A DNA stretch of 64,000 bases from positions 1 through 64,000 of the forward strand of contig NZ_JACSPP010000007.1 in assembly GCF_014837065.1 (NCBI RefSeq), in the 5' to 3' direction. This stretch comes from Phocaeicola intestinalis (GTDB taxonomy: Bacteria; Bacteroidota; Bacteroidia; Bacteroidales; Bacteroidaceae). The position numbers and the translations under genes are program-made. Positions 1 to 64,000 of this stretch are shown one piece after another (positions within the stretch are counted from its first letter, which is position 1; every line of letters starts with the position of its first letter). The notes under the pieces were generated by a model that did no database searches, was not told the origin of the DNA, and saw only the letters and a program-made list of their open reading frames with translations.

Positions 1-40
1 AAAAAATTTCTTATAGATTGATTTACAATATTTTATTCTA

Positions 41-1555
41 TTATGCCAACATAAATATAATGCCAACATAAGGGCGCTTATGTTGTACACTACATAACCG
101 TCCGATCGCAACAGGCCTTACCGAGTTTTCTATCAAATTATTATCTATACAATATTTACCGTCCATCGTGTAATGTGCCAGTTGCCGCACATGATTAAGG
201 AAGTAGTTCATGGCTTGTCCTATCGGACTTTTAGGAAGGACTTTGCCATACTCCGTAAGACACCATTTCTCAAACGAACAGATTATAGGATATGCAAGCC
301 GTTTACGCAGTTCCATACGCTGCTGTTCATTCATGTTGTCGTCATCGGCTATACGTTCCACGTCATAGAGCATGCCTATCATGGTCAGGGCATACTCCGC
401 CCTGGCCTTGTCATGCTTCAATGCCCTCTCAAAGTAGCGTCTGGCATGTGCCCAACAGCATATGATGATGATACCTTTTGTCTTTTCAAGTATCCCATAA
501 CCGGTATATCCGTCTGTCTGTATGGCCCCTTGATAACCCTTGAAGAGTTCCAGAGCCACCTTCATGCTTCTGGAACCGTCATGGTAAAAGAAGAAGACCT
601 GGTTGCCCGTTACGCTCCGCACCAGCCAAAGATATCCCTTTATTGTCTGATGCTTCTCGTTGTTGATTATAGGTATAGTTGTCTCATCGGACTGGACATA
701 ATCGGAAGACAGGACCAGTTCCTTCAACCGGTAATAGGCGGGACGCATCAGGTCGGCCACTTCATGGAACCAGGCTTCGATGCTGGACGGTGGCAGGCTG
801 ATGCCTATACGCTTGAACATCTGTATCTGCCGGTAGAACGGAAGGTGGTCCACATATTTGCCGACCATCAGCTCGGTAAGTAGCGAAGCGCTTGCATAAC
901 TCTTGGGTATCGGTTCATTTTTCACCGGAGCGGTGATAATCCGGTTTGTATCCTTGCGCATACCCTTATGTCTGATAGTGACACGGACATACAGTTCGGC
1001 CGGTTTATATTCAAGATGCTCGGAAGTTTCCGTTTCATCAAACAGTACCCATTGGTCTTCATTGCCAAGATAGCCTTCGGGGTAGATATGTTCTTCTTCA
1101 CGGCGGAGATGTTCCGGCAGTTTTTGGCGGACGGGAACCTTCTTCTCGTGTTCCCTGACCTTCACCTGCCTGTACTCGCTCACCTCCTTTATGGCCTGGC
1201 GGACCGCCTCCTCCTCTTCCGGTGTCATATCCGACTCGCCGAAGTCAAGTTTCAGTTGGTTGGGATCGTCAGGGAGTCTTCTCTTTTCAGACATCGCCCC
1301 CCATACTTTCCTCTCAAGATACTCCACTTTGCGTTCCAACGATGCGATACGGTTGTCCTTGGATTCAATGGCCTTATCCTTAGCTTCAATGATTCTGTCT
1401 TTCTCTGACAGCCTGGCTTCGTAGGAGTCTTTCATTGCCTGCAGATCCGACATTTCTTTAAGCTTTCTTTCCGCCCGCATAAGACGTCTGTACAAGTCGT
1501 CACGGTCGCGAAGGACTGCCTCAAGTGCCATATTTAAATTCGGATCTTCTGCCAT
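41..1555 (-). pseudogene. IS66 transposase TnpC, C-terminally truncated
   Basis: This is the DDE transposase of IS66. It has an N-terminal coiled coil (about residues 1-90), a zinc-finger/helix region, and the catalytic core with the conserved stretches 'LWLVRS', 'QTDGYTGY', 'CWAHARR' and 'DNNLIENSVRPVAIGR'. After that last motif family members normally continue with about 30-40 residues (a 'FAGSHEAA'-like segment). Here the frame instead runs into 'LCSVQHKRP' and stops, so the C-terminus is lost. The foreign tail coincides with a palindromic sequence at 65-86. I infer a second insertion or deletion inside the IS. Confidence 0.85.
43..86. repeat. Tandem 12-mer and palindrome at the broken IS66 end
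   Basis: The 12-mer ATGCCAACATAA occurs at 43-54 and again at 60-71. It overlaps a palindrome (CAACATAAG / CTTATGTTG around GGCG). This lies exactly where TnpC departs from its family, so it probably marks the end of another mobile element or a deletion join. Confidence 0.5.
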
Positions 1556-1638
1556 TTTCTGTATTCTTTTTGTACTGTAAAGATACGAAAAATACCTGAT
1601 ATGCAGGAGGTTTTGAGCATACTTTTTTTACTGTAAAG

Positions 1639-2001
1639 CTACTGTTTTTTAGGAGTCCAGCGAGGTGCTCTTTTAGCTTCCGAAGGTGATATACCATGCA
1701 CAATCAATGTCAATTCTGACCAATTGACGGAGAGTGAAGCGGAAGACTCTTCACGGTCAATATCAGACAGACGGAAAGTGCCACTCTCAAGTCTCATATT
1801 ATATATCACCAGCCCACCGTATTCGGCATGGAGTATTTTCATGTTGGTCAATGATTTATTGATAAATATAAATGCATCGCCTTCCTGTACATCCTTACCC
1901 ATTTTCTCTGTCACGATTCCGCTCAGAGAGTAAAAACTCTTTCGCATATCAGTCGGATAAGGGTAAAGGAAAAAACGGTCTGAGTCACTGAGGCAAAACA
2001 T
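1639..2001 (-). CDS. IS66 family accessory protein TnpB
   Basis: A 120-aa protein with the IS66 Orf2/TnpB signature: 'FFLYPYPTDMRKSFYSL' near the N-terminus, then a region ending in 'RAPRWTPKKQ'. It is required together with TnpA and TnpC for IS66 transposition, with unknown chemistry. It lies 3 nt after the tnpA-like gene and is co-oriented with tnpC. It appears intact. Confidence 0.9.
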   Translation of the reverse strand: MFCLSDSDRFFLYPYPTDMRKSFYSLSGIVTEKMGKDVQEGDAFIFINKSLTNMKILHAEYGGLVIYNMRLESGTFRLSDIDREESSASLSVNWSELTLIVHGISPSEAKRAPRWTPKKQ

Positions 2002-2004
2002 GGC

Positions 2005-2346
2005 TTACTGGCATAAAAGGATTAATGACTTTAGCACCTCCAGTGATATTGCACTATTGATACGGAGCGTTACACCATTGGCGTATATAATCTCGCATTC
2101 GGAACCGTTTTCAGATTCTATCTCTTTTGAAGCCGTAGTGATGTTCAGTTTACCGTTCAGATTGTTCATTCTCACAGGAACAAATCCTTGTACATCAGGA
2201 AGAGCTGAATCGGTTAGTCTCCTACGCCAGTAATAAAATTTACCTTCGTCAAATCCGGTATTGTTACAATAATCACGGACGGACAAACCAGATAACTTCC
2301 AGTCTTCGTATGTCCGCTTGAATTGGTCTAATGTCATATTCTTCAT
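2005..2346 (-). CDS. IS66 family TnpA-like DNA-binding protein
   Basis: A 113-aa protein. Residues 1-45 resemble the helix-turn-helix of IS66 Orf1 ('YEDWKLSGLSVRDYCNNTG' followed by 'FYYWRRRL'), and the C-terminal half resembles the short conserved tail that ends these proteins. It is the first gene of the IS66 operon and starts about 80 bp inside the terminus at 2424. It appears intact. Confidence 0.85.
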   Translation of the reverse strand: MKNMTLDQFKRTYEDWKLSGLSVRDYCNNTGFDEGKFYYWRRRLTDSALPDVQGFVPVRMNNLNGKLNITTASKEIESENGSECEIIYANGVTLRINSAISLEVLKSLILLCQ

Positions 2347-2420
2347 ATTTGCACAATATTGGTTATGGACACAAAAATACGAAGAATCAAGGCTGGAATT
2401 TGACGGGGTTTACTGAATGC

Positions 2421-3332
2421 TTACCCTACAACGGGCTTTAAAGAGGCTACTACACAGGTTGCATTTGGACAATAATTCTTTAACTCATACTTTATTCTTT
2501 CTATAAAAGGAGATTCATAATTTTGTAATACGCCTCCAGTAAGTATAACAGTAAATTTTGATTCATGAGTTAATGCGACTTTGGATAAACCACGAACAAT
2601 ATATTGAACCCATCTGTGAGCAATTGTATTCATTATATTAATAGAAACTTTATCGTTGCATTTAATAGCCTCAACTAATAAATGAGCAAATTTCGAAGGA
2701 TTGAACACAATATTATTACATGTAAAACTAGCATACAAATCTGCCAAAGATTTTTTATTATAAAACTGTAATAGTTTTGCTTCTAAAATAGTTGAGCTCT
2801 GAAAGCCATTATAAGAATCAATAATTCCAGACCAAATATGTTGACCTATTGCATAAGCACCATGATCTTCAATATTTATGAATCTGCCGTAAGTGTATTT
2901 CATATCATCCTTTGACCATAACGAACAGTTGAGTCTTGTACCAGCACATATTACAGCATAATTATCATTGTCTCTACGAAATGGTATTCCAGCACGCAAG
3001 GCTGCAATACAATCGTTAACAATGATAATTTTTTCTTTGGGGAACAATAAAGTTTTAGCAAGAGTATTTTGCATGTTAACAAAATCCTCTTGCCAATCTG
3101 CTCCACACATGGCTGCCAATATATAAACCACATTATCCAATGAAGAATGAATCTCAAGAATAGCCTGTTGGATAGAATGATAGATAAATAAATATCTATT
3201 ATTATCAAAATTGGCCATAGAGTTCCGAAAATCTTTATCTGTTACATAAGCACAGATTTCTCCAGAACATTTTAAAACTATAACATCTGTTTTAGTTTCA
3301 CCTTGATCAATAGCAACCAGCAAATGTTCCAT
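2421..3332 (-). pseudogene. BadF/BadG/N-acetylglucosamine-kinase-like ATPase, 3' end cut by IS66
   Basis: An ASKHA-fold kinase/ATPase. The phosphate-1 loop is visible at residues 8-15 ('AIDQGETKTD') and the adenosine-type segment near the end ('VILTGGVLQN'). Related proteins phosphorylate sugars such as GlcNAc or activate enzymes. The reading frame ends '..KPVVG' followed by TAA at 2421-2423, and this stop is part of the IS66 terminal sequence GTAAGC. The true C-terminus, probably 15-30 residues, is therefore lost. It starts 3 bp after the glycosyltransferase stop and is the last gene of the minus-strand peptide cluster. A sugar kinase next to a GT2 enzyme suggests a sugar is made or salvaged for peptide glycosylation, which is inference. 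Confidence 0.75.
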
Positions 3333-3334
3333 TC

Positions 3335-4417
3335 TTATTGTACTTTTATAAATCTATTATAAATAATGTTGAACAACCTATTAGAATGGAGTTTCCATAA
3401 TATATAAGAAATTAACCTTTTCCATACAGCCCTCATGTTATTGTTAATCATAACATTATAATAAACTTCATACCACCTATTCCACATAATTGAATTAATT
3501 TCTGAAAATGTAAATGTGTGAAAAGCATGCAAATATAATCTTCTTTCACATACATTCATCAATATAGACTTTTCTTTATTTAATCTATATGATGTTTTTA
3601 TTGCCTTTACATAATTTTCAACTACGCTAATGTAGCAATCAAAACGTTCATACGGCTTAACGCTCGTTAATGACCCCGAGGTATACATATAACCATATAA
3701 TAAAACATCAAGGTATGCAGCTGTTTTAGCTTTAAGAGTTATTTGCCATGAAAATAAACTGTCTTCACTATAAGAAAATCTTGCATCAAAACGATTATTT
3801 GCGATAAAATCCCTTCTAAATACAGCGCACCATACAGCACCTGTTTGAAGCATATACAACAAATCCTGTATGTTATTCATATTCATAATCCTAAGCCCTT
3901 TATTTAAGCAAGTAATACGATATTTATCCGGAAATCGTGTGAAGTTTTGCTTACCAAAACGGAGGATATCAAAATGATATGTTAGCAAATTTGATTTAAT
4001 TGTTTTTAAAGCACCATTTGCAATAAAATCATCAGAATCCACGAACCAAATATACATTCCGTTGGCTTTTTCGATACCTTTATTTCTCGCTATTGCAGCA
4101 CCTTGATGTTTAGGTAGTTTTACGATATTTATACGAGATCTAATTTTCAGTTCTAAAGCAAGGTCCAAATCTTCAAATAATAATGAAGAAACAGGTAAAA
4201 TCTTTGCAAGATAAGAAGTATTTAGGCTATTTGAGAACTTATTACCTCTAAGTTCTTCAACCAAATGAACAGAATTATCAGAAGAATAATCATCAACAAT
4301 AATAATTTCAAAATTCATATCTAAGTACTGAGATAATATCGAGTCAATACAAAAGCCGATAGTCTTCTCCCTATTCCATACAGGAATAATGAATGATATT
4401 AAAATGTCTGCTGCCAT
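3335..4417 (-). CDS. Family 2 glycosyltransferase
   Basis: A 360-aa GT-A fold enzyme. It opens with 'SFIIPVWNREKTIGFCIDSI' and 'IIIVDDYSSDNS' (nucleotide-sugar binding). It continues with 'GAAIARNKGIEKANGMYIWF' and the metal-binding 'VDSDD' near residue 130, then 'YSEDSLFSW' near 220. The last 100 residues are basic and aromatic with no clear transmembrane helix. It lies between the B12-type radical SAM gene (19 bp) and the kinase gene (2 bp), so it is in the same transcript. In a RiPP cluster its likely job is to glycosylate the modified peptide. A role in surface polysaccharide is possible, but no other polysaccharide genes are nearby. Confidence 0.88.
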   Translation of the reverse strand: MAADILISFIIPVWNREKTIGFCIDSILSQYLDMNFEIIIVDDYSSDNSVHLVEELRGNKFSNSLNTSYLAKILPVSSLLFEDLDLALELKIRSRINIVKLPKHQGAAIARNKGIEKANGMYIWFVDSDDFIANGALKTIKSNLLTYHFDILRFGKQNFTRFPDKYRITCLNKGLRIMNMNNIQDLLYMLQTGAVWCAVFRRDFIANNRFDARFSYSEDSLFSWQITLKAKTAAYLDVLLYGYMYTSGSLTSVKPYERFDCYISVVENYVKAIKTSYRLNKEKSILMNVCERRLYLHAFHTFTFSEINSIMWNRWYEVYYNVMINNNMRAVWKRLISYILWKLHSNRLFNIIYNRFIKVQ

Positions 4418-4436
4418 ATAATACTGTACTCATCTA

Positions 4437-6275
4437 TTACTTATTAGCGTATTTATCCGAAACAATAACTGTAGATACTATCTCATCATATATGTCGGAC
4501 ATATATATCAAACCCAATTCATTCAGCTGTTTTAATCGCTTAAACAACTCTTCTTTTGTATAGCTATCTGCTAGTTCATTATATATATTGTTGAAATTTA
4601 CTACGTTTCTATCACAGTTATAAAGAATTTTAATATCATCAAGGCTAAGTTGTATTTGATTACAAGCTACATTGTTAGTATATTCAGTATACTCAGCTCC
4701 ATTATCATTCATTGATAATGAATAATCAAATTTATGCGTTTTATAATATGTTTCAGTTTCCGCAAATAACTCCCATAGAGGATTGTATTTCCTAGTTTGA
4801 ATTAAGAACACATCATATGTATATTCTGGTTTCAATAAAGAGGCTGGCATAAATTCCTGCATAGGGGTGTAATCCCAATCTTGAATTCTATTAGAATCAG
4901 TCAAAGTTTTATAATCTCGGGAAGTTGACATTACACATAATTCTCTAAGAGAATGATAAAATGAATCGTATTTTAATAGAAATCTTAAATAAAATAGGTT
5001 TTGAATGTTCTCTAAAATTAATACATCTGTTTCAAATGGCATACTTCGTAGTATATTTTGAGGATACATAAGCATATCATAAGCAAAACACCATTTACAA
5101 ATAAGTAATAAATGGGAAAAATGGCTTTTCTTATTCATCAATTTTAGCATTTTATCTGATGTGGATTCATAGCCAATCTGAATTTTCCTAATGCCTGCAT
5201 CCCGCATCTTCAAAACAATGTCTGCATTAATATCTTTTGCTATAATTTCAGCAAGAGTTATAGCAAATTTATTAGTCTTTCTTATATCCTTATAAAACTC
5301 AAGTATCTCATCAAATCTCTTAATATCATTTCCGACAACATCATTATCAATATAATAAAAGAGCTGAGCATTATATTGCTTTATATATTCACGAACTTCA
5401 TATTTGATGCGCTCAACTTTCTTGACACGATGTTTATAACCATCATTCATAAAACAAAAGGAACAACCATTCCAATGGCAACCTCTACCACTTTCTAATG
5501 GGAATCGTACTTCTTCTATATCCACATATGTTTGTTCGATATAGTCTGAGAAATCAGCTATAGGAGTGCTATTTATATCAATAAAATGGTTTATGCGTTT
5601 TAATGAAGAAACAGGCATACCGTTTTGACGATATATAATATTGGGAGTCAAGGACAGATTTCCATTACTTACCAAAGAATTTAAAAGACCAAGGAGTGGT
5701 AATTCATACTCACCCCACGTGGCAAAATCATAACAATCAAAACTGTCCATCAAAGCCATAGCCTTTCTCTCAAATTCCTGAGCCTCTATTATTGTTATTA
5801 CCTCAGGATAACTTTCTTTCAATATTTCACAGAATACACCCGCTGAGATAAGCTCGTATTTATAGAATTTAGATTGAACATATACATAATCAAAATTTTC
5901 GATGTTCATATCCTTCAACTCTTTTTTTATAGAGTTTTTCAATAAAATGGCGTTGTTTTCCAAATGAGATTCTATTGCTTTGTTAGGAAAGTACTTAGAA
6001 ATAAGAATCTTTATTCTATCAAAGACATTCTGATCTTTTCTGTCAATTGCATAATAATTATAGAAGGGCATTAAGTCTTTGAAAATCTGTGATAATGGAA
6101 TTGAATCGATCTGATTTAACCAAAAATCATTAATAACATTTCTTAAAGAAAGATTCCAATATTTTACACTTGCCTTATAACCATTCTGAATTAGAAACGG
6201 TTTAATAACCGATAACGAATATCCTGGACGTAATGGGTCTACAGGAGGCAAACAGTTCAACAAAACATTTTTCAT
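4437..6275 (-). CDS. B12-binding-like radical SAM protein, RiPP C-methyltransferase type
   Basis: A 612-aa protein. The N-terminal 230 residues resemble the cobalamin-binding domain of RiPP maturation radical SAM C-methyltransferases: it starts 'LLNCLPPVDPLRPGYSLSVI', and this family opens with similar proline-rich text. The cluster motif at 261-276 is 'ESGRGCHWNGCSFCFM', with Cys 266, 271 and 274. The spacing is Cx4Cx2C, where classic radical SAM enzymes have Cx3Cx2C. The barrel follows to about 480, then a C-terminal winged-helix-like tail ('KILYNCDRNVVNFNNIYNEL'). It sits 3 bp after the GNAT gene. Expected chemistry is methylation at unactivated carbon, or another cobalamin-radical reaction, on the precursor. 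No cobalamin DxHxxG motif is obvious, so B12 use is uncertain. Confidence 0.75.
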   Translation of the reverse strand: MKNVLLNCLPPVDPLRPGYSLSVIKPFLIQNGYKASVKYWNLSLRNVINDFWLNQIDSIPLSQIFKDLMPFYNYYAIDRKDQNVFDRIKILISKYFPNKAIESHLENNAILLKNSIKKELKDMNIENFDYVYVQSKFYKYELISAGVFCEILKESYPEVITIIEAQEFERKAMALMDSFDCYDFATWGEYELPLLGLLNSLVSNGNLSLTPNIIYRQNGMPVSSLKRINHFIDINSTPIADFSDYIEQTYVDIEEVRFPLESGRGCHWNGCSFCFMNDGYKHRVKKVERIKYEVREYIKQYNAQLFYYIDNDVVGNDIKRFDEILEFYKDIRKTNKFAITLAEIIAKDINADIVLKMRDAGIRKIQIGYESTSDKMLKLMNKKSHFSHLLLICKWCFAYDMLMYPQNILRSMPFETDVLILENIQNLFYLRFLLKYDSFYHSLRELCVMSTSRDYKTLTDSNRIQDWDYTPMQEFMPASLLKPEYTYDVFLIQTRKYNPLWELFAETETYYKTHKFDYSLSMNDNGAEYTEYTNNVACNQIQLSLDDIKILYNCDRNVVNFNNIYNELADSYTKEELFKRLKQLNELGLIYMSDIYDEIVSTVIVSDKYANK

Positions 6276-6278
6276 GAC

Positions 6279-6812
6279 TCATTTATTTTTTGTTAATCCT
6301 AATATAGCTATATCAATAAAACGACCTCTCTCAAATTCATATTCATGTAATATAGCCTCACAACTAAAACCAAGTTTCTTAAATAAAGACATGGCTCTGA
6401 CATTTATTGGATCCACATATGCTTGAATTCGGTTAAGTTTCAATGTTTCAAATGCATATACTATGACAAGTTTTAATGCTTCAGAAGCATATCCAAAATG
6501 CCAATATCTAGGAGAAAATATACAACTTAATGTACCACGATGATGTTGATTAGTAAAGTCCTTAATACCAACAGACCCAATATAAACCGATTTAGCATCA
6601 AGTATAACAGCCCACTTAATTGATTCAGACATTAAATATTTGGTGTGTAGAGCTGATATTTCAGATTTTGCTTCCGATAAACTATCAATAGTATTTCGAC
6701 CATAATACCTTACGGCGCTTTCATCAGATAATAAGTTATAATAATCATTAGCATCAGAATCAAGATGCTCTCTCAAGGATAACCTTATAGAAGACATATT
6801 AGGAAAAGACAT
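6279..6812 (-). CDS. GNAT N-acetyltransferase (RimJ/RimL type)
   Basis: A 177-aa stand-alone GNAT of the Acetyltransf_3 type. It has an N-terminal substrate arm ('IRLSLREHLDSDAND'), a motif A region ('FGYASEALKLVIVYAF') and the motif B signature 'NVRAMSLFKKLGF'. The end 'YEFERGRFIDIAIL' is close to the corresponding part of the GNAT domain fused to the neighbouring radical SAM protein, so the two probably arose by duplication. It starts 1 bp after that gene. Acetyl transfer from acetyl-CoA to an amine of the peptide, or immunity by acetylation, are the likely roles (inference). Confidence 0.85.
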   Translation of the reverse strand: MSFPNMSSIRLSLREHLDSDANDYYNLLSDESAVRYYGRNTIDSLSEAKSEISALHTKYLMSESIKWAVILDAKSVYIGSVGIKDFTNQHHRGTLSCIFSPRYWHFGYASEALKLVIVYAFETLKLNRIQAYVDPINVRAMSLFKKLGFSCEAILHEYEFERGRFIDIAILGLTKNK

Positions 6813-6813
6813 A

Positions 6814-8700
6814 TTAAGTATGATATAAATTTAACATAAAGGCGTGATGTCTTGCTATAGCAATGGAACAATGATTTTGTGGTGCACTAAGCAAATCATT
6901 ATTTAATAAAAATGCATCACCAGGGCAGACATCTATACAAAATTTGCAATAATCATATTTTCCACATTCCTTTAAATCAGCAATTTTCAAAGACCGCCAA
7001 TTATCCAAAAGTTCAACACCATTCAATCTTGTAAAATCTTCAATGAAAGGCATATCTTTTTTCTTACGCTTCAGGCATCTGATATCATTATTTCTCAAAC
7101 TTGCTATTACACAAGGGAATGCTATACATAGCCCAACTTCACCGAATGGATTAATATATAGAGTATTGGTTTTATTATAACAAGGAGTTTCTGACGGATC
7201 CTTATTTATGTTGCACGCACCAATCTTGCGACTCTTATAATAGATTGGGCTATCAGAGGACATTGCCATTTGTAAAAGTTGAGTTTCATCCAAAGAATAT
7301 TTAGATAATTTTCTATCATCCATGGAAGGATAAATAGTACAATTTAACATCGAACTATCAGATAAATCATAGCCTTTAGCCAAAGTTTCTTTCCAGCAAT
7401 GATAATTGATAGATAGAGCTGTATTTTTATGACTAGTCTCTATATGTTTCTCCTTGAAATATGACAATGCGTATAAGATTTTATTGTATGCCCCCTTTAC
7501 TCCAGTTACTGAATCATGCACATTACTGTTATTCCCATAAACACTAAAGCAGACAGTAGAAGGGAACAACGAGGCCACAACCTGCAAAAGTTTTTCATTG
7601 AAAGCCAGCCCATTTGTATATATTATCAACTGAATATTTTTAGATCTTATATATTGACACAGCTTGATAAAATAATCCTTCATAAGAACTTCACCACCAG
7701 ACATAGCTAGCCTAAAAACCCCCAAATAAGACAATTCATCAACAAGCTTTACTGCTTCTTCAAAAGAGAGTTCATTTTCATGTTCATTCCTATGCCCAGA
7801 ATGAGCATTCATATTGTAGCAATGTACACATTTTTCATTACACCGATTTGTAATGTCCCAGTGGATATCATATACATATCCCTCATTTTTAATTTTCTCA
7901 TAGAAAGTATCTGGACTCTTGTCAAATATTTCAATGGTCCCAGAAGAGTTTTTACTCTCTCCAAGGGGGGCATAAAATATGATTATACCTTCGTCAATCA
8001 ATATGGATAATGATGAAATATCCTGATTTACCGTAAAACCTCCAGAAGCCAGTGTTTTCCATATTAAAGACGTTTCACCAGAAAGTAGATAATATTTATG
8101 TGATCTTTGTTCATATATCAAAGTTTTCGATAAGCCATCAACAATATATTCTTTCCATGAAATCCATGGCACTATGTAATAAAATCTGCTTTTTAATAAA
8201 GCAAAGATATCTATATCAATATAACGTCCTCGATCTAACTCATACTCTTTCAATCTACCTTCATGAATAAAACCAAGGCCTTTTAATGATTTGATAGCAT
8301 TGATATTATCACAGTCAACCAACGCCTGAATCCTATTAATTTCAGTTGATTCAAATACTTCTTTATAAAATAGAGATGAAGCTTTAACAGAATAACCTTT
8401 TTTTCTACACTCTGGTAACAAAATACAGTATGCATTTGCTCTATTATGTATGGCATTGATGTTGAAGACTCCAATCTCACCAAGATATTCATTTGTAAAG
8501 GCATCAGCAATTACTCGATGAATGGACTTTTTATTTAATTCAGAATTTATATAAGAAGTCATCAATGTATATGACTCTTCAGTTGTCTTAAATTCATTCA
8601 TACCATAAAACTGCATAGAAGAAGGATCTGAATGCAATTTATGGAATTGAAGTAGATCCATTTTGGTATCAAACTTCCTTATTATAATATCTGAAATCAT
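6814..8700 (-). CDS. Fusion: GNAT + PqqD-like RRE + radical SAM + SPASM peptide maturase
   Basis: A 628-aa protein of unusual architecture. Residues 1-170 are a complete GNAT domain ('INRIQALVDCDNINAIKSLK', 'YELDRGRYIDIDIF'). Residues 180-245 resemble PqqD, the peptide-recognition fold ('YEQRSHKYYLLSGETSLIWK', then 'LIDEGIIIFY'). The radical SAM motif CNEKCVHC has Cys 287, 291 and 294 and is followed by 'MSGGEVLM'. The C-terminus carries SPASM-type auxiliary cluster cysteines (496, 507, 525, 530, 542, 579, 585, 588, 592, 611). Such SPASM enzymes make thioether or carbon crosslinks in RiPPs. With the acetyltransferase joined in one chain it may both crosslink and acetylate the precursor. It lies between the first maturase gene (145-bp gap) and the single GNAT (1-bp gap). 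Confidence 0.85.
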   Translation of the reverse strand: MISDIIIRKFDTKMDLLQFHKLHSDPSSMQFYGMNEFKTTEESYTLMTSYINSELNKKSIHRVIADAFTNEYLGEIGVFNINAIHNRANAYCILLPECRKKGYSVKASSLFYKEVFESTEINRIQALVDCDNINAIKSLKGLGFIHEGRLKEYELDRGRYIDIDIFALLKSRFYYIVPWISWKEYIVDGLSKTLIYEQRSHKYYLLSGETSLIWKTLASGGFTVNQDISSLSILIDEGIIIFYAPLGESKNSSGTIEIFDKSPDTFYEKIKNEGYVYDIHWDITNRCNEKCVHCYNMNAHSGHRNEHENELSFEEAVKLVDELSYLGVFRLAMSGGEVLMKDYFIKLCQYIRSKNIQLIIYTNGLAFNEKLLQVVASLFPSTVCFSVYGNNSNVHDSVTGVKGAYNKILYALSYFKEKHIETSHKNTALSINYHCWKETLAKGYDLSDSSMLNCTIYPSMDDRKLSKYSLDETQLLQMAMSSDSPIYYKSRKIGACNINKDPSETPCYNKTNTLYINPFGEVGLCIAFPCVIASLRNNDIRCLKRKKKDMPFIEDFTRLNGVELLDNWRSLKIADLKECGKYDYCKFCIDVCPGDAFLLNNDLLSAPQNHCSIAIARHHAFMLNLYHT

Positions 8701-8845
8701 TATTATGAATAAACAATATTGTTAATTTATTTAAAAGACGCCCATTTACCAGTTTAGGAGTCATATGTACAATAATACCATAGCCTTTCGATAATTTCTC
8801 CTATTAATAAGGTATATGGTAATTACCTTTGTTAATCATGTCGTT
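8701..8845. other. 145-bp gap inside the peptide cluster
   Basis: AT-rich spacer between the two SPASM genes. Only frames of a few codons are present. A small dyad (GGTAATTACC) at 8819-8828 is the only structure seen. No promoter match was found. Confidence 0.4.
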
Positions 8846-10066
8846 TTATTTTTGCATTTTAAGTAAATCATCGATAAAAGCATCTTTGTCTTTCCATACT
8901 CCATTTGCAACATCATATGTACAATACCAAGGCTTATCATCAACGATCATACTAATTGAGTCTGGGCGACAATCTTTACATAAATGTCTAAATTCACAAT
9001 TTTGACACTCCTTCACGTTATCTTTTGAGTAGTTAATAATTGTGCGGTCCAAAATTTCTGTTAAAGCCTTATTCCTCAAATTGCCATGGCATAATCTGCG
9101 TTCCATAACACAAGGATACACATTCATATCACTACCTATATAAAGATAATTAGCAAAGCAACATTCAGAATATGTACTTTTGAGAGTAGCTTCCAAATCA
9201 TTAAATTTAAATGTATCAAGAGTTATTAGCTTTTCTGAAAGTAATTGTCGATTATAATGAGAAAGGTTTCCTCTACCTGTTAAACGGATATAATCTCTTC
9301 GATAAGGAACTCCGAAATCTAGTTCTTTACCAATATCAATGCCAGCTGCGTATATACCGACATATCTAAATTTCATATTAAGATCCTGCAAGTTATGCAG
9401 TGTCTCTATACTCTTCTCATATGAGCCTTTTACTTGTGTTATTTTCTCATGTTCCTCTTTAATAAAAGAATGTAAGGACATAGCAATCTTACAATTAGGA
9501 TAATTTTGCTTTATATATTCAAGGTGTTTTTTATTAGTCAATGTACCGTTAAAGAAGAGCTCGAATTCCTCAAATGACGAAGAAGCATAATCAAGCATCT
9601 TGAATAAAATATCCTCTTTAATCACAAATGGTTCCCCACCTATAAGTTGAACTGCTTTAATTCCAAATCTGACCAACTCATCTACAACATAAGTAAAGTC
9701 TTCATATGATAGACATTTTTTTTCTCTTTGTTCTGTCTCATTGTAACAATGAGTACATTTCAAGTTACATTGATTAGTCAATTCAATCCATGCATAATCA
9801 ATATGACGAGAGAAATTAAATAATTCTGTTATATCGGGCCACTTTTGTAATTCATTGCAATCTGTTTCTTCTATTAGTTGTAGTTCCAGAGCACCATCTA
9901 ATGTATCTTTATCACTTTCGGAAACCTGACCGTCTAAAAGGTTATGAAAAAATTGTGATACATCTTTATCTACCCAATAGTGTTTATCATTATTACAATC
10001 GTATATTGATGCTTTCTTTAATCCTTCTACTATATATACATTATCTTTTATTCTGTATTTCTTCAT
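8846..10066 (-). CDS. Radical SAM/SPASM peptide maturase
   Basis: A 406-aa protein. Residues 1-90 form an N-terminal module resembling those of Bacteroidales SPASM peptide maturases ('VYIVEGLKKASIYDCNNDKH'), probably for leader-peptide recognition. The radical SAM motif CNLKCTHC holds Cys 100, 104 and 107, followed by 'LIGGEPF'. The SPASM domain has Cys 302, 303, 319, 326, 354, 357, 363, 366 and 382 ('CQNCEFRHLCKDC'). These residues would hold two auxiliary iron-sulfur clusters. The gene starts 54 bp after the precursor stop with a strong hairpin between them. Predicted role: thioether or C-C crosslinking of the Cys-rich precursor. The exact bond cannot be read from sequence. Confidence 0.88.
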   Translation of the reverse strand: MKKYRIKDNVYIVEGLKKASIYDCNNDKHYWVDKDVSQFFHNLLDGQVSESDKDTLDGALELQLIEETDCNELQKWPDITELFNFSRHIDYAWIELTNQCNLKCTHCYNETEQREKKCLSYEDFTYVVDELVRFGIKAVQLIGGEPFVIKEDILFKMLDYASSSFEEFELFFNGTLTNKKHLEYIKQNYPNCKIAMSLHSFIKEEHEKITQVKGSYEKSIETLHNLQDLNMKFRYVGIYAAGIDIGKELDFGVPYRRDYIRLTGRGNLSHYNRQLLSEKLITLDTFKFNDLEATLKSTYSECCFANYLYIGSDMNVYPCVMERRLCHGNLRNKALTEILDRTIINYSKDNVKECQNCEFRHLCKDCRPDSISMIVDDKPWYCTYDVANGVWKDKDAFIDDLLKMQK

Positions 10067-10080
10067 AATATTAAAATTTT

Positions 10081-10106
10081 AGGAGGATGTGGTAAACATC
10101 CTCCTT
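10081..10106 (-). terminator. Hairpin attenuator between precursor and maturase genes
   Basis: A perfect 10-bp stem, AGGAGGATGT pairing with ACATCCTCCT, with a short loop. On the minus strand it is followed by AAAATTTTAATATT and then the maturase ATG at 10066. With only a weak U-tract it would act as a partial terminator or as a processing/stability element. Such elements let a precursor be made in excess over its enzymes. The stem also buries the AGGAGG purine tract. Confidence 0.65.
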
Positions 10107-10120
10107 ATTAATACATCACG

Positions 10121-10249
10121 TTATTTAATTTTATTGCAACGTGTAATAGGTGATCCCGGTCCAGCAATACATTCACCAGGACAACAACGGTTTACAATAT
10201 GGATGGATTTTTCTTTTCTTCCATCACACAAAAGTTTAAACTTATTCAT
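10121..10249 (-). CDS. Candidate RiPP precursor peptide, Cys-rich, 42 aa
   Basis: A short ORF directly upstream of the SPASM maturase. It reads 42 residues: a basic N-terminal half beginning 'MNKFKLLCDGRKEKSIHIVN', then a core-like C-terminal half with 'RCCPGEC' followed by Gly/Pro-rich 'IAGPGSPITRC'. Cysteines are at 8, 22, 23, 27 and 38. This layout (charged leader, Cys/Gly/Pro-rich tail, first gene before radical SAM/SPASM genes, hairpin after its stop) is what a RiPP precursor looks like. I do not recognise the family; in particular it lacks the GG-leader of the common Bacteroidales precursors. The start at 10249 is the only in-frame ATG. The leader/core boundary is inferred, perhaps at Asn20-Arg21. 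Confidence 0.7.
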   Translation of the reverse strand: MNKFKLLCDGRKEKSIHIVNRCCPGECIAGPGSPITRCNKIK

Positions 10250-10314
10250 GTTTAAAGACCATTAGATTACTCCTACTCTATTAAAGCTTTTCGGATTCTG
10301 CTTTTTATAACGCA

Positions 10315-10343
10315 TAAATTTATAACAAAATATTTTAAAACAA
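10315..10343 (-). promoter_or_regulatory. Possible promoter of the peptide cluster
   Basis: On the minus strand, TTG (10343-10341), 18 bp, then TAAATTTA (10322-10315), one base off the Bacteroidales TAnnTTTG box. It would start transcription about 60 nt before the precursor ATG. A 17-codon ORF (start at about 10313) lies in that leader and ends just before the precursor. Weak match. Confidence 0.35.
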
Positions 10344-10411
10344 GAACTTTTGATATAAAAAAGAATAATGATTAAAACAAAATCAATAAAAAAACGTATT
10401 AATTTTTGATA

Positions 10412-10765
10412 TTAGTAAACAAAGAAATCGCAGTCATAAACATCGCTTCCGCTTGGAAACTCCACACTCACACAGTAATTGCCACAAACTATATATTTTT
10501 CTGATACAACAGTTCCGGTTTCTCCTGTATTTGGATCAGTAACCTTGTAGCCTGGTACCATCTTGGCAAGCTCGGTCTTCATTTTCTCTGATGTGAAACA
10601 GTTATATCACATCCGTTATGTTCGTAATAGACAAGCCCCATATCCATAGACTGTGTAGCCTGTTCTACAATATTCATGATATCCTATTTGCTTAGTATAG
10701 TTTCAGTTTCAAATTGCTGAACCTTTATATCAGGAAACTTTTTTTATAAAATCTTCTTTTATCAT
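10412..10765 (-). pseudogene. Decayed small protein gene (about 120 codons originally)
   Basis: Three consecutive fragments in different frames read like one protein: 'MIKEDFIKKVS', then 'MNIVEQATQSMDMGLVYYEH', then 'MKTELAKMVPGYKVTDPNTG' continuing to 'DVYDCDFFVY'. Frameshifts and stops lie at about 10730, 10680 and 10590. The last open piece (10412-10582, 56 codons) could still be translated. I do not recognise the family. The C-terminal part is rich in Tyr, Cys and Gly. Confidence 0.55.
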
Positions 10766-11580
10766 AATAAATGTCCTATTATTTATGAATTAACTATTTA
10801 AAATAGCATACTATTTTGAATATGTAACAAATTCAAAACTTAAAAATGTACCCGTCAGAAAAGCGTTGCATTATTCGAGATAATCCCGCGTTGCTTCGAA
10901 ATCATCCCCCTGAATATTGGAACTGAATGTCTTACACGGGAAATAGCTCTGATAAAGACACTCGGATCGTTTCTTCTTGTCAATCTGGTTGAAGAGGTTG
11001 CAGAAAATACGTAGTTTACCAGAAGCTTACATAGGATTTGATCTTAGGAAAAATATCGCAATAGTTTTAATGAGAAAGTGAACTTGACAGCTAGGATATC
11101 CACATCCTTCGTATTTAAGGAAGAAGCTGCAAAGACTAATAAATGAGAAAAATTCTCAGAAGTGAACTCTCAAAAGAAAGAGCACCAAGCTTGAAGGAAG
11201 TTTCGATACACAAAAACAGCATTATTCGTTTTTAGAGAATAAAGACAAGAAATAGAAAGACAGAAATACTGTGGATTTCATTCTTCTGCATGCGTACTGC
11301 AAATGCCGTACTGATGATAGAAAAATCACGAACATAACAGCTAAATACGTATAACATGATTTTACTTGCAGAATCAGAAAAGCTCTTCAAACCTATTTGG
11401 GAGAGGCATGTTTTAACGGTTAGAATTAAGTAAGAAAATACAGAAAAATTACAATAAATGGCAGATGAAGTGATTATGTTTTATCATCTTCATATGCCAT
11501 TATATATTTAAGGACTTTTACTGGATACCCATATAGTTAGAAAAAGATATGGTCATCCCGCATTTAAACAAAACTCCTGA
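10766..11580. other. Decayed sequence with one recognisable coding remnant
   Basis: No intact gene. A minus-strand remnant (about 10871-11020) reads 'ASGKLRIFCNLFNQIDKKKR' and ends 'EATRDYLE' before TAA; its 5' part is lost. A plus-strand stretch near 11275-11360 ('VDFILLHAYCKCRTDDRKIT') also looks like protein text interrupted by stops. Both suggest mobile-element debris. I cannot name the parents. Confidence 0.4.
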
Positions 11581-11742
11581 CTACCCCCAAGTTTCTTCAG
11601 TATAGTAGTCTTCTATATACCAGGCATGATAACCGGATTCACATTCACACCCATATGATTCAGGTACACCTGCTTCAGCGGGTAATCTTAATGTGCATCC
11701 ACAATTTCCACATTTCCAAATGTTCCATCTAATTTTTCTCAT
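11581..11742 (-). CDS. Small Cys-rich zinc-ribbon-like protein, 53 aa
   Basis: A 53-residue ORF with two cysteine groups: 'WKCGNCGCTLRL' (Cys 11, 14, 16) and 'YGCECESGYHAWYIEDYY' (Cys 32, 34). This could bind zinc like a rubredoxin or zinc ribbon, or be a peptide substrate. The start codon lies 14 bp from the end of the IS4-like element, so its native promoter has been displaced. I do not recognise the family. It is on the same strand as the peptide cluster but 1.3 kb upstream, so a link is only possible. Confidence 0.5.
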   Translation of the reverse strand: MRKIRWNIWKCGNCGCTLRLPAEAGVPESYGCECESGYHAWYIEDYYTEETWG

Positions 11743-11746
11743 AAAA

Positions 11747-11755
11747 TTATAATTT
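11747..11755. repeat. 9-bp target duplication, left copy
   Basis: TTATAATTT directly outside the left inverted repeat, matched by the same 9 bases at 13339-13347 outside the right inverted repeat. A 9-bp duplication suits IS4-type transposition. The sequence is nearly self-complementary, which makes the exact boundary slightly ambiguous. Confidence 0.6.
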
Positions 11756-13338
11756 CAAGTTTCGCAAGTACTCAAATAATGTAATAAAAAAGGCTAAAGA
11801 GTTTGATAATTCGATGATTATCACTATATTAATGTCGCCAAACAAACGATATAGCACCCTTTAGCCATGAACAAAAATAGATATATTATCGGTGAACTCC
11901 AAGAGTTTTTTGCAAAGAATGACTCTAGCAAGGCAATAAACAGCATATCAACCATTATGAACAGCATAAGGATACAAAGCAAAGTCATCGGGTCAGTTAA
12001 GAATCCGAATTGCAAATTCACCTGTCTTCAGGTGTTGCAGCTGCTTGTTCTGTTCCCGTTCTTTTCAATTAAGAATGCTGCCAACTATTCGTCTTCTGCC
12101 CTGGGCAAGATGTTTGTCTGCCACAAAGATATGTTCTATCGTTTCATGAACGACGGCAACATCAATTGGCGACGTATAATCTACTCGGTTTTCAGGCAGG
12201 TGTATTCACGTGTGAAACGTAGAACGACATTGAAGTCGGACATCAGGTGTGTCATCATCGATGATACAGACCTTCCGAAGACCGGATTCAAGACCGAGAA
12301 GATTGGCAAGGTATTCTCTCATACCCAAATGAAGCCTATACTTGGATTCAAGGCAATGTTCCTCTGTTTTACGGATGGTGTATCCCAGTTTCTCCTTGAC
12401 TTTTCTCTTCATGGATAGGAAGGAAAACGAAGCGATAAGCCACAGGGTTTATCCAAGAAACAGACGGAAGCTCGCTACTGCAAGGAACACTCAGAGGATA
12501 AGCGTATTGCCAGGCGTAGCGCTGAGTATTTTGCAAGTAAGATTGAGACGGCCATCAGTATGCTCAAACGCTCAATCATAGAGGGCGTACGTTTCGATTA
12601 TCTTCTTGTTGACAGCTGGTTTACCTGCTCTGAGCTTTTGAAGTTCGTAGTCTCAAGGCACTTTGGATGCCACCTTATCGGAATGATAAAGATGGGCAAA
12701 ACCAAGTATGAGACAGATCTTGGAAACAAGACAGCGCCTGAGCTTATCAAGGCTCTCCAGAAATCCAAGAGCGTAAAGTATAGCCGCTCAATCGGTTACT
12801 ACACAGCAACTGTCTCTGCTAAAATCTCCGGCATTAAGGTCAGTCTGCTCTTCTACAGAAGAGGTAAGAACGGCAATTGGAATGCTCTGCTTACCTCTGA
12901 TCTTAAACTTGATGTAAAAGAAGCCTTCAGACTTTATTCAAGAAGATGGGTTATCGAAGTGGCTCATAAAGAGATGAAGCAAAACCTCAAACTCGGAAAG
13001 AACCAGTGCAGAGACTTCGCCGGACAGATTGCAGGCATATCATTGTGCGTACTACAGTACAATATACTCAGTTATGTCAAACGCAATGAGTCATACGAAA
13101 CTATCGGAGGACTCTTTGCTGAAATTTCAAAGAACTCTGTTGAACTTTCAGTAGCCGAAAAAATTTGGCTGCTGATCGTAGAAGTTATAAACGTCATTGC
13201 CGAGGTACTTAACTGTGATGCAATGGTTCTGACAGAACAAGTAATATCAAACGATAAACAAATCAAAGCAGTAAAGCAGGCTTTCGACAGGCTGACACCA
13301 GCCGCCTGAGGAGCTACACTTTACTTGCGAAACTTAAG
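11756..13338 (+). mobile_element. IS4-family insertion sequence, about 1.58 kb
   Basis: Terminal inverted repeats: left CAAGTTTCGCAAGTA (11756-11770), right TACTTGCGAAACTT(AAG) at 13322-13338. They are bracketed by the 9-bp repeat TTATAATTT. A single transposase gene runs between them, interrupted by an amber codon. It was inserted just upstream of the 53-aa Cys-rich ORF. Confidence 0.75.
11867..13309 (+). pseudogene. IS4-family DDE transposase with one in-frame amber stop
   Basis: 480 codons in one frame with a single TAG at 12416-12418. Upstream is 'SIKNAANYSSSALGKMF' and the first catalytic Asp in 'VIIDDTDLPKTGF'. Downstream are 'DYLLVDSWF' (second Asp) and the IS4 YREK signature, seen as 'YSRRWVIEVAHKEMK'. 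Both halves are otherwise open and family-like, so the change looks recent: 'SLHG' stop 'EGKR'. It could be a true inactivating mutation, a base error or suppressed. The two halves could also be read as separate 183- and 249-aa ORFs. Confidence 0.85.
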
Positions 13339-13347
13339 TTATAATTT
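13339..13347. repeat. 9-bp target duplication, right copy
   Basis: TTATAATTT immediately after the right inverted repeat of the IS4-like element, identical to 11747-11755. Confidence 0.6.
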
Positions 13348-13754
13348 AGTTAATAATGTGTATCAACTTGAATTTGTTGATTTATGAATTACACGATTTG
13401 AGAAAATTGTCGTGTCTTTACACTGTTAGATTTTAAAGAATAACAACAAAAATTACTTAGCTTCGCAAATATATATAATTTTTTTAGAATGGTAGAGCTT
13501 TTGGTTGTTTTTTCATATATAATACTTCGATAAATTTTTACCGATAAATTTAAATTAAATAATAGAATTAGTGTTAGCTAGTTTAAAATTATATTAAAGA
13601 GATCATTACTGTCAAAAATGAATAGTTAAGGAGTAAGAAAAGTGATAAAAAATATATGCAAAACTACCGAAATCAATGACCGTATTTATAATTCACTGAT
13701 TATTAGTAGATTAAAGATGTATTACCACGCTGAATTGTGAGTAAAGAATCACTC
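13348..13754. other. AT-rich stretch without a gene
   Basis: About 400 bp of very AT-rich sequence with stops in all frames. No repeat, promoter or RNA structure stands out. It separates the intact-looking IS4 element from the decayed transposase. Confidence 0.5.
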
Positions 13755-14899
13755 CTTATGAAATACCAATTCGAGCACAGAAATGCTCTCGAATCAGTTG
13801 TAGATATAAGCAAATATTTCTGGAAAGTATTCATAGATGTTATATAATTGTTCATAGCCATACCTGACCGTAACAATTTTGAAAATGACAGCTTTGAATG
13901 ATTTTCCTTCAATTAGGCCATTATCAGGGAACACCTTAAAGGTGGTCATAAGGCGATAGCCGTTGATCCGTTTTTCATTCCAAAGTCAAGCAACAAAACT
14001 TCGTGAATTGGCTATTTCTGGTCCGGTTGTGCCGGTAAATACAAACGCGGACTGAAAATAACAGGTATAGGAGTTATAAACGTTAACAACCATGAATGTA
14101 TGATTTTGGGCTCTTTACAGACGCTTGAGAATGCAACGCTGGAAGGCTGTGAAAAGAATCTTGTTGACTGGTACAGTTCTTATCTTATCAGCATACAGAA
14201 ACATCTTAAAAGTATTTCTGGCACTGTCGTATGTGATGCATTCTTTTCAAAGGAAACTTTCATCAAACCATTGTACGATAACGGTTTCCACGTAATAAGC
14301 TGTTTCAGGAATGATGCCATATTATTTTATCCCACTTTAGAAAATAGAATAGTAAACGCGGACGTCCAAAATTGTATGACGGAAAGACTGGCTTTGAAAA
14401 TCTGGACATTGCAAGATGTGCCGAGTACAAAGTGAATAAGGGTAAACTTTACGGACTAAAAGCATACTCAAAAGCACTCAAACGCTTTGTAAACTTGGCT
14501 ATATGGTATCCTATGGATGGAAGAACAGACAAATAGCAGTTGTATTTTTATACGGACGAAATACAGAACGCACAAGATGTTCTAGACTTTTACAGGAGAC
14601 GTTTCCAACTCGAATTTTGCTTTCGTGATGCCAAGCAACATACCGGAATAACAAACTATCAGTCTACAGACTTCATGAAACTGGCATTTCACTTTAATGC
14701 ATCACTTGCAGCGATAAACCTTGCCAAGGTAACCTGTAAGAAAATGGAAATAAAATATTCCATATCATCATGCAAGTCAGTCATACACAATGCTTACGTG
14801 CTTAAACGATTTATTTACATGCTTGAGATTGAACCAGATACGCATTTAATTGACATACTTTTTAAAGAACTCATTTTATTTACTGCAAGAGCCGTTTAG
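13755..14899 (+). pseudogene. Decayed IS4-type transposase
   Basis: Protein text of a second, different DDE transposase appears in pieces: 'YFWSGCAGKYKRGLKITGIG' near 14010, 'VVCDAFFSKETF' (catalytic Asp) near 14230, and 'FYRRRFQLEFCFRDAKQHTG' (Y-2-R-3-E-6-K signature) near 14600. It ends at the TAG at 14897. It is broken by several stops (for example TAG at 14534) and frameshifts, so it is an old relic. The ends of the element were not found. Confidence 0.8.
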
Positions 14900-15107
14900 A
14901 CTAGGCTAATTTTTAACGAACTATTGCCAATAAATTAAATATAAAATAAATAGCTTAAAATAGGAATTACAAATGGTTACTCCATTAAAATTATTCTTTC
15001 TTCTGCATCAAAGAATTATTACTCTCTTTTTTTGAAGAATGATATAGACAAAATTTTAACGAAAAACTAGCTAAAATTAGTTAGTTATCTCTTCCATCAA
15101 AGATAAA

Positions 15108-15219
15108 TCCCAATCCTGATTTGCCAGCCGCATTTATTTCTTTTTTCAGGAGAATTTTCCTTATGGCTTACGCCATGAAAATTCACCTGAAAAAGAATGC
15201 GGCGGCAAACGGATTGGAA
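15108..15219. repeat. Long imperfect hairpin (about 110 nt), mobile-element type
   Basis: The arms pair over most of their length. Left blocks are CCAATCC, TTTGCC, GCCGCATT, TTTTTCAGG, GAATTTTC and ATGGC. Right blocks are GCCAT, GAAAATTC, CCTGAAAAA, AATGCGGC, GGCAAA and GGATTGG, around a TTAC loop. A few mismatches break the stem. I associate hairpins like this with Bacteroides conjugative transposons. It sits just upstream of two HTH genes of that type. Function (oriT-like, regulatory or recombination site) is unknown. Confidence 0.65.
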
Positions 15220-15466
15220 TTAAAGGAAAGATTACAGGGATAAACTGCGACCGATGTGACGCATAGCCGTAAATCAAAGGCGGCTATCCTTATATCCCAT
15301 ATACGACCTCACAATTACAGTGAAAATCCACCTTCCCAAATAACCAAACATAGTCTGCTTATAAAATCCCGAAATAAGACAGGGATTTCAGCTCCCTCCG
15401 ATCTGCATAGTTCAGTTGCTTCGCTATGACATCTGATGTAATATAATGCACTTTGATGATAGTCTC

Positions 15467-15497
15467 TTGTGTTCCACAGCCTTCTATTCTATTTTTG
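15467..15497 (+). promoter_or_regulatory. Bacteroidales promoter for the HTH gene pair
   Basis: TTG at 15467-15469, 20 bp, then TATTTTTG at 15490-15497 (fits TAnnTTTG). The first ATG after it is at 15522, which sets the start of the downstream gene. Confidence 0.75.
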
Positions 15498-15521
15498 TAC
15501 CAACCACTTAAACAAATGATT

Positions 15522-15830
15522 ATGGAGATAGTGAACATAGAAGCCAGTGCATTTATGGAAATGAACGACATATTGTTCAAGATAGAAAAACAACTGAAAG
15601 GACTGAACTCTTCCAAATCTGAACAGAATGAATGGTTGGATAATCAGGATGTATGTATTCTTATGAATATATCAGACAGAAAACTGTTGTCTTTAAGACA
15701 GAAAGGGCTAATCCCCTTCAGTCGTATAGACAGAAAGATTTATTATAAAAAAGAAGATATTCTAAGCTATGTAAGGAATAACCTTAAAACATATACAAAT
15801 AATGGAAATGGGACAGCAGGTATTGAATAA
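15522..15830 (+). CDS. Helix-turn-helix protein of conjugative-element type
   Basis: A 102-aa protein starting 'MEIVNIEASAFMEM'. The N-terminal helix is followed by a MerR/excisionase-like winged HTH: 'WLDNQDVCILMNISDRKLLS', then 'SRIDRKIYYKKEDILSYV'. Proteins of this kind occur as tandem pairs downstream of integrases in Bacteroides conjugative and mobilisable elements and control excision. The start at 15522 is chosen because an upstream in-frame start would overlap the promoter. No integrase is in the window, so this is probably part of an element remnant. Confidence 0.8.
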   Translation: MEIVNIEASAFMEMNDILFKIEKQLKGLNSSKSEQNEWLDNQDVCILMNISDRKLLSLRQKGLIPFSRIDRKIYYKKEDILSYVRNNLKTYTNNGNGTAGIE

Positions 15831-16104
15831 GGATAGTAATGAGGTCAAGAGATTTATTGAAGCCATGGAAGGTATATCCAAAATGTTGGATGCAAATCCT
15901 TTAATCTACAGACTTATATTAGACGGGAACCGCTATATTACAGAACAAGAATTATCAAAGGCTCTCAAAATAACCAAAAGAACACTCATTGAATATAGAA
16001 TGAATGGTAAATTGCCATATTACAAAATAGGAGGAAAGATCCTGTATAAGGAACAGGACATTATAGAAATATTGGAAAGAAACAAAGTTTTGGTATTTGA
16101 ATGA
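15802..16104 (+). CDS. Second helix-turn-helix protein (excisionase-like)
   Basis: A 100-aa protein overlapping the previous gene by 29 bp. It has an N-terminal helical part, then 'YITEQELSKALKITKRTLIE' and 'MNGKLPYYKIGGKILYKEQD', a DNA-binding wing typical of excisionase-like HTH_17 proteins. It probably acts with the upstream paralogue. The tight overlap indicates translational coupling. Confidence 0.8.
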   Translation: MEMGQQVLNKDSNEVKRFIEAMEGISKMLDANPLIYRLILDGNRYITEQELSKALKITKRTLIEYRMNGKLPYYKIGGKILYKEQDIIEILERNKVLVFE

Positions 16105-16182
16105 TATTTCTTAAAACATTAATAATCAAAAGATAAACTTTATAAAATAGCTTGTAGCTACCCCTAAATAATTATATAAATA

Positions 16183-16214
16183 TTTGGAGGAATAGAACCG
16201 AACACTTACTTTTG
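16183..16214 (+). promoter_or_regulatory. Strong Bacteroidales promoter before a 30-codon ORF
   Basis: TTTG (16183-16186), 20 bp, TACTTTTG (16207-16214): a full match to the TTTG-N19..21-TAnnTTTG consensus. Transcription would begin about 5-8 nt later, just in front of AAAGGATG. Confidence 0.8.
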
Positions 16215-16226
16215 TAAAGTCAAAGG

Positions 16227-16319
16227 ATGATTAACGAGAATCTATCGAAAATTGGTGAATTTGGCAGATGGCTGATTCAGTGGTTCGGGGATTTTTCCAA
16301 AGATATTAAAGTGCTGTAA
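16227..16319 (+). CDS. 30-residue amphipathic peptide ORF
   Basis: An ORF of 30 codons with an AAAGG ribosome-binding-like tract directly before ATG. It has the strong promoter above and a hairpin-plus-T-run terminator below (16373-16403). The peptide 'MINENLSKIGEFGRWLIQWF' continues with 'GDFSKDIKVL'. The Trp/Phe/Leu/Ile pattern suggests an amphipathic, membrane-active helix, as in type I toxins or small regulators. No family is recognised. The whole unit (about 190 nt) might instead work as a small RNA. Confidence 0.55.
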   Translation: MINENLSKIGEFGRWLIQWFGDFSKDIKVL

Positions 16320-16372
16320 TTTAGGATTTTGAATTAAAATATTCGATTCCTGGTGGCACCACATGATAATTG

Positions 16373-16403
16373 GAGAGTTACAGGTGATGTAGCTCTTTTT
16401 TTT
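16373..16403 (+). terminator. Intrinsic terminator of the small-peptide unit
   Basis: GAGAGTTACA pairs imperfectly with TGTAGCTC across a GGTGA loop, followed by a run of eight or more T. Confidence 0.65.
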
Positions 16404-16460
16404 ATGCTCTTTTTGAGGCTGAGTGACCCCCTTAAACAGGAAATTAAATCAAATAAAAAG

Positions 16461-16506
16461 CTCCCTATCATTATCCGTATTCTGAATAATGATAGGGAGT
16501 TTTTTA
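16461..16506. terminator. Bidirectional intrinsic terminator
   Basis: A perfect 14-bp stem: CTCCCTATCATTAT (16461-16474) with ATAATGATAGGGAG (16486-16499), A-run before and T-run after. It marks the right boundary of the island. Confidence 0.85.
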
Positions 16507-16710
16507 TTGTGCGATGAAGGTTGTTGCAGATGGAAAGTTCTTAGAAGCTGTTTTGAATTTCTCCAAAAAGTTTTTCTTGGCTTGATGTATCTGTTTTCGT
16601 GTGTGCTTTGGGCGATTTTTTGGTCCTTTCCGCTCCTGTTCTTCGTCAGATAGCCCGCTATCTTCCTCATCACAGAAGCGAAAATGCCTCAAAAACTCAT
16701 CCCAAATCAT
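16504..16710 (-). CDS. Small charged hypothetical protein, possible relic
   Basis: A 68-aa frame starting 'MIWDEFLRHFRFCDEEDSGL' and then very basic (Lys/Arg-rich). The start lies inside a 76-bp sequence that recurs at 22815-22890, where the frame is broken. It may therefore be a relic of a transposable element rather than a host gene. No family recognised. Confidence 0.3.
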   Translation of the reverse strand: MIWDEFLRHFRFCDEEDSGLSDEEQERKGPKNRPKHTRKQIHQAKKNFLEKFKTASKNFPSATTFIAQ

Positions 16711-16740
16711 CGCACGATAAATTCAAAACAGCTTCTTATG
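16665..16740 (-). repeat. Interspersed 76-bp repeat, copy 1
   Basis: It aligns without gaps to 22815-22890 on the opposite strand, with a little over 80 percent identity. The shared core is GATTTGGGATGAGTTTTT. See copy 2. Confidence 0.75.
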
Positions 16741-16813
16741 ACGGATCAGTCTGAAGAACCAATACTGAAGAATCTGCTTGTTTTTATATTATTCATCGCC
16801 ATATATGGATTCT

Positions 16814-18853
16814 TTACCAAATGTTCACGCGTTTTTCCGGAGCTACGTAAAGTGGATCGTTCGGAGTGATGTTGAAAGCATCATACCAAGCCTGGATATG
16901 AGGCAGGGCACCGTTTACACGCCATTCGCCCAACGAGTGAGGATCGCTCTTGGTATATACACGAATCTGTTCGTCGCGGATGTTTCCTGCCCATAACGTA
17001 GCATAGGCAATGAAGAAACGTTGTGCAGGTGTAAAGCCGTTTTTATCTTCCAACGGGGCATCTTTTGTGGCGTTTTGGAATGCCAGGTATGCGATGTTCA
17101 AACCTCCGTGGTCGGCAAGGTTTTCACCCAAGGTGAGCTGGCCGTTTCCGTGTAATCCTGGAAGTACTTCGATGTTGTTGAAGAAGTCCACCATTACTTG
17201 TGCACGTTCTTTGAAGCGGTCGGCATCTCCTGCTGCCCACCAGTCTTTCAGATTGCCTTCCTTGTCGAACTGACGTCCCTGATCATCGAATCCGTGAGTC
17301 ATTTCGTGTCCGATTACTACGCCGATAGCACCGTAGTTGGCAGCATCATCGGCTTCCATGTTAAAGAATGGTGGTTGAAGGATTGCTGCCGGGAAGCAGA
17401 TTTCGTTAGTAGAGGGATTGTAGTAAGCATTGACGGTTTGCGGTGTCATCAGCCATTCATCGCGGTCGACTGGTTTTCCCAAACGGGATATCATGTCGTT
17501 GAAGCCCCAGGCAGCAGCACGGCATACGTTTGCCCAATACGAGTCTTTCTGGATTTCAAGTGCTGAATAGTCTTTCCACTTGTCGGGATAACCCACTTTC
17601 ACGCGGAAAGCATCCAGTTTTTCATGGGCACGCATTTTGGTGCTGTCGCTCATCCATTCTTGTGCATCGATGCGCTGTCCCAGTGCTGTTTGCAGGTTTT
17701 TTACGAGGTTGACCATACGTTCCTTGGCTGCAGCGGGGAAATATTTTTCGACATACATTTCGCCTACCAGTTCACCCAATAAACCATCGACGCTATTAAC
17801 GGCACGTTTCCAGCGTGGTTGATTGGCTTGTCGTCCGGACATCACTTTACCATAGAAGTCGAAGCGTGCAGTCACGAAATCATCGCTCAATGTGGGAGCT
17901 GCAGCGTCAAGCAGGTTGTATTCCAAGTATGAAATGCTTTTGGAGAGCGGCAGGGTATTGATGAGCTTCGCTACTTCCTGAATGGGTTCTATTTGTTCTA
18001 CGTTCAGTTCGGCAGGTGCTTCGATACCCAAAGCCTTCATAAAGGCATCCCAGTCAATGCCGGAAATCTGCTTCTTGAGTTCGGCATATGTCATTTTGTG
18101 GTAATTGGCTTCGGGGTCACGCAGTTCGGTTGCACTTTTCGATACTTTGGCAATGGCAGTTTCTATTTCCATTACGTCTGCCACCTTCTGTTGTGCATCG
18201 GTTTCAGTAAATCCGGCAAGGGTGAAAAGTTTTGCAATGTATTTTTTGTATTGCTCGCGGATGTTTTGGGTGATGCTGTCATTGTCGAGGTAATATTCTT
18301 TTTCGCCCAAGTTGATGCCGCCTTGTCCCATCTGGAAGATGTTCAGCACACTGTTTTTGGGATCGGCATAAACGTAGTAGCTGAAGAAAGTGCCTATACC
18401 TGCTGTACGTCGCATCTCGACTGCCATCGGGATGACCTGGCTTTTGTCAGTAAGTGCGGCTATTTTTTCAAGCATAGGTTTCACTGGTTCGCATCCTTGC
18501 TTGTTCAGTGTCACACTGTCCATTGCCATATTATAAAGGTCACCGATTTTCTGTGCGGCGGTTCCAGATTCGTTTTGTTTGGCTGCAAGTTCTTCAATCA
18601 GCCCGCGCAGCTGCTTCTGATTGTTTTCTGCCAGTTGGTCGAATGTGCCGTAGCGTGAATATTCAGCGGTTAGCGGGTGTGCGTCATTCCATCCTCCGCA
18701 GGCATAACGGAAGAAATCGGTACCGGCGGATACGGTAGTGTCCATATTCGCCAAATCAATGCCCGAAGTGTTCGTGGCATTCTTTTGTCCGGTGCAGCCG
18801 GCCATTGCCAGTGTGGCAAAAGCGGCTACTGCTACATAATGTTTTGTTTTCAT
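16814..18853 (-). CDS. M13 family zinc metallopeptidase (PepO/neprilysin-like) lipoprotein
   Basis: A 679-aa protein with a lipoprotein signal ('VAAFATLAMAGC', Cys at 19), so it is probably anchored in the periplasm or outer membrane. The M13 N-terminal helical domain is followed by the peptidase domain: substrate-binding 'VNAYYNPSTNEICFP', zinc motif HEMTH in 'VIGHEMTHGFDD', and 'GENLADHGGL' carrying the third ligand Glu. It ends 'PEKRVNIW', a typical M13 C-terminus. Members cleave oligopeptides up to about 40 residues. It is a single gene, divergent from the terminator at 16461. Length and motifs are complete. Confidence 0.95.
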   Translation of the reverse strand: MKTKHYVAVAAFATLAMAGCTGQKNATNTSGIDLANMDTTVSAGTDFFRYACGGWNDAHPLTAEYSRYGTFDQLAENNQKQLRGLIEELAAKQNESGTAAQKIGDLYNMAMDSVTLNKQGCEPVKPMLEKIAALTDKSQVIPMAVEMRRTAGIGTFFSYYVYADPKNSVLNIFQMGQGGINLGEKEYYLDNDSITQNIREQYKKYIAKLFTLAGFTETDAQQKVADVMEIETAIAKVSKSATELRDPEANYHKMTYAELKKQISGIDWDAFMKALGIEAPAELNVEQIEPIQEVAKLINTLPLSKSISYLEYNLLDAAAPTLSDDFVTARFDFYGKVMSGRQANQPRWKRAVNSVDGLLGELVGEMYVEKYFPAAAKERMVNLVKNLQTALGQRIDAQEWMSDSTKMRAHEKLDAFRVKVGYPDKWKDYSALEIQKDSYWANVCRAAAWGFNDMISRLGKPVDRDEWLMTPQTVNAYYNPSTNEICFPAAILQPPFFNMEADDAANYGAIGVVIGHEMTHGFDDQGRQFDKEGNLKDWWAAGDADRFKERAQVMVDFFNNIEVLPGLHGNGQLTLGENLADHGGLNIAYLAFQNATKDAPLEDKNGFTPAQRFFIAYATLWAGNIRDEQIRVYTKSDPHSLGEWRVNGALPHIQAWYDAFNITPNDPLYVAPEKRVNIW

Positions 18854-18946
18854 ATTGCTATTTTGTTTAAAAACTTAGTTTTGTCTTTATCATTACGAGT
18901 AAAAGAATTATGGGGGTGTTTTCCCAGTCAAGTGTAGGTTGAGAAT

Positions 18947-20884
18947 TTATTTCAGTTCTTCCAGTTCAAGTGAAATGGTTTCCCATTCGGTCTCCGCTGC
19001 GGCTATCTGCTCTTTCAGTTTCTGATGTTCCTGGTAGAGTGACATGTCGGCTGCACCTTCGGGTGTTGCCATACGGTTTTCGAGTGCCGACACCTGCTGT
19101 TCCATTTTTTCGATAGATGTTTCCAGTTCTGCTACCTGTTTTTCCAGCTTGCGTATCTTGCGTGTTTGTTCTCGTTGGGCTTCGTAAGAAAGTTTGCCTT
19201 CACTGGGAGGGTCTTTTTCTTCCTTTTTCTTTACACCTTCGGATGTAGATGCGGAGAGATGAAGTTCATTCAGATTTTCTATTTTTTTCTTCTGTAAGAA
19301 ATCGTATATGCCGCCGATGTGTTCTTTCACCAGTCCTCCGCCGAATTCGTAGACTTTGGTCACCAGTCCATCGAGAAACTCACGGTCGTGCGAAACGACT
19401 ATCACAGTGCCGTCGAATTCGCGTATGGCTTCTTTGAGTACATCTTTCGAGCGCATATCAAGGTGGTTGGTAGGTTCGTCGAGAATAAGCAGGTTGACCG
19501 GTTCGAGCAAGAGGCGTATCATTGCCAACCGGCTTCTTTCTCCTCCCGAAAGCACTTTTACTTTTTTGTCGGAAGCTTCGCCTCCGAACATAAATGCGCC
19601 CAGGATATCGCGTATCTTCAGGCGTATGTCTCCTTTTGCCACGCGGTCGATGGTATCGAATACGGTCAGGTTCTCGTCAAGTAGTTGTGCCTGGTTTTGG
19701 GCAAAATAGCCGATTTGCACGTTGTGTCCGATGGTGAGTTTTCCTTCATAGGGTATTTCGTCCATGATGCACTTGACGAGTGTGGATTTTCCTTCGCCGT
19801 TCTTGCCCACGAATGCTATTTTTTCACCTCGATGGATGGTAAGGTTCACATCGTGGAATACCACATGGGAACCGTACGCTTTCTTCAGGTTTTCGCATAT
19901 CACGGGATAATTGCCCGAGCGGATGGCGGGTGGGAACTTGAGGTGTAAGGATGAGTTGTCTTCTTCGTCCACTTCGACAGGTACGATTTTTTCGAGTTGC
20001 TTGATGCGGCTCTGCACCTGTACTGCCTTAGTCGCCTTATAACGGAAACGTTCAATGAAGTCTTCAGTGTCTTTTATTTCTTTCTGTTGGTTTTCGTAGG
20101 CACGGAGTTGCTGTTCACGTCGTTCTTTGCGGAGGACAACGAACTGGTCGTAAGGTACCCGATAATCATAGATATGTCCGCACGATATTTCGATAGTGCG
20201 ATTGGTGACATTGTTGATGAAAGCCCGGTCATGGCTGACCAGTACTACGGCTCCCGGTTCCATTTTCAAGAATCCTTCCAGCCACTGAATGCTCTCGATG
20301 TCAAGATGATTGGTAGGCTCGTCAAGCAGAAGCACGTCTGGATGGCGCAAAAGCAGTTTGGCAAGTTCGATGCGCATACGCCATCCTCCGCTGAACTCAC
20401 TGGTAGGACGGTCGAAATCAGAACGGGCAAAGCCCAAGCCCACCAAGGTGCGTTCCAGCTCAGCCTGGTAATTATTGCCTCCCATCATTTGAAAACGTTC
20501 GTTTTCGTGTGTAAAACGGTCTATCAGTCCGTGATAGTCTGGCGAGTCATAATCGGTACGGTCTGAAAGTTCCTGGTTCATCTGTTCCAGGTGTTTTTTC
20601 ATTTCGAAGATATGTTCGAATGCCATTTCTGCTTCGGCACGTACCGTACGTGTATCGCTCAGCACCATAACCTGGGGCAGATAACCGATGGTAACTCCGC
20701 GCTGTACCGCTACTGTGCCTTCGGTGGGACGTTGCATGCCGGCAAGTATTTTCAATAAGGTAGACTTGCCTGCACCGTTCTTGCCTACCAGGGCAATGCG
20801 GTCTTTCTTGTTGATAACAAACGATACATCTTTGAACAATGGAGTTACTCCGAATTCCACTTTCAAACCTTCTATAGAAATCAT
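18947..20884 (-). CDS. ABC-F family ATPase
   Basis: A 645-aa protein of two ABC ATPase domains and no membrane segment. Walker A motifs are 'GKNGAGKST' near residue 37 and 'GKNGEGKST' near 355. Signature motifs are 'EFSGGWRMR' and 'VLSGGERSR', and each domain has 'LLLDEPTNHLD' or a close variant. A linker lies between the domains and a coiled coil at about 560-645. ABC-F proteins act on the ribosome E site to relieve stalling or give antibiotic protection. The long C-terminal coiled coil resembles the Uup/YdiF groups. No antibiotic-specific features can be assigned. Confidence 0.93.
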   Translation of the reverse strand: MISIEGLKVEFGVTPLFKDVSFVINKKDRIALVGKNGAGKSTLLKILAGMQRPTEGTVAVQRGVTIGYLPQVMVLSDTRTVRAEAEMAFEHIFEMKKHLEQMNQELSDRTDYDSPDYHGLIDRFTHENERFQMMGGNNYQAELERTLVGLGFARSDFDRPTSEFSGGWRMRIELAKLLLRHPDVLLLDEPTNHLDIESIQWLEGFLKMEPGAVVLVSHDRAFINNVTNRTIEISCGHIYDYRVPYDQFVVLRKERREQQLRAYENQQKEIKDTEDFIERFRYKATKAVQVQSRIKQLEKIVPVEVDEEDNSSLHLKFPPAIRSGNYPVICENLKKAYGSHVVFHDVNLTIHRGEKIAFVGKNGEGKSTLVKCIMDEIPYEGKLTIGHNVQIGYFAQNQAQLLDENLTVFDTIDRVAKGDIRLKIRDILGAFMFGGEASDKKVKVLSGGERSRLAMIRLLLEPVNLLILDEPTNHLDMRSKDVLKEAIREFDGTVIVVSHDREFLDGLVTKVYEFGGGLVKEHIGGIYDFLQKKKIENLNELHLSASTSEGVKKKEEKDPPSEGKLSYEAQREQTRKIRKLEKQVAELETSIEKMEQQVSALENRMATPEGAADMSLYQEHQKLKEQIAAAETEWETISLELEELK

Positions 20885-20913
20885 ATAAATGCCTAGTCCT
20901 TTAGTTCTTGAGT

Positions 20914-20983
20914 TTGTAAGTCCTTAAGTCTTTTCGTTTTGCAAGCTAAACTTAAAACTTCAAAAACTTAAGAACTTACAAAT
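20914..20983. repeat. Intergenic inverted iterated repeat (AAGTCCTTAAGT type)
   Basis: Between the purA and ABC-F genes. The left arm TTTGTAAGTCCTTAAGT pairs with the right arm ACTTAAGAACTTACAAA, and the middle also carries ACTTAAAAC. One of several iterated self-complementary spacers in the window. It may work as a terminator or mRNA end for purA. Confidence 0.65.
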
Positions 20984-20994
20984 TCATCTACTCA

Positions 20995-22263
20995 TTATTC
21001 AGTATAGCGTTCGATGGTCTGTTCGCGGTCGGGACCTACTGATACGATTTTGATGGGAGTACCCAACTGGTCTTCAAGGAAGGAAATGTAGGCGTTGAAT
21101 TCTTCGGGGAATTCGTCTTCACTAGTCATCTTGGTCATATCGGTCTGCCAGCCGGGCATTTCTACATATACCGGCTCTACACCTTCGGTGATATCGTAGG
21201 GGAAATAGTCGATTTCTTCTCCGTTCACTTTGTATGCTACACAAGCTTTCACGATGGGGAAGGCATCGAGTACATCACTCTTCATCAGGATAAGCTGGGT
21301 GACTCCGTTGACCATAATGGCATAACGCAATGCTACGAGGTCGACCCATCCACAACGGCGTTCGCGTCCGGTCACTGCCCCATATTCATGTCCAAGGTCG
21401 CGGATAGTTTTTCCAGTTTCATCGAACAGTTCGGTAGGGAATGGTCCGGCTCCTACGCGGGTACAATAAGCTTTCATGATGCCATATACTTCGCCAATTC
21501 GGTTGGGTGCCAGTCCCAGTCCCGTGCAGGCTCCGGCGCAAATCGTATTGGAAGAAGTAACAAACGGATACGAACCGAAATCAACATCAAGCATCGTACC
21601 TTGCGCACCTTCGCACAACACACTCTTGCCTTCATTCAGGAGGCGGTTTATTTCGTGTTCGCTATCCACCAAGTGGAACTGGCGCAGGTATTCGATACCT
21701 TCCATCCATTGTTTTTCGGCTTCGGTTATATCATACGAATAGTTCAGGCTTTGGAGAATTTTTTCGTGACGTGCTTTGGCAGCTGCGTATTTCTCGTCAA
21801 ATCCATGCAGGATGTCGCCTACACGCAGACCGTTGCGGCTCACCTTGTCGGTATATGTCGGTCCGATACCTTTTCCGGTGGTGCCTACTTTCGATGCTCC
21901 CTTGGCAGCTTCATAAGCTGCATCCAGCACCCGATGGGTAGGTAAGATGAGGTGTGCTTTTTTCGAAATGTGCAGGCGTTCTTTCAGCGGATGTCCGCTT
22001 GCTTCAAGTGCTTCTGCCTCGCTCTTGAATAAAGCTGGGTCCAGTACCACGCCATTACCGATGATATTGACTTTATCGCCTTGGAATATCCCTGACGGAA
22101 TAGAACGGAGTACATATTTTTGACCTTCAAATTCCAGTGTATGACCGGCATTAGGTCCTCCTTGGAAACGAGCAACAACATCATAACGCGGGGTCAGTAC
22201 ATCTACGACCTTCCCTTTACCTTCATCGCCCCATTGCAAACCTAACAATACATCTACTTTCAT
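20995..22263 (-). CDS. purA: Adenylosuccinate synthetase
   Basis: A 422-aa enzyme joining IMP and aspartate with GTP to give adenylosuccinate, the first committed step to AMP. The signature 'LGLQWGDEGKGKVVD' is at residues 7-20, with 'GGPNAGHT' near 36. The catalytic 'GTTGKGIGPTYTDK' lies near 125, and 'VTGRERRCGW' is the conserved IMP/GTP-binding region. Full length for the family. It starts 12 bp after the Fur-family gene, so the two are likely co-transcribed. Confidence 0.97.
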   Translation of the reverse strand: MKVDVLLGLQWGDEGKGKVVDVLTPRYDVVARFQGGPNAGHTLEFEGQKYVLRSIPSGIFQGDKVNIIGNGVVLDPALFKSEAEALEASGHPLKERLHISKKAHLILPTHRVLDAAYEAAKGASKVGTTGKGIGPTYTDKVSRNGLRVGDILHGFDEKYAAAKARHEKILQSLNYSYDITEAEKQWMEGIEYLRQFHLVDSEHEINRLLNEGKSVLCEGAQGTMLDVDFGSYPFVTSSNTICAGACTGLGLAPNRIGEVYGIMKAYCTRVGAGPFPTELFDETGKTIRDLGHEYGAVTGRERRCGWVDLVALRYAIMVNGVTQLILMKSDVLDAFPIVKACVAYKVNGEEIDYFPYDITEGVEPVYVEMPGWQTDMTKMTSEDEFPEEFNAYISFLEDQLGTPIKIVSVGPDREQTIERYTE

Positions 22264-22275
22264 ATAATCTAATTT

Positions 22276-22743
22276 TTAAGTTTTTGAAATTTTTCTTCTT
22301 TTCGCTACCATACACTTGTTGCATAGCCCGTATATATATAAGGAGTAGTGAGAGGCATGAAAACCTTTCAGTTTGGTATCTACGATGGCTTGTTTCAAGG
22401 TTTCATCTTCGAACTCGGAAACCTTGCCGCACGAAGTGCAGATCATGTGATGGTGAGTCTCGTTGTTGTACGAACGTTCATACTGCGATGTATTGCCGAA
22501 CTGGTGCTTGATGACCAGTCCTGCATCAATCAGTAAGATAATCGTATTGTATAGCGTGGCACGGCTGACACGGAAACGTTCTTTTTCTGCCATATATGAA
22601 TATAGCATCTCGATGTCGAAATGTCCTTTGATGGTATAAATCGTGTCGAGAATGGCATATCGTTCGGGTGTCTTGCGATGCCCGTTCTTCTGCAAATAAT
22701 CAGTCAGAATCTGTTTTACCTTTTCTTTTATATTTTCTTCCAT
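22276..22743 (-). CDS. Fur/PerR family metalloregulator
   Basis: A 155-aa repressor. The N-terminal winged helix ('RKTPERYAILDTIYTIKGHF', then 'VSRATLYNTIILLIDAGLV') is followed by a dimerisation domain with 'THHHMICTSCGKVSEF' and 'YGLCNKCM'. The two CxxC pairs are the structural zinc site. I choose ATG at 22743: a longer frame would begin with TTG inside TACCTTTG (22772-22765), which matches a -7 promoter box. Whether it senses iron, zinc or peroxide cannot be decided from sequence. It is upstream of purA in the same transcript, as seen in other Bacteroidales. Confidence 0.9.
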   Translation of the reverse strand: MEENIKEKVKQILTDYLQKNGHRKTPERYAILDTIYTIKGHFDIEMLYSYMAEKERFRVSRATLYNTIILLIDAGLVIKHQFGNTSQYERSYNNETHHHMICTSCGKVSEFEDETLKQAIVDTKLKGFHASHYSLYIYGLCNKCMVAKRRKISKT

Positions 22744-22814
22744 CCGCTCAGTCTCTTTCTGGGTCAAAGGTAATCTTTTTTACGTAATTTAGAAAGGCTA
22801 CAAAGAAAAATTTC

Positions 22815-22890
22815 TATAAGAAACTGTCTTGAATTTATCATGTGCTGATTTGGGATGAGTTTTTAAGGCATTTCCGCTTCTGTAACTGGC
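22815..22890 (+). repeat. Interspersed 76-bp repeat, copy 2
   Basis: Gap-free match to 16740-16665 in reverse. Both copies sit in intergenic DNA. Copy 2 has a TGA where copy 1 has ATG, so no protein start exists here. Probably a relic or miniature form of a transposable element. Confidence 0.7.
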
Positions 22891-22927
22891 GTTTTCTTTA
22901 CCGGCTTTAACTTCTGCAAGTCCCGTA

Positions 22928-24709
22928 TCATTCTTCTTTGTTTTTCTGTAGAGTGAACACGAATTCCAGTCCTCCACTCGGATTGTTCTTGGCGAAAATG
23001 GTTCCTCCGTGGAAGAGTACGGCGTTTTTTACGATGGCAAGTCCCAGTCCAGTGCCTCCAAGCTTGCGCGAGCGTCCCTTGTCTATCCGGTAGAAACGTT
23101 CGAAGATGCGGTTCAGGTGTTCTTCGGGTACGCCTACTCCTGTATCGGAAAAGCTGAAATAGTAGTATTTTTCGTCTTCGCGGAAACAGTTGATGCGGAT
23201 GGTCACACCGGTTCCTGCGTATGCAATGGCGTTGTCCATCAGGTTACGGAAGATGGAATAGAGGAGCGAACTGTTTCCGTTGATGATAAGTCCGTAGGGC
23301 ACTTTGTTGATGACCGTGATGTGTTTTTCTTCCAATGCCAGTGCCAGCTCGTTCAGCATATTCTTCAGCATCAGGCTCAGGTTTACCTGTTCGCGTTCTA
23401 CCAGGTTCGGGGCTTCATCCATGCGTGTCAGCACCGAGATGTCGCGTAGCAGAACGGTAAGCCGGTTGCTTTGCGCATAGCTTCGTTCGAGGAATGCCTG
23501 CATTGTTGCCGGAGGCAGGTTGGGGGTGTTTAGTATTGTTTCCAGGTATCCCTGTATGCTGCTGACTGGTGTCTTCAGTTCATGGGCGATGTTTTGGGTG
23601 AGTTGCCGCTTCAGGCGTGCCTGTTGTTCTTCCTGTGAGATGTCGTTGATGGATATTTCGAATGAGTGATCTTGGAAAATGATGCATTCTACCGAAAAAG
23701 AACGTCCGTTCTTGTCCACATGAAGCGATAGTTTTTTCTCTTCTTTGCTGAAGTTTCCGTCGTTGCGGTTCAAAAAGTCGGTAATGGGATGCAGTTCGGC
23801 AATGTTGAACACTTCTTCGGTCGAGGTCAGGTTGTGGTCGGAGATCGTGTTGGCATATTGGGTAAAAAGGTTGTTTACCAGTATTTCTTTTCGCTCGCGG
23901 GTGAAGACTCCCAATCCTTCATGTGAGGTTTGCAGGTGCGATATCAGTTTCTCGCGTTCGATATACAGAGCCTCTTTGGCACGGTGCAGGCGCTGGTATA
24001 TCTTGATGATGTGTTGGGAGATTTCGCCCAGTTCGTTTTTGGGGAACGATTCAGAAATGTCGATCGGTTCGTTGCGGTCGGCACGTAGGGCGAATTGTTG
24101 CAGTCGGGTGATGGACATCCCCAACTTTCGTGTGTAGCGGTAGAACAGGATGACCAGCATCAGGCTGATGGTCAGTGTAAACCATACGAATTCCGAGTCG
24201 GCTTTGAGGTGCTTGCTTAGGCTTACGTTGTAGGGCAGTGCTGAGCGGATGATGAGTTGTTGTGAAGGATAATAGTGTGCCGAATAGAAATATTCTTGCC
24301 CTTCGATGCTGGCAGAGATGCGGTTGATGTCATAGCCGCTTCCATACATCAGTGCGTCTTGCACCTCTTTACGGGTACGGTGGTTCTCAAACTTGCTTAC
24401 ATCGGGTTGGATGTTGTCGTATATCACTTTACCTTGGGTGGTAATGATGGTTACACGGATATCGGGAATGATATGGGTAACAACGTATTGTTGCAATGAA
24501 TCGGTATCGAGGGACTTGCACGAGGTGATGAAGTCATACATCCGGTTATTGTAATTCTGTAATTGCATGTTCAGCAAATCGCTCTTGTATGCTTTTTCAC
24601 GCTGGTATTGAAAAACGAGGAAGCACGTCGCGAAGATGACGAACAGCAGGATGACCGACAGGAAAAGCCGTTTACTGAACGGTAACAGACGGTATATCAG
24701 TTTAGTCAT
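22928..24709 (-). CDS. Sensor histidine kinase
   Basis: A 593-aa membrane kinase. TM1 is at about residues 15-35 ('LFLSVILLFVIFATCFLVF'), a periplasmic sensor of about 120 residues follows, and TM2 is near 170 ('VWFTLTISLMLVILFYRY'). Next come a HAMP-like linker and coiled coil, a PAS-like region, the H-box 'NIAHELKTPVSSIQGYLETI', the N-box 'LMDNAIAYAG', then 'DTGVGVPEEHLNRIFERFYR' and 'GGTGLGLAIVKN'. It partners with the response regulator upstream at 24818-25504. The layout is PhoR-like and also fits RprX of Bacteroides. The stimulus is unknown. Confidence 0.92.
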   Translation of the reverse strand: MTKLIYRLLPFSKRLFLSVILLFVIFATCFLVFQYQREKAYKSDLLNMQLQNYNNRMYDFITSCKSLDTDSLQQYVVTHIIPDIRVTIITTQGKVIYDNIQPDVSKFENHRTRKEVQDALMYGSGYDINRISASIEGQEYFYSAHYYPSQQLIIRSALPYNVSLSKHLKADSEFVWFTLTISLMLVILFYRYTRKLGMSITRLQQFALRADRNEPIDISESFPKNELGEISQHIIKIYQRLHRAKEALYIEREKLISHLQTSHEGLGVFTRERKEILVNNLFTQYANTISDHNLTSTEEVFNIAELHPITDFLNRNDGNFSKEEKKLSLHVDKNGRSFSVECIIFQDHSFEISINDISQEEQQARLKRQLTQNIAHELKTPVSSIQGYLETILNTPNLPPATMQAFLERSYAQSNRLTVLLRDISVLTRMDEAPNLVEREQVNLSLMLKNMLNELALALEEKHITVINKVPYGLIINGNSSLLYSIFRNLMDNAIAYAGTGVTIRINCFREDEKYYYFSFSDTGVGVPEEHLNRIFERFYRIDKGRSRKLGGTGLGLAIVKNAVLFHGGTIFAKNNPSGGLEFVFTLQKNKEE

Positions 24710-24719
24710 AAGCTTTTTT

Positions 24720-24810
24720 TTTAGGTACTAGTTGACTAGGTACTAGGTAGCTAGGCTCTAGATACATCGGCAGAATTGTTTAAACCTAGTACCTGATTCC
24801 TAGTATCTGA
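24720..24810. repeat. Intergenic iterated repeat (GGTACTAGTTGACTAGGTACTAGG type)
   Basis: Between the response-regulator and kinase genes. Units TAGGTACTAG and TTGACTAGG on the left are answered by CCTAGTACCTG and CCTAGTATC on the right, so the transcript could fold back. The same units recur at 34366-34465 and 49676-49880. Confidence 0.75.
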
Positions 24811-24817
24811 AAATAAT

Positions 24818-25504
24818 TTATTCGCATTCGAAGCAATAGCCGTATCCCAGACGGGTAACGATATGTTTGCCGTATTCGCCGATTTTCTTGCGCAGGCGGG
24901 TGATGTTAACGTCTATCGTGCGGTCGAGCACGTACACCTCATCGTTCCACACCTTCGAGAGGATGTCCTCGCGAGAGAACACACGTCCTGAGTTTTGGAG
25001 CAGCAGCAGTAGGATTTCGAACTCTTTCTTGGTGAGTGAAACTTCTTCGCCGTTGATTGTCACCTTTTTCTGTGGCACATTGATGACCAGTCCCTTGTAT
25101 TGCAGTTCTTCACTGTCTTTCAGCTGGAGGTTGGCGGTGCGGCGCAATACGGCTTTCACGCGCATGATGACTTCGCGTAGCGAGAATGGCTTCGAGATAT
25201 AGTCGTCAGCACCTAGGTTGAAGCCCGTGATGGTATCGTTTTCCGTGTCTTTGGCGGTAATGAAAATGATGGGGATGTTGGCAGTGTCTTTGTCTGCCTT
25301 CAGCATGCGCGCCATCTTGAATCCGGAAATTTCGCCCATCATCACGTCTAGCAGCAACAGGTTGTATTGCGTAAGGTCCAGTTTCAGGGCCTCTTCTGCC
25401 GAGTTGGCAGTATCGACTTTGTAACCCTCCATTTCGAGGTTGAACTTCAGGATTTCGCACAAATCGTCTTCATCGTCTACTACAAGGATTCGGTATTCGT
25501 TCAT
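24818..25504 (-). CDS. OmpR/PhoB-family response regulator
   Basis: A 228-aa protein. The receiver domain has acidic 'VVDDEDD' at 8-14, the phospho-acceptor Asp in 'LLLDVMMGE' near 54, 'ITAKD' and Lys in 'DYISKPF'. The C-terminal winged helix includes 'VLRRTANLQ', 'LTKKEFEILLLLLQN' and 'RTIDVNITRLRKKIG'. It pairs with the histidine kinase downstream. It resembles RprY of Bacteroides/Porphyromonas, but that name is not secure from sequence alone. Confidence 0.93.
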   Translation of the reverse strand: MNEYRILVVDDEDDLCEILKFNLEMEGYKVDTANSAEEALKLDLTQYNLLLLDVMMGEISGFKMARMLKADKDTANIPIIFITAKDTENDTITGFNLGADDYISKPFSLREVIMRVKAVLRRTANLQLKDSEELQYKGLVINVPQKKVTINGEEVSLTKKEFEILLLLLQNSGRVFSREDILSKVWNDEVYVLDRTIDVNITRLRKKIGEYGKHIVTRLGYGYCFECE

Positions 25505-25515
25505 GGTTCTGTTTT

Positions 25516-25605
25516 TTTAGTTAATAATTAATAGTTAATAATTAATAGGGTATAATGGCGATATTTGCCTTTATTAACTATTAATTGTTAATTATTAATT
25601 AATAG
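25516..25605. repeat. Intergenic iterated repeat (AGTTAATAATTAATAG type)
   Basis: Iterated TTAATAATTAATAG units on the left and TTAACTATTAATTGTTAAT units on the right form an AT-only dyad just upstream of the response-regulator start. The same unit recurs at 49915-49950. Confidence 0.65.
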
Positions 25606-25692
25606 AAAATCTGTGTAATCTGTGGTGAAAAATTCACTTGCAAAGATGAGGCTTTCTTGTTTCGGTATTGTGAAATAGGTATTACAATCCGG

Positions 25693-26742
25693 TTACAAAG
25701 TAGGGCGGGTAAACTCTCCGGCAATGGGACGGCTCAGCTCGTTACGCACCTGTTGCGGGGTAAGCCCGTGCCCTAACAGGAACATCAGTTTGGTGAGCAC
25801 GCTTTCTACAGTCGAGTCGTATCCGCTGATGACGCCCGCGTCCAGCAGGTGCAGGCCGGTTTCGTAGCGTGCCATTTCCACCATGCCTGTAGGGCATTGC
25901 GAGATGTTGACGATAATGATGCCGCGCTCCGTAGCTTCTTTCAGCAGGCGGATGAACCAGGGCTTTTGCGGGGCATTGCCCGAGCCGTAGGTCTTCAGCA
26001 CCACAGCCTTCAGTCCCGGGGTGCGTAAGACACCTTGTACGATGTTTTCCTGTATGCCGGGGAAGATGGTGAGGATGATGACATTGGTGTCGAACACGAA
26101 GTGGGGGTGCATCGGCACATCGGGATGCGCTTTGCGGATGCGGTCGTATTCATACTTGATGTGGATGCCTGCCGTAGCGAGCGGGGGATAGTTGTACGAG
26201 CGGAAAGCGTTGAAGTTTTCGGCGTTGATTTTCGTCGTGCGGTTTCCGCGCAGCAGCAGGTTTTCGAAGAAGATGCACACTTCGGGCACCACTGCCGTAC
26301 CGTCGGGATGCTTTGCTGCGGCAATCTCGATAGAGGTTATCAGGTTTTCTTTTCCGTCGGTGCGCAGCACGCCGATGGGCAGCTGGCTTCCTGTCAGGAT
26401 GACCGGTTTGCTCAGGTTTTCCAGCATGAAGCTCAGTGCCGATGCCGTATATGCCATGGTGTCCGTGCCGTGCAGGATGACGAATCCGTCGAAATTATCG
26501 TAATTGTATTGGATAATCTTGACCAGTTTTGCCCACAGTGCCGGTTCCATGTCCGATGAGTCGATGGGTGGGGTGAACTGGTACGAAGATATCCGGTAGT
26601 TGAACCGCCGCAGTTCGGGCACGTTTTCCTGAAGCTGGTCGAAGTTAAAGGCTTCCAAAGCCCCTGTTTCGGGGTTTTCTATCATACCGATGGTTCCGCC
26701 GGTATATATAAGGAGTACGGATGGATAGTCGGGCTTAATCAT
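25693..26742 (-). CDS. ansA: Type I L-asparaginase
   Basis: A 349-aa amidohydrolase converting asparagine to aspartate and ammonia. First catalytic Thr in 'IYTGGTIGMIENP' near residue 14; second in 'GFVILHGTDTMAYTASALSF' near 90; 'LTGSQLPIG' follows. No signal peptide is visible, so it is probably the cytosolic type I enzyme. A promoter box TACCTTTG (26772-26765, minus strand) lies 22 bp upstream, giving a very short leader. Confidence 0.93.
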   Translation of the reverse strand: MIKPDYPSVLLIYTGGTIGMIENPETGALEAFNFDQLQENVPELRRFNYRISSYQFTPPIDSSDMEPALWAKLVKIIQYNYDNFDGFVILHGTDTMAYTASALSFMLENLSKPVILTGSQLPIGVLRTDGKENLITSIEIAAAKHPDGTAVVPEVCIFFENLLLRGNRTTKINAENFNAFRSYNYPPLATAGIHIKYEYDRIRKAHPDVPMHPHFVFDTNVIILTIFPGIQENIVQGVLRTPGLKAVVLKTYGSGNAPQKPWFIRLLKEATERGIIIVNISQCPTGMVEMARYETGLHLLDAGVISGYDSTVESVLTKLMFLLGHGLTPQQVRNELSRPIAGEFTRPTL

Positions 26743-26772
26743 AATTCGTGTCTGTTTTGTGCATGCAAAGGT

Positions 26773-27204
26773 ACGAAATAGCGTGTGAAATCCGAAATGT
26801 TTTCTATGGTAAATAACAAAATGTTTGCCTTTGAGTGAGGAATTGAAAGCCCAGATGGGTATTATTGTGGCTAATTGATAGCTTATATCTCAGTCAGCTA
26901 AATTTGTAAATCAGTGTAGACAAGAAATGAATTTGTAATTCCGGATAAAATCATAGCAAGGCGCATCCGGTTGCGGAAGCCTGCGGATAGAGGTGCGTCG
27001 GCAACGCATATAGGTCCATCCGCTGTAAGATTATTAATCTTCAGGCTGCAAGATTATTAATCTTACAAGCGGAAGATTATTAATCTTACACCAGACGAGG
27101 TTATCTGTACTGAGAGAAGAAGAAAAGACCAACAGCCTTTTAAGTCATCTGAATATGATAAAGTGCAGTTCCTGAAAATTATCTTTTTGGGTCTGTGACA
27201 GATA
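26773..27204. other. Gene-free spacer with palindromic triplicate
   Basis: No ORF of note. It holds a G/C-richer patch (26955-27025) and then the three palindromes described separately. Confidence 0.5.
27028..27092. repeat. Three tandem copies of palindrome AAGATTATTAATCTT
   Basis: The palindrome AAGATTATTAATCTT occurs three times in 65 bp, separated by short G/C-rich linkers (CAGGCTGC, ACAAGCGG). Each copy is a near-perfect dyad. Possible roles are a protein-binding array or a mini-repeat; no gene start is next to it. Confidence 0.85.
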
Positions 27205-27245
27205 AAAACAAAATCCCCATAACTTGAGAGTTACAGGGGTTTTCT
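27205..27245 (-). terminator. Intrinsic terminator
   Basis: CCCC-TAACT pairs with AGTTA-GGGG around TGAG, and on the minus strand it is followed by ATTTTGTTTTTAT. It ends transcription from the duplicated 3' fragment and the kinase gene. Confidence 0.75.
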
Positions 27246-27253
27246 TATAATAA

Positions 27254-27443
27254 AGTAACTTATATTACTTATTCAGAGCCAAAGCCACATTCACAGCGCA
27301 AGCTACTGTACATCCTACCATCGGGTTGTTACCGATACCGAGGAAGCTCATCATTTCTACGTGTGCGGGAACTGATGAAGAACCTGCGAAGTGAGCGTCT
27401 GAGTGCATACGGCCTATGGTGTCGGTCATACCGTAAGAAGCGG
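27254..27443 (-). repeat. Duplicated 3' end of the GGGtGRT gene (distal copy)
   Basis: About 190 bp matching 28396-28585 with only a handful of differences, including the stop and the sequence just after it. The two copies are in direct orientation and flank about 950 bp holding the kinase-like gene. See findings. Confidence 0.9.
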
Positions 27444-27525
27444 CGACACAACATCCCTGTAAGTCTTTGCAATCAGTAGCAATGTGTAAACTCCTTGTTA
27501 GTAAATGAAAGAACGAATTATCCAA
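27265..27525 (-). pseudogene. GGGtGRT protein C-terminal fragment
   Basis: An 86-codon frame. The last 58 residues ('ASYGMTDTIGRMHSDAHFAG' to 'VACAVNVALALNK') copy the C-terminus of the intact gene at 28407. The first 27 or so residues are unrelated junction sequence. It lacks the body of the protein, so it is a duplicated stub, not a functional gene. Confidence 0.9.
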
Positions 27526-27589
27526 AAGGGCTGCATCATGGGCAAATGCCTGTGTGTTACCCTTTAGATGAGAGTACTCCTAAATGGAG

Positions 27590-28183
27590 TTAAGACCGTA
27601 ATCTAATCTGCGTGTCAATGAAGTATAAATCTCCGTCTATGCCATAAAGCACATTATTGGGAACTGCATCAAACACTTCATAATCCGAATTGTGGTATTC
27701 GTCGTAATAGTCCATTTCAAAACCTAATGCTTGCATATGGGTAGCTATTTCATCTTCCGTAGCTTCCCGCTCAGCCAAGATGTAAGGTTGTATAAGAACT
27801 GCACAAAACTCTTGTTGGCTGTTGTAAGCGAAGCCTATCATCTGATAAGGAACATTGCTAAAGAACTTGTTGTGTGCTGCAATGCGGATGAAGAAGTTTT
27901 CTAAATCATCTCCTGCGTATTCAAAGTTATTGAGTTTTACAACAATATCGTCATTGTCCCCTGTATAAACTTCGTTTTCTCCTCCTTTGCTAAGGAACTC
28001 CACTTTTAAATCAGAGAGAGAAATCCATAATCCGTTGGCATTGGCAAACTTTATGAGTTCTTCTGTTTCTCCTCTCTTATAGCTCTCTGTTGGTTCAAGC
28101 GTTCTTGCTGCTTTCTTTTGGCTTCTAACGATATGGGCTGCTTGCTCCAAGAGATTATTGATTGGCGGGTGCGTTCTATCCAT
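27590..28183 (-). CDS. Polyvalent-type protein kinase-like protein
   Basis: A 197-aa protein resembling the small kinase domains found in polyvalent proteins of phages and conjugative elements. It has a glycine-rich start 'FLSKGGENEVYTGDND', a VVK lysine ('DDIVVKLNNFEYA'), a hinge-like 'CAVLIQPYILAE', then the catalytic-loop-like 'DAVPNNVLYGIDGDLYFIDT' with Asn and a final Asp. The usual HRD is replaced by DAVPNN. It lies between the two copies of the GGGtGRT 3' end, so it was probably brought in with an inserted segment. Substrate unknown; phage defence or counter-defence are options. Confidence 0.7.
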   Translation of the reverse strand: MDRTHPPINNLLEQAAHIVRSQKKAARTLEPTESYKRGETEELIKFANANGLWISLSDLKVEFLSKGGENEVYTGDNDDIVVKLNNFEYAGDDLENFFIRIAAHNKFFSNVPYQMIGFAYNSQQEFCAVLIQPYILAEREATEDEIATHMQALGFEMDYYDEYHNSDYEVFDAVPNNVLYGIDGDLYFIDTQIRLRS

Positions 28184-28350
28184 TCTTTGTGAAATTCGTT
28201 GATATATTCCATAAATCTTCTGCCTTATGAGTTTAAGACAAAGGTAATCATTCTTCTTTTAATCACCAATGTTTTAATTGCAGCATTTTTGCGAATGGGA
28301 TTATATATGGGAGTTTTTCTTAAAATTGTAGTAGCTATATAAAAAAGAAA

Positions 28351-28386
28351 AAGAGGCCATCTCTAGTTTTTTGAGACAGCCTCTTA
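28351..28386 (-). terminator. Intrinsic terminator after the GGGtGRT gene
   Basis: Minus strand: AAGAGGC..CTC pairs with GAG..GCCTCTT, followed by TTTCTTTTTT. Confidence 0.75.
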
Positions 28387-28406
28387 TCTATGTATAGTAA
28401 CTTATA

Positions 28407-29453
28407 TTACTTATTCAGAGCCAAAGCCACATTCACAGCGCAAGCTACGGTACATCCTACCATCGGGTTGTTACCGATACCGAGGAATCCCATCATTTCT
28501 ACGTGTGCGGGAACTGATGAAGAACCTGCGAACTGAGCGTCTGAGTGCATACGGCCCATCGTGTCGGTCATACCGTAAGAAGCAGGACCTGCAGCCATGT
28601 TGTCCGGGTGAAGTGTACGGCCTGTACCGCCACCTGATGCTACTGAGAAGTAAGGCTTGCCGGCAAGTACACGTTCTTTCTTATATGTACCTGCTACCGG
28701 ATGCTGGAAGCGGGTCGGGTTAGTAGAGTTACCTGTAATAGATACGTCTACGTTTTCGTGCCACATGATAGCTACACCTTCACGAACATCGTCGGCACCG
28801 TAGCATTTTACTTTCGCACGCGGACCGTCTGAATACGGAGTCTCGTTTACGATGTTCAGTTTACCGGTGAAGTAATCGAACTTCGTCTGAACGTATGTGA
28901 AGCCGTTGATACGAGAGATAATCATAGCGGCGTCTTTACCCAAACCGTTCAGGATGCAGCGCAACGGGTTCTTGCGGACTTTGTTTGCCATTTCGGCAAT
29001 CTTGATAGCACCTTCGGCTGCGGCGAATGATTCGTGGCCTGCCAGGAAAGCAAAGCACTGTGTTTCTTCGCGGAGCAGACGGGCTGCCAGGTTTCCGTGA
29101 CCCAGACCTACCTTACGGTCGTCTGCTACAGAGCCCGGAATACAGAATGCCTGCAAGCCGATACCGATAGCTTCGGCTGCGTCAGCAGCGTTCTTGCAGC
29201 CTTTCTTCAGTGCGATGGCGCAACCTACCACATAAGCCCACTTTGCATTTTCGAAACAGATACCTTGTGTTTCCTGACAAGTCAGATAGGGGTCGAGGCC
29301 TGCTTCGTCACAGATCTTGTTAGCTTCTTCAATGTCTTTGATGCCGTTTTCGTTCAATGCAGCCAGAATCTGCTTCATACGACGGTCTTGACTTTCAAAC
29401 TGTACTGGTCTAATCATAATCTGTGTCCTCCTATTATTCTTTACGTGGGTCAA
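28407..29453 (-). CDS. GGGtGRT family protein
   Basis: A 348-aa protein with the naming motif 'VASGGGTGRTLHPDNMA' near residue 275 and Gly-rich segments such as 'IGIGLQAFCIPGSVADDRKV'. The C-terminus is 'MVGCTVACAVNVALALNK'. It contains several conserved Cys but no classic cluster motif. The family's activity is not established. It almost always follows a NifU/IscU-like gene, as here (29434-30135, 20-bp overlap), which suggests metal-cluster or sulfur chemistry. A more likely start is Met 13 ('MIRPVQFESQDRRM') at 29417, which avoids the overlap. Confidence 0.85.
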   Translation of the reverse strand: MTHVKNNRRTQIMIRPVQFESQDRRMKQILAALNENGIKDIEEANKICDEAGLDPYLTCQETQGICFENAKWAYVVGCAIALKKGCKNAADAAEAIGIGLQAFCIPGSVADDRKVGLGHGNLAARLLREETQCFAFLAGHESFAAAEGAIKIAEMANKVRKNPLRCILNGLGKDAAMIISRINGFTYVQTKFDYFTGKLNIVNETPYSDGPRAKVKCYGADDVREGVAIMWHENVDVSITGNSTNPTRFQHPVAGTYKKERVLAGKPYFSVASGGGTGRTLHPDNMAAGPASYGMTDTMGRMHSDAQFAGSSSVPAHVEMMGFLGIGNNPMVGCTVACAVNVALALNK

Positions 29454-30135
29454 TATATTTAACTGCGCCTTGTTCGGGTTTGAAGCGGCCGTAAGTTCCG
29501 GTAACAGCTTTCAACGCTTCGTTAGCGTCAACACCCTTCTTCACTTGTTCCATGAACTTGCCCATGTGAACGTATTCATAACCGATAACCTGGTTGTCTT
29601 TGTCAAGAGCCATACGGGTGATATAACCTTCGGTCAGTTCCAGATAACGGGTGCCTTTGGCTTTTGTACCATACAATGTACCAGTCTGGCTGCGGAGACC
29701 TTTGCCCAGGTCTTCCAGTCCTGCGCCGATTACCAAGCCGCCTTCTGAGAAAGCCGACTGAGTACGGCCGTAAACAATCTGCAGGAACAGTTCACGCATA
29801 GCCGTATTGATAGCGTCGCAAACCAAGTCGGTGTTCAATGCTTCCAGGATGGTCTTGCCCGGAAGGATTTCAGATGCCATGGCAGCAGAGTGAGTCATGC
29901 CCGAGCAACCGATGGTTTCTACCAGACATTCTTCGATGACGCCTTCTTTTACGTTCAGGGTCAGCTTGCAGGTTCCTTGCTGCGGAGCGCACCAGCCGAT
30001 ACCGTGGGTCAGTCCTGAAATGTCTTTGATTTCTTTTGCCTGAATCCATTTCCCTTCTTCAGGAATGGGAGCCGGACCGTGATTGGGTCCTTTTGCGACA
30101 CAACACATGTGTTCAACTTCGTGTGAATAAGTCAT
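29434..30135 (-). CDS. Iron-sulfur cluster assembly scaffold (NifU/IscU-like) protein
   Basis: A 233-aa protein. Cys residues suited to cluster binding are seen in 'VEHMCCVAKG', 'GIGWCAPQQGTCKLTL' and 'VETIGCSGMTHSAAMASEIL'. The middle matches the NifU-N fold. It forms an operon with the GGGtGRT gene downstream. A consensus promoter lies 82 bp upstream with a leader that can form a GGAG/CTCC hairpin. Confidence 0.85.
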   Translation of the reverse strand: MTYSHEVEHMCCVAKGPNHGPAPIPEEGKWIQAKEIKDISGLTHGIGWCAPQQGTCKLTLNVKEGVIEECLVETIGCSGMTHSAAMASEILPGKTILEALNTDLVCDAINTAMRELFLQIVYGRTQSAFSEGGLVIGAGLEDLGKGLRSQTGTLYGTKAKGTRYLELTEGYITRMALDKDNQVIGYEYVHMGKFMEQVKKGVDANEALKAVTGTYGRFKPEQGAVKYIDPRKE

Positions 30136-30216
30136 ATTCGTTACGTTTTATTGAGTAATAAAAAATTAGTAGTCAAACGCGGTGTTCGGGAGGAGTTTCT
30201 TCTCCGAATCCGCACG

Positions 30217-30246
30217 CAAAGTTAGTCGTTTTCTTGATTTGTGCAA
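30217..30246 (-). promoter_or_regulatory. Bacteroidales promoter of the NifU-like/GGGtGRT operon
   Basis: Minus strand: TTG (30246-30244), 19 bp, TAACTTTG (30224-30217). Confidence 0.8.
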
Positions 30247-30659
30247 CGTATCGGGACGAACTTTTTGTTGCTTTTTAATGATATTTTTTATGGGAAGTGC
30301 CGTTTTGTAATGTCAACTTGGCAAAATCTTTTTCGTATGTGAGGGGAAAGCTGTATCTTTGCCTCGTGATTCGATTCACCACAGAGGCACACAGGGGTCT
30401 TTTAATTTACGATTGGGCAATTTACTATTTACTATTTAATGCCAATCAGGAGTTAAAAGGGAGTTAGATGCCAATACCTTATTGCGCCGGTTTCAGAAGC
30501 AAGGCTATGGACCTTTAACTCCTGAACGAAGTGATAACTCCTGTGTAACTCTTGATTCGCATATTTTTAATCGTATTTCGTTAATCGGGAAATAGTAGAT
30601 TATGTATTCCTCCGTGCACCTCTTTGTACGTTGTGGTGAATTTAAAATGTATAGAAGAT
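30247..30659. other. Intergenic spacer with iterated AT repeats
   Basis: Contains a possible plus-strand -7 box TATCTTTG (30354-30361) without a clear -33 box. It also has repeats of the TTTACGATT / TTTACTATTTACTATTTA type at about 30400-30440, with partial complements near 30570-30595. No ORF of note. Confidence 0.5.
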
Positions 30660-31181
30660 ATGGAAGAAAAGAAGATTACAGTAAGCGATGAAGCGTTGCG
30701 CCAGGCGGCGGGCGAAGGGATGGACGAGTTTTTGCAAGTGTTTACCGACCGCTATCTGGAAGTGACGGGCGGGCAAATCGATGCCGGCACGATGCCTTTG
30801 CTCAACGGATGGCAGCATACGCTTTTGGGATACCGCCTGTTTTGCGAAGAAGTGGGCGAGGGCGGTTTTGTACAACTTATCCAGAACGGATACGGTCCTT
30901 ACATCTTTCTCAACCCTTTTGCGAAGGCGATGCGCCTGATGGGGGCGAAGGAGTTCTCGAAGCTGGTATACGCGGCGCGGAAGATTTACGAGGAAAACCG
31001 CGAGGACCTGGAGCGCGAGTGTACCGAAGATGAGTTTATGGCGATGTACGAGCGTTACGAAGTGTTCGATGACCTGGAAGAGCGGTTTGCAGAAATGGAG
31101 GAGGAGGTGACCGGGCAGGTGGCGCGGTATGTAGACGAGCACTTAGAGCAGTTTGCCGAAATAGTGAAGGATGAAGAGTGA
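30660..31181 (+). CDS. DUF4375 (DMP19-like) domain protein
   Basis: A 173-aa acidic protein starting 'MEEKKITVSDEALRQAAG'. The body carries the DUF4375 pattern ('NGWQHTLLGYRLFCEEVGEG', then 'QNGYGPYIFLNPFAKAMRLM'), and the C-terminus is strongly acidic and helical. The related DMP19 of Neisseria is a DNA mimic, but whether that applies here is unknown. I prefer ATG at 30660 over upstream non-ATG starts. Confidence 0.75.
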   Translation: MEEKKITVSDEALRQAAGEGMDEFLQVFTDRYLEVTGGQIDAGTMPLLNGWQHTLLGYRLFCEEVGEGGFVQLIQNGYGPYIFLNPFAKAMRLMGAKEFSKLVYAARKIYEENREDLERECTEDEFMAMYERYEVFDDLEERFAEMEEEVTGQVARYVDEHLEQFAEIVKDEE

Positions 31182-31407
31182 AGCATGAAGCATTGGCTAT
31201 GTGCTTTCGTGGGGCGTTGCATATAGGTGCAAGTGCCGGTGCACGTACTTTCATCGGGCGATGAAGATAGGTGTATGGAGCAGTGAAGATGATTGGTTGA
31301 AAAATATACGTTAAAAAACGTAAACCGATGCAGTATTTTCAGCATCTTTGCATTCTAGCTAAAAAGTTTATCAAATTAATTGCAAAATCAAATAAAAAAG
31401 GAAGAAC

Positions 31408-32220
31408 ATGAAAAAGTTTAAATTGAGCGTGCTGGCTATGGCATTGACAACAATGTTGGGATTTACTTCTTGCTTGGATAATGGAGATTCGGATTATGGA
31501 GGTGTCGGCTATGGTGCTGAAATTGTGCGGAACAGTAGTTATTTGGGTACCCATTCATTTGTCAACCAATATGGTGCCGTATACGAACCGCTGAATGCAT
31601 CGCAAGTGACAACCTGGCCTTCTACAGAATTTTCTTATATTATGTATTCTTATGAAGCCGAGGAAGTGACTGATACAACCGATAATAGAATAAATGTGAC
31701 ATTGATGACATTGGCTGCGGTTAATGACGGATCTGTGCTTGCACGCCGTCCGACGGATACGGATGCCAATGCACCGGTAAATTACTTTGCTACAGGAGAT
31801 GGAAATGCGGTGGCTTTTTATCAATTGAACGATATGATTCTTTCTATCAACTTCTTCCGTCGGAATGTAGACAATGATGAGGTATTGGAGGAAATAGACA
31901 AGCATCAGTTCAGTTTGTATTATAATGCGGAAGAAGATTTTACAAGTTCCTCAATGACATTCTATTTACGTCATAATGTAACGGATCTGCAAGATGATGA
32001 TAACTTCAATGTGACAGTATCCAATTTGTACCATTTTAATATGGCTTCGGCATTTGCCCAATATCAGCAGATGTTCGGTAAAGAACCGACACGAATCGTT
32101 ATTTCATACGAGCAAAATTCTTCAAATGGAAGCTATGAGGATAATATGGTGGCGGATCGTACTTATGAGTTCAATTATGAAGATATGGTGAAAAATTATA
32201 AGACGTGGCTGGAACGCTAA
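31408..32220 (+). CDS. NigD-like lipoprotein (paralogue 1)
   Basis: A 270-aa lipoprotein with signal 'LAMALTTMLGFTSC'. The N-terminal beta domain and C-terminal sandwich match NigD-like proteins of Bacteroidales ('YGAVYEPLNAS', 'FYLRHNVTDLQDDDNFNV', 'RIVISYEQNSSNGSYEDN'). NigD was first noted beside the bacteriocin nigrescin, but most homologues have no known role. It is followed by a terminator and a second paralogue. Confidence 0.88.
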   Translation: MKKFKLSVLAMALTTMLGFTSCLDNGDSDYGGVGYGAEIVRNSSYLGTHSFVNQYGAVYEPLNASQVTTWPSTEFSYIMYSYEAEEVTDTTDNRINVTLMTLAAVNDGSVLARRPTDTDANAPVNYFATGDGNAVAFYQLNDMILSINFFRRNVDNDEVLEEIDKHQFSLYYNAEEDFTSSSMTFYLRHNVTDLQDDDNFNVTVSNLYHFNMASAFAQYQQMFGKEPTRIVISYEQNSSNGSYEDNMVADRTYEFNYEDMVKNYKTWLER

Positions 32221-32273
32221 TCTTATTCAGAGGCGGACAATGCTTGTGTAATTTATTCTAAGTGCCAAACTTT

Positions 32274-32306
32274 AAAAGCCGGGCAATATTTGTCCGGCTT
32301 TTATTT
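32274..32306 (+). terminator. Intrinsic terminator
   Basis: AAAAGCCGGGCAA with TTGTCCGGCTTTT and a T-rich tail, directly after NigD-like paralogue 1. Confidence 0.85.
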
Positions 32307-32335
32307 TGAAAAGTGCAGGGTTTTCTGCATCTTTG
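32305..32335 (+). promoter_or_regulatory. Promoter of NigD-like paralogue 2
   Basis: TTTG (32305-32308), 19 bp, CATCTTTG (32328-32335), one base off the TAnnTTTG box. It overlaps the preceding terminator. A similar CATCTTTG lies before paralogue 1 at about 31343. Confidence 0.6.
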
Positions 32336-32375
32336 TAGGCGCTAACCCGAATTTGAATTTGTAAAGGAATAGTAT

Positions 32376-33224
32376 ATGAAACACATGAAATATGGACTGC
32401 TTGTTGCAGGATTGAGTCTTATGTTGGGGGTTACTTCATGCTTGGATGGTGGAGATAACAGTACAACGGTGTCGTATTATGAAATAGTAAAGAAAGATGC
32501 TTTAACAGGTACTTATACCAGCCAGATGGGGTATAAGGTTGCTCCGTTAAATCCGCAGGATTTGGAAGACCTGCCTTGGGCTTCCGATTATATTCAGCTG
32601 TATTATTCGTACGATTACGGACAGGACATGTCGGGTGGAGAGATTGATGCGAATGTTTATGGCTATTCGCTGATAAGGGAGGGGCAGTGGCTTCCTCAGT
32701 CTCCGGCTGAAGGCGATGCCAATGCGCCGATATCCGATGTGGTATTGGATTCTGGCAATAAGCCATACGACTTTTTTTATAAACAGGACGATATCTTCCT
32801 TCCGATAGAGCTTTTTGTGCGTAAAGAAGTGGACACAAATGATTTGGAGCAACGCGAAGCGGAGATGGCACAACACGAGTTTGCCTTGTATTATGATGCC
32901 GACAAGGATTTTTCGGAAAGCGGCATGACTCTTTATCTGCGTCATAAGATGCTGAATGTGGAAGAGGATGATGAGTTTACCCAGCTTTCGGGAGGATGGT
33001 GGCATTTCAATATTATCGATGCCATGGCACGTTATCAGGAAAAGTACAGCAAGCGTCCGGACAAGATAACGATTTCATTCGAACAGAATACGAAAGACGT
33101 AAGTTATGCCGATAATCTGGTTTTGGAAGGAAAGGCAGAGCTTGACTATCAGAAGATTGTCGAATTTAATGAAGCATTATCGGGAAGCAAGGGGATATCC
33201 AAGTTGCTTCGCGGCAAGAGATGA
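32376..33224 (+). CDS. NigD-like lipoprotein (paralogue 2)
   Basis: A 282-aa lipoprotein, signal 'LMLGVTSC', with the same domain order as paralogue 1 ('YKVAPLNPQDL', 'MTLYLRHKMLNVEEDDEF', 'KITISFEQNTKDVSYADN'). The pair arose by tandem duplication but has its own promoter and terminator. Role unknown, probably periplasmic or outer-membrane exposed. Confidence 0.88.
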   Translation: MKHMKYGLLVAGLSLMLGVTSCLDGGDNSTTVSYYEIVKKDALTGTYTSQMGYKVAPLNPQDLEDLPWASDYIQLYYSYDYGQDMSGGEIDANVYGYSLIREGQWLPQSPAEGDANAPISDVVLDSGNKPYDFFYKQDDIFLPIELFVRKEVDTNDLEQREAEMAQHEFALYYDADKDFSESGMTLYLRHKMLNVEEDDEFTQLSGGWWHFNIIDAMARYQEKYSKRPDKITISFEQNTKDVSYADNLVLEGKAELDYQKIVEFNEALSGSKGISKLLRGKR

Positions 33225-33253
33225 ATTTTTTCATCCCAAAGTGCAAAGAAATA

Positions 33254-33291
33254 AAAATAAAGCCGGGCATTTGGGTGCCCGGCTTTATTTT
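33254..33291 (+). terminator. Intrinsic terminator
   Basis: A long perfect stem AAAATAAAGCCGGGCA / TGCCCGGCTTTATTTT with loop TTTGGG. Confidence 0.9.
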
Positions 33292-33337
33292 TAGCACTTT
33301 TTTTGTACATTTGCATCCTAAGAAGAGAGAAGTGACT

Positions 33338-33904
33338 ATGTATAAAGGATTATTTCATCAAATCGTCTCCCTGCTTTCGGCACCGGGAGAGGCTTGGGAC
33401 AAGATAATGGAGCGTGGAGGTGCACGCGACATCCAGTCGGGATTTGTTTATCCGCTTATCGGGCTGTGCGGGTTGTCGGAGTTTATCGGTACGTTCATCG
33501 GGAGAGATTTTTCCTCGCTGATGTTCCAGTTGGCACTTACGCGGTGTTGTGCCGTAGCGGTGGCGTTGTTCGGCGGTTTCTTTCTGTCTGCCTATCTGCT
33601 CAACAAGCTGGGCATGGGCTGGCTGAAACGGGGTGACGCATACGGAAAGATGCTGGTGTTCGTGGGCTATTCGATGGTGGTCACGTTCGTGCTCGACATC
33701 ATCAGCGGGCTGGTGTCCATCGACTTGCTCCACTGGATATTGCAAATCTATACCCTCGTGGTGGTGTTCGAGGGAGTGCGTCGCTGGCTGGAAGTACCCG
33801 AACGGCAGCAGATGGCATTTACCATTGTGGCCACACTTGTTATACTGATTTGTCCGGCATTGATAGAATATCTGTTTAATCAATTATCTGTAATTTTGAA
33901 CTGA
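33338..33904 (+). CDS. Yip1-family integral membrane protein
   Basis: A 188-aa protein with about five hydrophobic helices ('[19 protein letters not shown]', '[20 protein letters not shown]', '[19 protein letters not shown]' and two more). The N-terminal '[17 protein letters not shown]' is typical of bacterial Yip1-domain proteins. Start ATG at 33338 is chosen over a longer frame that would include the terminator; a TACATTTG box lies 28 bp upstream. Its TGA overlaps the ATG of smpB, so they are translationally coupled. Confidence 0.82.
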
Positions 33905-34362
33905 TGAAAACAAACGCAAGCAACATAAATATCAAAAACAAACGTGCCTCGTTCGATTACGAGTTTATCGACACTTATACGGCAGGCATCGTGCTGACGG
34001 GTACCGAAATCAAGTCTATCCGTCAGGGCAAGGCGAGCCTGGTCGATACGTTCTGTTTCTTTTCGCGCGGCGAGTTGTGGGTGAAGAACATGCACATCGC
34101 CGAATACTTTTACGGTTCGTACAACAATCATGCGGCACGGCGCGACCGCAAGCTCCTGCTTACGAAGAAAGAGCTTCGTAAGCTGGAACGCACTTCGGCA
34201 GAGCCGGGATTCACTATCGTGCCTACCCGTATGTATATCAACGAGAAGGGGCTGGCAAAGGTGGTCATCGCCCTTGCCAAAGGAAAGAAGCAATACGACA
34301 AGCGCCAGAGCCTGAAGGAGAAAGAAGACAAGCGGATGATGGACCGGATGTTTAAACGATAA
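33904..34362 (+). CDS. smpB: SsrA-binding protein
   Basis: A 152-aa trans-translation factor that binds tmRNA and delivers it to stalled ribosomes. Conserved stretches are '[20 protein letters not shown]', '[16 protein letters not shown]', 'NPR-like' 'KNMHIAEY' and the basic C-terminal tail '[20 protein letters not shown]'. Full length. Overlaps the Yip1-like gene by 1 bp. tmRNA itself was not found in the window. Confidence 0.96.
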
Positions 34363-34365
34363 TTT

Positions 34366-34465
34366 TAGGGACTAGTTGACTAGGTACTAGGAACTAGATT
34401 TTGAATAGTTTCGCTAATTGTATTTATAACCTAGTCACCTAGTCCCTAGTCAACTAGTTCCTAAG
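34366..34465. repeat. Intergenic iterated repeat (GACTAGTTGACTAGGTACTAGG type)
   Basis: Left side TAGGGACTAGTTGACTAGG, right side CCTAGTCAACTAGTTCCTA: a long inverted pair around a 40-nt middle. It sits between smpB and metH and has the same units as 24720-24810 and 49676-49880. Confidence 0.8.
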
Positions 34466-34475
34466 AAAAGAAGCA

Positions 34476-37226
34476 ATGAAAACAATACAAGAACAGATAA
34501 ACGAACGTATCTTGGTGCTGGACGGGGCGATGGGAACCATGATTCAGCAATACGGACTGACAGAAGAGGATTTCCGTGGAGAACGGTTCCGCGAGGTGCC
34601 CGGCATGTTGAAAGGGTGCAACGATGTGTTGTGCCTGACCCGTCCGGATGTGATAGCAGATATCCACCGTAAATACTTGGAGGCAGGTGCCGATATTATC
34701 GAGACCAATACCTTCAATGCCACCCGTGTGTCGATGGCAGATTATCATTTGGAAGGGTATTGTGCGGAAATCAACCGTGAGGCGGCACGTCTGGCACGCC
34801 GGCTTGCCGATGAATATACGGCAAAGAATCCGGAGAAGCCGCGTTGGGTGGCAGGGTCGGTAGGCCCTACCAACAAGACCTGCTCGATGAGTCCTGATGT
34901 GAACAATCCTGCTTACCGTGCCCTGACCTTCGACGGGCTTGCCGGGGCTTATCTGGAACAGATGACGGCATTGCTGGAAGGTGGGGTAGACACGATTCTG
35001 ATAGAAACCATTTTTGATACCTTGAATGCGAAGGCGGCTATCTGTGCCGCAGAACAGGCGATGGAGCGATGCGGACGCAAGGTGCCTCTGATGCTTTCGG
35101 TCACGGTCTCGGATACGGGCGGACGTACCCTTTCGGGACAAACGCTTGACGCATTCCTGGCTTCGGTGCAGCATGCCGATATCTTCTCTATTGGGTTGAA
35201 CTGTTCGTTCGGTGCCAGACAATTGAAGCCATTCCTGGAGCAACTTGCCCGCCGCGCGCCTTATTATATCAGTGCATATCCCAATGCCGGGCTTCCCAAT
35301 ACGCTGGGACAATACGACCAGACTCCCGAAGAAATGGAGGGGGAAGTAAAAGAGTACATCGATGAGGGCTTGGTGAACATCATCGGTGGATGTTGCGGAA
35401 CGACCGAAGCCTATATCCGGCGGTTTGCTTCGCTGGTGGAAGGCAGAAAACCGCATCAACGGGTGGATGCTTCGAAGTATTTATGGCTTTCGGGCTTGGA
35501 GTTGCTGGAAGTTACGCCCGAAATCAATTTCGTCAACGTAGGCGAGCGGTGTAACGTGGCAGGCTCGCGCAAGTTCCTTCGGCTGATTAATGAAAAAAAA
35601 TACGAGGAAGCTTTGTCCATCGCCCGCAAGCAGGTGGAGGACGGAGCGTTGGTGATTGACATCAATATGGACGACGGTTTGCTGGATGCCGCTCAGGAGA
35701 TGACCACCTTCCTGAACCTCATCGCATCGGAACCCGATATCGCGCGCGTACCTATTATGATAGACTCGTCCAAGTGGGATGTGATACTTGCCGGGCTGAA
35801 ATGCGTGCAGGGCAAAGGCATTGTCAATTCCATTTCATTAAAAGAAGGCGAAGATGCCTTTATCGGACATGCCCGTACGGTCAAGCAATATGGCGCGGCG
35901 GTTATTGTCATGGCTTTTGATGAGAAAGGGCAGGCGGATACCTACGAGCGGAAGATAGAAGTGTGTAGCCGTGCGTACCGGATTTTGACGGAGCAAGTAG
36001 GCTTCCGGCCGCAAGACATCATCTTCGACCCCAACGTGCTGGCGGTAGCTACGGGGATGGAAGAACATAATAATTATGCCGTCGACTTTATCCGTGCAAC
36101 CGGATGGATCCGGAAGAACCTGCCGGGAGCACATGTCAGCGGGGGAGTGAGCAACCTGTCTTTTGCCTTCCGTGGGAATAATTACATCCGCGAGGCGATG
36201 CATGCCGTATTCTTGTATCATGCGATAGCACAAGGCATGGATATGGGTATCGTCAATCCGGCATCGTCGGTGCTTTATACCGATATTCCTGCCGATATTT
36301 TGGAACGTATCGAAGACGTGGTGCTGAACCGCCGTGCCGATGCTGCCGAGCGGTTGATAGAGGTGGCGGAAAAGCTGAAGGCGGAGAAAGAGAATGCCGG
36401 AAATGCACAGGCGGCAGATGCTCATTTGGCATGGAGAAACCATGCGGATGTGGATGTGCGCCTGCAATATGCGTTGGTGAAAGGCATCGGCGATTATCTG
36501 GAAGAAGACTTACAAGAGGCTTTAGGAAGCTATCCCGATGCGGTAAGCATCATCGAAGGACCGCTGATGAAGGGCATGAACCAGGTAGGGGAACTGTTCG
36601 GTTCGGGCAAGATGTTTTTGCCTCAGGTGGTAAAGACGGCACGCACGATGAAGAAGGCGGTGTCCATCTTGCAGCCTTACATCGAAGTGCAGAAGAAAGA
36701 AGGGGCGAAGAAGGCAGGAAAGGTGTTGGTAGCTACGGTAAAGGGAGATGTGCACGACATCGGGAAGAATATCGTGTCGGTCGTGATGGCGTGCAACAAT
36801 TACGAAATCATTGACCTGGGTGTGATGGTTCCCGCCGAGAAGATTGTAGAAACGGCGATACGTGAGAAAGTCGACATCGTAGGATTAAGCGGATTGATAA
36901 CCCCTTCGTTGGAGGAAATGGTGCATGTGGTGCGCGAGCTCGACCGTGCCGGCGTGCATATTCCGGTGATGATTGGAGGGGCTACGACTTCAAAACTTCA
37001 TACGGCACTGAAGATAGCTCCGGTCTATCACGGACCGGTAATTTATATGAAAGATGCATCGCTGAATGCTCCCGTTGCCGCCCGCTTGCTGAATCCGGCA
37101 ACGCATGATGCTTTTGTAAAAGAATTGGCAGACGAATATGAGGCACTGCGTGAAGGCAACAAAGAGAAGCAGGTAAAGTTTGCATCGCTGGAAGAAGCCC
37201 GGAAAAACAAGCTGGAGCTTTTTTGA
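34476..37226 (+). CDS. metH: Cobalamin-dependent methionine synthase, short form
   Basis: A 916-aa enzyme. The homocysteine domain (about 1-320) has zinc Cys in 'NCSFGA' and 'IGGCCGTTEAY'. The pterin (methyl-THF) domain runs from about 345 to 600 ('NFVNVGERCNVAGSRKF'). The B12 cap and binding domain follow from about 640, with 'GDVHDIGKNIV' giving the cobalt-ligating His. The protein ends right after the B12 domain. The usual C-terminal AdoMet-binding reactivation domain (about 300 residues in 1200-aa MetH) is absent. Reactivation must come from another protein, as noted for other Bacteroidales; none is encoded next to it. Confidence 0.96.
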   Translation: MKTIQEQINERILVLDGAMGTMIQQYGLTEEDFRGERFREVPGMLKGCNDVLCLTRPDVIADIHRKYLEAGADIIETNTFNATRVSMADYHLEGYCAEINREAARLARRLADEYTAKNPEKPRWVAGSVGPTNKTCSMSPDVNNPAYRALTFDGLAGAYLEQMTALLEGGVDTILIETIFDTLNAKAAICAAEQAMERCGRKVPLMLSVTVSDTGGRTLSGQTLDAFLASVQHADIFSIGLNCSFGARQLKPFLEQLARRAPYYISAYPNAGLPNTLGQYDQTPEEMEGEVKEYIDEGLVNIIGGCCGTTEAYIRRFASLVEGRKPHQRVDASKYLWLSGLELLEVTPEINFVNVGERCNVAGSRKFLRLINEKKYEEALSIARKQVEDGALVIDINMDDGLLDAAQEMTTFLNLIASEPDIARVPIMIDSSKWDVILAGLKCVQGKGIVNSISLKEGEDAFIGHARTVKQYGAAVIVMAFDEKGQADTYERKIEVCSRAYRILTEQVGFRPQDIIFDPNVLAVATGMEEHNNYAVDFIRATGWIRKNLPGAHVSGGVSNLSFAFRGNNYIREAMHAVFLYHAIAQGMDMGIVNPASSVLYTDIPADILERIEDVVLNRRADAAERLIEVAEKLKAEKENAGNAQAADAHLAWRNHADVDVRLQYALVKGIGDYLEEDLQEALGSYPDAVSIIEGPLMKGMNQVGELFGSGKMFLPQVVKTARTMKKAVSILQPYIEVQKKEGAKKAGKVLVATVKGDVHDIGKNIVSVVMACNNYEIIDLGVMVPAEKIVETAIREKVDIVGLSGLITPSLEEMVHVVRELDRAGVHIPVMIGGATTSKLHTALKIAPVYHGPVIYMKDASLNAPVAARLLNPATHDAFVKELADEYEALREGNKEKQVKFASLEEARKNKLELF

Positions 37227-37302
37227 ATGAAGAATTAGGAATGAAGAATGAAAAATGCCATTCGGCTGAAAACGATTCTTCATTCTTCATTCAAAAAGTT
37301 TT
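37226..37302. repeat. Intergenic iterated repeat (GAATGAAGAATGAA type)
   Basis: GAATGAAGAATTAGGAATGAAGAATG on the left, GATTCTTCATTCTTCATTC on the right. A fold-back between convergent metH and murU-like genes, so it may end both transcripts. Same type at 42245-42355 and 50053-50165. Confidence 0.75.
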
Positions 37303-38021
37303 TCCGCTTGCGCCAATGTTTCCGGTTTTCCGATATCTATTAGGTGAAGATTTTGTGCTATGTATCCACCGATGCGTGCTTCTTTGCAGGTTTGAAGATA
37401 GAAGTCGGTAATGGAAAATTTCCCGGTCCAATGTCCGTCCATATACCGGAAAAGGGAAGGTGAGATAACGTGGATGCCGCTGAAGGCATACGCTTCGTGT
37501 TGTTCGGGATGATAGGCAAAACCGTTGGGCTTGGTTTGCAGGGTCTGTTTGTTTATCCAGCCGCAAAGGCGGGCATTGTCTTTATCGAACAACAAGTAGC
37601 GTGAGGTTTCCCGTTGGCTGACCAATAAGGTTGCATCGTTTGTGCTTTGCCGGTGATAATCGTATAAGGCTTTCAGGTCGGTGTCTGACAATATATCCAC
37701 ATTATGCACCAAAAAAGGCTCATTGCCGCTAAAGAAAGGAATGGCTTTCTTGATGCCTCCGCCTGTATCCAGCAATTCTTCTCTTTCATCGCTGATACGA
37801 ACCGTAATGCCGAAGTTCTGGTGGGCTTGCAGGAAGCTGATGATTTGTTCGCCAAAGTGGTGGATATTGATGACGATTTCAGTAAATCCGGCTTGCTTTA
37901 GCTTTAGGATGACATGTTGCAGCATGGGGATTCCGTTTACAGGGACCAATGCTTTGGGTATCCGGTCGGTCAAGGGCTTGAGCCGGGTTCCCAGACCGGC
38001 GGCAAATATCATGGCTTTCAT
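37287..38021 (-). CDS. Sugar-1-phosphate nucleotidyltransferase, MurU-like
   Basis: A 244-aa GT-A nucleotidyltransferase: 'MIFAAGLGTRLKPLTDRIPK' is the nucleotide-binding signature, followed by 'PVNGIPMLQHVI', then 'EPFLVHNVDILSDTDLKALY' with the metal-binding Asp. Downstream by 6 bp of a gene for an AmgK-like sugar kinase. In Pseudomonas the pair AmgK/MurU phosphorylates MurNAc and makes UDP-MurNAc, bypassing de novo synthesis. By context I assign this gene to peptidoglycan recycling, though a mannose-1-phosphate enzyme is possible. Confidence 0.85.
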   Translation of the reverse strand: MKAMIFAAGLGTRLKPLTDRIPKALVPVNGIPMLQHVILKLKQAGFTEIVINIHHFGEQIISFLQAHQNFGITVRISDEREELLDTGGGIKKAIPFFSGNEPFLVHNVDILSDTDLKALYDYHRQSTNDATLLVSQRETSRYLLFDKDNARLCGWINKQTLQTKPNGFAYHPEQHEAYAFSGIHVISPSLFRYMDGHWTGKFSITDFYLQTCKEARIGGYIAQNLHLIDIGKPETLAQAEKLFE

Positions 38022-38027
38022 GGCATC

Positions 38028-39446
38028 TTAATAGTTATAAGTAATATTTTGTTCCCGGTGAATCACTTCCACCCTCACTCCAAATTGCTCGTGGATGTGT
38101 CGGGCGGTATGTTCGGCTGCATAAACCGAGCGGTGTTGTCCGCCTGTACATCCGAAACAGATGCTCAGGTGGGTAAAACCTCTTTCCAGAAAGCGTTGCA
38201 CATGGGCATCGGCCAGTGCGTATACGTGTTCTAAGAAGGTCAGTATCTCTCCGTCTTCTTCCAGGAACCGGATAACCGGCTCATCGCGTCCGGTCAGTTG
38301 CTTGTAGGCATCGTATTTGCCCGGATTATGGATGGCACGGCAATCGAATACATATCCGCCTCCGTTTCCGGACGGGTCTTCCGGAATCCCTTTCTTATAG
38401 GAAAAGCTCATGACCCGCACCGTAAGCTTGCGCTTGTTCAGTTCGGTGGCATATACGGGAAGCCTGGTTAATTGTTTCAGCACTTTGCATAGGTAAGGAT
38501 ATGCCGGAAAATCCTCTTCCAATAATTGGTCCAGGTTTTCGATGGCATACGGGATGCTTTGCAGGAAGTGTGGCTTCTGTTCAAAGTAACCACGGAATCC
38601 GTAGGCACCCAATACTTGTAAGGTGCGGAAGAGGACGAATTGCCTTAACTGTTCCCTAAAGTAGGATTCGGGCATGGGGCAATAGGCATGAAGGGCGTCC
38701 AGGTAGTCGTGTATCAGCTCTTCACGTAAATGTTGCGGGAATCGTGCTTTGGCTTGCCATAAGAATGAAGCCACATCGTAATAAACGGGTCCTTTCCGTC
38801 CGCCCTGAAAGTCGATGAAGTAAGGTTTCCCTTCCCGTATCATTACATTACGGCTTTGGAAGTCGCGGTACATGAAGGTGGAAAATGTATCGGCAAGCAA
38901 TACTTGCGTCATGTTTTCGAAATCGTCTTCCAGTAAATTTTCCTGAAAGTCAATGCCCGTGGCTTTTAGGAAGCAATATTTGAAATAATTCAAGTCCCAC
39001 AGGATGCTGCGCCGGTTGAATTCAGCTTGCGGGTAGCAGACGGAGAAATCCATGTCTTCCGCTCCTTCGAATTGTATGCGTGGAAGCAGGCGGATGGTTT
39101 GTTTCAGCAAGGATTTTTCTTCGTTGCTGAATGTACCTGTTGTACGTCCGTGCCCAATGGCTTGAAACAGGGAGATGTCTCCCAGGTCTTCTTGCAGGTA
39201 AGCCATAGCGTCATCGGTTTGGGCGTAAACGTGTGGAACGGGCAACCCTTTTGCCTCGAAGTGTTGTGCCATGTACAAGAAAGCACGGTTCTCTGCTTCC
39301 GATGTGCCATATACGCCTATCAGTTGCGGAGTTCCTTTCAGGCGGTAATACTTGCGGTTAGAGCCTGCGCCAGCCAATGGTTCGATGGCTTCGGGGAGAT
39401 GTCCGGTATATGTTTGGTACAGTGTTTGTATGTTTTCTTGATGCAT
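38028..39446 (-). CDS. AmgK-like sugar kinase fused to RapZ C-terminal domain
   Basis: A 472-aa two-part protein. Residues 1-310 are an aminoglycoside-phosphotransferase fold kinase ('AGAGSNRKYYRL', catalytic 'YRDFQSRNVMI', metal-binding 'FIDFQGG'), like AmgK, which phosphorylates MurNAc/GlcNAc at the anomeric position. Residues about 340-470 match the RapZ C-terminal domain ('SFSYKKGIPEDPSGNGGGYV', 'FDCRAIHNPG', 'CFGCTGGQHRSVYAAEHTA'). In E. coli RapZ that domain senses glucosamine-6-phosphate. The RapZ ATPase half is absent. ATG at 39446 is chosen; a longer TTG start would overlap the toxin gene. The MurU-like gene follows by 6 bp. Confidence 0.88.
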   Translation of the reverse strand: MHQENIQTLYQTYTGHLPEAIEPLAGAGSNRKYYRLKGTPQLIGVYGTSEAENRAFLYMAQHFEAKGLPVPHVYAQTDDAMAYLQEDLGDISLFQAIGHGRTTGTFSNEEKSLLKQTIRLLPRIQFEGAEDMDFSVCYPQAEFNRRSILWDLNYFKYCFLKATGIDFQENLLEDDFENMTQVLLADTFSTFMYRDFQSRNVMIREGKPYFIDFQGGRKGPVYYDVASFLWQAKARFPQHLREELIHDYLDALHAYCPMPESYFREQLRQFVLFRTLQVLGAYGFRGYFEQKPHFLQSIPYAIENLDQLLEEDFPAYPYLCKVLKQLTRLPVYATELNKRKLTVRVMSFSYKKGIPEDPSGNGGGYVFDCRAIHNPGKYDAYKQLTGRDEPVIRFLEEDGEILTFLEHVYALADAHVQRFLERGFTHLSICFGCTGGQHRSVYAAEHTARHIHEQFGVRVEVIHREQNITYNY

Positions 39447-39462
39447 AAGTCGTATAGGTGTT

Positions 39463-39801
39463 TCAGAGTCCGTTTTGTGCAAGGATGGCTTTCAATTCGG
39501 CATCGGTCAGGTTTTCACATTCGGATTTGTCGTATAATGTGAGCAGCAATATATCTGCTTTATCCGATGTAACAAGTAAGGTCAGTGTAATGACTCTTGC
39601 CCCACCGCTTTTACCTGTCCCTTTCGAAGTAATAGACATTCTGATTTTGTGTAGTCCTTTACCTAGATCAGTTCCTTGAAATGGATTCTCATGTAATGAA
39701 GCAACAAGCAGATTTACGTCTTCTTTTAAAGATCGGTAACGTTTGCTGAGGCGTTTGAGTTCTTTTAGGAAATAGGGAGTCGGTTTTACATTATAGTTCA
39801 T
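39463..39801 (-). CDS. RelE/YafQ-like toxin
   Basis: A 112-aa protein with the RelE/ParE fold pattern: 'YFLKELKRLSKRYRSLKEDV' helix pair, 'LGKGLHKIRMSITSKGTGKS', then 'ARVITLTLL' and 'ILLLTLYDKSE'. mRNA interferases of this kind cut ribosome-bound mRNA; the family's catalytic residues cannot be fixed with certainty. ATG at 39801 overlaps the antitoxin end by 11 bp, the usual coupling. The AmgK-like gene begins 16 bp after its stop. Confidence 0.8.
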   Translation of the reverse strand: MNYNVKPTPYFLKELKRLSKRYRSLKEDVNLLVASLHENPFQGTDLGKGLHKIRMSITSKGTGKSGGARVITLTLLVTSDKADILLLTLYDKSECENLTDAELKAILAQNGL

Positions 39802-40075
39802 GATATACTTCTTCCCATGTTTGTAGTTGCAATTTTCCATCTTTATAGTGCTTTGCTTCTTGGCAAGCTTGATTGAATCCTTCTTTCAGTTCTTCTTTCG
39901 TGCGATAGGGCACAATGTCTTCTGCCAATGTATCAGTGGCGGTAAGGGGCTGTGCTTTCTCCTTTTGGATAGCAAGCTTCCTGATATAGTCCAATGCTTT
40001 CTTCATGCAGTTTTCATCATCGGCGATGTAACTCAACTGGCGGAACAGTTCCGCATTGATGCTTTTGGTACTCAT
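39791..40075 (-). CDS. Antitoxin of the RelE/YafQ-like module
   Basis: A 94-aa protein directly upstream of and overlapping the toxin. The N-terminus 'FRQLSYIADDENCMKKALDY' is helical and may dimerise. The acidic/amphipathic C-terminus ('KEGFNQACQEAKHYKDGKLQ') would wrap the toxin. Assignment rests mainly on position and size. Confidence 0.75.
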   Translation of the reverse strand: MSTKSINAELFRQLSYIADDENCMKKALDYIRKLAIQKEKAQPLTATDTLAEDIVPYRTKEELKEGFNQACQEAKHYKDGKLQLQTWEEVYHEL

Positions 40076-40140
40076 GTAGGTATCTCCTTCTCCTTATTTT
40101 ATATATGCTTTCCGGCAAAGGTAGTGAAATTTTTCCTGAA

Positions 40141-40178
40141 TAAAAAAAGAGTTACCCGATTTCTCGGATAACCCTTCT
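40141..40178 (-). terminator. tRNA operon terminator
   Basis: Minus strand: GGGTTATCCGA pairs with TCGGGTAACTC around GAAA, then a seven-T run. Confidence 0.85.
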
Positions 40179-40182
40179 TAGG

Positions 40183-40254
40183 TAGCCCGTGGGAGAATCG
40201 AACTCCCCTTTCAAGAATGAAAATCTTGCGTCCTAACCGATAGACGAACGGGCC
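40183..40254 (-). tRNA. tRNA-Glu (UUC), copy 2
   Basis: 72 nt; the 3' CCA is not encoded. The acceptor stem pairs GGCCCGT with ACGGGCT (one G:U). The anticodon stem CAAGA/TCTTG holds loop TTTTCAT, so the anticodon is TTC. The T arm is present (GGGAG TTCGATT CTCCC). Identical to the copy at 40294-40365 and in the same transcript. Confidence 0.95.
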
Positions 40255-40293
40255 ATCTTTCTTTTCTGCCTTGGCAGATGTTGTTTTTGGAAG

Positions 40294-40365
40294 TAGCCCG
40301 TGGGAGAATCGAACTCCCCTTTCAAGAATGAAAATCTTGCGTCCTAACCGATAGACGAACGGGCC
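40294..40365 (-). tRNA. tRNA-Glu (UUC), copy 1
   Basis: Identical in sequence to the copy at 40183-40254, 39 bp upstream of it. Transcribed from the promoter at 40436-40407. Confidence 0.95.
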
Positions 40366-40406
40366 ATCCTTTGTCGTGTTGAGAAGGTGTTTCTCGAACA
40401 CGGGTG

Positions 40407-40436
40407 CAAAGGTACGCATTATTTTTGAATTTGCAA
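40407..40436 (-). promoter_or_regulatory. Promoter of the tRNA-Glu pair
   Basis: Minus strand: TTG (40436-40434), 19 bp, TACCTTTG (40414-40407). Confidence 0.85.
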
Positions 40437-40520
40437 GCGTTTTTGCAATTTTTTTTAATGTGGGAATAAATAATGTGCTAATGTGCCAATGTATGGGCTT
40501 AATAAAAATCTCTGCATTTG

Positions 40521-40551
40521 TTGGGCTTTTCATTTCTTTTTCATACATTTG
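40521..40551 (+). promoter_or_regulatory. Promoter of a structured RNA
   Basis: TTG (40521-40523), 20 bp, TACATTTG (40544-40551). Confidence 0.8.
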
Positions 40552-40558
40552 TCGCATC

Positions 40559-40795
40559 CTTAGAAAAGGATGACATATATTTAGGAAAGAGCGTTTTGAA
40601 GATATTATCCTATCGTGGAATTTGGACAATTTCATAAGCCGAGGATAATAAGCAAGAACGCTCACGTCAATGTTATATACCTATCTCATGTGCGAGTAGC
40701 TTATATATCCTTTGGCGTGGGCTATTGTTTATTACTCGGTTTAGGCAGTCCAGAGCCTCGCGATAGTAATACGCAATGGTTCCCACGCCTTTTTT
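40559..40795 (+). ncRNA. Structured ncRNA candidate, about 235 nt
   Basis: Starts just after a consensus promoter and ends in a terminator, with no good ORF. Three helices are visible. Hairpin 1 pairs GAGCGTT with AACGCTC and TATTATCCT with AGGATAATA (40588-40658). Hairpin 2 brackets TATATA repeats (about 40673-40708). Hairpin 3 pairs GGCGTGGG-TATTG with CAAT-CCCACGCC and ATTACT with AGTAAT (40714-40789), followed by seven T. It could be a free small RNA (6S-like or one of the Bacteroidales motif RNAs) or a leader controlling the lipoprotein gene at 40841. I cannot assign a family. Confidence 0.65.
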
Positions 40796-40840
40796 GTATA
40801 AACGCTTGTGGGGGGGACAGCAAGCATAAATTGAAATACA

Positions 40841-41578
40841 ATGAAAACATGGAAATGGTTGGCTATGACTTTCATGGCTACAACATTGGCAACAAGTTTT
40901 ACGGCTTGTAGTGATGATGATGAACCTTCGAATGAAAATCCCGTGTTAGGTACGACTGGTAAAAGGCTGGTTCAAGAATTGGAGAATGGAAATCCGGATG
41001 ATTCGTACACTTACTATTATGGTACCGATGGCTGGCTGATTAGAGCAATTTCAGATAATGATCCATCAGATAATTCTAGCCAGTCCATTACGTACGAAAA
41101 GAGAGACGGATATACTTATGCGACTACGACATGGAATGATGGGGACAAAGCGGAATGTATGTTTGACAATTTAATGCGGATAGCAGGTGATGCGACTTGT
41201 TCCTACGATGAAGAAGGGCATTTGGTAAGATATGGTGACGTTACATTTGAATGGGAAAATGGGAACGTATCAAAAGTTCATGCCCATGATGGGACTACCA
41301 CATATACCTATTACACAGACTTGGAAAATAAATTTCCAGTATATCCGGATCCCGTAACAGAAGAGGTGGACGAATATATCATGTTATTGACAGCTCATCC
41401 ACAACTTTTTGGCGTACCGTGTAAGAATCTCGTTAAAAGTGAAGTAAACCCTTATGCTACTTGCAATTATACATACGAACTTGATTCGGATGGCTATGTA
41501 TTGTCAGCCATAATAGAAATAGTTGATGGTGAAGATAAAGGTGAAAAGGGCGTTTATTTTAGCTACAAATGGGAATGA
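40841..41578 (+). CDS. Lipoprotein, DUF4595-like
   Basis: A 245-aa protein with lipobox 'LATSFTAC' then Asp-rich 'SDDDEPSNE', a Bacteroidales lipoprotein export-like signal favouring surface exposure. The body is made of YD/RHS-like beta repeats ('YYYGTDGWLIRAI', 'CSYDEEGHLVRYGDVTFEWE', 'YELDSDGYVLSAI'), as in DUF4595 proteins. No catalytic motif. It lies 45 bp after the structured RNA, so its expression may depend on read-through of that terminator. Confidence 0.75.
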   Translation: MKTWKWLAMTFMATTLATSFTACSDDDEPSNENPVLGTTGKRLVQELENGNPDDSYTYYYGTDGWLIRAISDNDPSDNSSQSITYEKRDGYTYATTTWNDGDKAECMFDNLMRIAGDATCSYDEEGHLVRYGDVTFEWENGNVSKVHAHDGTTTYTYYTDLENKFPVYPDPVTEEVDEYIMLLTAHPQLFGVPCKNLVKSEVNPYATCNYTYELDSDGYVLSAIIEIVDGEDKGEKGVYFSYKWE

Positions 41579-41685
41579 ACAAGTATGTGAGTTATAGTTA
41601 ATCAGAAATGAATTGCGAAAAATCACTTGTCATATTCTTGTAGTCTTGCGTCCCCGAATGCATTCACGGATAGTTTTATGTGTGT

Positions 41686-41970
41686 ATGGTTAGCCATACG
41701 GATGTAGAGACGCAAGACCTTGCGTCTCTACAAATATGCAACAAATCTTGGCAGGTATTTGAAAGAGTATGTGTCGGAGTTTTTACTGTAATACTGTTCG
41801 TAGGATTTTATGGGATGATACTATTGAATGTAGATTATACAGATGAAAACACAATAATAAAGATGGTTGGAGGATTGCCTTTGATAGGAATCGTCTTTAT
41901 GTACGTTTCCTATGTTATATTTATAAGTACGATACAACCAATTATGATAAAAAACATTTCGAAAAAATGA
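41686..41970 (+). CDS. Small two-helix membrane protein, uncertain
   Basis: A 94-aa frame from ATG 41686 with two hydrophobic helices ('VCVGVFTVILFVGFYGMILL' and 'GLPLIGIVFMYVSYVIFIST') and a basic tail. Its N-terminal part is encoded by a 30-bp hairpin repeat (41703-41732), so the start may be further in, or the ORF may be a relic. No family recognised. Confidence 0.4.
   Translation: MVSHTDVETQDLASLQICNKSWQVFERVCVGVFTVILFVGFYGMILLNVDYTDENTIIKMVGGLPLIGIVFMYVSYVIFISTIQPIMIKNISKK
41703..41732. repeat. Perfect 14-bp-arm hairpin TGTAGAGACGCAAG
   Basis: TGTAGAGACGCAAG, two-base loop AC, CTTGCGTCTCTACA. Looks like an extragenic palindromic element. Related text ('TCTTGTAGTCTTGCGTCC') lies 60 bp upstream. 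Confidence 0.85.
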
Positions 41971-42004
41971 AAGCATGAAAGACGAAAGCAAAAATTGACT
42001 AACT

Positions 42005-42247
42005 TTGGCATTCCTGAAATGCATAGAGACAGATGAAGGCATAAACGACAATACTTGCAAGCAATACGCTTATTTGGCTCTTGGAGAAACAGATAAAGCG
42101 ATAGCCTATCTTCGTCAGGCTATCGACAACGGATACAGAAACATCAGACACATGGAAAAAGACGACGACATGGATAATATCCGAGATATGAAAGAGTTTC
42201 AGGAACTGCTGAAAAGCATCAGAAAAATGAAGAACCTTTGGAAATGA
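42005..42247 (+). pseudogene. C-terminal TPR-protein fragment
   Basis: An 80-codon frame without an ATG at its start. It reads as the end of a tetratricopeptide protein ('YLALGETDKAIAYLRQAIDN', then 'DDDMDNIRDMKEFQELLKSI'). The N-terminal repeats are missing, so it is a remnant. Confidence 0.65.
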
Positions 42248-42355
42248 AGAATTAAGAATGAAGAACGAAGAATTGCTCCGCCCGCATGGAATTGGCTAAC
42301 GCCGAACGTTGTTTCTTCATTCTTCATTCCTCATTCTTCATTCAAGAAGGTTCTT
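42245..42355. repeat. Intergenic iterated repeat (GAATGAAGAA type)
   Basis: GAAGAATTAAGAATGAAGAACGAAG on the left and TTCTTCATTCTTCATTCCTCATTCTTC on the right. Nearly the same block, including GGTTCTTCATT, recurs at 50053-50165. Confidence 0.8.
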
Positions 42356-42780
42356 CATTTAACCGTTATCCACACCCCTTCGCCCCGTGCTTTTGCCTCC
42401 ACAATCTTCTGTTTCAGCCGGTGCACCCAGATGTTCGAGTTCAGCACCATGCCCGGTTTCAGGTTTTCGCCCACGAGGATGCAACCAGCCGTGTCTTCCG
42501 CCGTGTTTCCGGCATGGATGCGGACGCCTTCGAACATCGGGACGTGGAGCAGAAGCGGAAGCCACTTGTCAAACTTCGGTGAGTAGGTGATGACCACCGG
42601 ATAACGCCCTGCGGGGATGGCGGTCCGTCCGGGAATCTTCCGTCCGGGACGCCCGTAGCCGATGTCGCGCCACGTAGGTTCCAGCGTGTCACAAAACGGT
42701 TCGCCGTCTACCGCCAGCCTGCCTATCGTATAGGTCTTGCGCTTAGCCGTTCTTGTTAGTGTCAATTCCATCGCCGTCAT
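42355..42780 (-). CDS. DUF5675 family protein
   Basis: A 141-aa protein of the DUF5675 family. Conserved 'LTLTRTAKRKTYTIGRLAVD', 'FCDTLEPTWRD', 'IPAGRYPVVITYSPKF', 'GVRIHAGNTAEDTAGCILVG' and 'GEGVWITV'. The His and Cys in RIHAGN...GCI resemble the L,D-transpeptidase/endolysin-type pocket, so a cell-wall role is plausible but unproven. Overlaps the stop of the BT4734-like gene by 1 bp. A paralogue runs off the window at 63934. Confidence 0.8.
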   Translation of the reverse strand: MTAMELTLTRTAKRKTYTIGRLAVDGEPFCDTLEPTWRDIGYGRPGRKIPGRTAIPAGRYPVVITYSPKFDKWLPLLLHVPMFEGVRIHAGNTAEDTAGCILVGENLKPGMVLNSNIWVHRLKQKIVEAKARGEGVWITVK

Positions 42781-45008
42781 TATCTCAGCTTTTTGTAGCT
42801 GTCACCTGTCACTTCGATGTACTTTCTGTGCACCCATTGCTTCAGTAAGTCTTTTGCTCCTTTCTCCGGATGCCCTTCCTCCATACGTACGCGTACAAGG
42901 TCCTCGTAAGTAAATCCGTCGGGCAGCTTCGCTAAAAGGTTGCTTCGAGATTTTGCAACGGGAGCGAAAGAAGTTTCCGCTCGCATGACATTTTCCATTT
43001 CTTTGCCGAAAAACATCATTTTACAAGCCAAGTCGTATTGCAAGGACCAGCGGATGAAATCTTCCGTTTCCGGCTCCCACTTCTGTCCGTTTGCCAGATA
43101 AAGCAGGCACGCCTTGCGGTAAGCGATGAGAACGGCACGTTTGCGAAGATAATCGTAGGCCATGCTTTGTCTTTCTTTTGCGATATCCCGGCATTCTTCG
43201 TTCAGCCGTTTTGCCAAACCGAACGCTTCGGGACATTCCATCTCGCCCTCAGCGGAACACAGATTCTCTATGTAAGGGCGCAAACGTTGTGCGAACTGCT
43301 CGTCGTATGCGCCATACACGGGGATATCCGCGCCGATGCCTTGATCAGGAATTGTGCACAGATTGATGCGCGACAAGGGTCCGTCTGCCAGATTTTTCAA
43401 GAAAAACTGCTTGCCCTGCAAGATAGTGGTAGATGCGTTCCAATTGAAACGCACCCGGACTTTTCCGGTAACCGATTGTGTGCCTACACGCGTCTGACCA
43501 TAGGAATCCTCGTCGAAAGCCAGGCACATGATTTCAAGATGCCCGTCTGTCCTCGAATTGGTTTTCAATGCTTCGAACATTTTCAGCTCGTTCATGCGGG
43601 TGTACAGGAAACGTCCGTTTGCATCCATCAGGCGCAGCACAAACGCCGCGTTCGTCATGTCAGGGTTTACCCACTGCACGGGAAGTTCCGGACGTTTGCG
43701 CTTGTCCTTATTGGCACCTTTCGAGTTCACGTCGTCTTTCCACGCCTGCTCTTTCCGCATATTTTCCTCGTCGCGCGCCCTGATGTCTGCCATGATGTAA
43801 TCAATCGGCTCGTTGATGCAGCCTTTTCCCCCCGATGAGGCAGCCATCAACAGACACATCATAGGGAGTCCCGTCCGTTTGTTGTCGATGTAAGGGAAAG
43901 TCACACGATAAGTGTGGGTGGCAAGTGCGGGAAATACAGCGTTCGCCACTGTGGGCTTCAGCGCATCGGGGACGTTCGATGTCAGCAGCTCTATCAGCTG
44001 GGGCAGTTTTTCGGGCAGTGGGGGCAGTTCCGCCGCCGACTGCTTGTCCGACAAGGCATTCAAGACCTGTCTCAATCCCCAAGGCATATGGGGCTTTAGC
44101 GGATAACCGCATGCATCGCGGGCTATTTTCGACATTTCCTCACGAGGAAGACCGAACGAAGGCATTTCCTGCAACAGCCATGCCGGATTGTTGTCGCAAA
44201 TATAACGCAACGCGCTTGCCAGCTTCAACAAGGTCGTGTGCCGTTCGCCCTCTTCCGGCTTGCCTCCGTTCGAGGCAAACCAGTCGTCGATGATGGCGCT
44301 ATACGGCGTGCCTTTGTATTCGGAAGGAAAGCCCGTCTGCGGGACATTTGCCGTTTGCGCGGGAATGTCGGCAGGTGCTGCTTCGGACCGGACGGGTTCT
44401 TCGAATACCGGCTTTTGGAGTTCGATGCCCCGTTTTGCCAGCTCCGCTCGGATATCATCGGCAAACAGCAAATCGAAGTCGGAAAAAAGCAGTGCAGATT
44501 CGGGGAACATGAATGAAGGACGCGCGAGGTCTTTCACACAAGCGTCATACTTCGGAGCGGCCAGCTGGTCTGCCATCCACTTTTGCGCCTGAGGGATTTC
44601 CATGTCCGGCGGCAAGACAGCCACAATCCGAAGTCCTTCGCCGCTGGGAGTGACGTGTGCCAAGACGATGTTCAGCCTCTTCGTTTTCTCCTTGACGTGC
44701 GTGTCATAGAATTCCTTGGGATTGCCGATATGGTCGTAGTCCATGATGAACAAACCCGTAGGGATGGCATTTTCGTTCTTGCGGATGCCGTTCTTGAACG
44801 TGGCATGATAAGTCACGATGGGTAGCTGTTCCTTCAGTGCTTTTTTCTTCTCGGCGAACTCTTTGTCGGTCAGCTCTCCTCGGTCGCGCTGTTCTTTCAG
44901 CGCAGCAATGTCGGCATAGACCTTCTTGACACTTTCCATGCGAAGGAAGCTCGAGAAAGCATCCCGGCCGCATTCCTGCAGCTGGGGTACTTTTACACTT
45001 TTTGCCAT
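42780..45008 (-). CDS. BT4734/BF3469-type protein (VirE N-domain plus DUF3987-like)
   Basis: A 742-aa protein. Residues 1-180 form the VirE-N/BT4734 domain, related to primase-polymerase palm folds ('IPTGLFIMDYDHIGNPKEFY', 'AHVTPSGEGLRIVAVLP'). The rest is a P-loop-like DUF3987 region ('MMCLLMAASSGGKGCINEPI', where SSGGKGC resembles a Walker A). Such proteins occur in mobile and capsule-linked modules of Bacteroides with HU-like and amidase genes. A replication/primase-helicase role is inferred. Start MAKSVKV at 45008 avoids overlap with the upstream stop. Confidence 0.8.
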   Translation of the reverse strand: MAKSVKVPQLQECGRDAFSSFLRMESVKKVYADIAALKEQRDRGELTDKEFAEKKKALKEQLPIVTYHATFKNGIRKNENAIPTGLFIMDYDHIGNPKEFYDTHVKEKTKRLNIVLAHVTPSGEGLRIVAVLPPDMEIPQAQKWMADQLAAPKYDACVKDLARPSFMFPESALLFSDFDLLFADDIRAELAKRGIELQKPVFEEPVRSEAAPADIPAQTANVPQTGFPSEYKGTPYSAIIDDWFASNGGKPEEGERHTTLLKLASALRYICDNNPAWLLQEMPSFGLPREEMSKIARDACGYPLKPHMPWGLRQVLNALSDKQSAAELPPLPEKLPQLIELLTSNVPDALKPTVANAVFPALATHTYRVTFPYIDNKRTGLPMMCLLMAASSGGKGCINEPIDYIMADIRARDEENMRKEQAWKDDVNSKGANKDKRKRPELPVQWVNPDMTNAAFVLRLMDANGRFLYTRMNELKMFEALKTNSRTDGHLEIMCLAFDEDSYGQTRVGTQSVTGKVRVRFNWNASTTILQGKQFFLKNLADGPLSRINLCTIPDQGIGADIPVYGAYDEQFAQRLRPYIENLCSAEGEMECPEAFGLAKRLNEECRDIAKERQSMAYDYLRKRAVLIAYRKACLLYLANGQKWEPETEDFIRWSLQYDLACKMMFFGKEMENVMRAETSFAPVAKSRSNLLAKLPDGFTYEDLVRVRMEEGHPEKGAKDLLKQWVHRKYIEVTGDSYKKLR

Positions 45009-45009
45009 G

Positions 45010-45420
45010 TTAAGCATCGGCATGAAGACCTCCTTTGTTTAAATAATTTAACAGGAGCTTGTAAAACCAATACCCGTCTTCCTGGTTCAAGTCGATGACC
45101 ACCTGTTTTTTGTCGCCATTAACCACAATGTGTATGACGATTATCTGTGGATTTTCGGGATCATCCTTGATTGCCGGCTCCCTGTCATGCGGTTTCCGCG
45201 GCCCCCGGCTCCCTATGTTGTAGGGAGTGAAGTACACGCCATCAATGGCGGCATGCAGCGAACCTTTTATTTTTTCGTCGTTTGCCAGCTTGGTTATCAC
45301 TTCACGCGGAAGCAATACGGTTTCTTGCGCTGTGCCGTTTGAAGCGGCTGATTCAAAAATCACTCTTCGACGGGTCATTCTCTCAAATGCCGCGTCATTT
45401 AAGTTTTTTATTATTGTCAT
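45010..45420 (-). CDS. Hypothetical protein of the BT4734-like operon
   Basis: A 136-aa protein beginning 'MTIIKNLNDAAFERMTRRRV', with a beta-rich middle ('QIIVIHIVVNGDKKQVVIDL') and helical end. I do not recognise the family. First gene of a three-gene operon (this, BT4734-like, DUF5675) behind a consensus promoter. A leader hairpin (GTTGAAG/CTTCAAC, 45433-45455) lies just before the start. Confidence 0.65.
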   Translation of the reverse strand: MTIIKNLNDAAFERMTRRRVIFESAASNGTAQETVLLPREVITKLANDEKIKGSLHAAIDGVYFTPYNIGSRGPRKPHDREPAIKDDPENPQIIVIHIVVNGDKKQVVIDLNQEDGYWFYKLLLNYLNKGGLHADA

Positions 45421-45459
45421 TTTTTAAGATGTTGAAGATTTGGTTTCCTTCAACAATGC

Positions 45460-45490
45460 AAAGGTACGGCGTCTCAAAAAAAGGACAAAG
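45460..45490 (-). promoter_or_regulatory. Promoter of the BT4734-like operon
   Basis: Minus strand: TTTG (45490-45487), 19 bp, TACCTTTG (45467-45460). It overlaps a GC-rich stem (AAAGCGGGAA/TTTCCCGCTTT, 45488-45527) that can end transcription from the gene at 45608. Confidence 0.85.
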
Positions 45491-45607
45491 CGGGAAGAGC
45501 AACGCTTTGTTTACTTTCCCGCTTTTACACTTATATCGAATAAGGTTAGGGTGATGATAATCAATACCCCTGTTCCTTATTCTCTATAAACTCTGATGAA
45601 AATTAGT

Positions 45608-45925
45608 TTATAGGAAAGAAATAATATTTTTTATTTCTTCCCGCGGTTTCCACAACTCGTGGCAATCGCAAGCTTTGTATAACGCGACACGATATGTGTC
45701 GTTTTGGCATCCCCATAAGGCACTGCAGATTATCCATGGACACGAAATTTGAAAATGTGTGCATATCGTTTGCACAAGCAGTGCTTTTCCCCAATTGTGA
45801 AGTGATGATTCCCATTTGGAATTTTTTATCCATCCATTCTCAATCAGTTTGTCTTGGAAAGGCTTTACCTTCTCGAAAAAATAATCGAGAAGTTCTTCTG
45901 TCGTTTTTTTTGTCATGTAAGACAT
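45608..45925 (-). CDS. Hypothetical protein, about 105 aa
   Basis: 'MSYMTKKTTEELLDYFFEKV' start, then 'WIKNSKWESSLHNWGKALLV', Cys/Trp-rich 'CTHFQISCPWIICSALWGC' and the end 'CDCHELWKPREEIKNIISFL'. Codon use looks coding, but no family is recognised. Terminator-like stem at 45488-45527 downstream. Confidence 0.5.
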   Translation of the reverse strand: MSYMTKKTTEELLDYFFEKVKPFQDKLIENGWIKNSKWESSLHNWGKALLVQTICTHFQISCPWIICSALWGCQNDTYRVALYKACDCHELWKPREEIKNIISFL

Positions 45926-46018
45926 ATTTTTATAGGGATAAAAATATCGACTTACAACAGCCACACGGTGATTCCCGAAAAAACTAACAAAAAAGGCTGT
46001 AATAGGTAAATCTCCCAA

Positions 46019-46578
46019 ACTTCAAATTTTTTATGAAGTCAGGAGATATGCTCCTTTAAGAGAAGCATGAAACTTTAGCTTCTTTCTCCCGGAGGGGTTG
46101 GCTAAAGAAAGAGTTCTGATATATGCCCTTTTTATGTTTGTGTGAACACAAAATAAGGGGACGACTCTTTTATAATATATTAGTTTAAAAATTTGTGAAT
46201 ATCCCGTATCCCGCATGGGGGATATATCCATAACCACAACCATTCACCACTCTCCCTTGTGATTATTTCTTATATGAACTGTTTTCCGGTTTTCCTCCTT
46301 TCTTTAAAAATACTCCGCAAAGATAAGTCTTTTTTTATTCCTGCAAAACAAGCGCATTCTTTTTTTATGAATATGGATATCCTTTGAAAACATCCCTTGG
46401 ATAGAATATGTCTGATTTTTATTTGTCCGTCTTCATATCAGGGTCAATATGGACAAAATGGATGACTAAAAAAAGATACGGCATTCATGCTTGAATTGCG
46501 TAAATGCCGTATCAAGAGCTTAATTATATCTTCTTGCCCGTTTTTTCGAACTAATTGAAGAAGAATCGTTTGTTGTTT
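46019..46578. other. Gene-free stretch
   Basis: About 560 bp with only short frames on either strand. Some complementary blocks are seen (AAGCATGAAACTTTAGCTTC near 46065), but no promoter/terminator pair that would support an RNA gene. Confidence 0.45.
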
Positions 46579-47028
46579 TCATTTATCAATAGTCCAGACA
46601 AAGGGATAAACAACGGAATCGACAGGTATATTGACAGATAGTTCATCTCCCTTTTTGTATTGAATATTCACGTAACCACTGATTGTTTCTCCCGGATTTA
46701 CTGTTGTAATCTTCAGGTATCCTGCATCTTTGATGTTACGCTCTTGCAGCATTTGATTGTTATAATCTGCAATTCTGTCACTTGCTATCAACTCAGCTTG
46801 ATAGGCTGCCGCACCGTTGTATGCAACAGTCGTGGAAGAAGTGCTGGAACCTCCTGCATATCCACTAACACCGACGGCACCACCTATCGCAGCTCCGTCA
46901 GTACCAATGACCGCACCCGCCGCACCGGAAACAGATGCACCCGAATAGGCTGAATTAGTTTGAGTAGAAGATGCCGAATATCCCGCTTTATTGGCTGCCA
47001 TGGATTCATTAAAAGCATTGAAGAACAT
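46579..47028 (-). pseudogene. C-terminal half of a split secreted protein
   Basis: A 149-codon frame with a Gly/Ser/Ala-rich low-complexity middle ('VSGAAGAVIGTDGAAIGGAV') and a beta-rich end ('GYVNIQYKKGDELSVNIPVD'). Its open frame extends upstream without ATG ('ESLNVLKSDEYIAKVRRKQN') into the 3' end of the MORN-repeat gene. It joins that gene's frame by a one-base shift at the seven-A run (about 47102-47108). I infer it is the displaced C-terminal part of the same protein. Confidence 0.65.
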
Positions 47029-47084
47029 ATTCCAGTTCTGTTTCCGGCGAACTTTTGCAATATATTCGTCTGATTTCAGGACAT

Positions 47085-47930
47085 TCAGGCTTTCTGTCTT
47101 ATTTTTTTCTTTTTATAAGCAGTAATTAATGACGGATCTAAAGTTATGGGTTGTACTGAATTGTTTGTTAGTACAATATATAATGTAAAGTATTTGCCAT
47201 AATCTTTATTAATCGAAGCATTAACCATCATACACAACCCGTTTTTCATATAATAATCCCATGTAGTTCCTCTTTGATGATATGTTTGCTTCTCATTGAG
47301 AGATGGCGTTTCCAAGTATAAACTATTATCTGCTATTTTGTATTTTGTTACTAATCCGTTTTGTGTTGAATAAGTATAATAAGGTTTAGTATACTCACCA
47401 TTCTTAAATTCAACTTGCGAACAAGCATCGCCATTTTCTGTAAATTGATAAAAGATTCCATCCAACTTGCCGTGTGCAAGATTACTTTTAGTGTGTATTA
47501 AACCGTTTTCATAATAGCTTATAGCGATTCCGTTGGGCTCTCCGTTAGCAAGTTCATATTCCTCTTTCTTTTTTCCATTTTCATAATACAAGATGACTTT
47601 GCCATTCCCATTGACGACAGTGCAATCCGATGCTATGTTCCCATTCTTGTAATAAGTTTTTTGGATGCCAAAGACGGAATTTTTATCGTCATATCTATCG
47701 ATAGAAATAAATTCACCTTCGCCCTGTAATTCTCCAGTAATATAGTAATCCCGGTATCTATTTTTATAATTGCTATTTTCTGCATAAGAAGCATATCGAA
47801 CAAAATTTGCGAATTGTTTAGATTCTACTCCTTTCCAATTATTATCATAATAGAGAGTATCGATTTTTTGCGAAAAAGAGGGCAAACAATAAGCGAGTAA
47901 AACGAATAGTATAAATTTACCTTTTCTCAT
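47085..47930 (-). CDS. Secreted MORN-repeat (YwqK-like) protein, frameshifted at 3' end
   Basis: A 281-aa protein with signal peptide 'FILFVLLAYCLPSFSQ'. It has at least four MORN_2 repeats of the form Y-x-NG-x-x ('TYYKNGNIASDC', 'LYYENGKKKEEYELANGEPN', 'SYYENGLIHTKSNLAHGKLD'). A C-terminal domain follows ('YFTLYIVLTNNSVQPITLDP'), then Lys-rich 'YKKKKIRQKA' encoded by A-runs. Proteins called YwqK-type antitoxins carry such repeats, but function is unproven. The frame appears broken at AAAAAAA near the end (see 46579-47028). Confidence 0.75.
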   Translation of the reverse strand: MRKGKFILFVLLAYCLPSFSQKIDTLYYDNNWKGVESKQFANFVRYASYAENSNYKNRYRDYYITGELQGEGEFISIDRYDDKNSVFGIQKTYYKNGNIASDCTVVNGNGKVILYYENGKKKEEYELANGEPNGIAISYYENGLIHTKSNLAHGKLDGIFYQFTENGDACSQVEFKNGEYTKPYYTYSTQNGLVTKYKIADNSLYLETPSLNEKQTYHQRGTTWDYYMKNGLCMMVNASINKDYGKYFTLYIVLTNNSVQPITLDPSLITAYKKKKIRQKA

Positions 47931-47989
47931 TTTTTTATTTTTTATTAGATTAGAGATTATTTAGGAAGTCCGATAGCTGGATTTAGACA

Positions 47990-48217
47990 ATAAAAAAGCG
48001 CGGACTTATAACTTCGTCTACGCTTTCAGAGGTATCGCCAAACACCGTTGCCACATATACGAGTAAAAGCCCACGCCGTATGGCGTGAGCATCAACTTTT
48101 ACTCTTGCGGCATCTTTGAATTTTGGCGAATTTTCTGAAAGCAAGAATAAAGCTAACGCTTCTTTATCTTTATGTCTATTTGTCTGTAATGTTACATAGG
48201 CAGTTCTTTTTAATTTA
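47990..48217 (-). ncRNA. ncRNA candidate with overlapping 80-codon frame
   Basis: Minus-strand promoter TTG-N18-TAACTTTG (-7 box at 48230-48223). The 3' end is a hairpin AAAGCG..GAC / GTC..CGCTTT followed by T6 (about 48020-47990). Inside is a perfect CACGCC-ATAC-GGCGTG hairpin (48070-48085). An 80-codon frame covers the transcript but its only start would be a TTG overlapping the promoter. I therefore favour an RNA gene, though a leaderless protein cannot be excluded. Confidence 0.5.
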
Positions 48218-48225
48218 TGCCACAA

Positions 48226-48642
48226 AGTTACAAAAAAACTTATAAATGCAATGGGTCAGTATATTAAAATGAAATTAAGCAGGTAGAAAATCCATTTTCA
48301 TTCTTACTTATAAGAGTAAATTCTCTGATTTTTCAACCTCTTGGATATTTGGGAAACAAACGCAAGCATTGAATGAATCATACCTTTTCTGATTTATCAG
48401 GGCAGGAAAACATTGCTTACGGCCGGATAGTCTTGTTTCCTCTGCAAAAAATAGCTTAGTTTTATCCAACAATTAAAAGTATTACCCAAATTATCACGAT
48501 AGCCCAATCTCCTAAGCCTCCTTTTGCTAACATAGTCAGAGGCCATAAAAAATCCCAATTGCTGATAAAGTACTGCGGTGACAGGTGACAGTAACAACAT
48601 CTATTCTCAATCTCTTACACATAAAGAGAACGTATTGCAGTG
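48226..48642. other. Spacer without a supported gene
   Basis: A 67-codon minus frame (48397-48600) with no recognisable motif is the longest ORF. GTGACAGGTGACAG at 48569-48583 belongs to a small set of CACCTGTCAC-type words also found at 42800-42812 and 48739-48751. Confidence 0.35.
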
Positions 48643-48692
48643 TTTAATTTATTTGTATAATATAATTAATTATATTATACAAATAAATTAAA
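48643..48692. repeat. 50-bp perfect palindrome
   Basis: Every base of the 25-nt left arm (starting TTTAATTTATTTGTATAATA) is mirrored in the right arm, with no loop; the centre is AATT between 48667 and 48668. All A/T except one G and one C. Could extrude as a cruciform or serve as a binding or termination site. Confidence 0.95.
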
Positions 48693-48952
48693 TCCAAGTA
48701 GGGTAAATCTCTTTGATAGTTTGATATTGTGTCAATAAGTGTCACCTGTCACTGCTTATAGGTTGACATATCCAAGTATTTGCACAGGATGGGGAAACTA
48801 TATGCATTCGCACGCGCATATATATGCGGCGGCGGACGAATGTAGTTGACAATCGGAAGGAAAGTAAGTCATTGATAATCAGCATTGGAATGCGATTCTC
48901 CTCGGAATTGCCGTTTTGTTAACGGATTTTTACACTTTAGCGTCATCCGTTT

Positions 48953-48984
48953 TTTGGCAGACGGGAGAAGAAGCAGTACCTTTG
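48953..48984 (+). promoter_or_regulatory. Promoter of the HU-like gene
   Basis: TTTG (48953-48956), 20 bp, TACCTTTG (48977-48984). It leaves a leader of about 118 nt. Confidence 0.85.
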
Positions 48985-48995
48985 TGGTATACAGG

Positions 48996-49079
48996 TGACA
49001 AGGTACCGGGCGAGGTAATGAATGGTTGGGCAGTCGTCCCGCTAAACTATCTGAAACATAATCAACTAGTACCTTGTCA
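48996..49079 (+). promoter_or_regulatory. Leader stem in the HU-like mRNA
   Basis: TGACAAGGTAC (48996-49006) is perfectly complementary to GTACCTTGTCA (49069-49079), closing a 62-nt internal region. The word GTTGACAAGGTACTAG recurs downstream at about 49675, so the leader shares sequence with the intergenic iterated repeats. Confidence 0.65.
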
Positions 49080-49108
49080 ACTAAAAAACTAACTTAAACT
49101 AAACTACT

Positions 49109-49600
49109 ATGATTGACTATTCTGTTTACATGATGACTAACCCGATGGACGAGGAAGCTCCGTCGAAAGCCTACGGAAAAGCTCAGATGAGCGAGTTGAT
49201 GACCTTTGACAAGTTTGTGAAGCACATTGCCGACCACAACGGGGCGTTTTCGCGCGGCACGGTGCAGGGCGTGGTGCTGGACATGTGCGAGTGCCTGGTG
49301 GAGATGCTCCTGAACGGCAACAAGGTGCAGCTGGGAGCGCTGGGTGATTTCTGGATTTCGCTCTCGTCGAAAGGCGCGGATTCGCTGGCGGACTTTACGG
49401 CGGCGAACATCACGGGCATCAACGTGATTTTCACTCCCGGCTCGGACTTTGACGACCTCATCAACCGCGCACAGTTCAATCCCGTGGCAAGCCGCATAGC
49501 ACAGGCGGCTACCCTGAAAGCCGAGAAGGCGGGCGAGGCTACCGTGGACCTCGAAGCGGCGAAGCGCAAGCCGTCGGGCTCGGAAGAACCGGGTGTTTAA
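49109..49600 (+). CDS. HU/IHF-like DNA-binding protein (Bvu_2165 type)
   Basis: A 163-aa protein. Its core resembles HU/IHF ('FDKFVKHIADHNGAFSRGTV', 'EMLLNGNKVQLGALGDFWIS', 'INVIFTPGSDFDDLINRAQF') and it has a longer Ala/Lys/Glu-rich tail. These large HU-like proteins are typical of Bacteroidales and often stand beside smalltalk and amidase genes in variable loci. Downstream by about 360 bp lies a smalltalk gene, with iterated repeats between. Confidence 0.88.
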   Translation: MIDYSVYMMTNPMDEEAPSKAYGKAQMSELMTFDKFVKHIADHNGAFSRGTVQGVVLDMCECLVEMLLNGNKVQLGALGDFWISLSSKGADSLADFTAANITGINVIFTPGSDFDDLINRAQFNPVASRIAQAATLKAEKAGEATVDLEAAKRKPSGSEEPGV

Positions 49601-49675
49601 AAATCGAACGCAGAGACACGGAAGCGCGGAGAATTTTTTTAGAGAAGGCATGAGGACACGAAACAAGTTTCAGTT

Positions 49676-49880
49676 GACAAGGTACTAGGTACTAGTTGAC
49701 TAGGTTTCAGATACCATTATTTAGTTGACTAGGTACTAGGTACTAGTTGACATAGGTTTTAGATACTATTAGTAAAACTATTTAAAACCTGGTCCCTAGT
49801 ACCTGGTTCCTAGTCCCTAATCATTAGCAAAGCTATTCAAAACCTAGTCCCTAGTACCTAGTTCCTAGTACCTTAATAAA
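49676..49880. repeat. Long iterated repeat array (TAGGTACTAGTTGAC type)
   Basis: About 200 bp. The left half holds several GGTACTAG(GT)/TTGACTAGG units; the right half holds several CCTAGTCCCTAGTACCT units. The two halves are complementary. The largest of three such arrays in the window. Confidence 0.85.
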
Positions 49881-49914
49881 AACTTTGCGCTTTTGCGTCT
49901 CTGCGTTCGATTTA

Positions 49915-49950
49915 AACTATTAACTATTAATTGTTAACTATTAACTAAAC
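49915..49950. repeat. Short AT iterated repeat before the smalltalk gene
   Basis: Units TTAACTATTAA and TTGTTAACTATTAAC, as at 25516-25605. Confidence 0.6.
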
Positions 49951-49956
49951 TAAGCT

Positions 49957-50052
49957 ATGGAAAAGAAAAACATTTGGGGGATTATTATCCAAACCCTTAT
50001 CACGATTTTGACCGCTATCGGAACTACGCTGGGAGTAACATCTTGTATTTAA
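49957..50052 (+). CDS. Smalltalk-type small protein, 31 aa
   Basis: A 31-residue peptide: 'MEKKNIWGIIIQTLITILTA' followed by 'IGTTLGVTSCI'. A short charged start and one hydrophobic helix match the Bacteroidales 'smalltalk protein' family, which is usually next to an HU-like gene as here. Probably membrane-inserted; function unknown. The 'VTSC' end looks like a lipobox, but almost nothing follows it. Confidence 0.85.
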   Translation: MEKKNIWGIIIQTLITILTAIGTTLGVTSCI

Positions 50053-50165
50053 TTAAGAATTAAGAATGAAGAATGAAGAATTTCCATGCAGGCGGAGCAA
50101 TTCTTCATTCTTCATTCCTCATTCTTCATTCAAGAAGGTTCTTCATTCAAGAAGGTTCTTCATTT
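50053..50165. repeat. Intergenic iterated repeat (GAATGAAGAA type)
   Basis: AATTAAGAATGAAGAATGAAGAAT on the left, TTCTTCATTCTTCATTCCTC and GAAGGTTCTTCATT twice on the right. Close match to 42245-42355. Confidence 0.8.
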
Positions 50166-50172
50166 AAAGGCA

Positions 50173-51543
50173 TTATTTATTCAGTTCATTCACTTCTGCC
50201 AGGCTCTTGTTTATTTCCTCATCGCTCAGGCTATAATTGGTGAGATTGCCTGCCAGGTATTGGTCGTAAGCGCTCATGTCGATCAAGCCGTGTCCGGAGA
50301 GGTTGAAAAGAAGCACTTTCTCTTCGCCGCTTTCTTTGCATTTCAATGCTTCATTAATGGTGGCAGCGATGGCGTGGCATGATTCCGGTGCCGGGATGAT
50401 GCCTTCTACTTTGGCGAAAAGGCAGCCGGATTTGAACGAATCCAATTGTTGGATGTCGACGGCTTCCATGAGGTTGTCTTTTATCAGCTGCGATACGATG
50501 ACACCAGCTCCGTGATAACGCAAGCCTCCGGCATGGATGTTGGCAGGGGTAAAATTGTGTCCCAATGTGTACATCGGAAGCAGCGGGGTATATCCGGCTT
50601 CGTCTCCATAGTCGTATTCGAATTTGCCTCGTGTCAGTTTGGGGCATGATGCCGGTTCGGCTGCAATGTATCGGGTTTTCTTTCCTTCCAGGATGGTGTG
50701 CCGCATGAACGGGAAAGCGATGCCGCCGAAGTTGGAACCTCCGCCGAAGCAAGCGATGATGGCATCGGGATATTCGCCCGCCATTTCCATCTGCTTTTCG
50801 GCTTCCAGTCCGATGATGGTCTGATGGAGGGTGACATGGCTTAATACAGAGCCTAAAGTGTATTTGCAGTTAGGTGTCGTGCGTGCCAGTTCTACTGCTT
50901 CAGAAATAGCTGTACCCAGTGAACCTTGGTGGTTAGGGTATTTGGTCAGGATGTCTTTTCCTGCGCGGGTTGACATGGAAGGTGAAGGAGTCACCTGTGC
51001 GCCGAAGGTCTGCATGATGCTGCGCCGGTATGGTTTCTGCTCGTAGCTGATTTTTACTTGATATACGGCAGCTTCCAGTCCGAATACGTTGGCTGCATAC
51101 GACAGGGCTGCTCCCCATTGTCCGGCTCCTGTTTCGGTTGTGATATTGCTTACGCCTTCTTTTTTGCAATAATAGGCTTGTGCCAGTGCCGAATTCAGCT
51201 TGTGCGAGCCGATTGGGCTGACACTTTCATTTTTGAAATAGATGTGGGCAGGGGTGTCTAATGCTTTTTCCAGTCCGTATGCACGTACCAGTGGGGTGCT
51301 CCGGTAGTATTTGTACATGTCGCGCACTTCCTCGGGTATCTCGATCCATGTATCTGTTTGGTTCAATTCCTGCTGGCAAAGTTCTTTGGCGAAGATAGGG
51401 TAAAGGTCTTCGGGTTTGAGCGGTTCTTTGGTAGCAGGGTTTAAGGGAGGCAGCGGTTTGTTTATCATATCTGCCTGAATGTTGTACCAGAAGCGTGGTA
51501 TTTCGTCTTCGGGTAAGATGAATCTTTTCTGTTTATTGCTCAT
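50173..51543 (-). CDS. TrpB2-type tryptophan synthase beta-like enzyme
   Basis: A 456-aa PLP enzyme of the TrpB2 subgroup (longer than ordinary TrpB). PLP Lys in 'GSHKLNSALAQAYY', 'TTETGAGQWGAALSYAANVF', phosphate-binding 'CFGGGSNFGGIAFPF', 'LRYHGAGVIVSQL'. It makes tryptophan from indole and serine, or handles O-phosphoserine in some relatives. No trpA or other trp gene is adjacent, so it probably salvages free indole or serves a separate pathway. Confidence 0.93.
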   Translation of the reverse strand: MSNKQKRFILPEDEIPRFWYNIQADMINKPLPPLNPATKEPLKPEDLYPIFAKELCQQELNQTDTWIEIPEEVRDMYKYYRSTPLVRAYGLEKALDTPAHIYFKNESVSPIGSHKLNSALAQAYYCKKEGVSNITTETGAGQWGAALSYAANVFGLEAAVYQVKISYEQKPYRRSIMQTFGAQVTPSPSMSTRAGKDILTKYPNHQGSLGTAISEAVELARTTPNCKYTLGSVLSHVTLHQTIIGLEAEKQMEMAGEYPDAIIACFGGGSNFGGIAFPFMRHTILEGKKTRYIAAEPASCPKLTRGKFEYDYGDEAGYTPLLPMYTLGHNFTPANIHAGGLRYHGAGVIVSQLIKDNLMEAVDIQQLDSFKSGCLFAKVEGIIPAPESCHAIAATINEALKCKESGEEKVLLFNLSGHGLIDMSAYDQYLAGNLTNYSLSDEEINKSLAEVNELNK

Positions 51544-51654
51544 AATGACTTACATTTTTAAACGTTTTGCCAAAAATAGGTAAAAAAGTGAAACTATGCA
51601 ACCTCTTTTACGAAAATTTCTTCCAGAGGGGACTAATCTTGTTTCAATCTTGTT

Positions 51655-52788
51655 TCAATCGTCCACCCAAAGCAGGTCGCTCATGATGCTGTCGGATATG
51701 AAAATACCTTGTTCGGTAAGCTTCAGGAAATCGCCGGTCTGTTGTAAAGTATGTTGTTGTAAATGGGGTGTGGCAAGGTGGATACAATAATCGTATAGTT
51801 TTTCTCCGAAACCGGTCTTGAGCCTGGTCAGGGACATGCCCCACATGGTGCGCAGGCTGGTAATGATAAAATCATTGTAGCGGGTGTAGAGGTCGAGCTC
51901 TTCTTTTTCAAAATCAGGCTTATGGTTTTCGATGCCTGTCATGTATTTTTCAAGCGATGCGATGTTCCATTGGCGCGAGATGCCGTTGTACGAATGAGCC
52001 GAAGCACCGCAGCCCAAGTATTTCTTTCCAATCCAATAGCTGGAATTATGGCGCGAATGTTTTCCGGGCAGGCAGAAGTTGGAAATCTCATAATGTTCAT
52101 ATCCGGCGGTTTTCAACGTATGAATCAGTTCGGAAAAAAGGCTTACACTCAAATCTTCGTCTATTTCGCTTACCCGATGCTCTTCCCTGAGTTTCCATAG
52201 GGGTGTGCCTTCTTCGTAAATCAGGTGGTAGGCGGAAATGTGTTCGGGGTGCAGGGCGATGGCTTGCTCCAAGTCGGCTTTCCAGGAAGCGAGTGTCTCA
52301 CCGGGCAGTCCGTACATCAGGTCGATGCTGATATTGGCGAAGCCTGCTTGCCGGCATCGCTCGAAAGCATCAATGGCTTGTTGTGCCGTATGGCGGCGGT
52401 GCAGCAGCCGTAAGGTTGTATCGTTGAAGGTTTGTATTCCCATGCTCAGGCGGTTGAAGGGAAAGTGCCGGAGCATGGTTACATATTCCTTGTTTAAATC
52501 ATCGGGGTTGGCTTCGAGGGTGATTTCGGCATCCGGGCGGACAGGATAATATATATATAAGGTAGAGAATATCTGTTCGAAGTGTTTTTCCTGCAATTGC
52601 GAAGGGGTGCCTCCGCCTAAATAGATGGTTTCGATATCTTCTCCTTCGAGGTACTCTTTCCTTTGTTCCAGTTCTTTACATAGCGTCTGGATATAACGGT
52701 CTGTTTGTCCTCCCTGAGTGGTTGAGAAGAAATCGCAATAAATGCACCGGCGTTTGCAGAAGGGAATGTGTAGGTAGATGCCTGCCAT
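51655..52788 (-). CDS. hemW: HemW-like radical SAM protein
   Basis: A 377-aa protein with radical SAM motif 'CKRRCIYCDFFS' near residue 11 (CxxxCxYC, the HemW form rather than the CxFC form of true HemN). It continues 'TIYLGGGTPSQL', 'LEANPDDLNKEY' and 'RLSMGIQTFND', with a C-terminal HemW domain. HemW binds haem and acts as a chaperone; older annotations call it coproporphyrinogen oxidase. Single gene. Confidence 0.92.
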   Translation of the reverse strand: MAGIYLHIPFCKRRCIYCDFFSTTQGGQTDRYIQTLCKELEQRKEYLEGEDIETIYLGGGTPSQLQEKHFEQIFSTLYIYYPVRPDAEITLEANPDDLNKEYVTMLRHFPFNRLSMGIQTFNDTTLRLLHRRHTAQQAIDAFERCRQAGFANISIDLMYGLPGETLASWKADLEQAIALHPEHISAYHLIYEEGTPLWKLREEHRVSEIDEDLSVSLFSELIHTLKTAGYEHYEISNFCLPGKHSRHNSSYWIGKKYLGCGASAHSYNGISRQWNIASLEKYMTGIENHKPDFEKEELDLYTRYNDFIITSLRTMWGMSLTRLKTGFGEKLYDYCIHLATPHLQQHTLQQTGDFLKLTEQGIFISDSIMSDLLWVDD

Positions 52789-52817
52789 ATATCGCTTGAT
52801 GAGGTTTATCTACGTTG

Positions 52818-52857
52818 AAACCCGAAAACGTATGCGTATACATACGCTTTCGGGTTT
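52818..52857 (-). terminator. Terminator after pgk
   Basis: AAACCCGAAAACGTATG pairs with CATACGCTTTCGGGTTT across CGTATA: a 17-bp stem with one mismatch. Confidence 0.8.
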
Positions 52858-52879
52858 CTATTGAAAAATAATGTTATTC

Positions 52880-54136
52880 TTATTCTTCGCCACAGATAGC
52901 AGCTACACCCGGCAATACTTTGCCTTCGATGGCTTCCAGCAATGCACCGCCACCGGTAGAGATGTAAGATACCTGGTCTGCCATGCCGAACTTGTTGATG
53001 CAGGCTACAGAGTCGCCACCGCCAATCAATGAGAACGCGCCGTTCTTGGTAGCTTCTGCAATGGCTTCTGCAATGGCTTTCGAACCGCCTGTGAAGTTAT
53101 CGAATTCGAATACACCGGCAGGACCGTTCCACAGGATAGTCTTGGCATTTACGATAGCAGCCTTGAATGCTTCGCGGCTTGCAGGACCTGCATCCAGTCC
53201 TTCCCAGCCTTCCGGTATGTCGTTAGCCGGGCAAACTTGTGTGTTGGCATCGTTCTTGAAGTCATCAGCTGCGATACAGTCGGTACCCAATACCAGGTTT
53301 ACACCTTTTTCTTTTGCTTTCTTGATGATGTCGAGAGCCAGGTCGAGCTTGTCATCTTCGCAGATAGACTTACCGATCTTGCCGCCTTGAGCCTTAGCGA
53401 AAGTAAATGTCATACCGCCGCACAGAATCAGGTTGTCTACCTTATCCATCAGGTTTTCGATGATACCGATTTTTGTAGAAACTTTCGAACCACCCATGAT
53501 AGCGGTGAACGGGCGCTTGATGTCTTTCAATACGTTATCAACGGCTTTCACTTCTTTTTCCATCAGGTAGCCCAGCATCTTGTGGTCTGCATCGAAATAG
53601 TCGGCGATAACGGCTGTAGAAGCGTGTTTGCGGTGAGCCGTACCGAATGCGTCCATCACGTAGCAGTCTGCATACGAAGCCAATGTCTTGGCGAAGTCTT
53701 TCTGGCGTGCCTTCATTTCTTTCTTAGCGGCTTCGTAAGCAGGGTCTTCTTTTTCGATGCCTACGGGTTTGCCTTCTTCTTCGGGATAGAAGCGGAGGTT
53801 TTCCAGCAACAATACTTCGCCCGGTTTCAAGGCTGCGGCTGCATCCTGTGCTTTGGCGCAGTCGGGAGCGAACTGAACCGGAGTGCCCAGAGCTGCTGAT
53901 ACAGCATCAACAATCTGGCTCAACGAATATTTGGCGTTTACTTTGCCTTTGGGCTTGCCCATGTGCGACATGATAATCAAAGCGCCGCCGTCAGCCAAGA
54001 TTTTCTTCAAGGTAGGCAGAGCGCCACGGATACGAGTGTCATCGGTAATCTTACCATTTTCGTCCAAAGGTACATTGAAGTCCACGCGGACGATTGCCTT
54101 CTTTCCGGCAAAGTTGAATTTGTCAATAGTCATCAT
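52880..54136 (-). CDS. pgk: Phosphoglycerate kinase
   Basis: A 418-aa glycolytic enzyme (1,3-bisphosphoglycerate + ADP to 3-phosphoglycerate + ATP). N-domain '[20 protein letters not shown]', '[19 protein letters not shown]', '[16 protein letters not shown]'; C-domain '[20 protein letters not shown]' and '[15 protein letters not shown]'. Full length. A -7 box TAACTTTG (54190-54183, minus strand) lies 47 bp upstream. Confidence 0.97.
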
Positions 54137-54514
54137 AGTCTCAATATTTTTTGTTTAAAGTGTTTGCATTTCAGTTGCACCGCAAAGTTAAGAAAAAAAA
54201 CTATCCGACATGTATTTCACCCGATTATTTTCTGCCTCTTTGTTATTTTGTTTTAAAAAAGGCGGGTTCGTATGGTAAAGTAAGTTGTCTGTGTTTGGCG
54301 CGTCATTCAGGCTGGTTGCAGAATGGTATTTATCATCCTGTTCCGTTCTGAAGTGAATGTTTTCGGCTCCCTTTTTGCGGGTTTATGATCTTTTTTATAA
54401 CTTGCACTGTTTTTCAGGCAGTGCCGGTTTCATATATTTATGGACGCTATACCGTTATTCTTGGATGGATTCCGGGCAGTTTCTGGCAGGTTGGAAAGAT
54501 TAAAAGAACTATTT

Positions 54515-54895
54515 ATGAAAAAAATGCATCAATGTGTCTTGTGTATCGGGTCGAATTACCATGCGGAAATGCATATGAATATAGCCGAAAAAGTATTAAG
54601 ACATTATTTCCCTTGTATCCGATGGGGGAAAACCATACAGACCGCACCCGAAGGGAGCATACATCATGCTCCTTATCTCAACCGGGCGGCACTGTTTGAA
54701 ACCACTTGGGATCCAGATAGTTTGAGGAGCTTTTTCAAGGACATAGAAAAAGCTTGCGGGCGCACTCCTGCCAGTAAGCAGACAGGGGTTATTCCACTCG
54801 ACATTGACCTGCTGATGATAGATGGTGTCGTATGCAAACCTGCCGACATGCAAAAAAAATATGTGCACCTGGCACTACATGGGTTGGGGATATAA
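54515..54895 (+). CDS. HPPK (FolK)-like protein, short
   Basis: A 126-aa protein with the start 'CVLCIGSNYHAEMHMNIAEK' and the HPPK hallmark 'GVIPLDIDLLMIDG' near residue 105. HPPK transfers pyrophosphate from ATP to 6-hydroxymethyl-dihydropterin in folate synthesis. It is about 30 residues shorter than usual and lacks some ATP-loop residues, so it may be a divergent paralogue. Start at 54515 is the first ATG with good similarity. Confidence 0.65.
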   Translation: MKKMHQCVLCIGSNYHAEMHMNIAEKVLRHYFPCIRWGKTIQTAPEGSIHHAPYLNRAALFETTWDPDSLRSFFKDIEKACGRTPASKQTGVIPLDIDLLMIDGVVCKPADMQKKYVHLALHGLGI

Positions 54896-54919
54896 AAACG
54901 GCTTGTGCGATTTATCACC

Positions 54920-55020
54920 ACAGATTTATTAATTTACGATTTGACAATTTGCTATTTACTATTTTGATATTAAAATCGTACTTCGTAAATCGAAAAATAG
55001 TAAATATATCTATACCTATA
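54920..55020. repeat. Intergenic iterated repeat (TTTACGATTTGACAATTT type)
   Basis: TTTACGATTTGACAATTTGCTATTTACTATTTT answered by GTAAATCGAAAAATAGTAAAT. Same family as 56545-56622 and the 30400-30600 spacer. Confidence 0.7.
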
Positions 55021-55133
55021 GTATAGCAGAGACAGTTTCCAGGCCTGGGGAAAAGAGTAGGATTAGGTTTGTATGTATAAAATCCGTATCTTTGTGCGCT
55101 TGTTTCAAGAATTATATCATCAAACAATCTGTT

Positions 55134-56456
55134 ATGTACACGAACAAAGAAATATGGAATGTAACTTATCCCATTTTCTTGGGATTGCTGGCACAGAATG
55201 TCATCAACGTGACCGATACTGCCTTTTTGGGACATGTGAGCGAAGTGGCACTGGGAGCTTCGGCTATGGGTGGACTGCTGTATATCTGCATTTATACGGT
55301 GGCTTTCGGTTTCAGTGTGGGTTCGCAGATTCTTATAGCGCGGCGTAATGGTGAGGGGAACTACCATGCCGTGGGGCCGATTATGTGGCAGGGCTCTGCC
55401 TTTAGTTTCGGGATGGCGGTAGTGCTGCTGGCGGCAATGTATCTGTTTGCCGAGCCTCTGATACGCCTGCTCATTACATCAGACAATATCTACCATGCTA
55501 CTTACGAGTTTTTTACGTGGCGCATCTGGGGGTTCCTGTTTGCATTTGTCAACGTGATGTTCCGTGCCCTTTATATAGGCATTACTAAGACGAAAGTGCT
55601 TACGATGAGTGCTGTGGTCATGGCTGCGGTCAATGTAATACTCGACTATGTATTGGTGTTCGGTGAGTGGGGTTTCCCCGAGATGGGTGTGCGTGGGGCG
55701 GCACTGGCTTCGGTGATAGCCGAGGCGTCTTCGCTGGTGTTTTACCTTGTATATACCTATGCGAAGATAGACCTTCATAAGTACGGGCTGCACCGCTTCG
55801 GGCAGTTCGACTGGAACATGGTGGTGCGTATCTTGCATATTTCCTGTTTCACGATGGTGCAGTATTTCCTCTCGATGGCTATCTGGTTCGTATTTTTTAT
55901 GGCACTGGAGCGGTTGGGCGAGCGCCAGCTGGCGATAGCCAATATTGTGCGCAGTGTCTACGTCGTTTTGCTTATTCCGGTGCAGGCACTTTCTACTACG
56001 GCGAACTCGTTGGTGAGTAACCTTATCGGTTCGGGAGGTGTGTCGAAGGTGATGTATCTGCTGAACCGCATCGCCCGGATGTCGTTCCTCATCATGGTGG
56101 TTTGTGTAGTGTTGTGCGTGGCATTTCCTCATGCCATCCTTTCGGTATATACAGGCGAGGAGGCATTGCTTCATGAATCGGAACTGGCACTTTATGTAGT
56201 GTGCGTGGCGATGCTGATTGCGGCACTTTCCAATGTGTATTTCAACGGTATTTCGGGAACAGGTAATACACAGGCGGCATTGGTGCTCGAAATCGGCATA
56301 CAGGTGTTTTATGCCCTCTATATCATCATTATCGGCATGGTGGTGCAGGCTCCGGTGGAGATTTGTTTCACTACCGAAGTGATTTACTATACCTTGATGT
56401 TGGTTTTCAGTGTGATTTATCTGAAAAAAGCGAAATGGCAGAACAAAAAGATTTGA
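55134..56456 (+). CDS. MATE family efflux transporter
   Basis: A 440-aa membrane protein with about 12 hydrophobic helices. MATE features: 'PIFLGLLAQNVINVTDTAFL' near the start, 'GLLYICIYTVAFGFSVGSQI', 'RALYIGITKTKVLTMSAVVM', repeat symmetry in 'QALSTTANSLVSNLIGSGGV'. It expels drugs or metabolites using Na+ or H+. ATG at 55134 is used because TATCTTTG (55087-55094), a -7 box, overlaps the earlier in-frame start. Confidence 0.92.
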   Translation: MYTNKEIWNVTYPIFLGLLAQNVINVTDTAFLGHVSEVALGASAMGGLLYICIYTVAFGFSVGSQILIARRNGEGNYHAVGPIMWQGSAFSFGMAVVLLAAMYLFAEPLIRLLITSDNIYHATYEFFTWRIWGFLFAFVNVMFRALYIGITKTKVLTMSAVVMAAVNVILDYVLVFGEWGFPEMGVRGAALASVIAEASSLVFYLVYTYAKIDLHKYGLHRFGQFDWNMVVRILHISCFTMVQYFLSMAIWFVFFMALERLGERQLAIANIVRSVYVVLLIPVQALSTTANSLVSNLIGSGGVSKVMYLLNRIARMSFLIMVVCVVLCVAFPHAILSVYTGEEALLHESELALYVVCVAMLIAALSNVYFNGISGTGNTQAALVLEIGIQVFYALYIIIIGMVVQAPVEICFTTEVIYYTLMLVFSVIYLKKAKWQNKKI

Positions 56457-56544
56457 AGCCTGCAAGTTTTTTACTATTTTTGCACGCTGCTTTTTTATTG
56501 GGTGCAGAGACGGCGTACATCTCTGTGCCTCTGTGGCATAAAAA

Positions 56545-56622
56545 TTAAATAGTAAATCGCTAAATAGTAAATAATAAATCGCTAAATAGTAAATAGTAAA
56601 TCGCTAAATAGTAAATAGAATT
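56545..56622. repeat. Tandem repeat AAATAGTAAATCGCT before ffh
   Basis: Three to four direct copies of AAATAGTAAATCGCT / AAATAGTAAATAGTA in the ffh leader, ending 1 bp before its ATG. Confidence 0.85.
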
Positions 56623-57948
56623 ATGTTCGATAATTTAAGTGAAAGACTGGAGCGGTCGTTCAAGATATTGAAAGGTGAAGGCAAAATCACCGAAATCAAT
56701 GTGGCGGAGACCCTGAAAGATGTACGTCGTGCGTTGCTGGATGCCGATGTAAACTATAAGGTGGCAAAGAACTTTACCGATACGGTAAAAGAGAAAGCAC
56801 TGGGGCAGAACGTCCTGACAGCCGTGAAGCCCAGCCAGTTGATGGTGAAGATTGTTCACGACGAGCTGGCGAAGCTGATGGGAGGCGATACGGTGGAACT
56901 GGAGTTGAAAGGCCGTCCGGCTGTTATCCTGATGTCGGGTCTGCAAGGTTCGGGTAAGACAACCTTTTCGGGCAAGCTGGCACGGATGTTCAAGTCGAAG
57001 AAGAACCGTAAGCCCTTGCTGGTAGCATGTGATGTTTACCGTCCGGCTGCCATCGACCAGTTGAAAGTGCTGGGCGAGCAAGTGGAAGTACCGGTTTATA
57101 GCGAACCGGACAGCAAAGATCCGGTACAGATAGCCTTGAATGCCATTCAGGAAGCCAAGGCGAAAGGGTATGACCTGGTTATTGTCGATACAGCCGGCCG
57201 GTTGGCGATAGACGAACAGATGATGAACGAGATTGCCGCTATCAAAAATGCCATCACTCCGGATGCTACCCTTTTTGTGGTGGATGCGATGACCGGACAA
57301 GATGCGGTGAACACAGCCCGTGAATTTAACGAACGTCTCGACTTCACCGGTGTGGTACTTACCAAATTGGATGGTGATACGCGTGGCGGTGCCGCCCTTT
57401 CCATCCGTACGGTGGTAAACAAGCCTATCCTGTTTGTTGGTACGGGCGAGAAACTGGATGCCGTCGACCTTTTCCATCCGGCACGTATGGCAGACCGTAT
57501 CCTGGGTATGGGCGACATCGTTTCGTTGGTAGAGCGTGCACAAGAGCAATACGATGAGGAAGAAGCCAAGCGTTTGCAGAAGAAAATCCAGAAGAACCAG
57601 TTCGACTTTAACGACTTTTTGGGACAGATCCAGCAAATCAAGAAGATGGGTAACCTGAAAGAACTGGCTTCGATGATTCCGGGCGTAGGAAAGGCGATTA
57701 AGGATATCGATATTGATGACAATGCCTTTAAGAGCATTGAGGCAATTATTTATTCGATGACTCCCCAAGAGCGCACACATCCTGAAATCCTGAACGGAAG
57801 CCGCCGGAACCGTATTGCCAAGGGTAGCGGAACAAGCATTCAGGAAGTGAACCGCCTCTTGAAGCAGTTCGACCAGACCCGCAAGATGATGAAGATGGTA
57901 ACGGGCAGCAAGATGGCAGGCATGATGCAGAAAATGAAACGGAAATAA
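56623..57948 (+). CDS. ffh: Signal recognition particle GTPase Ffh
   Basis: A 441-aa protein that targets nascent membrane proteins. N domain, then G domain with P-loop 'GLQGSGKTTFSGKLA', 'DVYRPAAIDQL', 'DTAGRL' and 'TKLDGDTRGG'; the M domain is rich in Met ('RKMMKMVTGSKMAGMMQKMK') and binds SRP RNA and signal sequences. Full length. Confidence 0.97.
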   Translation: MFDNLSERLERSFKILKGEGKITEINVAETLKDVRRALLDADVNYKVAKNFTDTVKEKALGQNVLTAVKPSQLMVKIVHDELAKLMGGDTVELELKGRPAVILMSGLQGSGKTTFSGKLARMFKSKKNRKPLLVACDVYRPAAIDQLKVLGEQVEVPVYSEPDSKDPVQIALNAIQEAKAKGYDLVIVDTAGRLAIDEQMMNEIAAIKNAITPDATLFVVDAMTGQDAVNTAREFNERLDFTGVVLTKLDGDTRGGAALSIRTVVNKPILFVGTGEKLDAVDLFHPARMADRILGMGDIVSLVERAQEQYDEEEAKRLQKKIQKNQFDFNDFLGQIQQIKKMGNLKELASMIPGVGKAIKDIDIDDNAFKSIEAIIYSMTPQERTHPEILNGSRRNRIAKGSGTSIQEVNRLLKQFDQTRKMMKMVTGSKMAGMMQKMKRK

Positions 57949-57966
57949 CGGGAAGTGTATCTTACG

Positions 57967-58018
57967 AATTATCCCCTTGCCTTCCTTATGTTGTTAAGGA
58001 GCAGGCAAGGGGATAATT
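57967..58018. terminator. Bidirectional terminator between ffh and rng
   Basis: AATTATCCCCTTGCCT pairs with AGGCAAGGGGATAATT (16 bp, perfect), followed by T-run on the plus strand. Confidence 0.9.
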
Positions 58019-58046
58019 GTTTTTTGGAGGTTCTTTGTTTGCTTGT

Positions 58047-59621
58047 CTATTTGATTTCGAACTCCTCTTTCATGTCTATTTCTTCGTTGTGCGCGTCATA
58101 AAATTTATATTGCAGGAAGGCAAGGCTTTGGTTCGGGACAATCTTGATTCCGAAGCCGTATTTCATCTGCCACTTCCGCTTGAGCGACATGATGCCTTGG
58201 TTGATGTAAGCAGCCACGTAGGGGTGGATGTGCAATGTAAATTTCTTGACCTTCAACTTATTGACCAAGTAGTCAATTTTGCTTTCCAGTGTATCTGTAA
58301 ACAGGATGGAAGGCTTTATCTTTCCTTTGCCGAAGCAGGTGGGGCAGTCTTCATCAGTAGCCACATCCATTGCCGGACGCACGCGCTGGCGCGTTATCTG
58401 CATCAGACCGAATTTGCTGAGGGGCAGAATATTATGCTTGGCACGGTCTTTTTGCATGTTCTGGCACATACGCTCGTACAGTTTCTGACGGTTCTCGGCA
58501 AGATTCATGTCGATAAAGTCGACAACGATGATTCCTCCCATATCTCTTAATCGGAGTTGGCGCGCCAACTCATCGGCTGCGCCCAAGTTCACATCGAGGG
58601 CATTGGCTTCTTGTCCGTTGGCAGATTTCGAACGGTTACCGCTGTTCACGTCCACTACGTGCAGCGCTTCGGTATGTTCGATAATCAGATAAGCCCCGCT
58701 TTTATAAGAAACGGTTTTCCCAAACGATGACTTGATTTGTTTGGTGATGGCAAAGTTATCAAAAATGGGAAGCTGGCCTTTGTATAGCTTGACAATACCC
58801 ACACGTTCGGGGGCTATCAGGGCTACATAATTCTTTACTTCATTGTAAACGGTCTCGTCGTTCACGTAGATGTTTTCGTACGAAGGGTTGAACAGGTCGC
58901 GCAGCATGGCTACCGTGCGGCTTGTCTCTTCGTAGACCAGTGTAGGCATTTTGGTTGCCTTTTGTACTTTTGTGATGGTCTCTTCCCAGTGTTTCAGCAA
59001 TACTTTCAGTTCGGCGTCCAGTTCAGCCACGCGCTTCCCTTCTGCCACCGTGCGTACGATGACGCCGAAGTTTTTCGGCTTGATGCTTTGCAGCAATTGT
59101 TTCAGGCGTGCGCGTTCTTCGCTCGACTTGATTTTTTGCGATACCGACACTTTATCATTGAACGGGATCAGTACCAGGTATCTGCCGGCGAACGACAATT
59201 CGCAGGTCAGTCTCGGTCCTTTGGTGGAAATGGGTTCTTTGACAATTTGTACGATAACCTCTTGTCCTTGTTGCAGGACGTTCGAGATGCTTCCGTCCTT
59301 TTCAATATCGGGCAGCATGGATGCCTTCGATATGGGATAAAGCTTCTTTCGGTCGCTGATAACTTGTTTCAGATACTTCTGGTAAGAAAGAAATTGAGGT
59401 CCAAGGTCTAAGTAATGAAGGAAAGCGTCTTTTTCGAAACCGACATCTATGAAGCAGGCGTTCAGTCCGGGCATCAGCTTTCTGACTTTGCCCACGTACA
59501 TATTGCCGACGGAAAAGGAAAGGTTTCTTTCTTCTTTCTGGAACTCTACCAGGTTCTTGTCTTCCAGCAGAGCTATGGAGATTTCCTTCGGCTGTACATC
59601 TACTACTAATTCGCTTGTCAC
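58047..59621 (-). CDS. rng: Ribonuclease E/G family endoribonuclease
   Basis: A 524-aa protein, RNase G-sized. S1-like domain with 'FSVGNMYVGKVRKLMPGLNA' near 35, RNase H-like and DNase I-like core ending 'MGGIIVVDFIDM' with metal-binding Asp residues, and the zinc-link motif CPTCFGKG ('EDCPTCFGKGKIKPS'). It processes rRNA and turns over mRNA. The start codon is GTG at 59621. Confidence 0.95.
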   Translation of the reverse strand: MTSELVVDVQPKEISIALLEDKNLVEFQKEERNLSFSVGNMYVGKVRKLMPGLNACFIDVGFEKDAFLHYLDLGPQFLSYQKYLKQVISDRKKLYPISKASMLPDIEKDGSISNVLQQGQEVIVQIVKEPISTKGPRLTCELSFAGRYLVLIPFNDKVSVSQKIKSSEERARLKQLLQSIKPKNFGVIVRTVAEGKRVAELDAELKVLLKHWEETITKVQKATKMPTLVYEETSRTVAMLRDLFNPSYENIYVNDETVYNEVKNYVALIAPERVGIVKLYKGQLPIFDNFAITKQIKSSFGKTVSYKSGAYLIIEHTEALHVVDVNSGNRSKSANGQEANALDVNLGAADELARQLRLRDMGGIIVVDFIDMNLAENRQKLYERMCQNMQKDRAKHNILPLSKFGLMQITRQRVRPAMDVATDEDCPTCFGKGKIKPSILFTDTLESKIDYLVNKLKVKKFTLHIHPYVAAYINQGIMSLKRKWQMKYGFGIKIVPNQSLAFLQYKFYDAHNEEIDMKEEFEIK

Positions 59622-59881
59622 TTGTTATACTTAGTTTACGGGTTAATACTTTTTTTTGAAACAAAAGATTCTCAATACACAAAGAACAAACCTGAAAGAC
59701 TATGAAGGAGCTTTGCAAGTTTGTTCTTTATTGAAGTCGGACAGACTAACAATTATTTTTTGCTTTTGTGTCTGTTCTTTCTCAGTCTTTTTTTACGTTT
59801 GTGAGTTGACATTTTATGTCTTTTTCTTTTCTTTCCGCTTGGCATAGCTTCAAAATTTTATAGGGTTAATACTAATGTTAA

Positions 59882-60157
59882 TTATTTCTTTACTGAAAGA
59901 GTAAACGTCTTTGCTGGCTTAAATGCCGGAATGTTGTGTTCCGGAATGATGATGGTCGTATTTTTTGAAATGTTCCGGGCAGTCTTCTGCGCTCTTTTCT
60001 TCACGATGAAACTGCCGAATCCACGGAGGTATACGTTTTCATCATTTGATAATGACGTCTTTACTGAATCCATAAATGCTTCCAGCGTAGTGAGTACCGT
60101 TTGCTTGTCAATGCCGGTGCTTTTGGCAATTTCGTTTACAATCTCTGCTTTAGTCAT
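59882..60157 (-). CDS. HU family histone-like DNA-binding protein
   Basis: A 91-aa HU/IHF protein: 'MTKAEIVNEIAKSTGIDKQT', 'VYLRGFGSFIVKKRAQKTAR' and 'IPAFKPAKTF', the DNA-clasping beta arm and final strand. It compacts and bends DNA as a dimer. A TATATTTG box lies about 46 bp upstream (60210-60203, minus strand). Confidence 0.95.
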   Translation of the reverse strand: MTKAEIVNEIAKSTGIDKQTVLTTLEAFMDSVKTSLSNDENVYLRGFGSFIVKKRAQKTARNISKNTTIIIPEHNIPAFKPAKTFTLSVKK

Positions 60158-60285
60158 TTCGCTAATAATTATTGTTATACGTTATCTTAATTTTTTGGAT
60201 TGCAAATATATAGCTTTTCTCGCTTATGGAAAAATTTCTTTCGAACAAAATTTTAAAAAACTGTTTCAAGCATCCTTAAAACCTG

Positions 60286-60293
60286 TAATTTTG
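60286..60293 (+). promoter_or_regulatory. -7 promoter box before mutY
   Basis: TAATTTTG at 60286-60293 with only a weak TTTC-like -33 element, 43 bp before the mutY ATG. Confidence 0.45.
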
Positions 60294-60335
60294 CAGATGT
60301 TTTTAGTGTTTTTAATCAAAAGCAATGGAAAAGTT

Positions 60336-61397
60336 ATGAATCGGTTCGGTGAAACCTTGATACATTGGTATGAGGAGAACAAGCGGGATTTGCCGTGGCG
60401 GGACACGAAAGATCCTTATAAAATATGGATATCTGAAATCATACTCCAGCAGACGCGTGTGGTACAGGGGTACGATTATTACTGCCGTTTTATCCGGCGG
60501 TTTCCGGATGTGTTTGCTTTGGCTGCGGCCGGTGAAGACGAAGTGATGAAATATTGGCAGGGGTTGGGCTATTATTCACGGGCAAGGAACCTGCACGAGG
60601 CGGCACGTTCGATAGCTGCGCGCGGGACTTTCCCGGATACTTACGAAGAGGTACGTAAATTGAAAGGAGTGGGCGATTATACCGCCGCCGCCATTTGCTC
60701 GTTTGCCTACGGTATGCCTTGTGCCGTGGTCGACGGCAATGTGTACAGGGTGCTTTCACGCTGGCTGGGGGTAGAAGAACCGATTGACACCACGCAAGGC
60801 AAGAAACTTTATGCGGCATTGGCTGGAGAGTTGCTCGAAAAGTCGGTTCCTGCCCTGTACAACCAGGCAATAATGGACTTTGGAGCCTTGCAGTGCGTGC
60901 CCTCATCCCCTTCGTGCATGTTCTGTCCGTTGGCAGACAGCTGTATGGCATTGCAGAAAGGATTGGTGGATGTGCTTCCGCGCAAGCAGCACAAAACCAA
61001 AGTGAGCAACCGGTATTTCCTTTATTTTTATATAGATGCCGGCGGGGATACCTTCTTGCACAAGCGGGAGGCGGGGGATATCTGGCACAACCTGTATGAG
61101 TTCCCGTTGATAGAAACCGGACGGGCGATGGAAGAAGAAGAGGTATGCGTGCTGCCGGCATACAGGCAGCTTTTTGCGGAATGCGAAATCTTGTCTGTGC
61201 GGTTGGTGGCAAAGCAGGTGAAGCATGTCTTGTCACATCGGGTGATTTATGCCGACTGTTATGTCGTGCGCATCGCCCCGGGGGGGATGCCGCAGGGGGC
61301 GTTCCAATGCGTCCCGGTCGGCGATTTGCACAAATTTGCGGTTCCGCGTTTGATATCTCGTTTTTTTTCTGTAATTTTGAAACCAAATAATCAGTAA
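60336..61397 (+). CDS. mutY: A/G-specific adenine glycosylase
   Basis: A 353-aa base-excision repair enzyme removing adenine opposite 8-oxoG. HhH-GPD core 'WYEENKRDLPWRDTKDPYKI' with 'SEIILQQTRV', helix-hairpin-helix 'LKGVGDYTAAAICSFAYG' and catalytic Asp in 'AVVDGNVYRVLSRW'. The [4Fe4S] loop has Cys in 'ALQCVPSSPSCMFCPLADSC', and a NUDIX-like domain recognises oxoG. ATG at 60336 is chosen; a longer frame runs through the HU promoter. Followed by ssb after 11 bp. Confidence 0.95.
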   Translation: MNRFGETLIHWYEENKRDLPWRDTKDPYKIWISEIILQQTRVVQGYDYYCRFIRRFPDVFALAAAGEDEVMKYWQGLGYYSRARNLHEAARSIAARGTFPDTYEEVRKLKGVGDYTAAAICSFAYGMPCAVVDGNVYRVLSRWLGVEEPIDTTQGKKLYAALAGELLEKSVPALYNQAIMDFGALQCVPSSPSCMFCPLADSCMALQKGLVDVLPRKQHKTKVSNRYFLYFYIDAGGDTFLHKREAGDIWHNLYEFPLIETGRAMEEEEVCVLPAYRQLFAECEILSVRLVAKQVKHVLSHRVIYADCYVVRIAPGGMPQGAFQCVPVGDLHKFAVPRLISRFFSVILKPNNQ

Positions 61398-61408
61398 ACG
61401 ATTTAGAT

Positions 61409-61840
61409 ATGTCATTGAATAAAGTGCAATTGATTGGAAATGTCGGGAAAGACCCGGATGTACGCTATTTGGATAATGGGGTGGCGGTAGCTGCTTTCCC
61501 TTTGGCCACTACAGACAGAGCCTATACATTGGCAAACGGCACGCAGGTGCCCGAACGTACGGAGTGGCATAACATCGTGTTGTGGCGCGGACTGGCGGAG
61601 ACTGCCGAGAAATATGTACACAAGGGGGACAAACTTTATATTGAAGGAAAGATACGCTCGCGCTCGTATGACGACCAGAACGGCATCAAGCGTTATGTGG
61701 TGGAAATCTTTGCCGATAATATGGAGATGCTGACTCCGCGTTCTCCCCAGCCGGCAACCGCCCCTTCCCAGCCTGCTGCGGCACAGCAGGCGAATGTTTC
61801 GGCGCAGCAGGCTGGCACTTCTGATGATTTGCCTTTCTGA
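61409..61840 (+). CDS. ssb: Single-stranded DNA-binding protein
   Basis: A 143-aa OB-fold protein, 'MSLNKVQLIGNVGKDPDVRY', 'TEWHNIVLWRGLAETAEKYV', 'KLYIEGKIRSRSYDDQNGIK', a Gln/Ala/Pro-rich linker and the acidic tip 'DDLPF' that recruits repair partners. Between mutY and gldE, an arrangement common in Bacteroidetes. Confidence 0.96.
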   Translation: MSLNKVQLIGNVGKDPDVRYLDNGVAVAAFPLATTDRAYTLANGTQVPERTEWHNIVLWRGLAETAEKYVHKGDKLYIEGKIRSRSYDDQNGIKRYVVEIFADNMEMLTPRSPQPATAPSQPAAAQQANVSAQQAGTSDDLPF

Positions 61841-61882
61841 CCGATGGCATATAAACCTGATGTTTAACTAAAATTTTTTGTT

Positions 61883-63220
61883 TTGGATCCTGACTCGTGT
61901 TTATCTATCATTGAAGAGTGGTGTAGCGGCTTCACGTTTGCATCTCCTTCCGTAGGAGCGTTGGCAGCTGCTGTGCTGGCTGTGTTGTTATTGTGTGTGT
62001 CCGGTCTTGTCTCGGCTTCGGAGATAGCTTTCTTCTCCTTGTCTGAAAACGACAGGGAAGAAGTGGATGAAGAAAAATCGGCGGCCGACAAGCGTATCCG
62101 TAAGTTGCTGGACGACTCGGAACGTCTGCTTGCAACGATTCTGATATCCAATCATTTCGTCAATGTGACGATTGTCGTGCTGGGGGCTTTCTTCTTTTCC
62201 GATGTGATGCGTGGGGAAGAGGCAGAGGGGCTGCGACTGGCCTTTTGTGTCATCGTCTTGACATTCCTGCTGTTATTGTTCGGCGAGATTATGCCTCGCA
62301 TCTATTCGGCACAAGATTCGTTGGGGTTCTGCCGGAAAGTAGCGCCTCTCATTGTCTTCCTGCGTAGGATTTTCCGTCCCTTTTCAGACATTCTGGTACG
62401 TTCTGCCTTTTTTGTGAACAGGATGGCGCAGAAGCATAAAAAGACCGGCCTTTCTGTGGACGAACTTTCGCAAGCCTTGGAGCTGACCGACAAACGTGAG
62501 ATTTCGGAAGAAAGCAATATGCTGGAAGGCATCATCCGTTTCGGAGAGGAAACGGCAAAAGAGGTAATGACTTCGCGGCTGGATATGGTAGATTTGGAAA
62601 TCGGCACCCCGTTTTCAGAAGTCATCAGGTGTGTGGTGGACAATGCATACTCCCGTATCCCCGTTTATGAAGAATCGCGCGATAATATAAAGGGCATTCT
62701 GTATATTAAGGATTTGTTGCCCTACTTGGAAAAAGACGACACTTTCAAGTGGCAGAACTTGATACGGCCTGCCTATTTCGTGCCCGAGACCAAGATGATT
62801 GATGACCTGTTGCGTGATTTTCAGGCAAACAAGATCCATATAGCGATTGTGGTGGACGAATTTGGAGGTACATCGGGGCTGGTCACGATGGAAGACATTA
62901 TCGAGGAAATCGTTGGGGAAATCAATGATGAATATGACGAAGAAGAACGCAGCTATGTAAAGGTTTCGGATAACGTGTATGTTTTTGAGGGGAAAACGTT
63001 GCTGTCCGATTTCTATAAGATATTGGATGTCGACCCGGATGATTTCGAAGAGCTGGCTGGCGATGCCGATACTTTGGCAGGACTGGTGCTCGAACTGAAA
63101 GGAGAGTTCCCGGCACTGCATGAGATTATCCGTTGCAAGGATTTTGTGTTCGAAGTGCTTCAGATGGATGCCCATCGTATTGTGAAAGTAAAAGTAACCC
63201 GGAAGAATGTCGCTGTTTAA
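61883..63220 (+). CDS. gldE: Gliding-associated membrane protein GldE (CBS/CorC-type)
   Basis: A 445-aa protein: DUF21 membrane domain with about four helices ('AAAVLAVLLLCVSGLVSASE', 'FCVIVLTFLLLLFGEIMPRI'), two CBS domains ('EVMTSRLDMVDLEIGTPFSE', 'HIAIVVDEFGGTSGLVTMED') and a CorC/HlyC C-terminal domain. In Flavobacterium it is needed for gliding, but non-gliding Bacteroidales keep it, so a role in ion handling or secretion is likely. The start is TTG at 61883; there is no earlier or nearby ATG. Its end overlaps the next gene by 14 bp. Confidence 0.9.
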   Translation: MDPDSCLSIIEEWCSGFTFASPSVGALAAAVLAVLLLCVSGLVSASEIAFFSLSENDREEVDEEKSAADKRIRKLLDDSERLLATILISNHFVNVTIVVLGAFFFSDVMRGEEAEGLRLAFCVIVLTFLLLLFGEIMPRIYSAQDSLGFCRKVAPLIVFLRRIFRPFSDILVRSAFFVNRMAQKHKKTGLSVDELSQALELTDKREISEESNMLEGIIRFGEETAKEVMTSRLDMVDLEIGTPFSEVIRCVVDNAYSRIPVYEESRDNIKGILYIKDLLPYLEKDDTFKWQNLIRPAYFVPETKMIDDLLRDFQANKIHIAIVVDEFGGTSGLVTMEDIIEEIVGEINDEYDEEERSYVKVSDNVYVFEGKTLLSDFYKILDVDPDDFEELAGDADTLAGLVLELKGEFPALHEIIRCKDFVFEVLQMDAHRIVKVKVTRKNVAV

Positions 63221-63881
63221 GAGTTGGAAAAGCGATGGCGCTGTGTTTGCCATCTGGAAGGTGGAAGAAACCGGCGGAGAGTTGCGTGCGATGTTGGGTG
63301 ACTCATTGCCTTACGATGCTGAACTGTCCGCACTGCGTGCAGAGTCACGCCGTACCGAGTATCTTGCGGTGCGTGTATTGCTTAAGGCATTGTGCGGTGA
63401 AGAGAAACAGGTCGGGCATTTTCCTTCGGGCAAACCTTTCCTTACAGACCAGAGCTATCGGCTTTCGATTTCTCACACCAGGGGGTATGTGGCTGTAGCA
63501 CTGCATCCGTCTGCCGAAGTAGGAGTGGATATCGAGCAGGTGGCAGACCGGGTATTGAGGATTGCCGGCCGTTTCATGTGTGCCGAAGAGCTGGACGGAG
63601 AGACGGAAGCGGTAAAAGGGTTTGCCGGAGATTCACGTACCTCCACCTTATATTATATGCTCTTGCACTGGTCGGCAAAGGAAACGCTCTACAAGCTGAT
63701 GGGAGAAGAAGAAGTCGATTTCAGGGAACACTTGCGTGTCATGCCTTTTCATCTTCAGCAGCAAGGGGATTTTGTTGCTGGTGCATACAAATCTTTTCCG
63801 CCGGCAAGTTATCAGGTCTGTTATATGGTTCATCCTGATTTTGTCTGCACGTGGAGTGTGCAGGCAAAGAAATATTTTTAA
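63207..63881 (+). CDS. 4'-phosphopantetheinyl transferase superfamily protein
   Basis: A 224-aa Sfp-type protein with 'FPSGKPFL', 'RLSISHTRGYVAVAL' and 'VGVDIEQVADRVLRIAGRFM', then 'LLHWSAKETLYKLMG' (metal and CoA binding Asp/Glu, catalytic WxxKEA/T). Such enzymes attach phosphopantetheine to acyl or peptidyl carrier proteins. Coupled to gldE by a 14-bp overlap. Its target carrier is unknown and no polyketide or nonribosomal genes are present here. Confidence 0.88.
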   Translation: MSLFKSWKSDGAVFAIWKVEETGGELRAMLGDSLPYDAELSALRAESRRTEYLAVRVLLKALCGEEKQVGHFPSGKPFLTDQSYRLSISHTRGYVAVALHPSAEVGVDIEQVADRVLRIAGRFMCAEELDGETEAVKGFAGDSRTSTLYYMLLHWSAKETLYKLMGEEEVDFREHLRVMPFHLQQQGDFVAGAYKSFPPASYQVCYMVHPDFVCTWSVQAKKYF

Positions 63882-63882
63882 T

Positions 63883-63927
63883 GAATATCCGCATTTTGCC
63901 CAAGACACGGGATGTTTGCGGATATTC
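63883..63927. terminator. Terminator between convergent genes
   Basis: GAATATCCGCA (63883-63893) and TGCGGATATTC (63917-63927) form an 11-bp perfect stem between the PPTase gene and the DUF5675 gene. Confidence 0.7.
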
Positions 63928-63933
63928 AATTAG

Positions 63934-64000
63934 TTAATTATTAATCGAAATCCACACCCCTTCACCCCGTGCTTTTGCCTCCACAATGCGTTGTTTCAAT
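63934..64000 (-). CDS. DUF5675 family protein, partial (C-terminal 21 residues)
   Basis: The visible end 'LKQRIVEAKARGEGVWISIN' closely matches the end of the DUF5675 protein at 42355-42780, where 'LKQKIVEAKARGEGVWITVK' is found. The gene continues past the right edge. Confidence 0.85.
   Translation of the reverse strand, partial: LKQRIVEAKARGEGVWISINN

Follow-up and report, generated by a model that had tools for sequence, protein, structure and literature searches.

A putative RiPP-type gene cluster of new composition, rare and probably imported, in Phocaeicola intestinalis

A cluster of seven genes from Phocaeicola intestinalis quite probably encodes an undescribed RiPP-type pathway, in which a short RCCPGE core would be tailored by radical chemistry, acylation and glycosylation; the product and the reactions we infer. 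It lies in the whole stretch of DNA analysed here, 64,000 nucleotides long and hereafter called the window (contig NZ_JACSPP010000007.1, positions 1 to 64,000). As judged from its sequence, the cluster is new in composition, of RiPP type, probably imported and rare. Direct support comes from the gene content, from synteny and a peptide motif found in two loci, from two RNA features, from the predicted fold of one radical SAM enzyme (r612) and from the fusion of a GNAT acyltransferase with another. A short encoded precursor with a conserved core is present in 2/2 clusters, and the modifying enzymes are kept 6/6 in the second of these, locus L044. The RiPP-like reading of a preliminary description of this DNA was largely right and finds its support in L044.

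The cluster extends over positions 2421-10249 and consists of seven co-oriented minus-strand genes separated by gaps of 54, 145, 1, 3, 19 and 2 bp according to the ORF list. Their order is 42-aa peptide, r406, GNAT–radical SAM fusion (r628), GNAT, r612, GT2 and kinase, so that all seven ORFs sit on the strand, at the places and within the spacing (1-145 bp) originally described. The features of the locus are:

10270-10304, minus strand: DUF805b RNA (Rfam RF02914), cis-regulatory, 5' of the peptide gene; 48.5 bits, gathering 35.6
10121-10249, minus strand: gene of the putative 42-aa precursor peptide (MNKF...NRCCPGECIAGPGSPITRCNKIK) with core motif RCCPGE-x-I; ORF with homologue in L044
10081-10105, minus strand: hairpin (stem of 10 bp, loop of 5 nt) that separates the peptide gene from the r406 gene; z -3.8
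8846-10066, minus strand: r406, 406-aa radical SAM/SPASM-type maturase; PF04055 65 bits, 47% identical to the L044 orthologue
8191-8700, minus strand: GNAT domain of the 628-aa fusion; PF13302 at residues 5-144, 64% identical to a separate L044 GNAT gene
6814-8190, minus strand: putative RRE, radical SAM domain (PF04055, residues 283-427) and SPASM-like C-terminal part of r628; radical SAM part 59.5% identical to a separate L044 gene
6279-6812, minus strand: stand-alone GNAT acyltransferase, 177 aa; PF13302 95 bits, 58% identical in L044
4437-6275, minus strand: r612, 612-aa cobalamin-type radical SAM enzyme; predicted TsrM fold (AF2 pLDDT 93.2), 56% identical in L044
3335-4417, minus strand: GT2 glycosyltransferase; PF00535 91 bits, 49% identical in L044
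2421-3332, minus strand: sugar kinase resembling MurNAc/GlcNAc kinases, truncated at the C-terminus next to IS66; match to 8zo3, 42% identical in L044
41-2346, minus strand: IS66 element with three ORFs (DDE_Tnp_IS66, TnpB_IS66), adjoining the cluster end

The GC content is 31% over the cluster versus 47% over positions 17000-40000, and GC3 of the single enzyme genes amounts to 17-26% versus 47% and 60% in two core genes, which confirms that the block is far more AT-rich than the core genes. Low GC and GC3 fit an import, as does the order-wide search for DUF805b, whose listed matches include none from another genome in the family of the window, and the cluster was probably acquired by horizontal transfer. 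The description of an island bounded by insertion sequences holds for the IS66 side, where IS66 proteins are encoded at 41-1555 and 1639-2001, an ORF without Pfam match at 2005-2346 is probably the third of the element, and the contig ends inside or beside the element; on the upstream side a transposase split in two ORFs (11867-13309) is found instead.

L044 originates from an uncultured Bacteroidales bin (contig CALVDF010000007.1) and contains orthologues of 6/6 enzymes with 42-64% identity. Its genes run from an M42 aminopeptidase over a radical SAM enzyme (425 aa), a CXXX-repeat peptide, a second radical SAM enzyme (391 aa), a weakly GNAT-like protein and another CXXX-repeat peptide to GT2, kinase, a 30-aa peptide, r406, GNAT, radical SAM, GNAT and r612. 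The order r406, GNAT, radical SAM, GNAT, r612 is kept in both loci, and GT2 and kinase are located upstream in L044 and downstream in the window. Given the conserved core order, the relocation of the sugar pair and the lack of the CXXX part in the window cluster, the common module comprises the RCCPGE peptide and six enzymes. Homologous loci devoid of the peptide, or a gene order without any conservation, had been named beforehand as counter-evidence; L044 has a motif peptide in the same position next to the conserved core. Concerning the co-occurrence across Bacteroidales that was to be checked, peptide, GNAT and GT2 do stand together in L044, although the GNAT fusion is split there and GT2 has moved.

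The peptide of L044 is encoded by a 30-aa ORF (MKDFEIISIPLNAQECEVSSRCCPGEYIGV, ending in ...SSRCCPGEYIGV) between kinase and r406, directly before the latter. It has the RCCPGE-x-I motif in common with the 42-aa peptide of the window (2/2 orthologous clusters known); the N-terminal halves are hardly alike and the C-termini differ, the window peptide continuing for 14 residues beyond the motif and that of L044 for 2. Compared with a 220-bp intergenic stretch of L044 in three forward frames, the window peptide reached a local score of 51, and 0/2000 dinucleotide-preserving shuffles scored as high (mean 21.3, sd 3.5, maximum 43). The motif rests on two peptides because the whole set is carried by two loci only. 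A conserved stretch 5' of both peptide genes, found once per genome at no more than 3 mismatches, was identified with Rfam as DUF805b RNA; it scores 49.6 bits in L044 and is the only match in the window genome. From the first letter of its CCGAAAA to the ATG of the peptide gene there are 45 nt in the window and 46 nt in L044. The L044 peptide gene is likewise followed by an equivalent hairpin (10-bp stem, 5-nt loop, z -4.3). The window hairpin is probably an attenuator or mRNA-stability element; it is absent from the listing of U-tract terminators. With DUF805b spacing, hairpin and motif all matching in L044, the 42-aa ORF is very probably the real first gene of the cluster.

No CXXX repeats and no TIGR04117 match were detected in the window peptide, nor a match to NHLP models, which can miss short peptides. 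A search for the core motif in viral contigs gave four matches, two of them sharing GRCCPGEYIEI; the open frames around them have 26, 13, 26 and 62 codons, and all four were judged not to be precursor genes. DUF805b was considered as a mark of RiPP precursors and rejected, since it matches in 262/393 genomes of the order, in 176 of them with a score above the cut-off of the family. At the other DUF805b loci examined a downstream ORF was present in 24/29, and 23/24 of these start at a distance of 43-54 nt, one via a second ATG; among the 30 loci, window included, L098, L109 and L115 were missed by the regular expression and L092 and L108 are without an ORF of at least 20 aa. Inspection by eye of the 25 downstream ORFs (window included) indicated that about 12 resemble secreted proteins and 4 GG-leader peptides. 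What DUF805b supports is the start and the position of the peptide gene only. No literature on this RNA was found among open-licence PMC papers. Rfam matches to potC and FopS below gathering were treated as chance.

The 406-aa enzyme had been described as a SPASM radical SAM protein; the radical SAM part is borne out by its 65 bits, but SPASM is weak with 18.4 bits versus a cut-off of 21.5, though the L044 orthologue passes with 23.2 bits. In the 628-aa protein, GNAT (Acetyltransf_3) reaches 51 bits and radical SAM 64 bits, so of the proposed GNAT/RRE/radical-SAM/SPASM fusion these two parts are established by Pfam, and no Pfam model confirmed the RRE. In L044, GNAT and radical SAM belong to separate genes, which overlap by 14 nt on the assumption of a start at the ATG at 8060; the window protein is therefore a fusion. 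Its frame is single and free of stops, and the C-terminal cysteines of its radical SAM part are conserved. No Pfam PqqD match was obtained in the maturases. An RRE in r628 is plausible by its position and by a low-confidence model in which residues 180-242 form three strands and then helices; the structure model of r628 as a whole is poor (pLDDT 54), and the 50 Foldseek matches listed consist of GNATs throughout. Neither r406 nor r628 has an equivalog match in NCBIfam. Among PADLOC models they match only those of viperin, and an anti-phage role on this basis was rejected, the match being ascribed to the common radical SAM domain.

The third radical SAM enzyme, r612, shows 45 bits for radical SAM and aligns to TIGR03975 (RiPP C-methyltransferases) over residues 5-591 of 612, with 122.6 bits versus a cut-off of 281.85, which its L044 orthologue likewise does not reach (152.6 bits). 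Its model was built from 36 sequences (34 loci, the window and L033; L075 was dropped, having no complete r612 ORF), in all of which C266, C271 and C274 are invariant. The closest predicted fold is that of TsrM (6wte_A, Z 22.2, 3.7 A over 420 residues), followed by OxsB (Z 21.2), CysS (20.1), AprD4 (19.9), TokK (19.3) and the glutamine methylase of methyl-coenzyme M reductase (19.2). A class B (cobalamin) radical SAM fold, predicted as a Rossmann-type N-terminal domain followed by the barrel with its Cys motif from residue 1 to about 510, is thus well supported. The fold alone gives no proof of methyl transfer, since AprD4, a diol dehydratase, also has Z 19.9. Of the earlier assignment as an enzyme of the RiPP C-methyltransferase type, the predicted fold stands; the TIGR03975 cut-off is not reached, and C-methylation is possible by analogy of fold.

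In GTDB species genomes 35 loci of the r612 family were found and 34 of them were scanned for neighbours. GG-leader-like peptides occur in L045 and L046, C39-peptidase ABC transporters in L046, L048 and L049, HlyD in L045 and an ABC ATPase domain in L057; the C39, HlyD and ABC ATPase assignments come from Pfam, applied to the transporter-like ORFs at five loci picked by eye. The presence of such peptides and transporters at some loci supports peptide substrates for the family. A simple motif scan, which misses split or remote genes, was positive for C39 in 2/34 loci and gave no C39 or GG-peptide signal in most of the 34. Rfam was run on L045, L046, L048, L049 and L081 besides the window; DUF805b exceeded gathering in L045 and L081, whereas it did not do so in L046, L048 and L049.

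The remaining enzymes are tailoring candidates. The second GNAT and the GT2 glycosyltransferase of the preliminary description are corroborated by their Pfam scores given above; the best PDB matches of the stand-alone GNAT are SpeG-type amine acetyltransferases, and it matches PseH with 47.6 bits versus a cut-off of 93.1. For the kinase, formerly a sugar-kinase-like ATPase, the likeness is upheld by a profile match to the MurNAc/GlcNAc kinase 8zo3 (E 4.7e-13, profile positions 5-283), although the gene proved to be clipped at its C-terminus. It scores 30.1 bits as BadF-type ATPase versus a cut-off of 31.5 (L044 orthologue 40.5), and 24.9 bits with the NCBIfam NagK equivalog, whose cut-off of 370 is not reached. 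The gene is incomplete, since the L044 orthologue (331 aa) runs 31 residues further and the window frame stops beside IS66 (ending ...SLKPVVG).

The following course of events can be proposed. A DUF805b-led transcript would give the peptide and, past the hairpin, probably less of the enzymes. The maturases r406 and r628 would then modify the RCCPGE-x-I core, most likely by Cys- or carbon-centred bonds, and r612 would carry out a cobalamin-dependent radical reaction, most likely a C-methylation. GT2 may add a sugar, with the sugar kinase either helping in its supply or phosphorylating it, and the GNATs may acylate an amine on the peptide or on the sugar. The pairing of substrates with enzymes, each reaction, the order of the steps, export and function are what we infer here. 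If this is correct, two SPASM-type and one cobalamin-type radical enzyme, acylation and glycosylation would be united on one short core in a single RiPP class, and the natural fusion of a GNAT with a radical SAM enzyme suggests a physical partnership. The seven genes would be a compact set for co-expression tests.

From known systems the cluster differs in each case. Mycofactocin, a glycosylated redox cofactor derived from a peptide, whose glycosyltransferase MftF is a GT2 enzyme, resembles it by a short precursor, a radical SAM/SPASM enzyme and a glycosyltransferase, but the window adds a cobalamin-type radical SAM enzyme, two GNATs and a kinase, and the cut-offs of the mycofactocin models are not reached (TIGR03962, 265 bits: r628 65.6 and r406 52.5; TIGR03965, 280 bits: GT2 45.8). 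The selidamides are RiPPs acylated by a GNAT and so have a GNAT acyltransferase in their clusters; that of phaeornamide has an NHLP precursor and genes for a lanthionine synthetase, an arginase, a hydroxylase and transporters (PMC9505594). The window cluster differs by its radical SAM enzymes, one of which carries a GNAT as fusion partner. Beside the module, L044 has two Cys-repeat peptides and maturase-like genes similar to those of CXXX-repeat radical SAM peptides (TIGR04115/TIGR04117), with scores below the cut-offs; the window peptide is of another type and the window cluster has no such genes. With glycocins (SunS-type GT2 acting on Cys) the cluster shares a GT2 next to a Cys-containing peptide, in contrast with a TIGR04195 score of 23.5 bits versus a cut-off of 350 and the presence of radical SAM enzymes. 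A survey of Bacteroidales RiPPs, as far as its text was accessible, describes nine clusters, most with C39 transporter and GG-motif precursors and two with glycosyltransferases, and the word acetyltransferase is absent from that text (PMC10352776). Neither this partly accessible source nor any other open-licence PMC paper listed in the literature searches was found to describe the present architecture. The earlier judgement was that the combination of genes fits no RiPP class known to its author; here the scores stay below those required for mycofactocin and glycocins, and the peptide has no CXXX repeats.

Other readings of the locus have to be weighed against a RiPP-type pathway. The product could be a peptide-derived intracellular molecule similar to mycofactocin or PQQ, for which radical SAM enzymes rework a few C-terminal residues, the peptide is cut down and GT2 glycosylates the rest, and not a secreted bacteriocin. 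This is rather unlikely in our view. The precursors are short indeed (42 and 30 aa), the motif of L044 lies at the very C-terminus, the tailoring enzymes are many for a core of about 8 residues, and an M42 aminopeptidase gene heads the L044 run, beside its CXXX-repeat part; mycofactocin is oligo-glycosylated by MftF (PMC7491314). Yet none of the enzymes matches an equivalog from the mycofactocin or PQQ pathways, and the window peptide extends well past the motif. Inspection of the window cluster by eye showed no obvious exporter and no protease, in line with the first description, and the co-directional run of L044 likewise showed no obvious exporter. Since each locus is truncated at its r612 or kinase end, however, the missing exporter speaks only weakly for an intracellular product: an exporter could sit beyond the cut side, and an ABC ATPase/permease-like pair was seen by eye some 9 kb upstream of the L044 run, with other genes in between. 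The most far-reaching proposal is a new class of peptide-derived small molecules in Bacteroidales. Three radical SAM enzymes, of which one would depend on cobalamin and another is fused to an acyltransferase, would rebuild the RCCPGE-x-I end of the 30-42-aa precursor; an amino sugar tailored by GNATs and kinase would be attached, and the cofactor- or signal-like compound would stay in the cell instead of leaving it as a bacteriocin. This proposal is unlikely as a whole and put forward tentatively.

GT2 enzymes, sugar kinases and amine acetyltransferases often occur in pathways of amino sugars. Their presence here, together with the match of the stand-alone GNAT to PseH below cut-off, would suit a sugar or cofactor pathway without any peptide, where the short ORF is incidental; we regard this as very improbable given that peptide motif, position, DUF805b spacing and hairpin are all common to the window and L044 and that some members of the r612 family lie beside GG-leader-like peptides and C39 transporters. 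Finally, a non-functional remnant of a once active cluster is suggested by the kinase, which next to IS66 falls 31 C-terminal residues short of its orthologue, by the split transposase upstream and by the lack of a second copy in the genus (61 genomes, its own among them). We judge it improbable, as the five enzyme ORFs other than the kinase have about the same length as their L044 counterparts, three having been checked as stop-free frames, and the peptide gene retains its RNA element and hairpin. A RiPP-type pathway remains the preferred reading, and with its shortened kinase and no other copy in the genus the window cluster may be decaying.

The cluster is very rare, the whole set being present in two loci only among the genomes sampled. 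L044 was reached from L033, a distant r612 relative on an IMG/VR contig, via a two-row alignment and a scan of GTDB species genomes, which used two patterns from r612 only and may have missed other clusters. With overlapping genome samples and with queries and cut-offs that differ between the searches, full clusters were limited to the own copy in the window's family (r406, 251 genomes) and in its genus (r628 alignment, 61 genomes); besides the own copy only distant matches occurred in the order (r628, 344 genomes; r406, 295) and in the phylum (r612, 395 genomes). In the family of L044 (199 genomes) its own copy and three distant matches were the only ones. Inspection of ten wider neighbourhoods, L085-L087 and L020-L021 being outside this count, revealed none with the full set. 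Among plasmids there was no near DNA match, and 92 records had partial matches to r406; among phages 23 records had partial matches to r628, in both cases none covering 80%. Viral contigs yielded no relative with r406, r628 or their two-row alignments, and one further scan of viral contigs yielded 11 relatives, of which L033 is the close one. An RCCPGE peptide with DUF805b about 45 nt before its start can serve as search handle for more clusters. Among the best five outside relatives of r628, radical SAM enzymes of 524-537 aa, an adjacent peptide ORF of 34-36 aa was seen by eye in four.

The DUF805b RNA, one copy of which lies 5' of the 42-aa peptide gene of the window, has matches in 262 of the 393 genomes of the order (176 over the cut-off) and is a common element there. 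Examined copies are located as follows:

Window 10270-10304: DUF805b RNA
L081 6170-6204: DUF805b RNA
L045 2288-2320: DUF805b RNA
L091-L119: further loci with DUF805b RNA

Copies of the RNA are sometimes clustered, and they usually precede a start codon by 43-54 nt. On visual inspection, roughly half of the open reading frames that come first after the RNA look secreted and a few encode GG-leader-like peptides. The RNA may represent a general promoter-like or leader element.

GG-leader-like peptides also occur near genes related to r612, the 612-aa cobalamin-type radical SAM enzyme of the window (L045, 2340-2534; L046, about 570). In another locus of this family (L033, an IMG/VR contig) the gene follows two adjoining proteins resembling tyrosine recombinases, which gives a hint that the r612 family travels on mobile elements.

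Loci L028-L032, which harbor the five best outside relatives of the GNAT-radical SAM fusion r628, encode a further family of 524-537-aa radical SAM/SPASM-type proteins:

L028 7629-10298
L029 3841-6492
L030 7587-11022
L031 9779-11356
L032 8964-10700

Its members have no equivalog match in NCBIfam and the family is separate. In four of the five loci, judged by eye, a 34-36-aa peptide ORF (e.g., MKKNLKILKASTTITMSNCPRASEYQCGTSYRRS) adjoins the radical SAM gene, and a protein of ~280 aa is encoded nearby in three.

In L044, the uncultured Bacteroidales locus with orthologues of all six cluster enzymes, another peptide part is located directly upstream of the shared module:

L044 308-3830: CXXX-repeat peptide part

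It encodes two CXXX-repeat peptides whose leaders resemble each other, has a pair of radical SAM maturase-like genes as well as one weakly GNAT-like gene, and is preceded by an M42 peptidase gene.

The window additionally contains a transposase that is apparently broken:

Window 11867-13309: DDE transposase, divided between two ORFs

At 15453-16104, two small neighbouring proteins of helix-turn-helix-like type are, by eye, similar to excisionase-type proteins. Two tandem tRNA-Glu genes (40181-40365) are identical in their aligned sequences.
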